Shown here: one piece after another, positions 1 to 64,000 of the stretch
Layout of the letters: every line of letters begins with the position of its first letter
How positions within the stretch are numbered: the first letter of the stretch is position 1
DNA from: Chiua virens
Taxonomy: Eukaryota; Basidiomycota; Agaricomycetes; Boletales; Boletaceae
Reading direction: 5' to 3'
Assembly: GCA_019787685.1 (NCBI GenBank)
Contig: JAHNUO010000004.1
Span: forward strand, 372,001-436,000
DNA length: 64,000 nucleotides
Made by a program: the position numbers and the translations under genes
Notes under the pieces: model-generated
Seen by the model: the letters and a program-made list of their open reading frames with translations, nothing else
Database searches by the model: none
Told to the model about the DNA's origin: nothing

Positions 1-589
1 AGGAAAAAGGGATATGCTCCCATTAAAATGTAAGCCTCATGATTCTAGTGTTGCATTTAGTGATGATGAGGATACATCACACAGTGTGGGCACTTCCCTC
101 TCGGCAATGCCACAGACTTCAATGTCTGCTTCTTCTCTGAATTCAGGACATTGGGGATGACTTGATCCACTGGGCTGCATACCAGAATCTAATTCTGGCT
201 GGCCAATGCCATTTGTCATTACTGGCTCAAAAGACGATTTCCGAACAAATGAGGATGGCATGGATGTGGATGCATTCATTCTTCAAAATGTCCATTGCAA
301 CTCCAACACAATGGAGCAAAGGTAATTTTGTCTGGTTCTATTTGACCCACTGATCAGAATCTCGTATGCAAATACCAGATTAGCCCATGCATCCTTGCGT
401 TCCAACGCATATATCCCCTGTCACAACGGCTCAACTGCAAATAGCTTCAGAGAAGTCTGGTTCTCGATCTTCATCAAACAGTTCTGTGATAACAGTGAAT
501 TCACCAATGCTCATACAATGTCAGGTGGTTAGCTCTACATCACAGTGGCTCCCTGTCTCTCCATTGCATTCACATTCTAGACCTGTGGC
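1..589. other. CpG-poor non-genic stretch at left edge
   Basis: No intact reading frame is supported. The stretch is poor in CG dinucleotides and rich in TG/CA compared with the genes further right, as expected for old methylated and deaminated DNA. Parts of the plus strand read as low-complexity Ser-rich peptide that could be the decayed N-terminal region of the kinase relic that follows. Confidence 0.5.
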
Positions 590-930
590 AAACAACAAGC
601 TGGAACACTCTGACAAAGAATTTGTTGAAATTAATTGAATTGGGAGTGGTGAATTTGGGAAAGTCCTCACAGTTCAATCCAGGAATGGATCTCCAAACAG
701 TGTACGGGCTGTCAAATGGTCAAAGCCAATGATTTGAAGGATCCCAGCACCAGTAGTATGTACTTTCGTTTGCCTGTTTAATATCTGCACAACTTATTCT
801 TACTGTCGCAGGTTGCATCTATGTGAGGTTGATGTCTTGCAGTACCTCTCCCGGGTGGCAAAGTGTTTCCCCGACTGGATGAAGCCAGGGTTTGGAAAGT
901 ATCTGCAGGACTTGAGTAATGTAAGTGGGA
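590..930 (+). pseudogene. Wee1-like protein kinase remnant
   Basis: A glycine-rich ATP loop can be read from about 638 (IGSGEFGKVLTVQSR), followed by RAVKWSKPM with the expected AxK lysine, then an in-frame TGA. After a short intron-like gap come VDVLQYLSR (about 830-857) and, in another frame, GKVFPRLDEARVWK (about 858-900). These match, in order, the N-lobe of fungal Wee1/Swe1 kinases, which phosphorylate the CDK inhibitory tyrosine. The roughly 40 residues that should separate the last two pieces are deleted and the C-lobe is absent, so no active kinase can be made. The relic lies in a CpG-poor stretch. Family assignment rests on motif memory; another kinase of similar N-lobe is possible. 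Confidence 0.6.
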
Positions 931-1599
931 CAGGTCGAAAAACTTCAGTCATTTAATTTCATATGCCGGTGGAATGTGGTGAAGTGGTGAATGACTACTG
1001 TACTTTGACTACTTAATCCGACTTGATCCGGTTTTCTAATTGTGACTCGAGAAAATCCTGAAGATGCTTGAGCAAAAATGCCTTAACTCTGCCTTAGCAG
1101 TCCCTTGTACTAGTTTAATCACTCTGGTCACTTTTTCTTGGCAACTAAGAGCACCAAGTCCAGATAAGGCCAGTGGGCCAATTGCTGATGTGACGCTCAG
1201 ATGAATACTCACGTGCACATGCATGATACCTCTACATGATGACATAATGTATGGTCTTGTCCCAGCTACTTTCCCTTTCGTGCCAGTCAAACCAACAATC
1301 CACGAGGCCTTCAAGTTCTTGAAGTACGCCATCCCCTCATTTGCAGACGACCTTGCCCATCCACTACCTGCCGCACAGCTACCCCCAACTTTATTGAAGG
1401 CTGGTTGCTAACTCCCCGGCCGAAACGCTGATCCGGCAGACAGTTGGTAATATGGCAGTCACGGGTATACCGCAACGCATGCCTCCCTGTCACCTCCATA
1501 CAGAAAGGGGCAGTATACTACTCGAGTGGCATAAATACGTACGTCTCCCTTCCATCTTTTGAGTATCTGGGTCATAATTTCAACCTTTCATCTTCTCTC
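931..1599. other. Intergenic region upstream of secreted-protein gene
   Basis: No gene is supported. A weak TATA-like CATAAATA lies near 1530, about 70 bases before the next start codon, and may serve that gene. Confidence 0.4.
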
Positions 1600-2129
1600 A
1601 TGTACTTTGTTTCCTTGCTTGTATTCGTGGCTGCCGTGTTAGCAGTTCCCCCTGGCGATCTCGAGTTTGACATTACCTTTCCAGGAGCAGGACAAATATT
1701 GGTAGCAAATGAGATCTATGACGCCGAGTGGTATGTGGACGCGTTCTTGCACGACCCATCCTCGAATTGCCTCCTTTGCAGGAAAATGCAGGATGGTACC
1801 GAAATACCCCCATTGGTCGATGGGTTGTACATCAGACGATGGAGCGAAAATGACCAACATGACCAAGGTATGTTCTCGCCCGCTTCACCCGGTATCGCCA
1901 TTGAGCAAGCTTGTAGTCTATTATCCGCTGGCTCGCAGTTTCAGTCTTCTTGATGACAAGGTTTCATTCGAAATCCCTTCGGCTCAATTCACCCCCGACA
2001 GTTATCAGCTTTATTGTGCGTCTACTCGTTTCCATGAATGTCATAACCCATAGCTAACTTTCTTTCTAAGTGAACATTAGTGACGGCAGAGGCAGCTTTA
2101 GCGCACCGTTCCAAGTTGTTTACAATTGA
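1600..2129 (+). CDS. Small secreted Kre9/Knh1-N-like protein, copy A
   Basis: Four exons (1600-1730, 1782-1867, 1917-2015, 2071-2129) give a 124-residue protein. Residues 1-16 form a signal peptide (MYFVSLLVFVAAVLAV). The mature part has the shape of the small immunoglobulin-like domain of the Ser-Thr-rich GPI-anchored / Kre9-Knh1 N-terminal family: a first strand ending FDITFPGAGQ, an xEW strand, a FEIPSAQFTPDSYQLY segment and the terminal SFSAPFQVVY. Such proteins act at the cell wall or outside it; there is no GPI-tail hydrophobic segment here, so it is probably freely secreted. The same intron positions and phases recur in the gene at 3907, showing a tandem duplication. Exact role is unknown. 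Confidence 0.7.
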
Positions 2130-3834
2130 CAGGACTCTGTCCACCTTTGTGCTCCCTTTCCTACCAGATTTCGCTCGTTATGCACGTCTTTACACCCATT
2201 AACCCTTGTTCCTACTTGTTAACGATCAAGGACCGGTACTAAATCACTCTCAATGTCTGGATCCCATGTATCTGTGGTTGAATTCCAAAGCGCACAGCTC
2301 ATACCTGCTTTGTCAATCAGTGAAACGTCTGCGTCGTGTCGTGAATCTCGTGATGAATATTGATGACAATCATGATCACCAAGCACACCCGCAATTAGTG
2401 GTCGAGAGCTCCCCTGTTTGCTTTGATCCGACCTTTTAGGTCTCATCAACAGCTCGGACAGAGCAGTGAACGATCTCACCGACGTTTCTACCGCCCCCGA
2501 CTCGCATTTAGCGCTCCCCGATTATACAAGCTCGGAATGTTTGGATCCCAGGCTGGACTTCTTCCAGGATCAAAAAATCGATCAAGATACGCAGAGAGCT
2601 GCAAAGCATGCTCGGTTGATCTCATAATCCGCCACGAAATTCGAAACCTCCGGGTCGGTGCGTGTTCACAGTGACCATTAGTGTGGACTCACTGGACTGG
2701 CTGACCGGTAATTCGTAGTCGTTCCGCCCGCCTCTTGACGCACGACGTGACTCATCTCGAGCAAGTAGCCACGGACCGACTCATGTAGCGCGGATGTACA
2801 CAAAGACTCGGATGGGCGTGCCAGTGGGTAGTATTATGACATTTTCTCACATACCCCTCGCCTTTCTTGCCAAGTGGAGGAGAGGTTCATATAAAGATAA
2901 AATTCACTGCCCACTGGGAGCCTGACCCGTAGTGTAACCTGGAGGTAGAAGCTGATTTTTCCATTTTCATCGTCCTTGATCTATAGCATTGTCCGACGTT
3001 GGTCCGACATCATGTCTCCAGTCTAGTTGGAGCTATTCGTGAATGGAGGCGTGCTAGGAAGATGGCACGTCTCTTAATCGAATAGCAGGCATGGTGGCGG
3101 ACGATCGAGAACCACCGGTGTGACAGGATTGCATCCGCGTATCAGCGAGTACAGTATGGTGAGTAAAAACGAAAATGATGCATTATTACTGTCGTTTTTA
3201 CGTGAGGCAGCACTGAACTCAACGAGCACGAAAAATGAGGAGGTCAAGGTAATGAGGTCACCGTACGAGACTCATTGGAGTTGAGATCATGACCAGTTTC
3301 GAAGAGTATCCGGCAATTGACCACGATTGCAACCGGACAGAAAGGTACAATGATAATTTGATATGACCGCTGCCGACTCGAAAGGTCAACTTGAACCGGT
3401 CGCCGGTCACGCGCTCCACGACTCACAGACTCTGAAGACACTCAGGCTGACGTGTCCACGCGCTCGGTCGCGAATCTCCTTTGGCGTGACGAAGCTTGTT
3501 CTTGTGTGTCACGCCATTAATATACAAAGGTGCAGTACTATTTTTTTGTACAGCTTGAGGCGCACCGTGACGTCGTCGGTCCTCGTGTCCTCGTGCGCCT
3601 CGTGGTGCGTGTTGTGCACGTGAGCATCCGTCTGGACGTCACTCTCTCGAGTTGACATCCTCCAGTAGCATGATGCGTTACAGGAGGGGTCACCGGGGTG
3701 GATTGCGCACATGTTGCATGTCGCGACGGTGAAGTTGGGACGGCGAGGGCATGCGTGCATGTGCCCGTGGTTTCAACTTGTCGGGTCCACTTCAGCTCAG
3801 CCGCCAGCTAGGAAATTTCATACTCAAGCGAGGG
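2130..3834. other. 1.7-kb spacer between the tandem secreted-protein genes
   Basis: No reading frame with family resemblance or a credible exon chain is visible. The 3' part is CpG-rich and probably holds the promoter of the downstream copy. Confidence 0.4.
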
Positions 3835-3842
3835 TATAAATA
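3835..3842 (+). promoter_or_regulatory. TATA box of secreted-protein copy B
   Basis: TATAAATA lies 65 bases upstream of the start codon at 3907, a normal spacing for a strongly regulated fungal gene. Confidence 0.6.
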
Positions 3843-3906
3843 GATGCATTTCCTCCTGCGGTTTTCAACATCCGAGTCTTCGAGTTCAAGTCTGCCAATT
3901 TCTACC

Positions 3907-4440
3907 ATGATTTTCAAGTCTTTCGTCTCCTTACTGCCTCTCTTGGCCGCCGTGTCAGCACAAACTCACGCGGTTCAATGGGTTTACCCACACAGCGGAT
4001 CACAGTTAGGAGCCAATTTGATTCATCATGCCCAATGGTACGTCGATGGGTTCTTGTATCACCCGCATCGAGTCCTCAAATCGTATCCCCTCACAGGACT
4101 GTCCTGGCCGGCAATCAAGTCGACACGGCCCTCGGGTTGTATATCGGACAACCCGGACAGGGGATAGCGACTTGTACGTTTTTCGCCTGCTTCACCCAGC
4201 ATCACCACCGAGCAAGCTCGTAGTTCTTCCAATGATGTATGATGTCAGTCTTGCACCTGGGGAGGCGTTGTTTCAAATCCCTGGGGTTAAATACACCCCC
4301 GGCACATATGTCCTTGCTCGTGCGTCTGCTCTTCCCATCATGATGAGTACCGCTTACCTGACTTTTTTGTCCCCTTTTAAGTGCTATTTGGATACGAGGA
4401 TTACGTTCTTAGCGACCCATTTGAGATTGTTTATGTTTGA
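3907..4440 (+). CDS. Small secreted Kre9/Knh1-N-like protein, copy B
   Basis: Exons 3907-4037, 4097-4173, 4224-4319 and 4382-4440 encode 120 residues. A signal peptide (MIFKSFVSLLPLLAAVSA) is followed by the same fold pattern as the copy at 1600: VQWVYPHSGSQLGA, HAQW, ALFQIPGVKYTPGTY and the final DPFEIVYV. Exon 1 (131 bases) and exon 4 (59 bases) have exactly the same lengths as in copy A and all intron phases agree, although the proteins have diverged widely. A TATA box lies 65 bases upstream. The protein is likely secreted to the wall or extracellular space. Function beyond the family resemblance is not known. Confidence 0.72.
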
Positions 4441-5323
4441 CAAGGTTTCTGTCCAGTCTTCATATTCCCTGTCCTATCGGAGTTCCTCCTCAGACAAGCC
4501 TTAAATTATATCGTAGTCACCTTTGTTCCTATTCGTTGACAATGGACACTAGTAAATAACTCTCACTGTTTGGATCCCGTTCTGTGTTTGGTTGAAAGTG
4601 CCCGGTTTTTACAACAAATCACTGCAGGAAACATGCAACGTGGGTGTCCACGAATCGTGGCCCATGTACACTAGTACCAGTGTTGCATCTTCACTGCTGA
4701 AACCAGCATGATGTCAAATGCCTTGGCTCAGCCTTCAAAAAATAGCAGTGGACGACGCACGTTTTTGCTGATCCCGAGTACTTGTTGCCCTCCAACTATG
4801 TCACATCTCAGGCTTCAACTCGAACCCCATCGATCGCCACTCTACTATGGCTGCGCTCGTGCCTCATTACACCACAATCCGACTCATGATTGAGAAAACC
4901 GCTCACCGAATTACCTAACAGCAAGCGACGACTCCGAGTCGGAGTGTCATACTTGCGGAGAAGTGGGTATGCCGCAAGAAAGCAGGATTGGCGTTCAAGT
5001 TGAGCGGAGGAAACCTGCGGCTCGCGGTGCGCAACTTTGCCTGCTAGATCAGTATTATGTAGCAGCACATTTGATCATATTGTGTGCGCTTTTCGACGAA
5101 GCGCGTGGCGTGGAAGTGTGCCCTTGGATCTGATGCATTCTGGACAAAACCCGCGCTATATTATAACGACCATCAAGGCGCTGAAACACTGCATCTTAAA
5201 TTACCGATACAATAACCTCCGTCCAGAAAGCACGAATGACAAGCTGCTGCTCGCGTCACGTCCATGGTATACGACGTAACAAGAAAAGAAGAAAACGAAA
5301 GACGTACACGTACAACACCCTAC
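4441..5323. other. Intergenic, no gene seen
   Basis: Only short overlapping frames in all directions and no recognisable motif. It lies between the 3' end of the secreted-protein gene and the convergent 3' end of the RasGEF gene, so it is terminator and spacer DNA. Confidence 0.45.
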
Positions 5324-8300
5324 TCAAAAGAAACCACTGTCGGACAACCACTTGGCCAGCTTTTCTTCGTCCTTTTCTCTCGGTTCTCTCTCCAGACTGA
5401 GCTTCCAAAATACCTCGCTGGCGTCGTGATCACCAAATTGGTTCAGCGCTTCGTCAATAAAGACGAGGACGGAGGGGAGAGGGTGGAAGTTATGAGGCTG
5501 GGCTTGCCACCGCTGGAGGTCCTGGATGACCTCCGATGCTTTTTGGCGTTTGCGGAAGTTGACGAGGTTTCCCGGAAGATGGTCCTTGCTTCCATCTTGA
5601 ATATGGGTGAGCGTAGTCAAGAACACGCCTGGAAGAGAGGATGCTCAGGGACACCATAATACTCGCATAGAGATAGATATACCAATAAACGGAACGCAAG
5701 GGGGGGCTAGAGCAGCCAACGTACTCCGATAGCTGTTGTAGTGCTTGTAGGAATTGATGAGCGCTTCGCACGTTTCCAGCTGCGACATGTATCTCGAGCT
5801 AACTTGTTCCAATGAACGCTTGAGGCGTTGTATTGGAGACGAATTTAATCCCGTAACAATCGCCACCATAGTGGAAAAGTTTTGGATAACCCGACAGCGC
5901 TACCAGAGAGCATGAGTATCGAAAATTATTTCGAAAGGAGATACTGACATCGGCAACAAGTATGAACTGCTTGATGACGGCAGCTCGGCGACGGGGATCA
6001 TCTTTACAGAGGATGGAATATGTGACCCAGTTCGCAATCTGTGAGAAGCTTAGACACGGAAGATTGAGTCAAGCTTTGAATCATACCCTATTGCTTCTAC
6101 GAATGAAGTTTGCGACACCGTCGTGGTACTCCGTACGAGATTGCTTTGACCGCTGGAAGCATTCCGACGGGCGGATCTTCAGATACAGCTGACTCTCGGT
6201 AATGGTTAACTGCCTTGCAAGTTCCAACGGATCTATGTCTAGCAATTCGATCCGCTTGGGAACGATAGGTGCGGGTGGAGGAACCGATGACTGGAGCGTT
6301 ACTTTCCTGACATTCCCTGCCTGCCATTGCGAGACGTTCAGTGAAATCTTCGTACAGGATTCTGAAAAGGGAAAGAAACGAACAGCTCGTTTGATTGCAG
6401 CCAGCAAAGGTCTTACGCCAGCAACTTTGAATACGTCGTCCCGAGAAGCAAACTGTGCCATCCGGTCGAGGATCCTCATATCTTCTTTGTCTACCAATTC
6501 TTCACCTTGAGCTATCAATTTCATTGTATTAATCACCCTAGATAATCGTCAATCTAGAAACCACTGAAAAGTAAATCAGGCTATACATACCGAATGCGTA
6601 TGATATTCTGTTTATTGTATCTCCATTCTTCAAGCTCCTTTGAATTCAAATTGGGAGGGGGTTGTATCCAGAAACGATCAACAAGCAGATTGAAAAGTTC
6701 GTCGAGTGTCATGAATGACTTAAATGTCATTAAAAATGCCCTGGTATAATTGCTATCTGTGGATGTGTGAACGCCTGAAAATGTTCCGCAAACGTCAACA
6801 ACCTACCTGCGTATTCGTGTGCGGTGAGTCGTTCAACAAGAGCCGGAACAGTTCCACCTCGGACAGTGCCGTCTGGGTCGATGAGCACCTCTTCAGGGTT
6901 ATAGTGTGGTCGAAGATACCAAGGTTTCGCTGAGGCGCCCATGGATATCAAATAGTGGGATGGTGCGTCGTCACCAAAGAATGCTTTGATCTTATCCGGT
7001 CGCTGAAGCGTACGCATTGTCTTCAAGCCTGACATTAAGTGTAAGAACAAAATGATGTTTCGCAAATATTGATAAAGAAAGACGCACGGTCATACTCTTG
7101 GGACGGAGTAAGTGTTCCCAACCCATCGCTGGGTATGCTGTGTGACGTTCCGCCGGCCGATACGGGGGTCGGTACAGCTGATTCCGACGATGGGGAGGGT
7201 GGTTCATCGACTGCTTCCTCCGCCTTCGAGGTCTTGTCAGATTCATCCGCCGTGACGTCACTTGCACTGTAATCGTCGTATACAGTTTCTAAAGCTTGAT
7301 TCGCCATAATTGCAGCAACGAGACTGCGCTGCGACATTCGCCACTCGAGTGGGCTCTGGTGACAACGTTCCAAAATAACAGTTTGTTCAGTGCCGACGCG
7401 CACCAGACCTTCGAGATTTTGGCGTGTAATATTGAGATTGAAGTCAAGGGATGAAGTCAAGGCTTCCAACGCGTCATATGTTGTGTCGCGACCTATCCAA
7501 CTTTCGCAAGGTTCGACCCGTCGTATCCGCTGTGTTGCAACAAGCAATGCGGCGCCGTCGTCGTAAATTGCCTGGATAGTCGCCTCAAACGAACGAACAA
7601 GCACACGAGCTTTCTCGACTACTCGCATATATTGCGCGCCATCCTCGAGCTCGGTCTGATCGACAGTCTCGATATCAACGTGCCTGGCAATGTGGATGTC
7701 ACCAAGGAAGAGAACAAGCGACGAGAGTTCCCTGAAAAGTTCTTGAGCAGAAGTGGTCACGACTTCGGCTGCAAAAGCAACCGATGTTAATTTCAAGGGT
7801 ACAACGGAGAACGAAAAAAGTCAAATACCAGGCCGAGTTGCTCTCACAAATTCCATGAGCGTGCTCAATCTCTCCTGAACCCTGGATACATGAATGACGA
7901 ATTCGTCGAATGTTGCCGCAGACAGGGTTTGTCGCGGCGCTTCTTCGTGATCCTCAATATCCACCCAACCGAAGCCTTTCCAGGTTCCAGCTGTCCCAGC
8001 ACCCGCCAAAACAGGGTCAGCATGCGGCGCAGTCATGTAACCATGCAAACGTTTTGGGCCGTGATCTCCTTGACTTCGAACCCCCTGCGCTATGGACACG
8101 AATTCGACGACCGAGCGCTCTAGTTCTTCGGCATCCGAGTTGAGTTGTGAAACATCGTCACCCGCGATCCACTGGACCATCGTTTAAGACCGCTTGTGCG
8201 GACAAAACAAATTTGGAGAGCGTGGCAACGGCACGACGTTGTGCAGGAATCAGGGGAGTCTGGGACTGCGTTGCTGGTGTCTGTATCGGGCTTGTGCTTC

Positions 8301-9361
8301 CCGCCAAGGTGTCGGAATGATGGACCGGAAACATACAAGAGGTCTCGAATAGCCGTGATTGCAGCGCACATTAAATTATCCACGATTTCCTCGTCTTCGG
8401 CGAGCTGCGGAATTCCGAACTGTTTCAGGTGGAGTATGACTGAATGTATGCATTGTCGTGCTCTTTGGAGAAGGTGGGATACAACGTCCGGGGTAGGAGG
8501 GGCTAGCGTTTGCTCTATGCTGGTTGTTGATCTCCGAGATGACTCTGGGGGCTGTGGTTCCTGGATGTCAGGCACATCGGGTAATTGAAAGAACTCCTTG
8601 AGGCGGGACGCCGGAGTATGATGGGCGCTTGAATTAGAGATGGATGGACGTCCCTCGGAAGAGATGCTTCGCTTGTGGTGGAAAGAAAGGCGCGAAGGGT
8701 CCGAAGCGCTGAAACTGCGTTGCCGCAGTTGCGAGGCCAGTGTATCGAAAAGAAAGCCGGGAACACGGTGCGAGTTACGAGTGGACGAGGCCAGGTCGGT
8801 ATGAGCGCGTGGACGGGCAGCAGCCATGCCTGTGTCGAGAGGGGAAGGGAGAGGTTTGGCGGGGTGTGTTTGAGGGATGTCGCTAACCTGGAATCCAGCG
8901 GGGGAGGAAGGTAAAGACAACGCATCATTTAACCTTAGCACATGCGACAGTTCGGTTTGGGTACCATCAGCGAGGTCCCGACCGAACTCAGTTGGGCCGG
9001 TTTCGGGAATGAAGCAGTCGAGAAGGTCGTTGTCGCCAGAGCGAGAGGTGGAAGACCGAAATCCTAAACTGACCAGGTCGTCGTCCACGCCGTCGTCCTC
9101 AGGGTCTCTCGGAAGGTCGCGGGAAAGCTTGCCAGTCAGGGTATTCGCATAGTAAATCTGGGCAGAATATTAATGTCAAGGGCGTTCATCCAGATCAACT
9201 CGGTACAGCACCTGTCCAGTCTCTGTGACCTGGGGAATCCAGAAATCCCTGGAAAGATCTGACTGATGCGTCCGTTTAGTTGCTGTAGGGATGGCGGGCA
9301 GACCTCTGATGCTGTTACGCACGGGGGTGGTGTGTCTGGTGTCGATGGAAGGTGCGGCCAT
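5324..9361 (-). CDS. Ras guanine-nucleotide exchange factor (Cdc25-like) with WW domain
   Basis: Read on the minus strand from the ATG at 9361. Exon 1 ends at 9212 and exon 2 starts at 9157; together they give a WW-like module, DFWIPQVTETGQ then YYANTLTGKLSRDLP, as in fungal RasGEFs. A long Ser/Pro-rich linker and a helical region follow. The REM (RasGEF N) domain lies near 7000-6600 (PWYLRPHYNPEEVLIDPDG, RGGTVPALVERLTAHEYA). The catalytic CDC25 domain lies near 6270-5330 (LLDIDPLELARQLTITE, LKIRPSEC, and the C-terminal QDLQRWQAQPHNFHPLPSV). The protein would load GTP on Ras at the membrane and feed cAMP or MAPK signalling. No SH3 domain precedes the WW region. Around 8155-8190 the frame appears to slip by one base between the exon ending VLNDGPVD and the one beginning DDVSQLNSDAEELE, so an indel is suspected. 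Exon boundaries elsewhere are partly inferred. Confidence 0.85.
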
Positions 9362-9541
9362 CGCTGTTGTCGACGACGAGCAGTTCAGCGTCAGGGACTC
9401 AGTGCGACATTGGCTGATCAGTCTTTGTGGTGGTCGTTGTCGTCGTCGCTCGCAGCACCGCCTAGTAACGCAATGCTAGTATGTCATCGCAGGCTGACTT
9501 TCCCACATCTATAATAATCAGCCCCTCGATCACTACCAGCC
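9362..9541. promoter_or_regulatory. Shared divergent promoter, RasGEF / vip1-like
   Basis: Only 180 bases separate the two start codons, so both promoters and 5' leaders must lie here. No TATA box is obvious on either side. Confidence 0.55.
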
Positions 9542-10675
9542 ATGTCCCAAGCCGTCATCGAGGTGCGTCTCGTCCCCGATGGCACAAAAATTACACTGAC
9601 GACACTCGACAGGTCTCTGGGTTCTCCCCATTCACTGGCGAAACAGACCTGCACGACTTTTTCAGGTACGAGGCGCTTTCTCGCCAATCTTGTGACCCCT
9701 TATTGATCGTAAATTCGCCCAGCTACTGTGGAAAGTGCGTATCGATCCAATCGAAAATACTTGACCTTCTCAAAGCGATGCAGGATCAAATCGATCGAGT
9801 TCAAGGACGATGAAGGCAAACCCAAGACCGCAGTCATCACGTTTGAAAAGCACAGTGCAGTTCAGACTGCGCTTATGGTAGGGATCCTCTTTCCATCACA
9901 CCATGCACCGACCCATATCATCTCAGTTGAACGGTGGCCCTCTTGATGGGAACACCATTACTGTCACCTCGAACGTCGAGCCCGCCGACAATCATGACAC
10001 CGAGGAACATCATCACCCTCAGGCTCACATTGATCAATCTGACAAGCCGCGAGCGGGAAGTAAGTACCCCAGCAACCTATCACATTCATCCGCCTGATCG
10101 CTTTTCCCGTAGTTGCTGCCGAGTACCTCGCCAAAGGCTACAAACTTTCCGATCACATCCTCCAGCGTGCTATTGAGATCGACAGTACGTTGTCCCGCAC
10201 TGTTGCGATTCAGAATTGAGAGGTGATTTGTATGCCACCCAGACAAGCAAGGCATTTCCAAGAAATTCTTGGCCTACATGTCTGGTCTCGACAAGTCCGT
10301 CGGCCAGCGTGCCCTTGGCCCTGATCAAACTGTTTCCGGCAAAGTCCATACCACCTTGAAGGAGGCGCATACACGTGTTAAGAGTATCGATGAACAAAAG
10401 GGATACACAAAGAGTGCTCATGGAGTATGTCTCGCATCCCTGTCTCCTCTCCTTGCTCACGCCTCAGCACGTTGTAGTACTACGCCAAGGCCCTTGCTTC
10501 GCCTCTCGGCCAGTCTGTCTTGGCTTTCTACACCAGCACTTCTAAACAAGTACGTGACATCCACGAAGAAGCCGTTCGCATCAAGGAACACAAGGTTACA
10601 CCTACACCAACTTCACCCCCTCCTCCAGAGCCGGCTGCCACGCCGTCGGCGCAGCACGCCGAACCTTCCAAATAA
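9542..10675 (+). CDS. vip1: Vip1-like RRM RNA-binding protein
   Basis: Eight exons (9542-9562, 9613-9665, 9723-9734, 9784-9877, 9927-10059, 10113-10184, 10243-10424, 10478-10675) give an intact 254-residue protein. The N-terminal RRM reads VSGFSPFTGETDLHDFF, then YCGKIKSIEF, then KTAVITFEKHSAVQTAL and LNGGPLDGNTITV. The rest is a helical region (AAEYLAKGYKLSDHILQRA, KKFLAYMSGLD, FYTSTSKQVRDIHEEA) ending in a Pro/Thr-rich tail. This architecture is that of the Schizosaccharomyces pombe vip1 family, cytosolic RNA-binding proteins of poorly known function. The third exon has only 12 bases and falls inside the RRM. A GTACGT at 10550 resembles a donor but the frame reads through it. Confidence 0.88.
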
Positions 10676-10902
10676 GCCACTCGTCGCCATCATCCTATGC
10701 AGCACCATCATAAACTTTTGTTCGGAGTCGTGTACTTGTATTATTCATCTTAGTCACAGAATCAGGAGAATGTAAATTATGCACCTTTCGTCAAAAAATA
10801 CACCATCACGTCTCTCGCCCTAGTTGCAAGCATCAAGCTCAGATAAACCATCTCCGCACGCGTTTGATATCTCCACGATCAGTGTGACACCACCTTCCTT
10901 TG

Positions 10903-12686
10903 TCAGCTCGACATCCTAATATACGGAGTAATGAACGAATGAGTGACACCACTATGATCCTCGGAATGTGTGCCCACCTCGAATACGATGCCAGCACACC
11001 TGCCATCGGAACGAAACTCACATCAGATATGCCACTCCACCGCAAAATCAGGTCTGCTTACTGATATCCAGTGATGCACTTGACTTCGACAACTGGTCGC
11101 TTTGTGTTCCTGTCACCCGTCCCGGTGATCCTCCGGAACGTGATGTCCTTCCAGACCAGATCCCCGGTCACGTTTGGACAGGTCTCGTGCGGGCACCAAA
11201 AATCAGTGATCTGATGGTGTCATAAGGGTCGTTATGTCCCATGTGCTGTCTTCCTTACCTGGATAGGATGGGCAACGTTGGTCTAGATCGCGTCAGTATC
11301 CACACATTTTCAAGGACGAGGATGTGTCGTCTTACAAATTTGAAACTTGACACCGCATCAGAATCACCATACAACATACAAATACGACAGACTCACTCCT
11401 CATACGTCGCATTCTGGACGACGCCCGATGCTGACGGGTAAGACTAGCGGGCAGGATAGACCAACCATCAGCAATACGCCTCACATACGAGTCCAATGTT
11501 CTCCACCTTCAATATGATTCCCCCATCACCCCCGTAGTGAGTGACGTTCCTGTAATACACATTCTGCACCCTGTGATCGGTGTCAGTCTCTGTTTAGAAT
11601 TTATGAACGATCAAACACAGGACGAGACACCCGTGGCACCTTTGCCAAAGGATCCGATATTATTTCCTAGCACACGTCTCCGATCAATCCTCCGGATCAA
11701 ACATGGCCGACGTACCAGCAGAATAGAAACATTGGATGTTCTCCGCAAGGAACCCATCCGTGGGTGCCTTGACTGTCACGCATTCATCGCCATTCTCGAC
11801 GGAGACGTCATGCACGTAGTTGTTGTTCCCCGAGATATCGATCCCATCCGTTTCTCCAATGTGGTCTGCCACGATCTGAAACCTTTATTTAGCAAGAGCG
11901 AGGAAGGAATGCGATTACAAATGTGACCTTCATGTCATGCACAACGTTATCGTTCCCTATGATGACCAGATGAAACCTGCGAGAACGCTCTAGCTTCACC
12001 GAACGATCGGTGGCGGATAAAAGACGCACATGGGGGCATTGTAGAGCGTGACACCGCTTACATCGACGTTGTTACAGTTTTCAAAACGAAGGAGGCGAGG
12101 ACGACTCGGCTAGAGGTCACCATGGATGTCAGTATGACGCATACAGGCACATCAGCACGTACATATGCACCCAAACTGTCATCCGTTCAGCAACCGTATC
12201 TTGTTGTCAGAAAGCGAAACTCACTTGTTGTTCGGTCGCCAGAGGTGACCGTTCCCATGAATCGCGCCAGTGCCCTTCCAAACGGCTGCACCCATCGTCA
12301 AGATTCGCCACATACGTGTCTAGACATCTCTACACGGTCACTTACCATGCTGGCAGTGATCATACAAGAAGATGTTCCCTCCTAGGTCAGGATTGAATAC
12401 GAGATTCAACTCCCCATCGATCTCCATCGTGAAGTAATTGCCTTTTCGGAACGAGACGGCCTGTCTTGATGGCATAGTTCCCCTGAGGTACGAGAAGGAT
12501 CGTGTCGGCGGGATCGGAAGTTATCGCTTTAGACACACACTCCATGTATGCCCTACTAATCGCTGGTCCAATATCGGTCGTATTGTCCGCGACACCGCCA
12601 TAGTCGAGGACGTTGCATGTCGTGGTTGCATGTACCACGGAGCCTACCAAGGCAAGGAACAATAGAGACGAAAAGCTGAACGGCAT
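10903..12686 (-). CDS. Secreted GH28 pectinase (rhamnogalacturonase/exo-polygalacturonase type), one frame break
   Basis: A signal peptide (MPFSFSSLLFLALVGSVVHA) is followed by CNVLDYGGVADNTTDIGPAI, the usual start of fungal GH28 enzymes. Further exons give TDGIDISGNNNYVHDVSV, NGDECVTVK, the turn AGNNIGSFGKG formed across an intron, and VQNVYYRNVT, all GH28 beta-helix landmarks. The enzyme would cleave galacturonic-acid linkages in pectin outside the cell. Near 12455-12468 the frame must change by one base between VPQGNYAIKT and AVSFRKGNYFTMEIDGEL; a 31-base intron could bypass this but would delete conserved sequence. The C-terminal exon (VVEVKCITGY, then DGRCAGIVFE, ending at the TGA at 10903-10905) is clear in content but its splice site is uncertain. 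Substrate cannot be settled from sequence alone. Confidence 0.75.
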
Positions 12687-12689
12687 ATC

Positions 12690-14752
12690 GGACGTGGTTT
12701 GCGTTCAATGCAGCACGAGCCATGCTTTAAGTAAATGAGTTTGCAGGTAAATGTCACTGTGCCCTGTTGTTAAGTATGGTTATATTGCTTCAGGCCATGG
12801 CCATGCGATATGGTCTGGCAACGGTCGGACGCCTGCCTACCTAAGGGCTCCACTGTAAGTGTGGTGGATCCATACCAGCACCCGGGTAACAAGGGGTAAC
12901 CGTCCGCAGGCGGCTACTGTCACAAGTCCTGCGATGAGTTCGAGTTCCATCTGAACCGAATGGTGAGGTCGTCAAGACGTTCTGACGGAATAGCTGCCGC
13001 GGAACACACCGACCAAACATGCAGTGGTTACAATCAAAAAGACGTTGATGTGAGATATACGTCTCCGAACTGAAGATACGCCTCCGAAACCCTTTCAGAG
13101 AAAAGTCAGCAGCGCGCTGACAGTCACGGTCTATACAAATTAAAAGTAGATACGACGACGCACCAGCGTTTGCGATAAAATGCACCATTGTCGACAAAAT
13201 CGGGAACCGTGTCAGCGTGCTCCAGGCATTTGTCGCCTCCGCGTGAACATAATAAGCCGAGAACAGGATACAATGCAACTAGACGGTGTACAAAGACGAG
13301 CATAGGGGCGAGTCTCGTAAGAAGCCACGGGCTACGTCGTGTAACATGCTGACGTATCATGCTCAGATAGATTTTTTCCATCCGGACACTGTCAACTCCA
13401 TGTCCGACATCTCAAAGTCAGTCGGCGATACGTTCCTTAACGCGATGAGCGAAACTAGGGAACTACAACCGCGCCCCTGACGTTCCTGTCATCAAAGAGT
13501 TCATTGACATTAGTTCCCGTCCAGACTCATCGAACGAATGCACGACTGACGGACGTGCGGATGACCCGACAGGGTGACTGGGACAGTCGATGACATGCGG
13601 CACGGACTCCATAGTGCCATTAGCTTCGTTCTCGAGATTGACTTGGACCAAGCTTCGGATACTAGTAACCGCCAAGAATCCCGCAGGTTCGTCCCCACAA
13701 GAGACGTTCACCAAAACCACACCCGTACACGCCGATGAACCTTGCAAGCGTACCAAGGTCGGGAACAGATCCGACCTCTTGACGAAAACAGAAACTTGAC
13801 GCACTACATGGCATGGTCTGATGGGATAATTGAGGCGGTAAAAGGAGACCGGCCATGAGCGTGGCGACTCGACCCAGAGGCGAACAAGTGACGACCACGC
13901 TGACGCTCTGAGGTCGCCATCATGGCCTGTCTCCTGATATTCCGAACACTAGCAGCGGCGACAGCGGCGGGAGACGGGCCTATTGCAAAAATATAACGCA
14001 GGGGAAACAGCGACAAAAAAGCGACCACTCGAGGATATGAACTTTTGACACTTTGGACGCCATAGGAAAACTTGCTTGCGCACGATGAGACTCTCGTCCT
14101 CCACTCAAAGTGACAGGCTTTGTGTCTAATAGACCTTCGTGTCATCGTAGCGAGCAGGAGACCGCCGGAAAAGAACTCGTGTCCAGTTCGAGTTCCACGC
14201 GAGAGGATGCACGATGGCGAAAGTTACCCGACGTGCAAGGCTTTCGAAAGGGCGGGAGAGTTCCGACGACGGTTGACATGACAGGATATGTCAGAGACAG
14301 TAAATCGAGGGCGTCGTATTGGATGTCGGGTCGAGGCACCAGCCAAGTACCCACCGATCTTCCGGCCAATTCCGGGCGAGACTTGAACGTACCGTCATCC
14401 AACATTCGCGCATCTAGCCAAGCAGGTAAGCAAAGTTCGTACGTCCGTCCCATGTGACAGCATTGGTCATGCCCGCGCCGCATCGTCCCTTGAACAGTTT
14501 CACGTATCCACCCTCATGCTCATTGCCGGTGGTGGAGTGGCCCGAGACTCGGACGTACTTCGCGCCGAACTCCCGTTGAACACTTGCTACCATCAAGAAT
14601 CAGTGATCCGTACGAAAGACTCTCACAAGAATCGCACTAGTACAATTTCAGATTGGTTCGGCCGTTCTACCGCAGAACATCTACCTTTCGTAAAGACTTT
14701 GTCTCGTTCTCCCATGGATACGTTCGAGCATCATTAACTCATTCGTCACCAT
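12690..14752 (-). other. Unresolved coding-like debris
   Basis: Several minus-strand segments look protein-like but cannot be joined into a gene. One near 14600-14414 reads QREFGAKYVRVSGHSTTG, then GGYVKLFKG and WDGRTNFAYL; another near 13380-13120 is hydrophobic. Stops and frame changes separate them. I do not recognise the family. It could be a decayed secreted or enzyme gene, or a real gene whose frames are broken by sequencing indels as in the neighbouring ureG. Confidence 0.3.
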
Positions 14753-15909
14753 TCACAGCACTACGGGACCGGGTGTGCCCGGGCTGCCGGCGGCCTTCCA
14801 TGCAGCAAGGACGAGATCGACCACGTCCTCCACGCCCAGATTCTTTTTGACGCTGGTGAATACCGTCGGACCATCCCCACGCATGATCTTCGCGTCACGT
14901 TGCATCACGTCCAACGACGCATTCACGTACTCTGCAATATCGATCTATGGAAACGTTTTAGCATGCTTACCACGTGAGATGAGAGGTACGCGAGGAAGAA
15001 TCCAAATTGTTCATTAGAGCTTACTTTAGTTGATCACCAGGAGATCTGACTGGGAAATACCTGGACCTCCCTTGCGTGGAATCTTGTCCCCACCCTGAAT
15101 ATTTCGTCAACGAGATCCACAGGAGGGTCCACTGCCAAGAAAACAGATTACACACCGCAACATCGATCACGTAGATGATATAATCCGCCAATTCTCGTGA
15201 GTAGTTCGCAGCGAGGTTGTCCCCCCCACTCTCCACGAATAGAAGTTGGCATCCAAATTTGGCCTGCAAACTCTCAAGCGCACCCAGATTTGCGCTGATA
15301 TCTTCGCGTATGGCAGCATGAGGACATCCGCCCGTTTCGATCGCAAGAATTCGTGATGTTGGGAGTGCCTCGTGTTTGATGAGAAATTCTTGATCCTCTC
15401 GAGTAAAGATATCGTTTGTTACGGTCGCTACGGGTAAATGGTTGAGGATAAGGGATGGACGGTCGAGGCACGAGGGCTCGCCAAGACTCTCACCAATGTT
15501 GTATTCACCACGGAGGCGCTTGCACAAAGCGAGCGTGAGGGCCGTCTTTCCAGACCCTACTGGCCTAGACGAGCGAAGAGATCGAGGTCAAGGCACCGGA
15601 AGCCATGCAGACAACGTCATCAACCACGTACCCGCCAATTCCGACCGTGAAACCCCGCTCGTGAAAGTTTCGGGCTGAGTAGTTCAGGAAGATCTCGCTC
15701 TGCGAATTTACCTGGGGAAAAAAAATTGTTTATGGAGGGAATAGACGAAAAGCCTTCAAGTTGATACGTACCAGGATGTTCGAGCTGCTCGTGTGTGTGC
15801 CCGTGTTCCCCGCCGTGATCGTGACTATGGACTGCCCCCCATGCTCGTGCGTGTGCGACGGTGCCGAGTTGGGCCCTGAGCTGAGATTGTTGATGAACTG
15901 TACACTCAT
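14753..15909 (-). CDS. ureG: Urease accessory GTPase UreG, with three frame breaks
   Basis: UreG is the GTPase that drives nickel delivery to apo-urease with UreF/UreD. Read from the ATG at 15909, the gene has a His-rich N-terminus, then [12 protein letters not shown] spliced to the P-loop [20 protein letters not shown], then [58 protein letters not shown] spliced to [20 protein letters not shown], and a last exon [13 protein letters not shown]...GPVVL. The frame is broken at three places: a six-C run at 15835-15840, about 15684-15687 between AERDLP and NYSARN, and about 15028-15031 where an extra T before the donor site turns the NK codons into a stop. Everything else is conserved to the end, so these look like single-base sequence errors or very recent decay. 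Confidence 0.85.
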
Positions 15910-15973
15910 TCTAAATACCAGCGTTGAGATAAGATCGGAATAAGGTTGTCACCAAACTTTTCACACCCTGTGA
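15910..15973. promoter_or_regulatory. Very short divergent promoter ureG / USB1
   Basis: Only 64 bases lie between the two start codons. Both core promoters and leaders must fit here or overlap the neighbouring gene's first exon. Confidence 0.5.
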
Positions 15974-17210
15974 ATGAAGCGCGCGCTAGTTGAATACCCC
16001 AGTGACGACGACGACGACGAACAAGCCAATGTATTACCAACCCAGAAAAAGAGGTCCGTCGCAACTACCGCAACGTACTGACTCTGAACTGCACCTACAC
16101 TGACAGGAAGCTACCAGCCCTGTCCGCGTCGTTGACCGTCCCAACGCCGGTAGACAACCCGGCTCTCCACCAAGGCCGCGTACGCACAGCTCCTCACGTC
16201 GAGGGCCAGTATGCAACCCACATCTACGTCTCCCTCGTTCTGAACCCTAAAGACGCCCTCTATACCCTCATTGAGGACGCACTCGCCCTCGCCAAGACCC
16301 ACGTGCCCTCCCTCCATCCCATCGGTGATCAGGGCGCCCCACGCGAACTCCATGTCTCCCTTTCGCGTCCCTTGTACCTCCGCGCGCATCAGCGCGACGA
16401 GTTCAAAGGCGCCATCAAACAGGTCGCTTCTTCGATCGCACCGTGGGTCCTATTTCATCTATTGAAACGATAATGACCTCGAGGCTCGCCCATGAACAGA
16501 TTCGACGCATCGTTTACCTCTTTTTTAGAGCTGACCAACGATGAAAGAACCAGGACGTTTTTGGCCATGGACGTTGGCGCGGGCCGTCAAGAGGTGATTG
16601 AATACATTATACAGGCACTCGGACTCGCCATCAGTTCCTGACGATCTACTTCAGTTGTGCCGCTGTCTAGGCCTCCTCGGTCCAACCCTGCGCTTATTGC
16701 GACAAAGAGAATTCTATGTTGATCCAAAGTTTCACGCATCCATTGCATGGGCTTTGTTGGAGAAGTCTACGCCATCATCGTCCGATATAGCTGCCCCCTC
16801 GATCGCTGGGGAGTTAGACGAGATTACGGTATCTGAATGTGATGTCCCCGAGGAGCGCCATACACCCTCTTCACGAATCGAACAGCCACCTATTCATTTC
16901 CATCGCATCCCTCAATTTCCACCCGCTCTTGTGTCTTTACTCAATGAGGCATATGCAGCCAGGCTTTCACAGGCGCGAACTGGGGGGTTTGTTGTGGATA
17001 AGATCTCAGTCAAGATCGGGAAGGACGTCTTTACGTGGCCATTCAGCGGTATGTAGTAATCGCTAATTTGTCCTTGCAAAGGAGAGTTCTATATCGCGTA
17101 TCGCGCGGAATGGGGTTTTGCGGATTCAGTAAGTACTAGGGCGCAATATCTGCAGTCCTCGGGAACCTAATTGCGTTCGATCATAGGAAAAGTTCCGCGC
17201 GGAATTGTAG
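15974..17210 (+). CDS. USB1: U6 snRNA phosphodiesterase Usb1/Mpn1
   Basis: Six exons (15974-16053, 16107-16442, 16500-16593, 16655-17048, 17082-17128, 17187-17210) give an intact 324-residue protein. It starts with an acidic Asp run and a Lys-rich segment. The two catalytic HxS motifs of the 2H phosphoesterase fold are present: HVSLSRPLYLR in exon 2 and FHASIAW in exon 4. Between them lies SFLELTNDERTRTFLAMDVG, typical of Usb1. The enzyme trims the oligo(U) tail of U6 snRNA in the nucleus and leaves a protected end. Its coding sequence ends inside the last exon of the convergent methyltransferase gene. A His/Asp-rich insertion between the HxS motifs is longer than in animal homologues. Confidence 0.88.
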
Positions 17211-19071
17211 CGGGCTTGATGACCAGCGCAACGTTCCTTCCACTCCCAGTAGCTTGATCGAATAAATTGACCATCTCTACTTCCACCTCTTGGCCGCAAT
17301 CATTCATCTCCGTTAATTCATGCTGTATCCAATCGCGGCGATCGAGAAGGATCAGAGTTTCGATCAATGGCCCCAGTATGCACCGGAGCGTTTGTAGAAC
17401 GAACAGTGCACTCTCCATTTTTAGCCGTACTGCCTCGTTGGTAAACCATTCCGGGAGCGATGAGCTGATCGCTACCAGATCGATACCCAGCTTACTTGTG
17501 GCGTGTTCCAAGAACGTGTGCCAATCTTGGTATGCCTTATTGTTGAGCTTTCCTAGCCGACGGTTTTCCTGTGTCTCTCCAAGACCGGGCTGAATTGGGT
17601 GTTCTGAGAGTGTCTCGTGATCTATTGCGCTCAATTGCGAGCCGACCGCCTGTAGAACGGGCTGTAGGAGTGCCCGATAGACGACTTTGCGCAGTGCAAG
17701 CTCAGCGTCTCTCGTCCGCCTCTTCATTCTTCAGCCATTGAGAGGGTACTTGGGCAGCCAGATGGACAGCTGGGATCGTCAGCTTGGGAGTAGGATCCAT
17801 GCTTCGAAGGGGTTTAGACAAGGGAAAATCTGTAAATCTTGGGCGTTCATACTTGACAGGAATAGCCACATGTATGCTCAAACATACCAGAAGGGGACAT
17901 AAGATTGTAACAGCAACCCACGACGACGAGAGAGTAGGGTGTCCATGCACGGGCATCCTGTTCGCGTAGCCTGCGTGCCCTCGACCAGTCAGACAGAAAG
18001 GTACGCAGGACATCGACGGTCAGGGAGCCACAAGCATGAAGAGCGACCAACATGATGGGAATGGGCTTCTGACGGGCGTCGGGACCATCGGATCTCTCAG
18101 TCCCAGGAGACTCGACAAGCCACTCAGCTATGGACTCCTCTAATGTCCGCGGAGAAACGTGAACGGTTCGATGGGTGAGTGACCCCTTGCTAGAGTTTGG
18201 GATCTGTACGTCCCTGCTTTGAAGCTGTCCCGTGTCCTCTTGTGTCACCAACTCGATCCTAGGATGACCTGATGGTTTCCTTTCAGCGTTGAGAGTCGAG
18301 CGGTGGTCTCTCTTCAGTTTACGTGCCGTCTCCTTGGTCGTCCATTGACTAGCACCTGAGGTTTGATGCTCGTTGTTATCCAGCGCAAGAACGTGAAAGT
18401 CCAGTTCTTGGAGTGCGCGGGACAGGTATCCCTACAGGACTCGATTTCGATCCACAATCAGTACCGTCATCCAAACGTCACCACGGGATCCGACCAACTC
18501 ACTTGACCGGACCCAACGTCCACGGCGTGCCAGACGGCCCGGGGACTCTCGGAATGAACCATGTGACGAATATAGGAGGACATGCGGTCGATTTCATGCA
18601 CTTTTTTGGGCGAGATGCGGTAGGAACGGTCGCCGGCAGGACACGTTTCATACACTTGTACCGAGGAATCCGTTTGATTGGCGTTTCCGCGGAATACGCA
18701 GAGCGGGCTCACCTGACGGAGTACGCTGAAGCTGCAGAACGCGCACAGCATCTACCAGCGAACGGAGTTCTGCGGGGATCTATCGCATCGCGAGTTATCG
18801 ACGCCAAGATGACTGCGATTGGAATGGCACTCACATCGGCGCTGGGATGCTCGTCGTCGCGAGGACGTGTCAAGTAGTGCATGAGCTGCAGCCATGCTGG
18901 TGGTTGTCCGGGCTGTGTAGCTGCATAGTCCGATGCCCAAGTCCACCAAGTCGACCAGTGTGATGGACGTTGGTGGTGAACCGGGGTGACGTCGTTTGGG
19001 TGGATGGAAAGCAGCGACGCGATGGCAGGCGCCGAGATCGTGTCGACGATGGTGATGGTGTCGGGGTACAT
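17167..19071 (-). CDS. METTL25/RRNAD1-type methyltransferase
   Basis: The minus-strand ATG at 19071 begins MYPDTITIVDTISAPAIASL. Later exons give SPKKVHEIDRMSSYIRHMV, the SAM-binding motif AVDVGSGQ spliced to GYLSRALQELDFHVLALDNN, then MLVALHACGSLTVDVLRTFL, VVVGCCYNLMSP and a C-terminal helical part ending NVALVIKPA. This order (SPKK, DVGxGxG, GLHxCG-like, GCCYxxMS) is that of the METTL25/RRNAD1 family of predicted SAM-dependent methyltransferases; the substrate is not established. Near 17701-17735 the frame shifts by one base between VHLAAQVPSQWL and RDAELALRKVVYRALLQPVL, and no intron explains it. The gene ends at 17167, overlapping the last coding exon of USB1 by 44 bases. Confidence 0.8.
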
Positions 19072-20623
19072 CACACTTGCAACGTTACTAAGCAGGTCGT
19101 TTTCGCGCTACAACTTCCAAGAAAATACAAGCCTCCGTTATGGCTTCTACGGGTCTACATACGCATACAAGGGTTTACTGGGCGGGCCGCGCTTGCTGAC
19201 GATCGACCTGGCAATTGCTCATATTCTGATATACCAGAGACCGGATTCCGTTCGAGACAGCCTTGCAGCGGGCGTCTCACCACAGATGGGTATGTGCACA
19301 GGAGACAGGTGAGATTCTCGCTTCCGCAAACTATGCTCCATTCCGATCGTCTTGTTGTAGCGCAAAATATTAGTGAGTAATCGTGCTCCCTGTCATCAAC
19401 AGACCGTGCTCATAAATACGCAAAGAGTCCTGTGTTCACGGCTGCCCGCGTCAAGAGACTCACCCCTGTGTTTAGGGATAAAGCTCCCGAAGTGCGTCAG
19501 TCTCCATTCTGCCGCCAAAAGTGCCGTCACATCAATATCTGTTCCGTCCAAGTTGCGCGAGCATCTGGATGTTGTCCTCCGAGGATCACACCAAGCCGGT
19601 AGATGTCTTGATCAGTAGCTCTCTAGAGCCACCCTAGATGTCATTGGGATCGCAAGCACGTGCTTGTGCTAGTCTTGAAGGGGTTATGATTCAAGTCAAG
19701 ACGCCGTCTAGGTTTCGAATACCACTTTAACGCCTTCCCGAGAAGAGTGACGAGCTCGCCGATGGGCTTATCGGTTGATATTTACCACGGCCAAGAAGCT
19801 TCAACTAAGAACCGTATCCTCGAGAGGTGGATACCGTTACTCCGGAAATTCGTGCGTCATATCAGACTGCCAGTGATTGTCATTTTCATCTTCTTTGACA
19901 GCCTGTCATGATCATTAGCGCTCTCATTCCGAGGCGATGGAAAAAGCGCAAGACAAAAATCGACGCTAAAGGCGAGACTCCATTTGGACGACAAGCCGGA
20001 TTGTTCGCCGTCCAACAGACCCTGACTGGTTCGGTGTCTTTGGTAGGTATTCTGGCCCTCAGTGATGCTAAGCGCATTGCCTTGCTCTTTGTTCACAGTC
20101 CAATCGAATATGGCTTCCTCCAAGTTTACTTCACAACGGATATCGTGAGATACTGGTATCAGCTTTCCTCATAGCAGGATATGAAGTTTTGAAACGTCGT
20201 CCTCTGCGTTGACCTGGTGCCTCTATGCGCTGGCACGTGCGCCACAATCTCAGGACCGTTTGTGGGAAGCCATACGCAGTATAGACTCGAACTCTTCAAC
20301 GTTGAACGTGGATATTCTCAGGCTGGAATAGCTTGATTGGGTTGTTCGCGAGACACTCAGGATCCATGCCTCACTGACTTGGGCAACTTGAATGCGACAG
20401 AGGACGATGAGATCCCAATGGAACAGCCTTATTGGGATAAGTATGGAGAGCTCAGCACAATAATAAAGGTTGCCAAACAGGACATGCATCACCATACCAA
20501 TTCAAGCGATTAATAAAGGCTACTTACTCTATATGGGGCACAGATTGTACACATATTCAGGTACGCTACGACCCTGACCGTTTGGCCCTGAAGAGAACCA
20601 GCATCTGATCAGTGGCGTGTTCG
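19072..20623. other. No clear gene; possible decayed exons
   Basis: Short plus-strand pieces such as GYREILVSAFLIAGYEVLKRR near 20130-20200 look protein-like but are isolated by stops. They may be upstream exons of the P450 relic or unrelated debris. No promoter or RNA gene is seen. Confidence 0.35.
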
Positions 20624-21275
20624 CAGGCCGGAACGTTGGAAGACACTACCGGAGGGCGCTAAAGCGATTCAAGGTTTGTATTCGAATCTACTGTCGTTTT
20701 TGAGCGGAAACCGCGGGCGTATAGGTTATAGGTCCGCAGTCGCCGAGTGAGTGATTGAGTTCTATCCTGCCTGTAGTCTTGCAGTGAAAAACAAGATTTG
20801 ATTGGGTCTGTTGGCCATTCTACAGGATTTGAGTCTCAAGCCGTGTGTCTTGGAAGGCTATTCCTTGGCGGGAAAGGAAAAGATGTTCCTACGCTGATAT
20901 TTTCTGCTCTCAGGATTAAAATGTTTCTTTTCACACTCATTCGCGATCTCGAATTCACAGCTGACCCTTCGGTAATTATCGAGAAGACGTTCAAGTAAGC
21001 ATCTTTGTTGGCATTTTCCGAGCCCCTTAAATTATCCGAGGTGCATTGCATTTCTCTCTTTGCCGTGCGTTTCATGTTAAACGAACCTACCCCATTTTTC
21101 GTGGTCCAATCTGATTGGGCACTATGATAATGAGCTAATCACAGGGTGTTTGTGCGTTCTTGACAGCGTGGTTGCTCGTCCGGTGGTCAAGTCTCGGATC
21201 GTCTCTGGCAACAATATGCTTCTTTTCATCCGTTCAGTTCAACCTAGCAGTAGCCCATCCTCAGAGGCTCAGACA
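20624..21275 (+). pseudogene. Cytochrome P450 C-terminal remnant
   Basis: In order on the plus strand: PERW from about 20626 with LPEGAKAIQGLYSNLLSFLS, then SGNRGRIGYRSAVAE in place of the haem-binding loop, then after an intron-like gap KMFLFTLIRDLEFTADPSVI, and after another intron VVARPVVKSR and MLLFIRSV. This is the last third of an Agaricomycete microsomal P450. In the FxxGxRxCxG loop the haem-ligand cysteine is replaced by arginine (GNRGRIG), and no I-helix or ExxR region is visible upstream. The reading frame does not join properly at the IGYR/KMFL junction. The gene is dead, or badly corrupted in this assembly. Confidence 0.6.
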
Positions 21276-24200
21276 AGAGTGATTCAGACGAAAAATTACG
21301 TCAAGCCCCTTCCACTGGCACTCCGCACTCGAAATGAACGTTCGAACATGTCGTTATTTCGTCAAGGCCGTAAACACCTCGAGTGGCTGAAGAGGAGGGT
21401 TGTCCGCGGGAATGACGATGAGTGGACCACGTAGTCGTTAGCTCAGAGATGTGGGAAGCTGTAATGCCGAGCTCATAATCTTTTCTGAATTGGGGACAGA
21501 ACACTCATGAAAGGACCCATACAGGAACCATGCATTCTTGGCGCACCGTCCTTGATATTGAGTTAGCCCCGGAAGTATCCTTGGGGCAACTTGACTCCTG
21601 GAGATTGTGGATCGTTTTAGAAGTCGATCTGTGAGTTACCGCTCATGATGATTACCTACGCTCAACGTATTCCAGTCCATATGGGGCAGTGCTCCAATGA
21701 CATACCCTAGCGGATGCACACACTAGTCCTGATTCATCCAGGTGCGTATCCAATCATGCACGATCGCACTGGTAAGCATTTTTTTTCCCTTGGTTTTTCT
21801 TAGACTCCCAAGGGGGGTATATGTTGTACCTTGCATTTTCACTCGGTTGGTGAGTAGACTATGCCTGGTATGTACTAGCACGTTATCAAGCTGGTCGCGG
21901 TGAACCCGGACGATTCGCCACACAGTCCCAGATCAATGAGATCGTGCGGAATGGACACGGTGAGACGGTAGCCCGGTCACCACGGCAACCACGCGCCTCC
22001 ACTTCCGGTACGCCGCGAGCTCAAGATATGAATCTCGAGATGGATACGGGGAAGAAGAGGAAGAAAGGAACCAGGAGAGAACTTCCATTCAAGGGGTCTC
22101 ACATGGTATACCTTGTTCCCCAAGTTTGGTCTGAAAAGGCGTTTCAGATCGCCGTTTGCCGAAGACGCGTCGCAGTTGTCTACAACGCGACATCAGGCGC
22201 GTGCATCACATAGGCACAACCCCCGAGTTTCCCGGCGCGCGAACACCACAGCAAGTACCAACTTGGAAATCTGATGAGTGATCAATACGGGCGACGCACT
22301 GACAAGGAGAAACAGAGTTGAACGGCAGATCTGTTTTGCAGATCATTGACTCCCCGCGCTGGAACTTGATTCCCACATCTCGGCTCAACCTTATCTTCCT
22401 TTTTCCTCACTTGGTTTGTCTTTTTTCCTTCTCTGCCTCTTCCACCTCCGTTTCCATAGGGAGGCTGAGTCTGAGTTGGGCGGGGGTTTGCCTGTTATGG
22501 TTTAGCTTAGGTCCGGATGTGGAGTCCCGTGACCACTGACCAGTGTACCGCCGGGACCGGGACCGGACGGCCGAATCCCATGATGCGGCTGCCACATGCG
22601 CCCTTCATGACCGAACCCCTCCCCTCTCCTGGCCCTCCATTCCGTTGGATCTGTGGAAGCAACCGAGAACACACCAGAATCAGTGGAGCTGGACACGATC
22701 CATCATCCATCACGCCACCCCACATGCATCCCACCAGTACCATGCAGTTCGCATACACGACTTGGAAGCGCATGTGCCCGCAGCCCGCAAAGCACTGCGA
22801 GTCTGTTCGGATGACAACACGTTCTGTTCGGATGACCTGTCAGCCTGACAGCCCCAGACAGGATTTGTCATCGGTGCATCATTTCAAATGGGTGCGTGCC
22901 TCGTGCCCATCAGACTCATGAACACCTATTTTTCGTTTTCCAATGAATCGTGAACGTTGTGCTCCAGCCTCTCCGGCCTCAGGGTTGGTTGCAACGTTGT
23001 TTGTGGTCCTAAAAGCGCAATTTGCCAAATTGCGATTGATTCGCAGCATGTCCGAGAAATCGGGGTGAGCCAGGCTCTCAGTTCGCTAATGAACGCAAAA
23101 AAAAAAGAAAAAGAAAACAAACAAGCAGACACCCCGAAAAAAAAGAAGAGGAAGAAAAGAAAAGAAGCCAGGCGATTAGGCTAGTAGCCCCGCGTAGCCT
23201 AGGTATCGACAAACCTCATATATCAATGCCATCAACTCGCACATATCCATCGCAGGATACTCCACTTGCAATATCCTATATCAGGGATGAACATACCTAA
23301 CCTAGCTCACCCTTGTTGACGACGCGAGCGATAAGAGTTTGTTTCGAAATCACGTCCAACCTAGTTTAAAGCTCCGTTTTCCGAGCGATCAATAGCGTTC
23401 TTGTTACACGTTCCCCGTATCAACCCGAATATGAAAAGCGGTGCGGTAAGTTTGTGACGTGGCGCCTATGTCTCAAACCCGTCCATCGCCAACGATTGTC
23501 TTGTTCGTGGGGCCTTTTACAGCAAACTTGAAGCTCGATCACTTTCTGAGGTACTGGTTGGGCGGGGCTATCAGTGGCTCCCTCCGCCTAACTAGTCCAT
23601 GCACTGCAATCGCACGAAAAAGGAAAGGGCAGACAAATAACGATCACTTGGATTTTGGCGAGATCCAGCGCCACTCGAGCCCCTAAAATCCCCGTCGCCA
23701 CCGTTCCTCTCTTCCGTGCGCGCCCACGGCGTTGAACATCGCTTCTGGAGATCGGAATGGAACGGCGCTATGATTGTCATCATATCGTCACATCATCCGT
23801 GATCATGTTATCTGAGATCTGACCTGCATATCCCGAACTCGAAACACCGGTTTCAATCGACAGCCCGCATCACTCGACATCGTCACCATGATCATTTTCT
23901 GCAGGAACGCATTCAGGCGACAACGCGACGCAGATCGTGGTGTCGACCCGGTGACGCTTGTGGTAACGGGACGGCGAGGCACATAGACATACCGAGCTGG
24001 TTGCAATCACCAGCGCGGTATCATTACCGCACCATCTGAGCATCTGATCAACCGGCAAACGAATGGCCGTACTCATATGACACCCGCAAACGCGTCGGTT
24101 CGAAAGCACCATTGAATAAACACGGGACATGGTCAACCTTCTGCCCATGCAGGGGCGTTTAACACGACGCATCGAGCCCATCCCGAATTGAGGCGGTGGT

Positions 24201-25384
24201 TCTTTGGAGCGGGTATGCAGTCTTGGCGCGGTACTCACCTCCTATTTGGAGTTATGGTTTCTCAGGTTCGGCTTGTAGACTTGCTGTAAGGATCCAGTCT
24301 CGGTTGGCCATGCCGTCGTGACTCTAAAACTCCGATTCGGTGCATTGGCGCATCATCCATGTCCCTACAATACGTTCATACTGGATGCTGTCGCAGCGCC
24401 TCGTCGCCTCCGTGCTACGATAGCCTAGGCCCCGCGGCCCACCCTTGTAGCGTTAGTATCCCGCACGAAAGCCGTCCCGACACTCGTCCACTTACCGTTC
24501 GCCGACACTCCGCCCCAGACTCCGCTACCCACGTTTGTGTTGTTTTTTTTGCATTGTTTATTTCCCTGGTTCGTCCTGCCGGGCCTCTGACGGTGATACG
24601 TCGTCTCAAGATCTCACCAAAGAAGTAGACAACGTTCGCAGTGATAGCACGACGTGATGGTCCAAGTGCAGTCTCAGTGGCGAGCCTTTTCAGTCACAGC
24701 CGAGGAGGTTCGGGTGCAGATATATATCACATCCTCATATCCGCATGTCAATACTTGGTGATATTCCATCCCAAGGCAGCTCACTCATATCGATACGATC
24801 GCGATCTGCTGAGTTCTCGTAAGAGGAGATGGCACAATCAGAAGAGAGAAGCACAGGAAGACGCAGAGCCAAGACTGAAAATGGTATATGATATCAAAAA
24901 TGTTTCAATTCACTACAGCGTTAACAAGAACGTGTATGGGTACTTTCCGACCTTCCCGAACGTACGCAGGATGCGATTATGGAAACAGAAATGAAGAGCG
25001 GAGTGAAGGATTCCAGACAATGCCATTATAGGCAAAGTTGAAGCAAAAGATCGGATGCAGATGCACGGCAAGAGGATACATTAAAAGAATCGCTTCTCCG
25101 CTGTTGCACATGTGCCAGCTGAGAGAATTCCGAGGAGACTGCACCCGCGTAGCGATGATGGAGCAGTCCAGAACAAACGAATAAAGAAATGAAGAAAAAA
25201 AAAGAATCTTTTTCTGCAGGGTGCCGTATGGGCGGTTGCAAGAAGGCTAGAAGCGACTAGGTGGTTTAGCTGAGTCAGTATAATAACTACTAATAATACT
25301 GTTACACGCGCAGGAGTTTTTGGCCATCAAATGTATCAGCTTTCCCCTAATCATCCAATCCGGGTCGTAGGTCGTGTTAGCGAA
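21276..25384. other. Four-kilobase gene-poor region
   Basis: No exon chain or family motif is recognised. Notable content is a GGGACC-like repeat near 22544-22566 and an A/G-rich run at about 23095-23170. CpG content is normal in most of it, unlike the relic at 50.2-51.7 kb. It may hold regulatory or noncoding transcript sequence that cannot be judged here. Confidence 0.4.
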
Positions 25385-27179
25385 TTAATGCGGGCCTGAA
25401 AAAGCCGACCCAGGATTGGACGACGGATGTGCTTGGCTTTCGCCGTAATAGCTGTGCGTGTGTTCCGTGGAGGGTAATCTTTCAGATCCCGGCGTGGGGC
25501 TTGCAAGGAAGCTGGGAGACAACGAAGAATGTGGATGGTGCTGAGACGAATACAATGACTGCCCGTGGTGGTGGCCGCCCAGATTGTGTGACCCAAATGG
25601 GCCGGCGGACAGGGACGGCGGCGCGGACATCGGAACGCCAGACGGTATGTAGTGCCCTGCCTGGCTGCCGTTCCCAGAGTGGTGTCCTTGCCCAGGGACA
25701 TATGGCATCGAATGCCTCGATTGGGGAATATCAAGGCCACTTGATCCTCCATGGTATGGGTGTGATGACCGCTGTGGCATTCCGACAAGATGCCGGTTAG
25801 ATCCAACATAGTCCGTTGAGGACGTTGTCATGTGATTCTGGTTGGACGACGGAATAGACTGAAGCGACATGGGATGATACAACTGCAGCGACTCTTGCGG
25901 GATCGAAGTACGACGGGACACGGGCTCCAGCATCGTGTTGGTCGCAGGCGTGGACCGTGTTGCCGGGGGATATGGGGACGAGGTGGTGGGCCCCGAAGCT
26001 GCCCTGTGCGCGGGTGCCAAGATCCTGCGTCGTGCCTAGCATGCAGGTGAGGGACAAATCAAGGTGGAGTGATGGGTGGCTTACGTTGATCATCCAATTG
26101 GAGACCTGGCTCATGCTCAAACCAGTGGCATGGCACAGCTGCTTTTTCTCCTCCTCGCTGGGATATGGATGGTCCGAATGACGGTGCAACCACGCCTTGA
26201 GATAGTCTGTCGTTTCCTTTGGGAGCTTTCCACGCTTTTTAGTGGGGCGATCGACCAGAGTGGACGAAGGGACCGTCTGAGGTGGACGGGCCGATGGCGA
26301 CGAGGGCGGGGGCACTGCAGAAGGCGCGGACGGCTGGGGGGGAGAAAGGGGAACCGATGTCGAATTATAGGGAGAAGGATTACTGGGAGGCAAGACAAAT
26401 TCCTGATTGGGAAAAGACCATTCATCGGACTTTTGAGTAGCAGACGGGTACGGCCTTCGATCTTGCTGGCCCGAGATGCGGCTCGCGTTCGTAAACAACT
26501 GCTGTTGGCCGATGGGCGCGCTGAAAGAAGAGTGGCGTAAGCCATCATCATATTTGAGCGGCGCAGCAAGGGACGGATGGTCAGAGGTCGAGTTGGGGCG
26601 GGCGATCGCGGAAGGGGAATTAGACCATTCGTCCGACTCGACGTAGGGGCCTTGTTGACGCAGATCAGGGGTGAGGGGGGAAGGAAAAGAAGACATCTGG
26701 GATGTGGAAGTAGGTGCACTCGGAAGCGAATGTTGGGAATATGGCGAATCTGAGTAATTATAATTAAGCCGGGATTTTTCTGCAGCCTGGTCTTGGGTAT
26801 CGACGGAGGGGGGGAAGTGGTATGTTGGGGAGTTGGTTTGATTAGTGGGAGCGCGGGATCCGCGGGAGGGAGGATGGGGATACGGGGATGCCCTGTAGCG
26901 GGTATTTGATGTGGAATCTGAACCGATGCTGGGCAAGGAGGCACGACGGATATCGTTGCGGAAATGGTCCTCGAAGGTTGTGAAGATGGATGGGAGCTGG
27001 ACCTTTGGGGTATTGTCGAGGGCGGCGTCGGGGAGCTGCTTTGGGTCGAAATTCCAGTGATTGGGGTCGTCGGTGCGATTCCTGTTGTCTGGCTGGGGAG
27101 AGGCGGAAGGGGAGGAGTGCTTTTTGTCTTGGATGCTGCTCGCGTCGGTGTCTGGCGCGGATGCGGTGGAAGTGGACAT
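25385..27179 (-). CDS. TALE (KN-type) homeodomain transcription factor
   Basis: Two exons (27179-26085 and 26035-25385) encode an intact 581-residue protein. The homeobox KN domain lies at about residues 313-372: KKRGKLPKETTDYLKAWLHR, then HSDHPYPSEEEKKQLCHATG, then LSMSQVSNWMIN spliced to ARRRIL. The three-residue loop extension (HPYP) and WMINARRR recognition helix are diagnostic; the intron splits that helix exactly after WMIN. Long Ser/Pro/Gln-rich disordered arms flank it, with His-rich stretches near the C-terminus. It should bind DNA in the nucleus and regulate transcription, similar to Cup9/Tos8 or to developmental homeodomain proteins of mushrooms. It is not part of a recognisable HD1/HD2 mating locus, since no partner lies beside it. 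Confidence 0.9.
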
Positions 27180-28370
27180 TCGTCGTTGGGAAAAGGCAAG
27201 GTCGGGCTCGGGACTGCAATGAGACAGTTACCAAATTGGAAGTACAAAAAGAGGAAAAAAAAGGAGAAAAAAGGGGGGCAGAAACAGGAACGGAGTGGAA
27301 GACCCACCAGATGGCCGGAGAGCTGTGCTGTGACAGAGCGTCCACGAATTGGATGTCGTTTTTGGGATCAATGCTGAGGGGAAGATAAAGAATCAGCGGA
27401 GTCAGGAGAGGAGGGAGAAAAGAGGGAATGATGGCGGAAGGGGGCGTGACATGACGATCTCGATTGATCATGACATATGACATGCGCTTACGAAGCCGGA
27501 GGAGGGACGTACAGGGAGAGATGAAGCTGGGCGACGTTGTAAGAGGAGACGGGGAGGAGGGATGAGTTCTGCTCGATCATTCGCGCGGGCCAGGGGGTAG
27601 GGAGATGAAGAAAGGGGGAGGGAAGAGGGACGAGTGATTAAATAAATGTCGGAAGGGGGTGAGGAGGAGAAGGAAGGGACGGGGGAGGAAGTGGGATGGC
27701 ATGGATTGTATGAAATATACGATCGCTGTGCAAGGCACTCAAAGAAAGTAATTAGCCCTGGGAAGCTTAACCTCTGCCGGCAACGTTTCCGTCGTTTTTT
27801 CATCTCACCATGCGCGAGACAATCCCGCGAGACCTGTTCTCGGTAGCGAATAACGTCCGCTGCTCCCCATTCAAGCACAGGTGACCTTCTTGTCCGCAGA
27901 ACGCACCGTCGAAGCGAGCCTCCGTGTCAAATCAATCACCAGCTCTGCTATTGCCTGTTCAGGTTCGGTCCCGTCACCCGCCCTTCGCACGAACCCCCTC
28001 GCACACCTTCCTCTCGGCAGTCCTCTCCTCCATCGCAACCGGGATCATCATATCACACAATCGAAATTCCACCCCAAATGGACATATGAGCTCAAGCGCC
28101 TCGAGGACACCGTTTCAGATGCGTCTCTTTTCAATTTTGTCCGGTCAGGCACATTTCACGCGCGCGCGGAGGCCCAATTCGTGGCCTCGCCCGCTCGATT
28201 TGGTGTCGGCATCTCACACAGCCCCACCGCACTCGCCTCTCCTCCGAATCCCCGGCCCCCATCAAATCTCTGTGCCACCTCTCGTAACCCCTCCGTCATC
28301 GGTCACTTCCAGCATTAAAATTTTATTTCATATCAAATTTTCATATCCAATCAGATCTATAACAGATCAA
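27180..28370. other. Pyrimidine-rich leader of the homeobox gene and 3' flank of CDC11
   Basis: On the homeobox gene's strand this sequence is strongly C/T-rich for several hundred bases before the ATG (purine-rich on the plus strand from about 27090 to 27700). Such tracts are typical of core promoters and long leaders of fungal regulatory genes. No other gene is supported. Confidence 0.45.
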
Positions 28371-28422
28371 CAAAAAAATAAAATAAAAAACTAATACAAA
28401 ATAAAATAAAATAAAATAAACA
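28371..28422 (+). repeat. A-rich microsatellite, (AAAAT)n-like
   Basis: Repeated AAAAT/AAATA units with a clean core ATAAAATAAAATAAAATAAA near 28401-28420, just past the stop codon of the CDC11 gene. It may serve as the poly(A)-signal region of that gene. Confidence 0.7.
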
Positions 28423-28429
28423 AACCAAA

Positions 28430-31400
28430 TTACATCTGGTCATGTGGCCAGGCATAATCTGTCACTTCCCCCTTATCGCTTTCCCCTCCCGCTCTCCTCC
28501 CCTTAATCTTCCCCTTTCCCATGATGCCCTGCAGTAGTTGATTAGCCTTCGCCCGTTCCTTCTCCGATACCTCCACCCCGTCTAACATCCGGATCCGTGG
28601 ACATGCTCGCATAACCAGCCCTCGATACGCCATCCGGCCCACATATACCTCATCGGGCAGGTCCCGCCGAAACTTTGCGTCTAGCTCCTGCCACTCATAT
28701 TCGCCTCCCTTCTCACCCCTGCGCCGCCCTCCCGATCCCCCGTGCTCCGATGGTTGCAACGCCGCAGGCACGTCCCGCACCAGAAGCGGTAGATACCACC
28801 CTAGCGTGCTCGGGTTCATCCTGCCAACAGCTCGGTCAGTTTCGGGTCGTCAACAAAAAGCGCCATGGATAAACTTGGAAGAAAATGCGGCGCAATGGAG
28901 AACACCGGATCCCCGATAGCGCCCTCACCTCAAGTCGACCATTTCCACATCTGGCATCCGTTGAAGAACACGGATCAGCGGTTTCGTCCCTTTTAAGCGA
29001 GATCCAATCATCGTTAGCTTCTTTAGTCTCGTGAGACCCTCAAGCCCAGCCACATCTTCCAGGAAATTATAGTTGAGGTTCAGCACACGAAGGTTGGGTG
29101 TCAGCCGCGCCAGCTCGCGCGGCAACGCCGTCAAACGGCATGCCGCAATCTCCAGGTAGACAAGATTGTAACATGCCTCTTCGATAAAATTCGTTTTGAG
29201 TTTGTTACCTAGTGAACCAGATACGCGTTCACCCTCAACCTCCATCCATAGTGATCTTCTAGAAGCACTCACCTGAGAGATAAAGCCGTTTCACATCCCG
29301 GAATTGGCGTGTCGAGACATGACTGCAAATCACCATCCATCATTATCGCCATCAATCGGGCACCCCATAATGAAAGATCCCGTCACGTCACGTTGCATGC
29401 TCATCGATAAGATGCCACTTACAAATCACGGCAGCTCTGATTTCGCATGGAAAGGTTCTCCAGTTTCACAAGCCGCTCGCCTTTTACCAACCCTGCCAGT
29501 GCGTTGTTGTCCAGATACAGCGTGCGCAGATTTGTCAAGTGCCCCACGTTGAGGCTGTGAAGCCGGTTGTTACTGGCGCGTAAAATGCGGAGTCTCGTCA
29601 TAACACCACCAGCATCAAAATCATCTAATGAGTTGCCGTCTTCGACAAAGCCAAGCACATCAGTCAGGCACCACTTGGCAACCAATAACCCCACCCACCC
29701 AAATTCAAAACAGTCAGGGCGGGCAGGCTTCGCGCCAGCGAGGTAACCCTGACCAGCTGATTTTGGCTCAAGTCCAGCATCTCTAGCCGCAGCCTGCAAC
29801 ATGAGCCCGGTCAGTCGGCAGCGCTGGGAAAAAAAAGGAAGAAACTGAAACATCATCGCACCATCGGAACAAGCTAAAGTCGACCTCGCGAATCTGGTTT
29901 CCCTGCACGCTTAGTTTCGTCAGTGCTTCCAACTGCTGTAATCCATCCAAGTTCGTAATCTGATTTCCGTCGGCTCTAAGTTCTCTCAAGTGTCGCAGAC
30001 ACTGCAACTCTGTTTCACGCCAATCAGTATCAAGTATATGAAGCATGTATCAGCCACTTACGAGTGAGTGAGTCGATATCATTATTGCTAATGTCAAGAT
30101 TCTCGAGATTTTGAAGGTGACTAAATGATGTGACGCCTGTCAAGCTTCGGTCGCGTTCAGCATGCTAACGTCACTCGCAAGGATCCCGGCGGACGACGTA
30201 CACGTTCGAAACGGCAGAAAGCATCCGCAAGGATGCAGGGATTCCACTCAACCACGACAGCTGGTTGCAATTTCTGTCAATTTCATGTCAGTTCACAACA
30301 CGATACCAGCAGCATTTCAGACAACATGTGTATGTATCACGCACAATGTCAACGAGTCGAGTTTGGGTAAAAACTCCTTGAGCCGTGCGACGCTATCCAG
30401 CGACTTCTTGGACAAGTCGATACTGATCAAGTCTTCCCAGTGGGGCTCAAAGGGCAGCACGTCAGTGATCACCTGCACCAGTTTGTCGTGCGCAATTCCG
30501 AAAGAGCATTCCGTCAAGAAAGTAGCATTCCTCCGGTCTTGATCGGACAAGTTGCTCCTCGACATCAAGGACACCCTGCCGGGAAATTTCGCTCGAGTCC
30601 ACCACCACCATCTGGCTGCTCGGGCGCCTATTCCCGACCAGTTGCAGCTCCTCCACGTCATGAATCGGAGTCGAGGACCTCGTTGGTGTCTCCTCAGGCT
30701 CGACTGATCATTGCATTCAGCCAGCATATCTCACAAAATAACGCAGGGGACTCACTCGTCTGCTCGAGGTCTTGCATCATCTCCGCAATCCGTTTGGACC
30801 TCACTGAAGGGGAATAGGCAATGCTCTGGGTAGGCTCCAACGACGACATGCTCGTCTCAAGACCGTCGTCACTCTCATTTAGCTTTACGACGAGGCCCCT
30901 GATAGGACCGTCGCGTTTACCATCTGAGAAGCTAACAGACCTCCGGTGTCCTAGTCTTTGAGCGGGCGTGCGACGTTTGTCTCGATTTGGGTCCTTCATC
31001 GCAGACACGGGAGTCGCGCTCGTGCTCTTGAGCGCCGACTTGGGGGGCATTGGTGTCACAACCATCGGCATCCTACGAGGAGCCACTGGTGTTGCTTCGA
31101 CGGGTGCGAGCGGCTGTTGGTCGGGCGATTCATTCGACAGGTCCTCCTCCAACTCGAGCACGACAGGTGCACGTTGAGTCGTACTGCCGTCATCCTCTTC
31201 AGAATCGGACTCGGTGGTATCGTCCCCATTGTCATCTTGAACCCCGGCGGCGGACGGCCCATCGAACATGAACGTCGTGAGCCCCACTTCCTCCTGGTCA
31301 TTCTCATCCTCATCCTCTCGAACCTCCATTCGGGTTGCATCCTGCCTAAAATGCGCTTCTTCTCCCACATCCTCCTGCGTTGCCATCGGACCTTGCTCTG

Positions 31401-33429
31401 CAGTGATCCCGCTTACGTCGTTCGTACCCCCTGAGTCATCCTCCCGCAGACTCTCGATATCCCTGAACGGATCTTCACTTTCAGCATCAGTCACAGAAGT
31501 GTGATCTCTCAGATCCTCGCCGTCGGATGCAACCCGTGTAGAAGTTCTCATCCATTTCATGAGATCTTTGTCGTACACCATCCTACCAACGCGCTGGGGA
31601 AGTGACGGAACATCAGATGGCGTAATATGTGTGATGTGGACAGGCCCTGCATGCTTCACAAACGAGGGTGCGCTGCTGGCGGTGATGGTTGTCCCAGAAG
31701 CTGTGCTGGACGATACGAACCGGTTCAAATCTACATTGTTACCGGAACGTAGCGATGACGACGAATACGATCGAGGTATTTGGGTAGTCAGCTGGAGGGA
31801 ATGGGTCAACTGCGGGCGACGAGGTAACTTGAATACATGGAACGTTGGCAATCAGCGCTGGATTGGTAATAACCACCCCAGGATGCACCTCCGTTTGCCA
31901 CGGCGCCTCTATCGACATATTCGACATGTCGTGAATAAGGCTGCGTTCCTGATCATCGGACACAGAGCGAGAGAATTTGCGTGGACTGGGGTGGTGTCGT
32001 GAAGCGGAAGAGGGGTGGCGAGGGGACCCTGTCTTGGGAGACCTCCGTCGGCTTCGTTCGTGGCTCCCACCGGACGAGTTACTTTGCTGCGATTTCTCGA
32101 GTACGGATGCAGATACATCGGCTCGATCATTCTCCCCGTGGGTATAAGGGGAGAGTTCAGCGTCCCCTGAGTCCGAGTACAGCCGTTTTGAACCTTTCAT
32201 GTCATCTTTGATTTGTTGCATCAGGTTCGCGGCCTGCATCCGGAGAGCAAATGAGGAATGGCCGCTAGGCGCAGCAGTGGATGATCCTGCGACAGATCCG
32301 CTTCTTTCATTGGTGACTGAGAAAAGGGCAGGGCGATTATCTACATCTACAGTGGGAACATATTGCACGAGAGAGGGAACAAGGCTCACCATTCGAAGGG
32401 ACCCACACCGGTATCTTCATTTGAGATTGGTCTGTAGTAGGAGTCTGCATCGTCACGTTCGTAGAGACGGTGGAGAAATCGCGAGCTTGCTTGATCTGTT
32501 CCATGAGGGAGCGCGACTCGCCTACGTAGTCCACTCTCAGCGCTCTCGGACGAGAAACAATAGCGCCAGCGCCAGCACCCTCGCCATAAAAGTTGCATGG
32601 AGGACTAAGTTTGATGCGTTTGATGCTACGTATGGCTGCATCGTCAGGGACGGGGGATTGCTGTGGCCTGAAGGGAATGCGTTGAACAGGACTAGAAGGC
32701 GAACCATTACTCCCGCCCGAGGGGGTATTGACAGCAATGGAGTCTACCATCGCGGACAGATGATCGCGAGTGAAGGTGTCATACTGAAGTTGAAACAAGC
32801 GAAGCCTCGGATCTGTCATGGGTGGATTAGCAGCACTGTAGCCATGCCCGGGGGTGCTCTCCGCCTGCGGAAACCTGGACTTCTGGCGTGGAACGGTAAA
32901 GGTAAATGGACCCTCCAAAGCGGACCTTTTCTGGGTCCCGAGCGCAGGGGGAGGTGTGACGACATTTGAAGGGAGGGATGGCTTGAGAAGGGCACGATCA
33001 ACTGTATTGCTGCGAGTACTCGTATCTGAGTCGGACCGGCTGTCATTCGGGGTGAACGCCTGCGACAAGCGAGAAGGCACAGCCGGAGCAGTAGTGAACG
33101 CCGTCACAAGCGGTTTCTGTGGGGGTGGCGACGGTGGTTCGAACATCTTCTCCAGGGCCAAAGGGCTAAAGAAATCCTTGATGCCACCCTTTTTGATCTG
33201 CCGACCAGGCGTCTTTGGGAGGAACGCAGTGGCGGGCATATCCTCCCTGATCAGAAATGTACCGGCTGGCTCTGGGCTCATCAAGCGTTCCCTATCTGCG
33301 CATGTTGTGTGCAAGAAACCGGGAAGTGGTGTAGTGAGTGAGACGGACTGTGTTCCGAGAGAAGTCCTCGTCTTCGTCAACCCATTCTTCGTCGAGATCA
33401 TCCGTCTGCCACGCTGGGCGGTCGTCCAT
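28430..33429 (-). CDS. cdc11: Septation-network scaffold Cdc11/Nud1
   Basis: The minus-strand ATG at 33429 gives MDDRPAWQTDDLDEEWVDED, an N-terminus typical of this family, followed by a long disordered Ser/Pro-rich region. The signature VGRMVYDKDLMKWM lies near 31580-31550. From about 30130 the C-terminal third is a chain of leucine-rich repeats (LENLDISNNDIDSL, HLRELRADGNQITNLDGL, LEMLDLSQNQLVRV, LRILRASNNRLHSL, NLRTLYLDNNAL, LVYLEIAACRLTALP, LRVLNLNYNFLEDV). It closes with a cap: YRGLVMRACPRIRMLDGVEV and SEKERAKANQLLQGIMGK. Cdc11/Nud1 anchors the septation initiation or mitotic exit network at the spindle pole body. A one-base frame slip is suspected between about 31745 and 31850 (PADYPNTS to YSSSSLRSGN). 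Intron positions in the LRR part are well supported. Confidence 0.85.
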
Positions 33430-34889
33430 GGTTGTTGTCGGTGTTCTTGTAGTTTCCTTGCTGGTCGGGCGTAATGATAGTCAGTCAGTGTTAGTCGTCG
33501 TCGAGTTGTTCAACTTTTTCGCCACACCGCAACACACAACGCGTTCAGCATGTGAGTCACGTGATGGCGCACTTCAATGTTTGTAGTTCTTTGGTCTCTT
33601 GCCGATCCTTCCTCATTTGTGCGACTCAACTGTCAAGGTACTACGTGACATAGCGGTCATGAACGGACTGGCTGTGTTTGTCATGCCGGAAACCACGTAT
33701 GTTTTTCTTTGTGTTTTCCGAGTGTACGGGTGGCGAACGACCCTTCAATCATATCGCTAATTGCACCGCGACTGATATCAACTATAGGTAAGTTCCATTT
33801 CTGAACATCGTTTCAGATGTACCTGATTACGATTGTTGGTCCCGAGCCATCAGTGAATTACGGAGTTGGGGTGGTGCGCAACATTGAAACTGGCCACGTC
33901 GACAATCACGGACGATCTCCAATTGTTACTTGCTCGGTTGACACCTCAAACACCGCCTATGATAAGTCAGTACCTCATCGAGAGCTTGTTCGGCTGGATC
34001 AACCGTAGATTTCAAATGGGTCAAAAAAAGTCAATTTGGCACCTCCCGTACACCCATACTAACTTAAGTTACCCCCATACAGGCTGCTTTTGATTTGGCT
34101 TGATTTCATTACAGCTGTGATAGCTTTTCCCGCGGAGACCTTGGGTTTCTATCTGGAGAGTGATGGAGGTATTGAACTGCCGGGAAAGGTCTCGCTTGTA
34201 TGATGTTCAGGAGTGTTGTAAACGGCGTTCTGGTCCCCGTCCCGGTGTTGGTCAATTACACGCATATATCACTAAGCCCATGCTTCTTTTACGCATTTCC
34301 TTACCAAGGTGGCAGGTCACACTCCCCTCTTACAAGTAAGCACTAGTCAGCGACCACCATACAAGCGTGACAAGCATTCAAATCTGATTGATGATCGATG
34401 ATCGAGCGATCCGTACATACGTGTCACAGAAAGATTCGACCGTCACCCTCTTAGGCTCTGAGCGGTGCCGCAGTCGTGGAACCACCTCCTAATCTGTCCA
34501 TGCTTCTAACTTGGGTGTCGATTCTTGACTTCGAGGCTATCAGTCCCGACTTGATGAACGGTCCCGAAGGTCTGGATCAACGATCAATGTTACCTTGAAC
34601 GAATTCACGTTGACCTCCGAAAACCGATTAAAGAGTCCGACTGTAGACTTGGTAAATTGCTCGCGACGTCAATTCTCAAGTATGATTCCGTTCTGACACG
34701 CAAGCAAACCTATACAGGCCATCAGATCACTCCCGTTGCAGACAGTGGCAGCTACAAGACAGCAATCATCGGGCATCACGCCTGGTAATCGTCGACGCCT
34801 GTCCAATATGCCACCAAATATTACTTATGCACATTGCATTAACATCCCGATGTACGCACGGCCCCGACCTTAAGTCAACGGTGTCGCCA
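33430..34889. other. Intergenic between CDC11 promoter and methyltransferase 3' end
   Basis: No gene is supported. The part next to 33430 is the CDC11 promoter; the rest has only short, unrelated frames. Confidence 0.4.
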
Positions 34890-35864
34890 TCACGCAGCCA
34901 GCGTTGCCGCGAATCGCAATCGGACGTACATCAAAGACCAATTACCGGCCCGATCCTTATAATCGACCCCACACATCCGCTCAACTTCGTCCATAATCGT
35001 CTCCGCTTCTGCGTCACTAATCGTTTTCAAAAACGTCCTCCGAGCAAACAACTCAAGCCACGCGCGAAGTCCACCATTGCCAAGCGGTGTCAATCGTGGC
35101 ACCAAAGATATTGTATCAACTCGAAAACCAGCACTTTGTAGCAGCTGTGCGTGATGGTCACATATCAATACACTCCATACATCTTAGTAACTCACCGTCT
35201 TGTATTCTTCGACAGTCGGGAAATACCACGGATCCATTTTTTCCGGATTGAGCCCTCGTTTCTTCGCCGCGTGGTATAACGCCATTCTGACACCTGCGAT
35301 TTTCTGAGTGTATTCCATGACACGCAACACGATCAACTCCAACCTATACAGTTCGTGAATCCCCCCATCTCACCCACAAATCGCCCTCCAGGCTTGAGAA
35401 CTCGTCTGAGGCCCTCAAGAACCCCCGCAGGATTGCATCTGCACCAGTGCAATGCTGCATTGCTAAACGCTGCGTCGAACGGCTTCTCCAGCATTTTTAA
35501 AGGCGACAAGTCGAGTTCCTGCACATCACAGATCAAGGTATTCTTGACGCCATTCTTTGCTGCGGTCGATACCTATGCCAAAAATCAAGTCCATCGCGGA
35601 TTACAACGTAACGAGACGACGGACCATATCTTGACTATAGTCGACACCAAGCACGATGCCCTCGGTGCCGACCGCGTTCTGGATCTTGACTGTGAGTTCC
35701 CCACTTCCACAACCGAGGTCAATGATGCGGTCTCCGGGACTGGGGTTCAACCAGGCCACGATGGGTGCCGTGTAGTCGTCAGAGAAGACAAATGAGGCGG
35801 TCCTGACATAGTGATCTGGGCTATAGTCCCCCTGGACAGTGTTCAGAGAGGAAGTGTCCGTCAT
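34890..35864 (-). CDS. Class I SAM-dependent methyltransferase (trans-aconitate-MT-like)
   Basis: Begins at the ATG at 35864 (MTDTSSLNTVQGDYSPDHYV). Motif I is DRIIDLGCGSGELT, the acidic strand-2 end is GVDYSQDM, then after an intron KNTLICDVQELDLSPL, FDAAFSNAALHWC (motif IV) and RRVLKPGGRFVGEMGG. Downstream exons give RMALYHAAKKRGLNPEKMDPW, FPTVEEYKT and QSAGFRVDTISLVPRLTPLG. The AALHWC motif and the overall layout resemble trans-aconitate 2-methyltransferase and related small-molecule methyltransferases. All introns splice in frame (for example QDM to VSTAAKNG). Substrate is unknown. An upstream GTG in the same frame at 35897 is not a likely start. Confidence 0.82.
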
Positions 35865-35910
35865 GGTCGTAAGAACGCGGCAAGGAACCTCGCACAACTA
35901 ATAAACTCAG

Positions 35911-35992
35911 GGGTTTCGGCTTTTTCTCCCTCGGCCGATGGAATACTTCCATTGATATAATATCGTCGGCCGAGAACACAAAGCCGAACCTC
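35911..35992. repeat. Imperfect inverted repeat upstream of methyltransferase gene
   Basis: The arm at 35911-35938 (GGGTTTCGGCTTTTTCTCCC then TCGGCCGA) pairs with the arm at 35964-35992 (GTCGGCCGAG, ACAAAGCCGAACCTC) around a 25-base AT-rich loop. GAACACAAAGCCG recurs as a direct repeat near 36093. It could be a short MITE-like element or a promoter hairpin. Confidence 0.5.
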
Positions 35993-35999
35993 CACACTG

Positions 36000-36987
36000 A
36001 GTGGGCTGTGCACACAAATGAACCCAACATGCAAACACTTACGGCTGCAATCACCACTGGTGGGGACAAAAAGCCTTATCTAGATTCTGGGAATGAACAC
36101 AAAGCCGTCGTGGTAGGATCTAAAGCCCCATTGTCGTATAGAACGGAGATCGTATACTCCGGCCATCTCTTCCATTTCTAATCGGCGGAATAAGTTCAAT
36201 GAGTTTGTCCGCGGGATTGACGAGTTCCTTCCGCCGAGGTGGCCGCGAGCGAGGAAGGAAAAGCCATTTAGATACAAACGAGTTACATCGACATAGTGAC
36301 CAGACAGAACACTTTACACACCTGGCTTACTCGACGCACTGAAAAACAAGTTTCAGGAAACATAGTCGAATCTGCGTTTCTGCACGTCGCTCAGAAGTTA
36401 GAATCAGAACGTGGGTGAAACAAGCTTCGTCGGCTGGCAACCAACCTAGCGTGCCAAGTCGTTCGTGTAATTATCTATCCGAACTGATTTCTTTCTTCTC
36501 TGCTGAAAAACATAAGAGCGCCGTGGAAATTAGGTGGGTCTCTTCCTTGAGTGAAACAATCGAAGCGCGAGAACACGAGTGTGGGGTCGAGACATTCGCG
36601 GCAACGATGGCACGGCAGAAATGGAGAGCCAATACACTGAATATCGGATAGACGGCGGTGAAGGTGGTTCAAAGAATTTGCCAGTTTTCTTTCGGACCCA
36701 ACAATCGCCACGAGCAGTGATCATCACGATTGTCCGATCAAATGGGCCAACTGGCTTCAATTGGTCGGTAATCATAATGATGATGATTGGTGTTTCTTGT
36801 TCTTGGAATAACGGGATTCATGACCGTCCACAAAACCGACCAATAGATTGAAGAAACAATGCCCTGATGGAACAATGGACGCACAGAACGCGCCGTGGTC
36901 ACTGGACCTTGTGGTGGTTGTCGCTGTCGATTATGTGATCCACCAGCCTGACCGTACGTTTCTGGACAACAATCACGGTCTCGCACA
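36000..36987. other. Intergenic between methyltransferase and IWR1
   Basis: No gene is supported. The stretch holds the two divergent promoters and part of the repeat cluster that begins at 35911. Confidence 0.4.
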
Positions 36988-36995
36988 TATAAATA
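36988..36995 (+). promoter_or_regulatory. TATA box of IWR1
   Basis: TATAAATA lies 59 bases before the IWR1 start codon. Confidence 0.55.
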
Positions 36996-37046
36996 TCCCC
37001 CACGACCAACTCGAACACCATCATTGAAACGACGACCAACGCCAAG

Positions 37047-38342
37047 ATGGACGTTCAGATGCAAAACAAAGGCTACACTATCTTACGTATAAAGCGAAAG
37101 CGCACTGAAGAGCCCTTGGACGCGCTCGGTACGCACTGGTTCCGCCAACCTCTCGTCATACTCTCACTGTCTTTCGTAGTGGTCGAATCCCGCTCAAAGA
37201 GGAAAAAACCACGCGGTGGTGTTGACATATTCCAGTTTGCCCAGACAGTTGAACAGCATGCTTGGGAGGACAACGTGCTCAGGCAGCATCTTCAAGTATG
37301 TCGAGACGGATGAGTGGCGTGGCGCTGTAGTCGCATCCATGCTGAACTTTACGTTGACAATGATTCCTTTTTGTTTCAGTCCCAGATATCGAGATTGACA
37401 AAGGATTCCACGAGTGACACTACCAGGGCGCAAGGGCCGCTGGATCGGGAGACATTGGAACCTCCCCAATCAAACAATGGTGCCCGACGCTACGCCGTCA
37501 GAGTAACAGGAGACGAGGAACATCCTGGTTCAAAGAGGCGCCCCACGAGCCCGTACGTCTCCTCGCCTGTGCAGCCGACATCCCCCATCTCACATCTGTG
37601 CTGTTCTTTTTAGCCCCAAAGTCATATCATCAAAGGATATCCAACGAAACGACTTCAAGATGTACGATGCCGTCCTTGAAGACCAAGGTTCCCCCGTGGA
37701 TCCAGAGATGGAAAACTTTTTACCTATGTTGCAAGATTATCTGACGTGTATGGACCAGTCTCTTGAATCATTGTTCATTTCGAGAAGCTGACGGTCTTGC
37801 CTGGGCAGTGCAAGACGCAACTATGTCAAGCGTCGTCGCTCCCGGCACCAATCCTTACGCTATCCCCAACGAGGACTATGTTTGGGACGTTTTTTATAGG
37901 AGACCTTACTCGTTGTCTGAATGGAACTCGTTTGCTGCGAATTTTGGGACGGTGTAAGTAGAGTGTGTCGCGAGAGACCGGCGGCGTTCATAACGAGATT
38001 TTGTTTTTCAAAAGGACCGGTATCCCTCCCTCTGCGGAAGACGAGGAATGGTCTGACAATTCCGAATCCGAGGAAGAGGACGAGGCTGATGAGGATTCTA
38101 ATGGTTCGTCGTTGTGACCTCAGTAATGATGATGTTCTTAGGTTCCTTGACCCTCCAGCCGAAGAGTACTACAAGAACGACTATCCCGACGATGAATATT
38201 CAGATAGTGACGACGGTCTTGTGCAATATCTAGATTGAATTTCAGTTCATCTCACATGCTTTTGCAGATTTTTTTCACTGACGCCTCTGAAGGCGAGGAC
38301 GTCGTCAGCGATCCTGCCGACAGCGACCACGATTGGAGATGA
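37047..38342 (+). CDS. IWR1: RNA polymerase II nuclear import factor Iwr1
   Basis: Exon 1 gives YTILRIKRKRTEEPLDAL, spliced to VVESRSKRKKPR, the conserved N-terminus of Iwr1, which carries the nuclear-import signal. Middle exons read IFQFAQTVEQHAW, then KMYDAVLEDQG and PMLQDYLT. The Iwr1 core follows: EDYVWDVFYRRPYSLSEW, then the acidic SAEDEEWSDNSESEEEDEAD and AEEYYKNDYPDDEYSDSDDG. The last exon (after the intron ending near 38268) gives FFTDASEGEDVVSDPADSD and the stop at 38340-38342. Iwr1 binds assembled Pol II in the cytoplasm and escorts it to the nucleus. A TATA box lies upstream. Introns splice in frame where checked. Confidence 0.85.
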
Positions 38343-38419
38343 CACGACCTCAAGGTCTATGACTCGCATTTCTCTCAAGATCTGAATTAAATATCAAAAC
38401 ATCACACGGACTGTTCATT

Positions 38420-38870
38420 CCACCATCATGTTGTATCAGTATACAATGTTTCCTGGATCCTTGGCTCATAACGCTGTTGAAATAATCATCATTCTGTTTT
38501 TTGTACGTGTTGTGGCTTTGCGAGAAGGCTGATATCCGCCCATATGGGGACTTTATAATTCGGCATCGTCTTAACTCGAGCTGCAAGGTTCGGCGTCCAA
38601 TAGCATTATCCAGAGAAACACGCAAGGCAACCCATCATCGTCTGTAAGCGGCGCATGCCATAAGTATCTTTGATCTCCTCCCAAGGCTCAACAGGCCCAG
38701 GAACGGGAACGCCAGTGTTGCCGACCAACATAGCAAGTATCAAAGTGACACCCAGGAACCCGGTACCAACATGATCGATATGATCCATCAGCGTGAGCAC
38801 ACCGCCTCCTCTATCTTGAAATGCTGACAGGCGTTGCAGTGTGCGGTTGTTGTAATATATCAGAATCCTG
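38420..38870 (-). pseudogene. Decayed 3' copy of the phosphatase-like gene at 41.5 kb
   Basis: The DNA aligns along its length with 41420-41890 in the same orientation, for example AGTATACAAT then GGCTCATA and AAATAATCAT on the flank, CTTTGATCTCCT, CCCAGGAACG and CTGACAGGCGTTGCA in the coding part. It corresponds to the last exon and 3' flank of the histidine-acid-phosphatase-like gene. Frame shifts and stops prevent translation of the transmembrane tail. Confidence 0.7.
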
Positions 38871-41419
38871 ATATCTTCTCGACATCTGGGTCCGCTTTCC
38901 ATGATGTTGTGCCAATTGACACCCATATTTTCGCTACCTTGTCTGCCCTGGTGGGATATTTTGAATTGCCATGTGTTTTTTGTGCGAGGTTCCGTGTTGT
39001 GCTGACGTGCTTTCTCAATGCTTCTATCGCAGTAACTCAATTGAGTTGCTCAGCAACGGTTCAGTTGCCATCCGGCAGTATCTCGCCTATCAAATGGGAG
39101 GGATGATGGTTCTACGACTTTGATATTTTAGTAATTGGAAAAATCTCACAACACACTCACGATTTAATGTTATAGACTCATACATATGTTTCGCCGCCTA
39201 CAAAGTGTGTTATGTTCTCTCTCGTTTTGTGTGTGACGCTATCCACAGCTGGTGAACTAAATTAATGGTTGACGAGGACGACCACCAGGAGCATTCACTT
39301 TTGAAAGCGTTGGCCGGCGTCGCTGGTCTCAGCTGGCTCGTTACTAGTATGCCACTCACCTCACCTCGAATTTCCGAAAGGGGTCACATTCTCCCGTACA
39401 GGCTCAAGGAACACGAGTCTCGCACCATAACACTAGGCCTTTGGTCCTGCCAATGACCAAGTTCACCCAGGTATAGCTTCATCAGCAATTTATACGCCGG
39501 CAACAATTAGGATTCCCGTGCCAACGGTGCATGACCTAGTTCCTCAATGTTACCAAACTCGATGGCATGGCAGAACCCCATCAGTACATATATACCTCGG
39601 TACTTTCCATGTTTTCTCTTTCCGACCTCTCTGTAATACCCCGCATCTTCTTCTCTGGCAATGCTTAGTTGGACCCTAATGGACACAACTCGAGATCGCA
39701 CTTTTCAGCGTCCTCCAGATTTCTTTGATCTTACTTTTTCTGGGAAAGCCTCTTGGCCGGGGCCGGAGATTACATGCATCACCTTGAAGTCCGTCTCGTC
39801 GACGGAAGTTCTCGAGATGCACATCTTTTTTTTTTTCCACTGACAACGTCACCAACGCGTGACTTTCTACTAAGAGACGCTTCCTCCTCTCGGTTGCCGT
39901 CGTGCACTCCAGGATCACACTACTTGAAGTTCATCCCAAGCAATTCGAAGCGACCCACTATCCTGTCTCAGGATCCCCTATTTTGATGTTCAAGAACACG
40001 ATCTTACTGTCCTTCGTCCGCGCTTTTTTTTTTTTTGAACAGGTAGCATCCGCGGAAGAAGCGCAGAAGCAGATAGATGCTATATTTCATGGACCCTGTC
40101 AGCTCTCAGACGAGCTTGTGGTGAAATTCTTTGTCTTTCGCGAGACCGGTTCCGAGAGATCAAACTTCTAATATTGGTGGCACATTGCGTAGGGGATTTG
40201 AAGGCGCATCCGACGATCGCCCGGTGTCTACTGGACGCGCTGGCGAGGAGTGTGGGATCTGACCCTGTCCAGATTCCATTAGAGGAGAGATTCCGAGTCG
40301 CCACAATGGCCCTCCCTTTGTCCTGAGCCTCCGCATTTGCGCGCACTCAGTCCAGCGACGCGACGGTGGGGAAGAGCAGCTGGGCATCTAATATTCCTAT
40401 TGAGAATGAAGAGAATCCAGGTGTGTATCCCGCTTTTGTGACAATCTTCCTTTGGTCACTGTACAGAATACTGATAATTATTGTTCTAGGCGCTCCCGTG
40501 TCGTTTCACCCCCTCAACAATGCATAACCCCTTACGGACTGGCGAAGTGGACACCTCGCTCACGTCGATGCAAAGCGCCGCGGTGCTTCCGAATTGTCGT
40601 CTCCACGATATCACGTTCAGAAATTCTTTTCTTAAGTGTAGTCGCACAGGTGGCCATGACCAGATGCTCTACTGACGGTACATCCGCGGTCAAATACCAG
40701 AGGAGAAATAGCACTATCGAAAAAGGCAGCCGTACATAAACGTTTGTCCGATCAACTTGTGTCCGTTCCAGCTCCCATTTATGACGCTATGTACAACGGT
40801 GGACCGTGCCAGTGGACGCAACAAGTTGGGCCGTGATCTGTCGAACGACGCGCCACTGATCTCGGATCTTCTCGGATCTGACCAGTTCCTCCATCGTACT
40901 AGGTCAAGAAGCAAATGGTGGCGTTTTCGAGTCACCCTTTGCATTGGGAAATTGCAGGTGGAGTGACCAACTTGATGGACCTGAAACGTCGGGTGAAGCG
41001 TGTTAAGAGAGACGACGGCTCGAATGTGCATGGGACGCAGCCCACTGGAGCTGCAATCTTGGTAATGTGGGTCTCCTAGTATCGTTTGCCATCCGCTCTC
41101 AGTAGCACTCAATCCCCACCTTCGCGATCTGCCAGGGCCGACGTGAACCTGAAGATTTTACTCGAGAATGCGACGCCACGTATGCAACTGCGTCCTGCAG
41201 CCGCTTATCTTGGCGTCGCAGCTTGGCGTGGACGGCTAAGGATGCAAGTTTGTTGTGACGGAAACGTGTTTGGGGAAGGGGTCACAAGGAGTGATCGGAG
41301 GAAATCAAGGAAGTCATGCTATGGTACCTTGGTGGGACACATAGTACGTCCCATCAGGTTCAGCAGGCGACGGAGACGGTACAAACTAAGTTATGAGATA
41401 TCTTCATGTCATCATATTG
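38871..41419. other. 2.5-kb region without a recognisable gene
   Basis: Short plus-strand pieces such as HHLEVRLVDGSSRDAHL near 39770-39830 and EAQKQIDAIFHGPCQLSDEL near 40055-40110 look coding but cannot be joined or assigned. Two T-rich runs (about 39826-39838 and 40024-40038) are present. It lies between the two copies of the phosphatase 3' end, so it may be part of the duplicated and decayed unit. Confidence 0.35.
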
Positions 41420-41548
41420 TGTTAGTATACAATATTTAGATCCCCGGCTCATAGCGTCGTCAAAATAATCATTACTCTCATTTTCTCGTCATCTCACCCT
41501 ACGTGCTGTCGCTTTCCGAGGCTGACGTCCGTCCTTACCGAGTCTTTG

Positions 41549-43480
41549 TTACTTGGGCTTCGTCGTAGTTCGACCTGGACGATTCAACATCCAATCAAAT
41601 TCGTTCCTCAGGAGAAAAACACAACGCACCCCATCATCATCCGCAACTGGCCTCTGCCACTTCTTTGATCTCCTTCCAAAGCCTAGCAGCCCCAGGAACG
41701 CCAGCGCTGCCAACGAGAAGATGACCACGGCAAGCGTCAAACCAGCACCGAGAAATCCAGCACCGACTAGATTCATGGGCGACAAGGCGGCCGCGCGACC
41801 TTGTTGTGCCGCCAGAGTGAGCGCACCACACCCCCTTTCCTGTGAATTCTGACAGACGTTGCACCATGCGGCCGTCGTATTTACTGCCGAAGGCTATTTC
41901 ATGATATAGTGATAAAAATCGCGAGTCAGTCCAAAGCATGCCGTCCATTGAGAACGTGCACTTACCGCGACGGCGTCGATGAACGCGGAGAGCGGGACGT
42001 CCCCTGTTTGGTTCAAAAAGTCGTACGTCACAAACTCGCTGTCGGACCCGTTCTTGAAGTTGAATCGAATCACGGGTTCGCCGCCCGAACTGGGTTGGCG
42101 GACCTCGAATGCGACGGCAGAGGCATAATCGACTGGCATCGAAGAAGAGACTGAATCAGCGATGGCTTAACGCGATATGAAATAGATGATCACCGATTCC
42201 AGCTAGCTGGGGGTTGGCAGCTGCCACGCCCGTCATGTTGAACAAAGACAAAAGAGGTTTGTACGCGATGGCCGTGATCGACATCTTGACGGGGTTGGAT
42301 GCGTTAACGATATCGTCGAACGCGTTGAGGACGACAGGCACGATGGCTTGACCTGCGACTATATCGCGAATACGTCGAAGGTTTGATTATCCCTACAGAA
42401 TAACATTTGAGCGGAATAACTCACTGTTCCCGATGCCCGATACGCTCGGATCAGTGAATACGTTATACTCGTGCCAGTTTGCGAGGGCTCTTGCTTGCTC
42501 GCGAAAAGTGGAAGGGAGTGCATTGGCAAACGTAGTGTTGTGAATGTAGTTGACGTTTATATAATCGAAAATCTGAAAGATAGTTGACTTTGTTTTACGC
42601 AAAGCGAGGTATTCTCGACGTACGTTCCACTAGATGTCTGTCAGACTCGACGAGAATGATGCGCTTCGAGAAAAGGATTCGTACCATGTTTTCTAGACTG
42701 ACCGATCGTCCGTCCAGATAGGGAGGGAGGAGGTCAAGGAACGCAGCACTTTGTTCGGCCATTTGTTGAAACACTGCCGAGTTGTAGAAGTCAGTTGTAT
42801 GGGTGTCGAAGGTCTACGACTAAATGAACTTCGTTCCGAAACAAGCAAGCTACAGGATACCAACATTGCAGTCCAAAAATCCTTCCAGAGACACATCCAA
42901 ATCCGGTTCCACGCCGTCGACTTTATGCACTGATAAGCGACACTAGAAATGATGTCGCTGATAACTTACTCGGAACATACTATCGATTGCCAGGTGTTGT
43001 TTGACAGAGTGAGTACTGGCGATGGACATGGCATAAGGCGAATGTACGAACCTGATATCCGTCGAGCGGTGCGGTGATTGTCGAACCGTTGGCGAGGATG
43101 ATGTTATTATCGACGGTGGCAGGCCAAAGTCCCTGTGTGAGCGACACACACGAATCGTACACAACAGCACTTTCACCACCGAGATCCGCACTGATAGACA
43201 CCTGAGACTGGTTAAAGAGGCCAGTGCTCATACCAGGGATGTACGAGGACGAGGACGAGTTCAAGTAGATTGATTGCAAAAGTTCTCCCAGCTGGAACTC
43301 TTGTTGCTAGAGTAGATCAGTGGAGATCGGGTCCACAGACATTCGATAACTCACATTACCCAGGGGGGTGATTTCTGTGTGGCTTGCAGTGTATGTCGTC
43401 GGGTTTTGATAAAACCCTCGCCGATCGCCATGGCGGACGATGAGCATGACGCCAAGCATCTCATTGTCGTTGGATGCCAT
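41549..43480 (-). CDS. Histidine-acid-phosphatase-like (phosphoglycerate-mutase-like) membrane protein
   Basis: The ATG at 43480 starts MASNDNEMLG, then VMLIVRHGDRRGFYQNPTTY with the catalytic RHG motif. Exons follow with FQLGELLQSIYLNSSSSSYI, SISADLGGESAVVYDSCVSL, GVEPDLDVSLEGFLDCN, FLDLLPPYLDGRSVSLEN, DYINVNYIHNTTFANALP and MSITAIAYKPLLSLFNMTG. The last exon has a CNVCQNSQERGCG cysteine cluster, one transmembrane helix (LGAGLTLAVVIFSLAALAFL) and a basic tail. The region where the family usually has the HD proton donor reads AIAYKP, so activity is uncertain. No signal peptide precedes RHGDR unless an unseen upstream exon exists. N-glycosylation sites are abundant, implying the main domain is in the secretory lumen. 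Confidence 0.8.
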
Positions 43481-45578
43481 GGTTGGGGGGACTCTGGAGA
43501 ACGTTACTTCTGCGTGGAGGTAAGGGGAAGTGGTTATAAGAGCCAAGATTGATATGTGACCACTGTGTGAGGAGCGGAGATATGTATCTTTAACCGACGC
43601 ACTTTTTAAAGATATATCTAGCCAAACCCACAGTGGCAGACCCCCAAATCACCGTCCTTGGGAAGATCCCCTCGAAACTCGGATCGCGGATTGCCGCCTG
43701 GCAGTCCGCCCGAACGTTGGTTGTCCGAACTTTGTATTCAGTGTGTCAACTTGAATGTTCCTCTAGTTCGACTATAACGCCTAAGGGCCCATCATAGAAC
43801 CTCTAATCCTGGCGTCCATATCGTCCCAAGACGGGCTTGAAGATATTGTCGAGTACGACTAAACATGGCATTTGCCAACGGCCTCGTTTGGGCTGGTTCT
43901 TGATAGATATCTAGACGTCCAGATTTGGAATCCAAACTTGGGCGAGGCGGAGAAATTCTTTCACACGGTAGTACCTGCCAGCGCAATCACCTCCGCGAGG
44001 AATACCTAGGTACTTACCCAAGGGTCTGTCTACGGCCCAGTGAGGGCTATACAATAGCCGAAATAGTGCAGTTATCCTTGCCTTTGAGCCTCGTTGCATC
44101 CAGCTTCCTAGCCTACCCCCAAACGGGTGCAGTCCATATGGCTTCAGAAGGTACGCAAGTATTTCCATTACAGAGAGGACGAGTGAAATGACTTTCCTAG
44201 CACCAGTTGACCAGTTGGATTCCCGCGCGAAGTCCCTTGCTGCACAGGAACAGTGATTGCATTGACGACGCGGGCGGTAGACGATGGTCACGCGAACAGG
44301 ATCACATCGCCATGGCGGTCAATGAAAGAGTTGAAGGCATGACTTTTGATCAGCGCATTAATCCCACGTGCCAGGGGCAGCGTCAGCAAGCTGGTCAGGA
44401 ACCGAACGCTGAATGAAGTACGGTGCCATGAGTGCCCGTGTTCATCTTCACACCATCATACACCATATAGACGAGGTACAAAACATCACAAACTAGGTCG
44501 ACATATCATCGCGGATAGCATGCTTTCACTTTCGATCACGGACAATCAGATGAACCCCAAACTTTGGGGCGCAACTATGTCCCAGTCCAGTCCCTTGGTT
44601 ACCCCCGTTGGGATTCCAAGCCCACTTTAAAGGCAATGAATACGGTCGCAGAGTGGAAAGGTATGTAGCCTCCTAGCTACTACACACAAGATATTGATGT
44701 CAGTGACTCGTCTGTAGGTGTTTTCATAGATGTATAGGCTAATCTAGACAGGCCCCCAGAAAGAATTTTAGGACGATTTAGAGTCCCGACGACTCTTGCA
44801 TCTTTCCCTCACGGTGATTGGATTGATCGTCAACGTCTAATTGAGTTTCATCCACGACCACGGTAATTGGAAGTATGTGGCGTGCTCGCTGCTCGTGCAT
44901 GCCAATAAGCATTACAATAGTTATCGGAATGCGTTGGCTCTAAGTGAGTAAATATCTGTATTTCCCTGTCAATGAGCTCATCTCTTTCAGCCTTGCTCCT
45001 GACCGCCGCAAAGACCGTCTCCTGAATGCACTTGCTTTTTGTGATAGTTTGGCGTCAAGGAAGGCACTGGTTCGAATCCGTGGACATTGCAATCAGGGAT
45101 GCTGGCAGGGACAACGAATGGCGATAAGTCGCTTGTGATGTGACCGCCTAGGTGGCACGGTACCTTCCGAAGGTCATTATTTCTCATCGTGACCAGCATG
45201 ACCTTCAAGCTTGTGAGTCCATCTTGGAGCTTGATAGTCGAGAGAACTTACGCCGAATATTCAGGTTTTCAACTGCTGGTCGGAGAAACATGATGTGCTT
45301 GTTATGTGAGCACTGAGTGATTGCGCTACCATGCTGTGGTCTGACATCCCACGCCCACATGGCAACCAAGGACCGAAATTTTAGCCCTTCACAGGATACA
45401 GCATTGTCGAGTGAACGGTCATGAAGTTCAGGGTCCTCCAGGCTGTGCTGAACCGGCTCTATTCCACATATGTACGTGACCCACTTCCTTCCTGAGGAAC
45501 ACAACACCCCACGATGGAAATGTGCTGAGTGAACAAGCTGTGTTTCTATGATGGCGTGGAGCCTCATGTTTCCGGCAT
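43481..45578. other. Two-kilobase gene-poor region
   Basis: No exon chain is recognised. A minus-strand hydrophobic stretch near 44190-44140 (SLVLSVMEILAYLL) is isolated. A GGTTCGAATCC box at about 45069-45079 resembles a tRNA T-loop but lacks a tRNA around it. Confidence 0.4.
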
Positions 45579-45585
45579 TATAAAA
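45579..45585 (+). promoter_or_regulatory. TATA box of DUF6593 copy A
   Basis: TATAAAA lies 62 bases before the ATG. The duplicate gene has TATAAAG at the matching place (52287-52293). Confidence 0.6.
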
Positions 45586-45640
45586 TTCGACTAAAGAGAG
45601 CATTGCACAAATTGCGCGCTCCACCGATTCCCATCTGAAT

Positions 45641-46299
45641 ATGCAGCTCATTCTATCCTCCCAATCCGTGCGCAATACTGTCCTCACCAACGAAAGCGGC
45701 CAAGTGCTGTACAAGACGTCACATCCCCTCAAGCTTGGTACTATGGGGACGACGACGATCCAGAAAACCGTGCCCAATGAGGACCCAACAGACATGCGCG
45801 ACCAATTCGGGGTCATGGGCAAGATCGAGTGGCGGCTTGTTGGGTCATCGACGTTACATCTCCACGGCAAGGAGATGCAATCAAGCAAGTTCCTGCCTCG
45901 GCATGGGATTAGAGGACGGTCAGTCTCGTTTGTTTCTTGGTAACTCATACAGGTTGTTCAAGCGTGCATCGTAATTTGTTGCAGAAAACGGACGTTCACG
46001 GGACCGGATGGGATCCGGTATAGGTGGGACTTGTTGTTTCTTGTAGTCGTCGTATGTAACAGATTTGTAGCAGTCAATCTGGTACTGAATCGACATTCCC
46101 TTAGCTGTCTCGGGACGACGAGTTGAAAACGGAGGTCGCGAGATATCACAGAGGCACGTTGGGCGTCATTGGCGCCAAACGGGAGTCTTATCTGGAGATT
46201 GATCCCTCTGTGATGCACATGTTGGACCTCATCGTCCTCACCTTTGTTTACGTGGAGAAATTGCGCATGGATAAGGAAAGGGCTGCGAAGAGCGGTTAG
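45641..46299 (+). CDS. DUF6593-family protein, copy A
   Basis: Exon 1 (from the ATG at 45641) reads MQLILSSQSVRNTVLTNESG, QVLYKTSHPLKLG and GKIEWRLVGSSTLHLHGKEM. After an intron comes KRTFTGPDGIRYRWDL, then a last exon SRDDELKTEVARYHRGTLGV and MLDLIVLTFVYVEKLRMDKE. The FTAPDG-Y-W, VARFHR and DxIVVTFVYVEKLR blocks are those of DUF6593, a small beta-rich family common in mushrooms with no settled function. The second donor site is ambiguous (GTTGTT or GTAGTC). A whole-gene duplicate lies at 52354. A TATA box and compact 5' leader suggest regulated expression. Confidence 0.75.
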
Positions 46300-46412
46300 T
46301 CCCGGGCGAGGGAGATCTATTTTCGTCACAGTAAAATCGACCAACATCACCTTTTTCTAACATGTTCTCTAATAGCAGGCCCGGCCTTCCGAGATAAACT
46401 ATATGTTGTATT

Positions 46413-47571
46413 TTTAGCACGAAGGGAACGCTGTGAAGCTTTTCACGGATTGACAGAGACCATGCCCGCGGGAGGGGTTGTAAATGGAGTCACGCCCGGA
46501 GGACGCTGATCATGTAGAGACTCCACCAGTCCGCAAACCCTACAGTTGACCGGGCGCGCTATCGTCTCCATCTCGTCCTCCTTCACGAGCTCGTACAAGA
46601 CGCCGCCCTCGGGTTGCTGTGTGAGCCTGCACCGATCGACACTGGCCTCGGTGCGACCCCTGCGTTCGAGCACGGCGTCGTGGCGCGCGCGGAGGGGCAC
46701 CGTGTGGCCCGAGGGGACGGCGGCGTGATCGACGAGTTTCCGAACGGTGAGGGAACGATCATGTTTGGACGTAGTTGTGGACGTGTGGATGGAGACGTGA
46801 ATTCCAACCTGACCAGGGAAGAACTATCATTACGCCAACAGATCTGAGTCTTGATCAGCGGGACAAGGCGAAAAGACATTGTGGGCGTTTTCTACCCGGA
46901 TGCCTGAAATGGGTTCGGGGGTGTAGAGTGGGTGATGCCAGTACGATGTTGTGTATGTGCAACGCATGAGTATTTGGCAACATCGGGCAGATACATGCAA
47001 CTGGCCCGGGGTACATACCCGAAACAAGCATAGAAGGCCAGGTCCGAAGCCAGGAGACTTCCTACGGGGGCTAGTAGAAGAGTCGGGTGGTGGTGTAGAA
47101 TGAGCGAGGGCATGACTCAGAGCAGTGACCCAACCGATGCGAGGACTGACCGCTGCCAGTGAGTGGATTCGTGGTCTGTTACTTGATATCCCCATCTCCA
47201 CTGTATTTATGATCATGATACGCAAGTACGACTCTGCTCTTTCCCGACCACCCACTTTGTCATTATCAAAGGATCGTCTTGATTAGAAATCCATTACTTG
47301 CAATGTGCGATGACCAGGCGGGAACAAGCATCAAGGGCGTAGGGGATAGTGCGATCTGATGGGTCCCGATAAAGAGGCACGTGTAGGCTGCGCGAAAACT
47401 GAGTGCCACGTATCCCATTTTCTGTCATCATCTACCTGGCCGAAAAATATCTCGCAGGTTACCTGGAAAACTGGCGAACAGTGAGTCAATGGATGGGACC
47501 GATGAAATTACGGTAATGACGCTGCGCGAGCAGGAGGAAGCGGTCAAGATCAAGGGAAGACGTCCTTCGCT
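46413..47571. other. No assignable gene; weak minus-strand frames
   Basis: A minus-strand frame near 46700-46443 reads PLRARHDAVLERRGRTEASV then GGVLYELVKEDEMETIARPV and is CpG-rich, so a short exon chain is possible. I do not recognise it and no start or splice set is convincing. Confidence 0.35.
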
Positions 47572-49965
47572 ATGACCAGTCAGCAAAATGTACGGAAGGC
47601 AATCGAAATCGATGGGAGAGATGAAATCCATTCAGTCGCGTTCCTGATGGAGGGCAAACACGTTTTGAGTGGAGGACAGGAAGAGAAAATTCGACGATGG
47701 CGATTGAAGGACGGCAAGGAAGTTGGACAGCCAATAGATGTGGGGGGTTGGGCCAACACCATTGCAATATCAGAAGATGGGAAATGGATTGTGGGCGGTT
47801 CGGATGAGGGACGTGTGTCGGTGTGGAGTGTGGAGAGCCACGAGCGGGTGGGCAAGACGAAAGGACACCGAGAAGGAGTGAAGTCGGTGGACATCTCGCC
47901 AGATGGGACCAAAATTGCTAGTGGATCATTTGACAGTACCGCCTGCATCTGGAAGCGGTCGACGGGCGAGCGACTGCTGACACTACGACATGACGACTGG
48001 GTGGCCGCGGTCAAATTCTCGCCGGACGGGCGTCTTCTCGCCACCGCTACCTGGGATCTCTCTGTTCGTGTTTACAACAGCGAGAATGGCCGTCTCCTCC
48101 ACGAATTCTTAATCCAACCTGGTTCAACTTTCAATCAATGCCTTGCGTGGAACGACGACACACACCTCTACGTCGTCTCTTTAGACGGTATAATCCACCT
48201 CATTGACGTCTCCACTGGAGAAACACTCTCACAGTGGCCCATCCGCACTGACAGCATGCAAAAACGGGGGTGTATCGCTCTGCCATACGATCGCCGCTTC
48301 ATCGCGACCTCTGCCAACTCATCAATGTCGTTCTGGGATGCAACAACGCGCACAAAAATCGGGTCTGACATCGACTACGATGACCGCATCTGGACAATGG
48401 CGATTTCAGAAAACTACGACATTGCAATCGGTCATGGCAAGACAGTCACCGTTCGGAACCTCGGTGATATCCTCCCTCCTCGTTATGTTCACAATGTAAG
48501 TGTACCTCCTGATATGGGCCTCATTAACTCGATTTCCACTCACAACCCCCAGCATATGGATCCCGGAGAAAGAATGGCGTCTCATCGTACACAGGCAGGT
48601 GCGTGTATCACCCAAACTAGTCTAGACCATCAGCACGCTGACGCCGGTTTTCTGACACCTGAATCCATCACATGAAGAGATCACCGACCTCAAGAAAGCC
48701 ATGCGGGAACTGAAGGATCAACTTACAGTGCTCCAAGGCAACCACGCGGCGCAGTCGCGCGAACTCGTCTCGGCTCAAAAGGAGCTGAAGACCTTGAAAT
48801 CATCCATTAGAACCAAAGACCGCCAAATTGATGCCCTTACTGCCAACGTGGACCACTGGGAAAGTGTCAATGTCGCCAAAGCAGAGGACCTCGCTGCTGC
48901 GCACAGAGAACTCGAGGAACGCCGTCGCGATTCAGAGGAACTCATCGCCGTCCGCGAGGAATTACAGTTCTCCCAATCTCAAACCATCAAGATCCAGGAA
49001 TGGTACGACGAGCAGTTTAGACATCTCAAGTCCGTCGTCGAACAAAGTCAGCGTACGCCATTTCTCGTGCAACATTTCATCGGTCAGGCGGACGCACGTG
49101 CGGAGATGAATATCATCGAAACACTCCAACAACTCAACGAGAGGATAGATTGGAGTTCCACATTCATCGCGGATCGTATTATTCACAATTTCCAGCCCAG
49201 CGCTACGAACGCGACGGAGGAACAAGTTTCTATTGCAGCGAGAGTCACTGAATGCATCGGACAATCCCTGGTGAACCGGTTACGGAGTAACTCACGCGCC
49301 GAGGTCGTTACATATCTCCCTATCGCCTTTCGTGCTTATCTCATCTATCACCTGTGCGGGATCATGTCCTCGTGGTCCGTGGATAGCGGGCCCGATCGGC
49401 TCATCCGTGAATTGTACAGCATAGTCCGGAAATTAGGTGAGGAACTAAATCTCAGCACGCCAATTGATTGTTATACTGATGGTGAATAATAGAGTCACAA
49501 ACCATATCTGCCCGCTGGCGATCGCTGACCTACGCTTCTCTCTCGCCGACCTGTTCGAGCAACCCGAGCATGCTTATCACATCTACGATGGACGGACTTT
49601 CTGATATCATTGTCACCGCCGGCTGTGCCCCTTCCACCTCCGCTGCGAAAGAGATGATCACATCTAAATTCTGGGGTCGGATATCCTTTATCCTCACCAC
49701 CGCGGGGCAGCTCACCAAGTCGATCATGGACGCACTGTCCGCCGACTATCGAGTCGAGGCGATTCGTCCACCGAAGATGTCAGATAGACAAACAATGGAA
49801 GTCGACTCGACTGGTGCAGGGAAAAAGTCGAGGAGCCAGTTTGTGTTGTGCACCACGCAGTTGGGATTGTCAAAAGAGGTCATCACGCAGTCAAACGTCG
49901 GTCCCAACAAGAAGAATATCCTTGTGGTGACGAACGTCGTCAAAGCAAAGGTCATCACGGGATAA
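47572..49965 (+). CDS. WD40-coiled-coil protein of the mushroom accessory type
   Basis: Four exons (47572-48495, 48553-48598, 48678-49436, 49493-49965) encode an intact 733-residue protein. Residues 1-308 form WD40 blades (EIHSVAFLMEGKHVLSGGQE, GVKSVDISPDGTKIASGSFD, WVAAVKFSPDGRLLATATWD). A heptad-rich coiled coil follows (ITDLKKAMRELKDQLTVLQG to about residue 450), then an alpha-helical part (FLVQHFIGQADARAEMNIIE) and a C-terminal module with SDIIVTAGCAPS, FWGRISFIL and FVLCTTQLGLSKEV. I have the impression that this last module recurs in Agaricomycete accessory proteins but cannot name it. WD40 propeller plus coiled coil suggests a scaffold. It borders a transposon relic and a second WD40 gene. 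Confidence 0.75.
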
Positions 49966-50230
49966 GATGTGGAATTGGTGCTGTACCTTCGTCATAGAGG
50001 TTCCGCGTTTCGGTCTATCGTTTCCTGCAGTACACGTCCTTTTTGTTCCAAGTTGATTACCTATGGTGTTTGTATTGTCCTTGGCTGCCTTCGAGTTGTA
50101 GCCACTTCATTTCAACCATGTTCCTGGGCCATACCATTTTCACTTGCAGATCCGAATGTTATCATGCTGTTTTTTGCTCTACTGGCTCACACTAGATGTC
50201 ATTCCTGAGAAGAACAGTGGAATGCCCTCG

Positions 50231-51768
50231 CAATAAGTGAATGGATAATCAAATAGCACTGAATATCCACAATGTTTGCAATGTCAGTGGGTTCCTTGAC
50301 ACCAAGCAGTTAAGTTTTGAGGTGGAGTCCTTCATGCCTTGCCTCAGCCTTGCCTTGCTTCTCCCCTCACCTTGCCCAACAACAACAACAACAATGTGAC
50401 AACTGTGATAGTGTGGTTGTTGTGTCATCATTGTCATCACATACTCATAATCCCCCCTAAGCCTCACACTTACCCTGATGGCTGTGTAGGAGCCTGGAGC
50501 TGTCCCATGGAGTCTACATAGAAGGGAGACCTCATGACTTCTATCAAACCTATGGTTTATTGACATGATTCATGCCTCCTTGGACCATCATCACATCTGT
50601 AATCTATGTCCTTGAGTAAAAGTCTAACAACATCCATGACTCACCCATAGGTAAACTTATAGCAACTTATAGCACTCTATTATAATTTTCACACTTTTGA
50701 CACTTCAATGACATGAATCATAATTTACATATACATAAATAGAAGCTGATCATGTGAAAACATGTGTCAGATAGAAACATAAATGTGGCAGCCAATCAGA
50801 ACTATGCCTTTGAACAGCCATAGCATAAGGCATGTGAAGGTGTGAAATAAGTTAGAAGGAATTGAAAGTAAAGTCCATTACCAGTGAGTCAAAAGTAGTG
50901 ATTGTAACACTTTCCTTCCTGAGGTTGAATAAATACAGCCCTACCTCATGATGGAATGTTACATCTAGGAAACACTTGAACTTGCAGTCATTACCAGCTG
51001 TTTGAGCCATCACTACCATTTGAGCCAACCTGTCCCAACACCTCACCAGAGCAAATATATATTGATTTAATGAGTGATTATCATGGACATCTATGTATAC
51101 CTTGTTTACTGTGTACAGACTATCAATAAATTAGAGTGTGCTAATTCCTTGCAATGAACAATTCTATATGTCATTTTTCACACGTACAATTGACCCTTCA
51201 CCCAGATTCAAGATTTTTTGTGTGTGTACAACATTAATCAAACTTGTGACCACCACTCTAGCTGAAATTTGGATGGATCAAACAGTGGTGCAAGCTGCCA
51301 GCTCAATGCTGGAGCAGGAGGTTGTCTTTGACACTTTATCTCACTATCAATGTATGATTAACCAAATATAGACATGATGAAAGTGTTCAATGGCACTGGT
51401 CAGCAACTTATGGCACAAGATGCTGCTCAGGAGGCATGGAAAGCAAACCAGACAAACAGAGCAACAATGCTAAAGACATGGAAGGAACAGGAATCAGCAT
51501 GGAAGGAAAGAAATGAGGAAAAGAAATGATGGTACAAGGAAGCAGTCACCACATGGGAAGCACAGAAGAGACTTGCAAAGGCTCAAGGACTTCACCTCAG
51601 TCACCCAAAACCCACCAGAGGTCCACTCAAGAAAAAGATCCCCAAGCTGACCATGCTGGGCATCCCATTGAGTCCACAGGAGTTGTTGATAATGGTGAGC
51701 CTGAGTCCAGTGGTTCTGACGAAAGCAACAGGATTGAGCGGAGTGGGAATGCCGTGTGGCAATAGCCT
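50231..51768 (+). mobile_element. CpG-free relic of a transposable element
   Basis: From about 50231 to 51718 I find a single CG dinucleotide (near 51183), while flanking genes are CG-rich; TG and CA are abundant, and the stretch is AT-rich. This is the footprint of heavy cytosine methylation and deamination, which in basidiomycetes targets transposons. A plus-strand frame from 51374 encodes Trp/Lys/Gln-rich sequence (AQEAWKANQTNRATMLKTW), has an in-frame TGA at 51527-51529 where an Arg CGA is plausible, then continues WYKEAVTTWEAQKRLAKAQG and HPKPTRGPL. Similar W-E-A/KPKxGxL proteins accompany mushroom transposons as far as I recall. No transposase core is left, so the class is undetermined. 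Confidence 0.6.
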
Positions 51769-52004
51769 CTGTCGGAAAAACCCATCACTTATTGCAATAG
51801 GAAAGGATTGCAATGGATTCAAATAAGCTTGAGAATTCGACACGGAGATAAAATCGCATTGTATTGTCGATTGCAAGGCATTGGAATAGAATTGCATTGG
51901 CAATCAAAATTTTCTATTTCAATCTATTGAAATACTATTAAGATACAAAAGCCCTTATTTTGGGCATTGCAAGCTATTGAATTAAATATTTGGTTTTTCT
52001 GACA
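51769..52004. mobile_element. Candidate MITE with 13-bp terminal inverted repeats
   Basis: The left end TGTCGGAAAAACC (51770-51782) is the inverse of the right end GGTTTTTCTGACA (51992-52004), with one mismatch. The 236-base interior is AT-rich and repeats ATTGCAAT-type words. A two-base TC target duplication is possible. Element boundaries are tentative. Confidence 0.5.
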
Positions 52005-52286
52005 TCGTTATCAGAATGATATACCTAATTTGGAACTGGCTCAAATGATGGTTGAAGAGGCGATAAAAAGCATTTTGCTGATTTGTGTGCACCACACGAA
52101 CGACGAACACGGTGTGTTCAAGTATCTAACTAGACTTGTGTCCTTACAGTGCAATAGATATGGTGTGATGCGATCTAAGAAATATGGATCAGAAATATTT
52201 TTATAGTGCATCAAAAATTTCCTGGCTCAAACGGCCGGTAATGACTGTATTCACTCGGCACGTCGAGCTGAACAGCCTGCATTAAC
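52005..52286. other. AT-rich spacer before DUF6593 copy B
   Basis: No gene is supported. The last 20 bases already align with the promoter of copy A at 45570. Confidence 0.4.
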
Positions 52287-52353
52287 TATAAAGGTCGAAC
52301 TAAACAGCCTAGCATTGCATAATCTGCGCCCTCCACCGATTCCCATCTGGAAA

Positions 52354-53014
52354 ATGCAGCTCACACTCTCCTCCAAGTCCGTACGCAACACTATCTTCAC
52401 CAACGAAATTGGCCAAGTATTGTATAAGACGTTACATCTCTTCAAGCTTGGCAGTGCGAGGACGACGACGATCCGGAAAGTCATACCGAATGAAGACCCG
52501 ACGGATATGCGCGACCAATTTGAGGTCATGGGCAAGATCGAGTGGCGGTTTACTGGGTCGTCGACGTTTCATTTCCAGGGCAATAAAATGCAGTCTGGTG
52601 AGTTCTTGCCTCGACATGGGATTAGAGGACGGTAGGTGTTTAACCTGTTTTTTAATGCCTTGTTGGGTGGAAACGGTCATTCATGCGCACGGTCATTTGT
52701 CGCAGAAAACGAACATTTACATGCTATTTCGCGTAGTGGTGGTATGTACTATGCAATGAGCTTGTAACTGTTGATCCAGTATTGAATCATCATTTCCCCA
52801 GTTGTCTCGGGACGACGGGTCGAAAACGGAGGTTGCGAGATATCACAGAGGCTCACTTGGTATTGTCGGTCCCAAACAGAAGCCTTACCTGGATATCGAT
52901 CCCTCCGTGATGGGTATGTTAGACCTGATCATCTTCACCTTTGTTTATGTGGAGAAACTACGGATGGACAAGGAGAGAGGGCCGAAGAGCGCTGGTAAAG
53001 GGGAAGGGTCATGA
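52354..53014 (+). pseudogene. DUF6593-family copy B, central exon damaged
   Basis: Exon 1 (MQLTLSSKSVRNTIFTNEIG ... GKIEWRFTGSSTFHFQGNKM) and the last exon (SRDDGSKTEVARYHRGSLGI, MLDLIIFTFVYVEKLRMDKE) are intact and very close to copy A. The middle exon begins KRTFT, but the GPDGIRYRW codons of copy A are replaced by a shorter sequence with an in-frame TAG within five codons. Unless splicing skips this piece, the protein is truncated. Similarity extends from about 52270 to 53113, beyond the coding part on both sides, so the whole transcription unit was duplicated. An alternative is that this copy uses a different donor and makes a shorter variant. Confidence 0.65.
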
Positions 53015-53113
53015 ACGATTTTTCTTATCACGGTGAGATCAACAAACACCAACCTTTTCCCGGCATGTTCTCTAATTGTGCACCTAGCCTACCAAAGTGG
53101 AACCTCATGTTGT

Positions 53114-53449
53114 ACATCACACAAGTATCCTGTGGGCATGCTTATGACACCGCGTCAGTCCTACCTGTTAAGCAATGAAGAATCAAGGAGAACCTTTCGC
53201 TTGAACACCGTCGACACAGTCAAGGTGTTCTTGTGCCTTGGACTCAGCCTGAGTGGGCAATTCCGAAACAACTTCCTTCATTAACTCCAGATACCAGGGG
53301 ACGAAGGAGCGAGCACAATTACCTTAGGATGGCACCTCGGTAAAGCGAACCCGCATGAAATAAAGGTACGTGCTTTGTTCTTGTCATTTAATGCATTCTC
53401 CCATGAACCCTGTGTGAGACACACCTTGCTTTGGTTGATAAGTAAATTT
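53114..53449. other. Intergenic between DUF6593 copy B and the WD40/TPR gene
   Basis: No gene is supported. Confidence 0.4.
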
Positions 53450-55860
53450 TACAGTGCGACCTGCTTCAGGGACAGTGGAGTCGAATATCGGAAGATGGTG
53501 TCATCAAGCCACCCAGCATTCATTGCAATATCCCCAAGGTTCTCTGGCTTGCCTAAGAAACGACAAATGATGGTATAAACGATACCCTGCAGTAGCATAA
53601 GAGCACTCACTAATGACCCATTCTGCCTCTGCACGATCAGGACATTCCTGCCCCGCTAATTCGTCCACCATTTGGCTAAAACACCCGCTAGCATCCGATT
53701 CACGATTGATCATCTTGAGCTATTCGCACATGACCCGATAGGTCGCAAATCTCGGAAATTTGATCATAAGAGCGACGGGGCGTGCAGAAACAACTTGAAG
53801 AGGGAACACTCACTCCTACAGCGGCAGTCAAGGCATCTTTCCATGAGCCACGAGCCGATGTCGCTCTTGCCCACTCTTTCAAGAGTGTCATGAAACTTTG
53901 TGAATCAATTGATACTTCAAGCTTTGGCATTTGATCTTGCCAGTTCACATCCTCGTCGCTTTGGGGAGTAACGAGGTATCATTGAGTGAAATCTGCGGCC
54001 GTATTGAAGTGTGAAAACCAACAAGTTCAACATGAACACACTCGAAACCCCTTCAGTGCGCTCTTCATTCAGACATACTTCTTCGCCGAAAGTATTAACC
54101 ATCTCCAAAAGGGCATCTCCTGCCCGCTTCGTATGACCCTCTGCTTGCAGGGCTTCACAGAAACGTTGTTGAATTACGATGGAGAGATCATCGAACTTCC
54201 ATCCGTATATCTACCAAAAATGGTGAGAGGTTCTGATGATGCGTTACTAGATAGCAAGACGGGAGCTTACCAACGATACCAACGAAGCTTGACCTAATGC
54301 TGCATCTGAACTCGTGCATGCTCCAATAATTGTATCACACTGGCAGACCCATACTCACTGTTCGCTATGTATGAGTTTGCTAGGAGAAGCTGCATGTATG
54401 CCTGTAAAAAAAAAATGGTGATACTTCCCCAAGGGCAGTTCTTCACGTGCACACCTGAACCACATAACATACTGAGTTGAGGGGGACCGTGGCGATGAGG
54501 TCGTCGGGGCGGGATATTGCATCGTCATGGTCACCGGCCATAAATATGATTATGGCCTTAAGCGCAATATGTAAGTGGGTGTCGAACGAACTTTCAAGAC
54601 CATGGAGCACACACCTTAACCAAAGGAAGAAAGCTAACATGAGATGAATGAGCGTGTTGAAACGCGATATCGCATAGGCGGTACCCCTCGTGTTTCAAGT
54701 TCTCCCCTTTGCCAACAAGGGCGACGCTCATCGCGATATAGCTGACGACGGAGGGGTGAATCCTGAGGGACTTGATTTAAGCTACGATCGATGTCAGTAT
54801 ATACGATTGAAAAACAAGGAATACCTTTTCGACATCCCTGATTGGAAAATAAATGGTGACAAGGATTTTCGGAGATAGTGACAGTTAATGATGCTTCCGC
54901 TTCTGCGAGTTGATCGTTCTTCCATAGGTTGAGGACGGTGTCGTCAATCTGGATATCGGGTTCCTGGAATGCGACAGAGATACGAAGACAAGGATCAATC
55001 GATCAGATGCAACATAAAAATAAGACCGAAATACAATACCTACACAGATGCGTAGACATTTGACGCAGATCTTCCCTTGCTCTCCACCAATGGCAAGAGA
55101 CCGGTCGTCTGTCAGGAATGCGATTGAACATATCTCTTGAGGGTAATGAATCGAACCAAGCTCACTTTGCGCCAAAACATCCCAAAATGTGACGGTACGA
55201 TTTGCAGCGTATGCGAGAAACTGTTGCTCTCCTGAACTGAGTCCCATTCCGAAAGCGTTGACCCAGCAGATGGGTCAATTTTCTGGATTTTGCTGTTGGA
55301 AGTGACGAAAATATAATCGTCCGACGAGAGTAAATTGGGTTTGGTGCCGGCCATGAGTTTTACCGGGATGTCCAGGATCAACTGACCATCGTTGCTGTCG
55401 TGTATGCGTATGGATTCCCAAGTTAATGTAGCGACGCGATCACCTTGAGGTGAGAATCGAGTCCAGTGAGGTCGTCGTCGTCATCCCAGAAGGAAAACAC
55501 CTGTCAGTACGTATTTCCATCCACTCTGTCCAGCCTATGCCCGTTGCGATCCGCTTACCATCATTCGAGAAGACGAGACACCCCGTACACCTGTCTGTTG
55601 CAGGGTCTACGGCGGACCATTTTCCATCTGTGGCCTGCTGCTTTTAATCTCCACCTAGTGAAAACGTCAACGCAGATAGCGAGTGGCCAGTGTCGATTTC
55701 GGTACTAGTAGCCGAGTGGCAACCTTGTCAGATGGCGAGCATTGCAAGTGGGTGAGAGCGATTGCAGCAGGAAACTCGGAGGGAGTCGTGCACCCTGGGT
55801 GCATATCCCTAACCAAACCTTCGAAAGGCTGTGCGTTTACGAAATCTGATATAGCCAACT
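53450..55860 (-). pseudogene. WD40/TPR-family gene, probably decayed
   Basis: Minus-strand exons give WD40-like blades (ALTHLQCSPSDKVATRL, DRCTGCLVFSNDGKRIATG, SIRIHDSNDGQLILDIPV, RTVTFWDVLAQSELGS, ICSIAFLTDDRSLAIGGEQG), then TPR-like helices: IQIDDTVLNLWKNDQLAEAE, GYRLCDIAFQHAHSSHVSFL, IIIFMAGDHDDAISRPDDLI, YMQLLLANSYIAN, WKFDDLSIVIQQRFCEAL. This series is the WD40 plus TPR-like architecture expanded in ectomycorrhizal and other Agaricomycetes; function is unknown. An in-frame TGA at 53979-53981 interrupts DFTQ-stop-YLVTPQSD where related genes, as I recall them, have arginine, a CGA-to-TGA change. Downstream the frame degrades. Outer boundaries and the N-terminus are approximate. Confidence 0.55.
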
Positions 55861-56144
55861 ATATGCGAAACTTCCAAGTACCGATCGACCTGAAAGTTGG
55901 TGTCACAACACAGGCCGACGATGCGCATGCGTAACCAATGGAACTGACGCACAAAGACGTCTCGATAAAACTCTGTCGACCCGAAATAACACGAAAAGAT
56001 GCCGTTCCAAAATGAAGAACAGTCCTAATATGATCACCTTGACACGTGCTCATGAGAAGTTGAGAACGCAGCTAGTCCTTAGAGACGAAACATGATTGCA
56101 TCCTGTCTCTTATCTCTTATCTCTCACTTTGACGACTCGTCGGA
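55861..56144. other. Intergenic / divergent promoter of ADH
   Basis: A pyrimidine-rich run with TCTCTTATCTCTTATCTC precedes the ADH start. No other gene is supported, though the first exon of the WD40/TPR gene may lie here. Confidence 0.35.
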
Positions 56145-57778
56145 ATGCAATCTGTGGTGCGCTGGTACCCTCCCGCATATGATATCCGCGTCGAGGAGGC
56201 CCCTATCCCAAAGTAAGTTTGTTCGTCCAACGTAGCGAAACAATCGTTGTGACGTTTGCTTCAATTATGCAGAGTAGAGCACCCTGACGATGCGATCGTC
56301 AAAGTCAAGGTATGCACATCCTGCAGATGAGTGCTATGACATTTGGATCATGGACCCTTTGCTATGTAGCTTGCAGGGCTCTGTGGCAGTGATTTGCATC
56401 TCTATCGCGGGACTGACTCGGAAAGGGTGACAGAACCGTGAGTCGCCAACGTATAATGTTCATCAACATTTTTTCCAGACGAACATGCAATCTACAGCTT
56501 CATTTGTGGGCATGAATTCACCGGGGAAGTGGTCGCACTTGGTGCAAATTTTCACCCCGGCTCCACCGGTCGTCCACCACTCTACTCTACTCTCAAAGTC
56601 GGAGATAAGGTGGTGTCGCCATTCACCGTGTCCTGTGGAGAATGCCAGTATGTCTGTCGTGATCTCAGTCTTCCGTCAGACAACTCTCATGATCTTCTTC
56701 ACTAGTTATTGCCGTGTTGGTTTCACTTGTCGATGCGTTGAAAGCCGTCTTTTCGGAACGCCGCACACGCCAGGGGGGCAAGCTCAGTACGTTCGCATCC
56801 CTCGTGCAGGCGGAACACTCTACAGCCTCGAAGAAATATCTATTCATGTTGTCCAAGAGACTGAACACACGATCGGAAAACTCGCCGACTCGTCACTTCT
56901 GTTGCTATGCGATATCTTACCAACGGGCGTATTCGCGGCATTTCAGGCGTTGAATCACCCAAAGACGCAGCCAATGCTGACATCGAGACCATACCCTCAG
57001 GGTCCGGAGGTATCCGTACTTGACGATGGTGTTTCAGTCCCATTTAAAACAGAAGACAAGATCTTGACAATCGCGATTGTTGGTCTGGGGCCGGTAGGAG
57101 TGGTATGTCGATTTGCTCGCTGTGCTGGAAAATATAGTTGATACAGTCATGAACGAGAACAGTGCGCATGCATCGCGTTGCTCGACTTGCTTTATGCGCG
57201 AAACGTAGAGTTTCGCATTGTCGCGATTGACCCGACAGAAGTCCGACGAAAGAAAGTGGGAGCTATATACGCCAAGATATCTGGGACATATGACAAGCAG
57301 TCAAATGGCCACCTGGAGGTATCCGACATCGCAGCCAGTAAGGATATCGTAGCGAAATGGACGGAAGGAATCGGATGTAATTCCGTTTTGGAGGTCAGTG
57401 TGATGTCATCCATGGTTGGAATCGACCTCATCCCTGTGATAGGTTGTCGGAAACACAAGTGCTCTCTCACTCGCGTACGAGTTGGTGAGACCATTCGGAT
57501 GTATAACTTCGGTAGGGGTACATGCAGGGCGGCAAGTGCCATACACTGGTCGGGAACTGTACGACAAGAACGTGTCATTGGACTTTGGACGTTGCCCAGT
57601 ACGAGCAATGTTCCCTATGGCGCTTGGCTTGCTACTCCGCAGACAGGATGTCTTTGGAGAAGTAGGGGGAGAGACGAGTCTGGTAGAGAAGATTGTTGGA
57701 TTTGATGTAGCGGCAAAGGCGTACGACGATTTCGACAAGGGAAGATGTGGTAAACTGCTATTTGATCCGTGGATGTGA
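56145..57778 (+). CDS. Zinc-dependent alcohol dehydrogenase (atromentin-cluster type)
   Basis: Starts MQSVVRWYPPAYDIRVEEAP. Exon 3 gives AGLCGSDLHLYRGTDSER with the first zinc-ligand cysteine. Then come ICGHEFTGEVVALG (GHE motif) and VSPFTVSCGEC spliced to HYCRVGFTCRC (structural-zinc cysteines). The NAD(P)-binding fold shows ILTIAIVGLGPVGV spliced to CACIALLDLL, and the C-terminus reads GNTSALSLAYELVRPFGCIT, FGRCPVRAMFPMALGLL and AAKAYDDFDKG. A medium-chain dehydrogenase of this type commonly accompanies quinone synthetase genes in mushrooms, as here with the gene at 59202. At about 56430-56480 the junction between EP and DEHAIYS does not keep frame, so an indel or unusual splice is suspected. 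Other junctions are in frame. Confidence 0.82.
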
Positions 57779-59066
57779 AAACTTCTGTGTTCGTCATGAG
57801 TTGTATGTACAGCATTAGTGAAGAAAGAAACCATTCAATGGTCTTGACTAGGAACAACCGGTGAACACGCACATGTTATGTAAATGATTTCGCTAATGAA
57901 AATCAATTAATTACTTATGCAATGCATGCAGCACTGCATGGCGAACCGTCGGGTGGGACCGTTGAACAACTTTGTCGGTCTGACGTTCAACGTGCACACG
58001 AATGGACATATGTACTGGAAGTTCTTGAACCAGATCGGATCAGAAATGCATCTGCAAGGCGCGTGGGCCTTCCAGTAATAGAACTACATCACTTATAGTC
58101 AGTTGGCCATCACCGCTTCCAAGTTCCAATGAATTGTTTGCCACGAAAGCTAAAAATGGCGCAAACTGTCATGCATGATGATGCACGTATGTAATATACT
58201 GTCATGTTTTGGCGGCGGCAGTAGTCATTGACTTTGGCCGCCGCATCGCAAAATCTGACAATGACTAGCCTCCGTTGCCACAGTCACCGCCGCCTGGACC
58301 GCAGCCAGCTTGAACATGCGTCCATGTGTTGCTATCAAGATCGAAATCATACTTACAAGAGAGTCTCCGCAGCTTCAATTCGTCCGACTCTGCCAACAAA
58401 ATTTGAAAGATCGTCGGAACATGCACTGGACTAGTCGGACCGAGTCACTGGAGACCACCGGGGAGGTATTGAATACCGAACCGGCGGAACTTGGGCGGCC
58501 AGGCTATCGGCGTATGTCTGCCCCGCGCTAGGAAATGAGTTGATGCGCGCGGCAGGGAAGTCCAGTAGGAACGGAAGACCAATCACAATCCACCGACTTG
58601 TGAGCTTCTCCGTCAGACCGTTTATGACCGAACCGACTGACTTGTTTAAACTAATGCGATGTTTCATCAGTGCTATCGGCGATGCACGAGCTAGTGTACT
58701 AGTCCCACCAATTGGCAACCATTTCACTGCTCGACTTCATCGCCGGCCTATCAGTTTCCATTCCAGGTTGGTCATGTCTACTTGGCTCGACAGCTTTAGG
58801 GCTTTTGTCCACCTTAACGTCCTCCGTCGCTCAGCAGTGCCTTGAATATCACAGACACGGCCCTGTATCGCTACATTCTGTTCATCCGACCCCGATCGGC
58901 ACTGCATTACGGAGGGTGAGCGGAAGTTTGACAATGATTCATCCATGATTGACACGTAACTCACCTTCTTCTCACCTCGTTTTGGTTTTGAAATCATTCT
59001 ATTACACAGCCATGCGCGCGTTCACCGGGATCAATCCCGAAGGTCATTTGCCTTCCATAGAAAGCA
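57779..59066. other. Promoter region of the quinone synthetase
   Basis: No gene is supported in these 1.3 kb. It separates two same-strand genes of the presumed cluster and probably contains the control region of the synthetase. Confidence 0.4.
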
Positions 59067-59074
59067 TATAAAAG
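59067..59074 (+). promoter_or_regulatory. TATA box of quinone synthetase
   Basis: TATAAAAG lies 135 bases upstream of the ATG, leaving room for a pyrimidine-rich leader (TCTTCTCTCATAG). Confidence 0.6.
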
Positions 59075-59201
59075 ATGGGTGGTTCGAGCAGATTTGACAA
59101 TCACACTCCTCAAGTCCTTTCTTCTCTCATAGACGCATCTCCTAGACACTTCAGTTCTCAATCACTCAGCTTACTCTCGCATACATTTATCATTATTATC
59201 C

Positions 59202-62200
59202 ATGGCTTCCGTCGCAGTTTCCTCTGTTGCCCCTCTCTCGAAGTCCCTTCCAACGACTTTAATTGATCTCCTCTCTCAGGCGATCTCTCAGCACCCCGAG
59301 CATGAGCTCAGCTTCATCACTTCCTCTGCACACGACTCTTCTATCCAGACAAAGACCTTCAATCAATTCGCTCAATACGTCCTCTCTCTCGCAAAGGCTC
59401 TCCGTGCCTGGGCCAAGCCCGCTGGCTCAGTCGTCGTCGTCTACTTGACCGAACATGAGGACAATATGGCTGCTATTTGGGCCTGTCTGCTCGCTGGTTA
59501 CGTGCCTTGCTTGCAGCCCGCCTTGAGTGCCCAGCAGGCTCACAAGGAGGGTCACGTTGCTCACATAAAAAACCTCTTCTCTTCAGCCATCTGGTTGACG
59601 AGCGAGAGCGGCGCCGACCAAGTGCGGTCAATCTCTGGCCTCGACATTCACTTGTTCTCCGAGCTGAAGGCCGCAGCTCAGACGATGGTCCTCGCGGACT
59701 TTGCCGTCCATCAACCCAAGCCTGACGACGAAGCAGTTCTCTTCCTGACTTCTGGTTCCACCGGATTCTCCAAGGCTGTCGTGCACACGCATAGCACCAT
59801 CATCACTGCATGCTACGCCAAGGGCGAAAACTATGGCCTTACCCCCCAATCCAAGGTTATGAACTGTAGGTGCTAGGATTCCCTATGAAGCGTTGCTGTA
59901 CTAACAGTTTATCAGGGGTTGGATTCGATCACGTCGCAGGATCTCTCGAGATGCACATCACGCCCCTCTTGTACGGTGCTTCGCAATTGCATGTCCACGC
60001 ATCCGCCATCCTCTCGGACCCCCTGAGGTACCTTCGTCTGATCGAAGAAAAGGTTTGTAACCGACAACATTTCTGACTCCACACGCTCACCACTTCGTCC
60101 CCACTCAGTCAATTGAAGTCGCCTTTGCACCAAACTTCTTGCTTGCCAAGCTTACACGCGACCTCGAAAAGCGCACCGAGCTCTTCGGTCAATTCAACCT
60201 CTCCTCTCTCAGACGCGTCAACAGCGGTGGTGAAGCTGTTGTCAGTAACACTGCCGTCGCTTTCCACAAGACCTTGAAAAACCTTGCGAAGAACGGCGAT
60301 GCCTCCTTCGTCATTTCTGCTGGTTTCGGTATGACAGAGACTTGGTAAGTTTCTGGTGTACATTCAAGTGTTTGCATTCTAAGTGGACATGTATATAGCG
60401 CTGGATGTGTCTACGACCCTATCAACGTTTTGGTCACGCCTCCCGCGTACGAGTTCTTGGAGCTCGGCAAGCCAATTTCCGGGTGTGAGATGCGCGTCGT
60501 AGACCCCGAGGACGGTGTTACTCTTCGTCCCGACGGTCAAAGTGGGGAACTTCAAGTCCGCGGCCCTATGATCTTTGTGCGGTACTACAACAACCCCGAA
60601 GCAACCTCTTCGAGCTTTGTCGAAGGTGGCTGGTACCGCACCGGCGATGTCGGCATCATCGAGGACGGAAAGATGAGACTCAGCGGCCGTATTAAGGACA
60701 CTGTCATTGTTCACGGTGTCTCGTACGGTATCCCCGAGTTGGAGACTCATCTTCAGACTGTCGAGGGTGTCACCCACTCGTTCCTCGCTGCCTCACCTTA
60801 TCGTGCGCCAGGCCAGGAAACTGAAGGCTTCGTGGTTTTCTACGCGCCAACCTTTGACCTCAACAGCGAGGATGCTCCCGCCAAGCTCTTCGCTACTCAC
60901 CGTGCTCTGCGCGATATCTCCATCAAGATGATCACTCTCCCACCGCAAGTCATCATCCCCATTCCCTCCGATCAGATGGAAAAGACCACCCTCGGCAAGC
61001 TCTCGAGAGCTCGCCTTGTCAACCAATTCAAACAGGGCGGGCTTGCCAAGCATATTGCTCGCGCCGAGGAGTTGTTGGCCGTCGCTCGTGGCGCTAGCTT
61101 CGTTGTTCCTTCTACTGAGACCGAGAAGACCTTGGCTCGTATCTACGCGGACATCTTCAACCTCAACGTGAGCGACATCTCTGCTAGCGAGAACTTCTTC
61201 GAGCTCGGCGGTACTTCCATCGATGTGATCAGACTCAAGCGTGATGGAGAGGCTGCATTCGAATTGCCCGAGATCCCCACAATCCAGATCCTCAAGCACC
61301 CCGTTGTTTCCAGCCTCGCCAAGTACGTCGACTCCCTAATCTCCAAGGATGCAAGCACCGAGGAGTACGATCCTATCGTCCCCCTCAACCTTACCGGTAA
61401 CAAGACCCCCATCTTCATGGTTCACCCCGGTGTCGGCGAAGTTCTCATCTTCGTCAACCTCGCCAAGTACTTCCAGAACGAGCGACCCTTCTACGCGTTC
61501 CGCGCGCGGGGCTTCGAACCCGGTCACCCTTTCTTCGGTTCCATGGACGAGATGGTCTCCTCGTATGCTGCTGCTGTCAGGCGCACTCAGCCCCACGGAC
61601 CCTACGCCATTGCCGGCTACTCATACGGTGGTGTCGTTGCCTTTGAAGTTGCGAAGCGCCTCGAAGCCATGGGCGAGGAAGTCAAGTTCACCGGTCTGAT
61701 CAACATCCCGCCTTATATCGCCGACCGCATGCACGAGATCGACTGGACGGGCGGTATGCTCAACCTGTCGTATTTCCTTGGCCTCGTGAGCAAGCAGGAT
61801 GCCAACGACCTCGCACCGTCTTTGAGGTCTCTCACTCGCAAGGAGCAGCTTGATATCGTCTGGAAGTTGTCGCCCCCCGAGCGTCTCATCGAGCTCCAGC
61901 TCACCCCTGAGAAGCTTGACCACTGGGTTGACATTGCGGGCTCGCTCATCGAGTGTGGTAAGACGTACGAACCCGGCAGTTCAGTCTGTAAGTCACCCTT
62001 CAACTCGCTGCCTCGCCTTTGCTAAACATGCTTGGCTTCTAGCTTCCCTCGACGTCTTCTACGCCATCCCGCTCCGCGGTAGCAAGGAGGACTGGTTGAA
62101 CAAGCAACTCAAGCCATGGGGCGGATTCAGCCGTGGCGAGGCCATGTACACCGACGTCCCCGGACAACACTACACCTTGATGGACTTTGATCACGTCCCC

Positions 62201-62248
62201 GGCTTCCAGAAGATCTTCCGTAGCCGCCTCGAGGCACGCGGTCTCTAA
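59202..62248 (+). CDS. Atromentin-type quinone synthetase (A-T-TE NRPS-like enzyme)
   Basis: Five exons (59202-59865, 59916-60052, 60109-60344, 60399-61987, 62043-62248) give an intact 943-residue enzyme, the usual size. The adenylation domain shows LTSGSTGFSKAV (A3), GFGMTET (A5), GWYRTGDVG (A7), GRIKDTVIVHG (A8) and TTLGKLSRAR (A10). The thiolation motif FFELGGTSIDVI holds the phosphopantetheine serine near residue 619. The thioesterase has IAGYSYGGVVAFE with nucleophile serine near residue 755 and GQHYTLMD with the probable catalytic histidine. There is no condensation domain. Known enzymes of this layout (AtrA, InvA, GreA) activate 4-hydroxyphenylpyruvate and join two molecules into atromentin, the precursor of mushroom pigments such as variegatic acid. 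Other products (polyporic acid, furanones) of related enzymes cannot be excluded. Confidence 0.92.
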
Positions 62249-62669
62249 ATGGAGTCTGGGCGGATAACTATAAGGACAAGGGTCTGGTGATGATTGGGCA
62301 ATGTTGTACATACGACTTATACCGTGATCTCTATCTAACAGCATTGTAAATGCAGGCTTCAGCAACGCACGTATATATGCTAGACCTACTATTTCGACAC
62401 ATTTTTGTATACACGCAACCGTCCGCACGATGTATTGACACTTCAGAATTTTTATATTCTTGTCTTCGGAGTTGGCGCTCGACATGATTCGACAGTAAAC
62501 GCTTGGTATGGCAGTTGTAACAATCATTAATCCGATCGATCACACAGTTATTTCTGCTCATCTTTAAAAATTTAAGGCTCTATTGGAGATGCATGGAACA
62601 CATGGTCTATCTTGTACTCCTTAACCGTGCCTAGGACCTTCCATCGCACCTATCATCCCCTTTGTCTCT
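62249..62669. other. 3' flank of quinone synthetase
   Basis: AT-rich transcript-end sequence; no gene is supported. Confidence 0.4.
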
Positions 62670-63153
62670 CTAAGCGCCCGTCTCACCCGGCCAAGAACGA
62701 TAACCTTCTTCAGTGACACACCGCATGGTTGCAGAATAAAATACACCGTCTGCGAATGAATGATCGCTCGAGACAACATTCATCGCCCAAGATTGAGCTT
62801 ACTCACGTTGCAAAAGGTCAGATTTGGAGAAGCGGATTCCGTCAAGGCAGAAGGGGCGATTGCTCGGCTGCTGGTGGAATGATTCAATAGTTAGTACGAT
62901 GTGGTGGAAAACCAGTAAGATACCTCAAGCGGCAAATGAACAAAAGCTTACCTCCAGATTAATGGGACAATTGATGATGAACCCGCGCTGCTTAGAACTG
63001 CTACAGTCTCTGGCGAATGCATGCCAAAGGAAGTAAGATGGGTCCTATGGGAGCTGTGCGCCATGCGCGAGGGCCTGGGTGCCGTGGTCCGAGACAATGG
63101 AAAGGGTCGCAGGGAGCGCAAAAGCAAGAGGGAAAGAGAGGACAGGGGACATG
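62670..63153 (-). CDS. Possible small secreted cysteine-containing protein
   Basis: The minus-strand ATG at 63153 begins MSPVLSFPLAFALPATLSI, a plausible signal peptide. A short intron (GTCTCG...CCATAG) would join it to DPSYFLWHAFARDCSSSKQR and GFIINCPINLE, a second intron to PSNRPFCLDGIRFSKSDLLQ, and a third to a last exon containing MRCVTEEGYRSW with a stop at 62670. The model gives about 90 residues with four cysteines. A TATATAAA box lies about 50 bases upstream. The first donor is not consensus; without that intron the frame meets a TAG. No family is recognised, so this stays a candidate. Confidence 0.35.
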
Positions 63154-63200
63154 ATTGTCTGACGGCAACTAGAGTAAGACAAAGGCGATGGGCAGGGTCA

Positions 63201-63208
63201 TTTATATA
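63201..63208 (-). promoter_or_regulatory. TATA box of the small secreted protein candidate
   Basis: TATATAAA on the minus strand, 48-55 bases before the candidate ATG. Confidence 0.45.
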
Positions 63209-64000
63209 GCCTCAGCCATCCATGTTGACGTCGGTTAGGCGGAAGCATTGCAGTCAGCCTCTTGCAGAATGGAATTCAAAAATCGAAACCTCCAGCCTGA
63301 GACGGCACCGATCTTGTAGCTCAAACGTCAACTTCACCAGGTGTAAGGTTTCCATCAGACCTACAAGATTTGCATGAGCTCATCAGCACGCGATGTCATA
63401 ACATGAATAACTGTTTGTCATACCAATGGACTTCAAGAGACGCGAAATTAAAAGACTCCTACACGATATTGTGGCGAATCTGGCGATCTTGAATGAGTAT
63501 GTACTTGAGGATTATGATGACGGATTGGATCTCAATAGTAAATACAATAAGCTCGCATGCCTTCTTACCTTCCTCTGCGAACTTCCCGCCAATTGCTAAC
63601 TGACATCGTAGTGTGACTAACGCAAGCGCAGGATCAACGGTCATAGTATCCGAAACCTGAAAGTCGGAGGAAGCCGAATCCACTGTCGACGGTACCTGCG
63701 TAGGCTACAAGTAGTTTTGAAGATCGAGCGGATCTCTCGACACAAACGCGATCTAAGCTAGCACGCATTTGATCCTAATGGACTATAGCCACAGTCCAAC
63801 AATCTAAGCGATTTCACTCATGTAGAATTGTCTGAATTTCAATGTACCCATGCAATACAACATCTGAATCTGCCTACTGAATAAGCTATTTTTTCAATGC
63901 CTTGTCCTCGAAGATTAATAGATCATATAGTGTTGCAATCTGATTACCCTGAAGGACGGTAAGCAGTAGGGCCACATCAAACAGGATGAGACTTACCTTG
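63209..64000. other. Right edge, fragmentary minus-strand frame
   Basis: Around 63680-63500 the minus strand reads VSDTMTVDPALALVTLRCQL and a hydrophobic IIILKYILI, possibly an exon of a gene that continues beyond the window. I do not recognise it. No aminotransferase motif is visible here. Confidence 0.3.

What the first reader, a model, noticed from the sequence alone, without database searches (positions are those of the whole stretch)
56145..62248. Atromentin-type pigment cluster: quinone synthetase beside a zinc alcohol dehydrogenase
The 943-residue A-T-TE enzyme is intact, with all A-domain core motifs, the carrier serine and a GYSYG thioesterase nucleophile. The same-strand medium-chain ADH directly upstream fits the cluster composition known for atromentin producers such as Tapinella and Paxillus (synthetase, aminotransferase, ADH). 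The aminotransferase is not within 1.7 kb downstream or anywhere in the window, so the cluster is either split, extended past the right edge, or rearranged.
Basis: partly seen in the sequence, partly recalled or inferred. Interest (0 to 1): 0.75.

Follow-up and report, generated by a model that had tools for sequence, protein, structure and literature searches.

The report
Displaced copy of atromentin pigment synthetase
A bolete mushroom carries an intact extra copy of a well-known type of pigment-enzyme gene beside an apparently unrelated, widely shared gene, while the likely partner gene of the pathway lies near a sister copy elsewhere in the genome; it is an ordinary member of a known family with an informative duplication history.

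Summary
In detail: 59202-62248 encodes an intact 943-residue A-T-TE enzyme and 56145-57778 an intact 428-residue zinc dehydrogenase, same strand. The organism is Chiua virens (Boletaceae); public records hold both proteins at 100% identity, the first already named atromentin synthetase. Phylogeny, domains and code residues (V228, N305) fit an atromentin-type (4-hydroxyphenylpyruvate) synthetase.

The cluster reading is not supported. The dehydrogenase is the only intact copy found of a gene also present in many Agaricomycetes outside the Boletales; in 0 of 16 other Boletales species with both genes listed does it share a contig length with a synthetase.

The window copy thus looks like a lineage-specific duplicate beside a resident gene. 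The pair was later duplicated as an inverted ~7.5-kb segment about 304 kb away, where both genes are broken. The window copy remains under purifying selection (dN/dS about 0.06). Known kind; modest interest.

The parts
56145..57778 (+). Intact zinc-dependent medium-chain dehydrogenase, 428 aa, 7 exons (public name 'chaperonin 10-like protein', P0121); read as a resident gene, probably not part of the pathway
57779..58505 (.). Distal intergenic stretch, shared with inverted copy B (83.6% identical where aligned) but not with copy C
58506..59201 (+). Proximal upstream region of the synthetase, shared with copy B (92.4%) and copy C (80.9%)
59202..62248 (+). Quinone (atromentin-type) synthetase, A-T-TE, 943 aa, 5 exons: 59202-59865, 59916-60052, 60109-60344, 60399-61987, 62043-62248
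55860..63375 (.). Extent (with interruptions) of the segmental duplication whose inverted, decayed twin lies at C4:746279-739393

Best explanation
This is a functional-looking, lineage-specific duplicate of the Boletales atromentin synthetase. The A domain activates 4-hydroxyphenylpyruvate, the T domain carries it as a thioester, and the TE domain joins two units into atromentin (mechanism inferred from characterised relatives). The ancestral-type locus in this genome is taken to be on contig C9, where the 95%-identical copy C lies 12 kb from an Aro8-type aminotransferase that could supply the keto acid. Copy A with its upstream region came to lie beside a resident zinc dehydrogenase gene. That pair was later duplicated as an inverted ~7.5-kb segment (copy B), which has since decayed. 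Copy A would use keto acid made in trans. The dehydrogenase is most likely a bystander.
For: The 120 listed homologues are 71-100% identical; those with an organism name are all Boletales, many called atromentin or quinone synthetase, among them AtrA of Tapinella (P0079, 76%). A, B and C form one Chiua clade (support 1.0), next to one orthologue each of Butyriboletus, Lanmaoa, Imleria and Boletus edulis (support 1.0). V228 and N305 fall in the columns taken as code positions 1 and 5 (alignment to linear gramicidin synthetase); Asn at position 5 goes with 4-hydroxyphenylpyruvate and Val/Ile with phenylpyruvate in PMC10316625. Copy A departs from 1 of 431 nearly invariant columns, against 24 for the protein named inactive InvA4. 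dN/dS A-C is 0.061 at dS 0.41. The dehydrogenase does so in 0 of 16 other species. A/B share window 55860-63375; A/C share only window 58506-62394.
Against: No product or expression data. Inactive paralogues exist, and the one named inactive (InvA4) falls in a neighbouring branch of the same subgroup. The column count is a weak predictor of activity: Coniophora departs from 22, Paxillus P0076 from 17. Code position 5 is not decisive: the CorA Ile298Asn mutant stayed strict for polyporic acid (PMC10316625). Equal contig length shows linkage only, not adjacency; only 120 rows per search were visible; Imleria, Boletus edulis, Astraeus, Serpula and Suillus ampliporus aminotransferase rows did not match. 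The 66% cut was set after seeing the list; the 14 comparable Boletales rows below it (43-54% identity) give 0 matches. The order C before A is inferred. The cluster dehydrogenases of Tapinella, Serpula and Paxillus were not available for comparison.
Confidence: 0.78

Rival explanations
1. One reading: a genuine atromentin biosynthetic cluster (synthetase plus cluster dehydrogenase) from which the aminotransferase was split off.
For: Same strand, 1.4 kb apart; the pair was duplicated together; clusters with a dehydrogenase are described for atromentin producers (recalled; searches returned no paper, and the passages seen after search 37 do not describe it).
Against: The dehydrogenase family is listed from Agaricomycetes far outside the Boletales. 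It shares a contig length with a synthetase in 0 of 16 other Boletales species, while the aminotransferase does so in 6 of 11 comparable rows. No match to it in the fetched 30-kb stretches around copies C, D and E. In pair B it is broken, but so is the synthetase there.
Confidence: 0.12
2. A recently formed mini-cluster: the resident dehydrogenase was captured by the pigment pathway only in the Chiua lineage and modifies an atromentin-derived product.
For: Both genes are intact and conserved, same strand, co-duplicated.
Against: No word of 10 or more bases shared between the 600-base upstream regions. The dehydrogenase is unchanged at all 132 nearly invariant columns of its family, giving no sign of a new role.
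Confidence: 0.07
3. The synthetase has switched to another substrate or product (polyporic acid, furanone) or is inactive.
For: P0087 is named 'Inactive atromentin synthetase invA4'; single changes at code position 5 can relax specificity (PMC10316625).
Against: Asn kept at position 5, carrier and TE serines kept; 1 deviation at 431 nearly invariant columns; low dN/dS.
Confidence: 0.1

Closest known systems
AtrA, atromentin synthetase of Tapinella panuoides (P0079)
   Same: A-T-TE, Asn in the same NSGGEA motif, carrier and TE serines; 76% identity over the full length
   Different: AtrA belongs to a gene cluster with the aminotransferase AtrD (PMC12105029, passage seen); no such gene was found near the window copy
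Serpula lacrymans quinone synthetase (P0068; taken to be NPS3, not shown)
   Same: 78% identity, same motifs
   Different: Different subgroup in the tree
Copy C of the same genome (P0002, contig C9)
   Same: 95% identity, homologous upstream region
   Different: 12 kb from an Aro8-type aminotransferase; no P0121-type dehydrogenase found within about 14 kb
Clade I polyporic acid synthetases (CorA, HapA1/2, PpaA1)
   Same: Same tri-domain logic and chemistry (PMC10316625)
   Different: Those carry Ile/Val at code position 5 and form a separate clade (PMC10316625); the window enzyme has Asn. Their sequences were not compared here

Membership tests
Basidiomycete atromentin synthetases (clade II) | A-T-TE tri-domain | tested here: met
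   Pfam AMP-binding, PP-binding, Thioesterase
Basidiomycete atromentin synthetases (clade II) | Groups with AtrA and other Boletales synthetases rather than with clade I | tested here: inconclusive
   FastTree of 119 sequences (118 of the 120 listed hits, two under 850 aa dropped, plus pieces of copy E) mixes it with AtrA and Boletales synthetases, but no clade I enzyme was in the set, so exclusion from clade I rests on identity and code residues
Basidiomycete atromentin synthetases (clade II) | Val at code position 1 and Asn at code position 5 | tested here: met
   V228 and N305 by alignment; V in 115 of 119, N in 117 of 119. Which columns are positions 1 and 5 rests on the recalled LgrA code
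Basidiomycete atromentin synthetases (clade II) | Makes atromentin from 4-hydroxyphenylpyruvate | not testable with these tools
   Needs an assay
Atromentin gene cluster | Aminotransferase beside the synthetase | tested here: not met
   No match in C4:362001-466000; a candidate on C9 near copy C
Atromentin gene cluster | Dehydrogenase of the type conserved with the synthetase | tested here: inconclusive
   P0121 relatives share no contig length with a synthetase in 16 of 16 other Boletales species with both listed, but the cluster dehydrogenase sequences of Tapinella/Serpula/Paxillus were not at hand
Zinc medium-chain alcohol dehydrogenases | ADH_N and ADH_zinc_N domains, zinc ligands | tested here: met
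   Pfam; C40, H63, E64 and C104, C107, C110, C118 in columns at least 95% conserved among 119 homologues; ligand roles recalled

The most novel reading that the evidence does not exclude
In Chiua a pigment synthetase landed beside a resident zinc dehydrogenase and the two became a new two-gene unit, copied once as a unit, so that the dehydrogenase now tailors an atromentin derivative: a cluster caught while forming.
Probability: 0.07. Interest if true: 0.5.

Novelty: new member of a known kind. Interest (0 to 1): 0.25.

Why it matters
A dehydrogenase next to a synthetase is easily read as a biosynthetic cluster. Here comparison with relatives points to chance neighbours, and the likely pathway aminotransferase sits near a sister copy elsewhere. 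At least five synthetase copies in one genome, at different stages of retention and decay, are a usable example of how redundant pigment synthetases arise in boletes.

Tried and rejected
PF00155 searches of the genome gave the same 9 stretches and score only the best candidates. ORFs of 8 of these 9 loci were read (L013 is the second part of the L011 gene). By eye they look like household or related types (aspartate, alanine, HisC, ALAS, LCB2, BioF-like; L015 not named) and were dropped. An archaeal Aro8-like query then found the C9 gene, at weak E-values (6e-5 to 0.002).

C5:670-677k holds two further Aro8/KAT-like genes, 24-30% identical to the C9 enzyme over the longer aligned stretches; not followed.

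Gene conversion between A and B was considered because exons and promoter are more alike (92-98%) than the flanks (84-86%). Silent-site difference (16.2%) is close to that of the flanks (14-16%), so selection suffices for the exons; the promoter (7.6% different) and short introns differ less, for reasons not shown.

Shared promoter words between synthetase A, C or E and the aminotransferase do not clearly exceed 100 mononucleotide shuffles (C at 8 bases: 16, equal to the shuffle maximum); copy D shares a pyrimidine-rich word of 12 bases or more, not followed. Allelic copies or an assembly fold were considered for B: homology ends after about 7.5 kb and divergence is over 10%, so rejected.

Literature: search 21 (atromentin, aminotransferase, alcohol dehydrogenase) and one search returned no paper; one search gave three, of which two were seen in passages and one (PMC8403587) in the listing only. 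Passages of PMC9603100, PMC4332364, PMC12411881 and PMC7824621 do not describe the Boletales cluster dehydrogenase either. One search listed six papers naming Chiua virens, seen as a listing only; searches listed three and two, of which PMC12411881, PMC10316625 and PMC5061094 were seen in passages or parts.

Full report
What is there. The window is C4:372001-436000 of a 48.3-Mb, 136-contig assembly. Its synthetase protein is identical over 943 residues to a public Chiua virens protein on a contig of 2,635,601 bases, the length of C4, so the organism is taken to be Chiua virens, Boletaceae. Introns are 49-60 bases, all GT-AG.

What the synthetase is. Pfam gives AMP-binding, PP-binding and Thioesterase above cut-off. 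Of 2467 protein hits the 120 best are listed; those with an organism name are all Boletales, many annotated atromentin or quinone synthetase, and include AtrA of Tapinella at 76%. In a tree of 119 sequences (118 of the 120 hits, two short ones dropped, plus pieces of copy E; shown pruned to 34 tips) copies A, B and C of this genome form one clade (support 1.0), next to one orthologue each of Butyriboletus, Lanmaoa, Imleria and Boletus edulis (support 1.0). The wider subgroup also holds Hydnomerulius, Scleroderma, Pisolithus and Paxillus proteins, including inactive InvA4. In the alignment to linear gramicidin synthetase V228 and N305 fall in the columns that I take, from the recalled LgrA code, as code positions 1 and 5. 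PMC10316625 (text parts 1-4 of 7 and passages) reports Val at position 1 for keto-acid enzymes and Asn at position 5 for 4-hydroxyphenylpyruvate; exchanges there relaxed NPS3 and PpaA1 but not CorA. N305 is Asn in 117 of 119 sequences, V228 is Val in 115, the carrier serine is kept in 118 and the TE serine in 118. Numbering of NPS3 in that paper (Asn323) differs by 12 from the Serpula model P0068 (Asn311); I take this to be a different start codon, not shown.

At least five copies in one genome. The Thioesterase search gave ten stretches; tblastn with the window protein, run on the regions fetched around five of them, places A (window), B (C4:743797-740741, minus), C (C9:325293-322251, minus), D (C9:235171-238116, plus) and E (C7:1758516-1761517, plus). 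The other five stretches (C1, C19, C57, C28, C44) were not examined. Pairwise dN/dS with A: B 0.075 (dS 0.18), C 0.061 (dS 0.41), D 0.115 (dS 1.5), E 0.106 (dS 2.2). Copy B has four single-base insertions in coding sequence, which break its frame; none is in a long homopolymer, but an assembly error cannot be excluded. Departures from 431 nearly invariant columns: A 1, C 3, D 8, E 29, AtrA 6, Serpula 10, InvA4 24, Paxillus P0076 17, Coniophora 22; 44 of the 119 have none.

The dehydrogenase. It keeps zinc-ligand residues C40, H63, E64 and C104, C107, C110, C118 (roles recalled) and shows 0 departures at 132 nearly invariant columns among 119 homologues. Listed homologues span Agaricomycetes, e.g. 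Coprinopsis, Amanita, Mycena, Trametes and Lentinula at 56-61%. In this genome the only other close match found is the broken remnant beside copy B; the next are 35% identical (which scores only the best candidates). The extent of the loss in that remnant depends on the alignment: blastn skips the first exons and 459 bases of the 3' half, one MAFFT run leaves 625 of 1635 bases unmatched, another 230 of about 1288 coding bases, with 13 indels and six in-register stops, some of them in the poorly aligned 3' part. All agree that it is broken.

The aminotransferase. An archaeal Aro8-like query found three stretches of one gene at C9:337733-338743. The spliced model runs 339143-337382 minus, 510 aa, with one GC-AG intron. 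Its best solved-structure matches are Aro8 enzymes, and the lysine of the SFSK motif is present (its role is recalled). It ends about 12.1 kb upstream of the start of copy C, on the same strand. Between them, on the other strand, lie two tandem genes with ADH_zinc_N similarity (one above cut-off, one just below), then minus-strand ORFs that look to me like a major-facilitator transporter, without a Pfam hit. Among 12 named Boletales rows at 66% identity or more, six share their contig length with a listed synthetase: Hydnomerulius 454117, Scleroderma yunnanense 187943, Pisolithus marmoratus 254331, Suillus subluteus 917404, S. subalutaceus 292836, Coniophora 486702. Imleria, Boletus edulis, Astraeus, Serpula and S. 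ampliporus do not match; Leucogyrophana has no listed synthetase, so 6 of 11 are comparable. The cut at 66% was set after seeing the list; below it 15 named Boletales rows (43-54%) remain, 14 with a synthetase of the species listed, and 0 of these 14 match. No Chiua entry appears among the 120 listed rows, so the gene may be missing from the public annotation. PMC12105029 (passages) names AtrD as the transaminase of the Tapinella atromentin cluster; I could not compare with AtrD's sequence.

tblastn with three aminotransferase queries found nothing in C4:362001-466000, nor in the 30-kb stretches around B, D and E.

History. A and B share 55860-63375 of the window, with interruptions, in inverted orientation about 304 kb apart; A and C share only 58506-62394, that is the gene, about 0.7 kb upstream and a little downstream. 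Silent divergence of the synthetase between A and B (16.2%) is close to that of the dehydrogenase (14.4%) and the distal intergenic stretch (16.4%), so one duplication event fits. Simplest order: the C9 copy is ancestral; a copy of gene plus upstream region arose beside the dehydrogenase; the pair was duplicated and inverted; copy B decayed. The first step is inferred. Judged against four Boletaceae orthologues, A- and C-specific protein changes since their split are similar (16 and 15), so neither looks relaxed.

How it most likely works. Shown: domains, motifs, relatedness, purifying selection. Inferred: activation of 4-hydroxyphenylpyruvate, loading, and TE-catalysed condensation of two units to atromentin, with keto acid supplied in trans by the C9 aminotransferase or household enzymes, and the dehydrogenase as a bystander.

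Verdict. A real, intact, ordinary atromentin-type synthetase, already annotated as such in public records. The cluster reading is replaced by a displaced duplicate next to a resident gene. Interest is modest.

Noticed in passing
L027-L029, L044 (C9:322251-339143): Candidate true cluster: synthetase copy C, two tandem ADH_zinc_N-type genes (72% alike in a tblastn match that spans an intron), transporter-like ORFs, and an Aro8-type aminotransferase absent from the listed public Chiua proteins, with a GC-AG intron.
   Followed up: partly
C4:746279-739393 (L021-L023): Inverted, decayed twin of the window's dehydrogenase-synthetase pair; the public gene model (P0011, 878 aa) leaves out stretches that copy A has.
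   Followed up: yes
L031 (C7:1758516-1761517): Fifth synthetase copy E, 58-67% identical by stretch, GYSFG instead of GYSYG, with a possible frame change near residues 134-141.
   Followed up: partly
C9:318665-318592 (L028): A 77-base fragment resembling the 3' end of the synthetase gene, 3.6 kb from copy C.
   Followed up: no
L045, L046 (C5:670-677k): Two neighbouring Aro8/KAT-like aminotransferase genes, distant from the C9 enzyme.
   Followed up: no
C19:53819 / C57:59462 and C28:234039 / C44:127969: Thioesterase hits with equal scores on pairs of contigs, suggesting duplicated or haplotype contigs in the assembly.
   Followed up: no
window 47572-48675 (+) and 54885-55381 (-): WD40-repeat-like ORFs (by eye) left of the dehydrogenase gene.
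   Followed up: no
P0116: PMC5061094 (passage seen) states that Coniophora puteana is the Boletales exception without quinone synthetase genes, yet a 71%-identical Coniophora protein is listed, with an aminotransferase on a contig of the same length.
   Followed up: no
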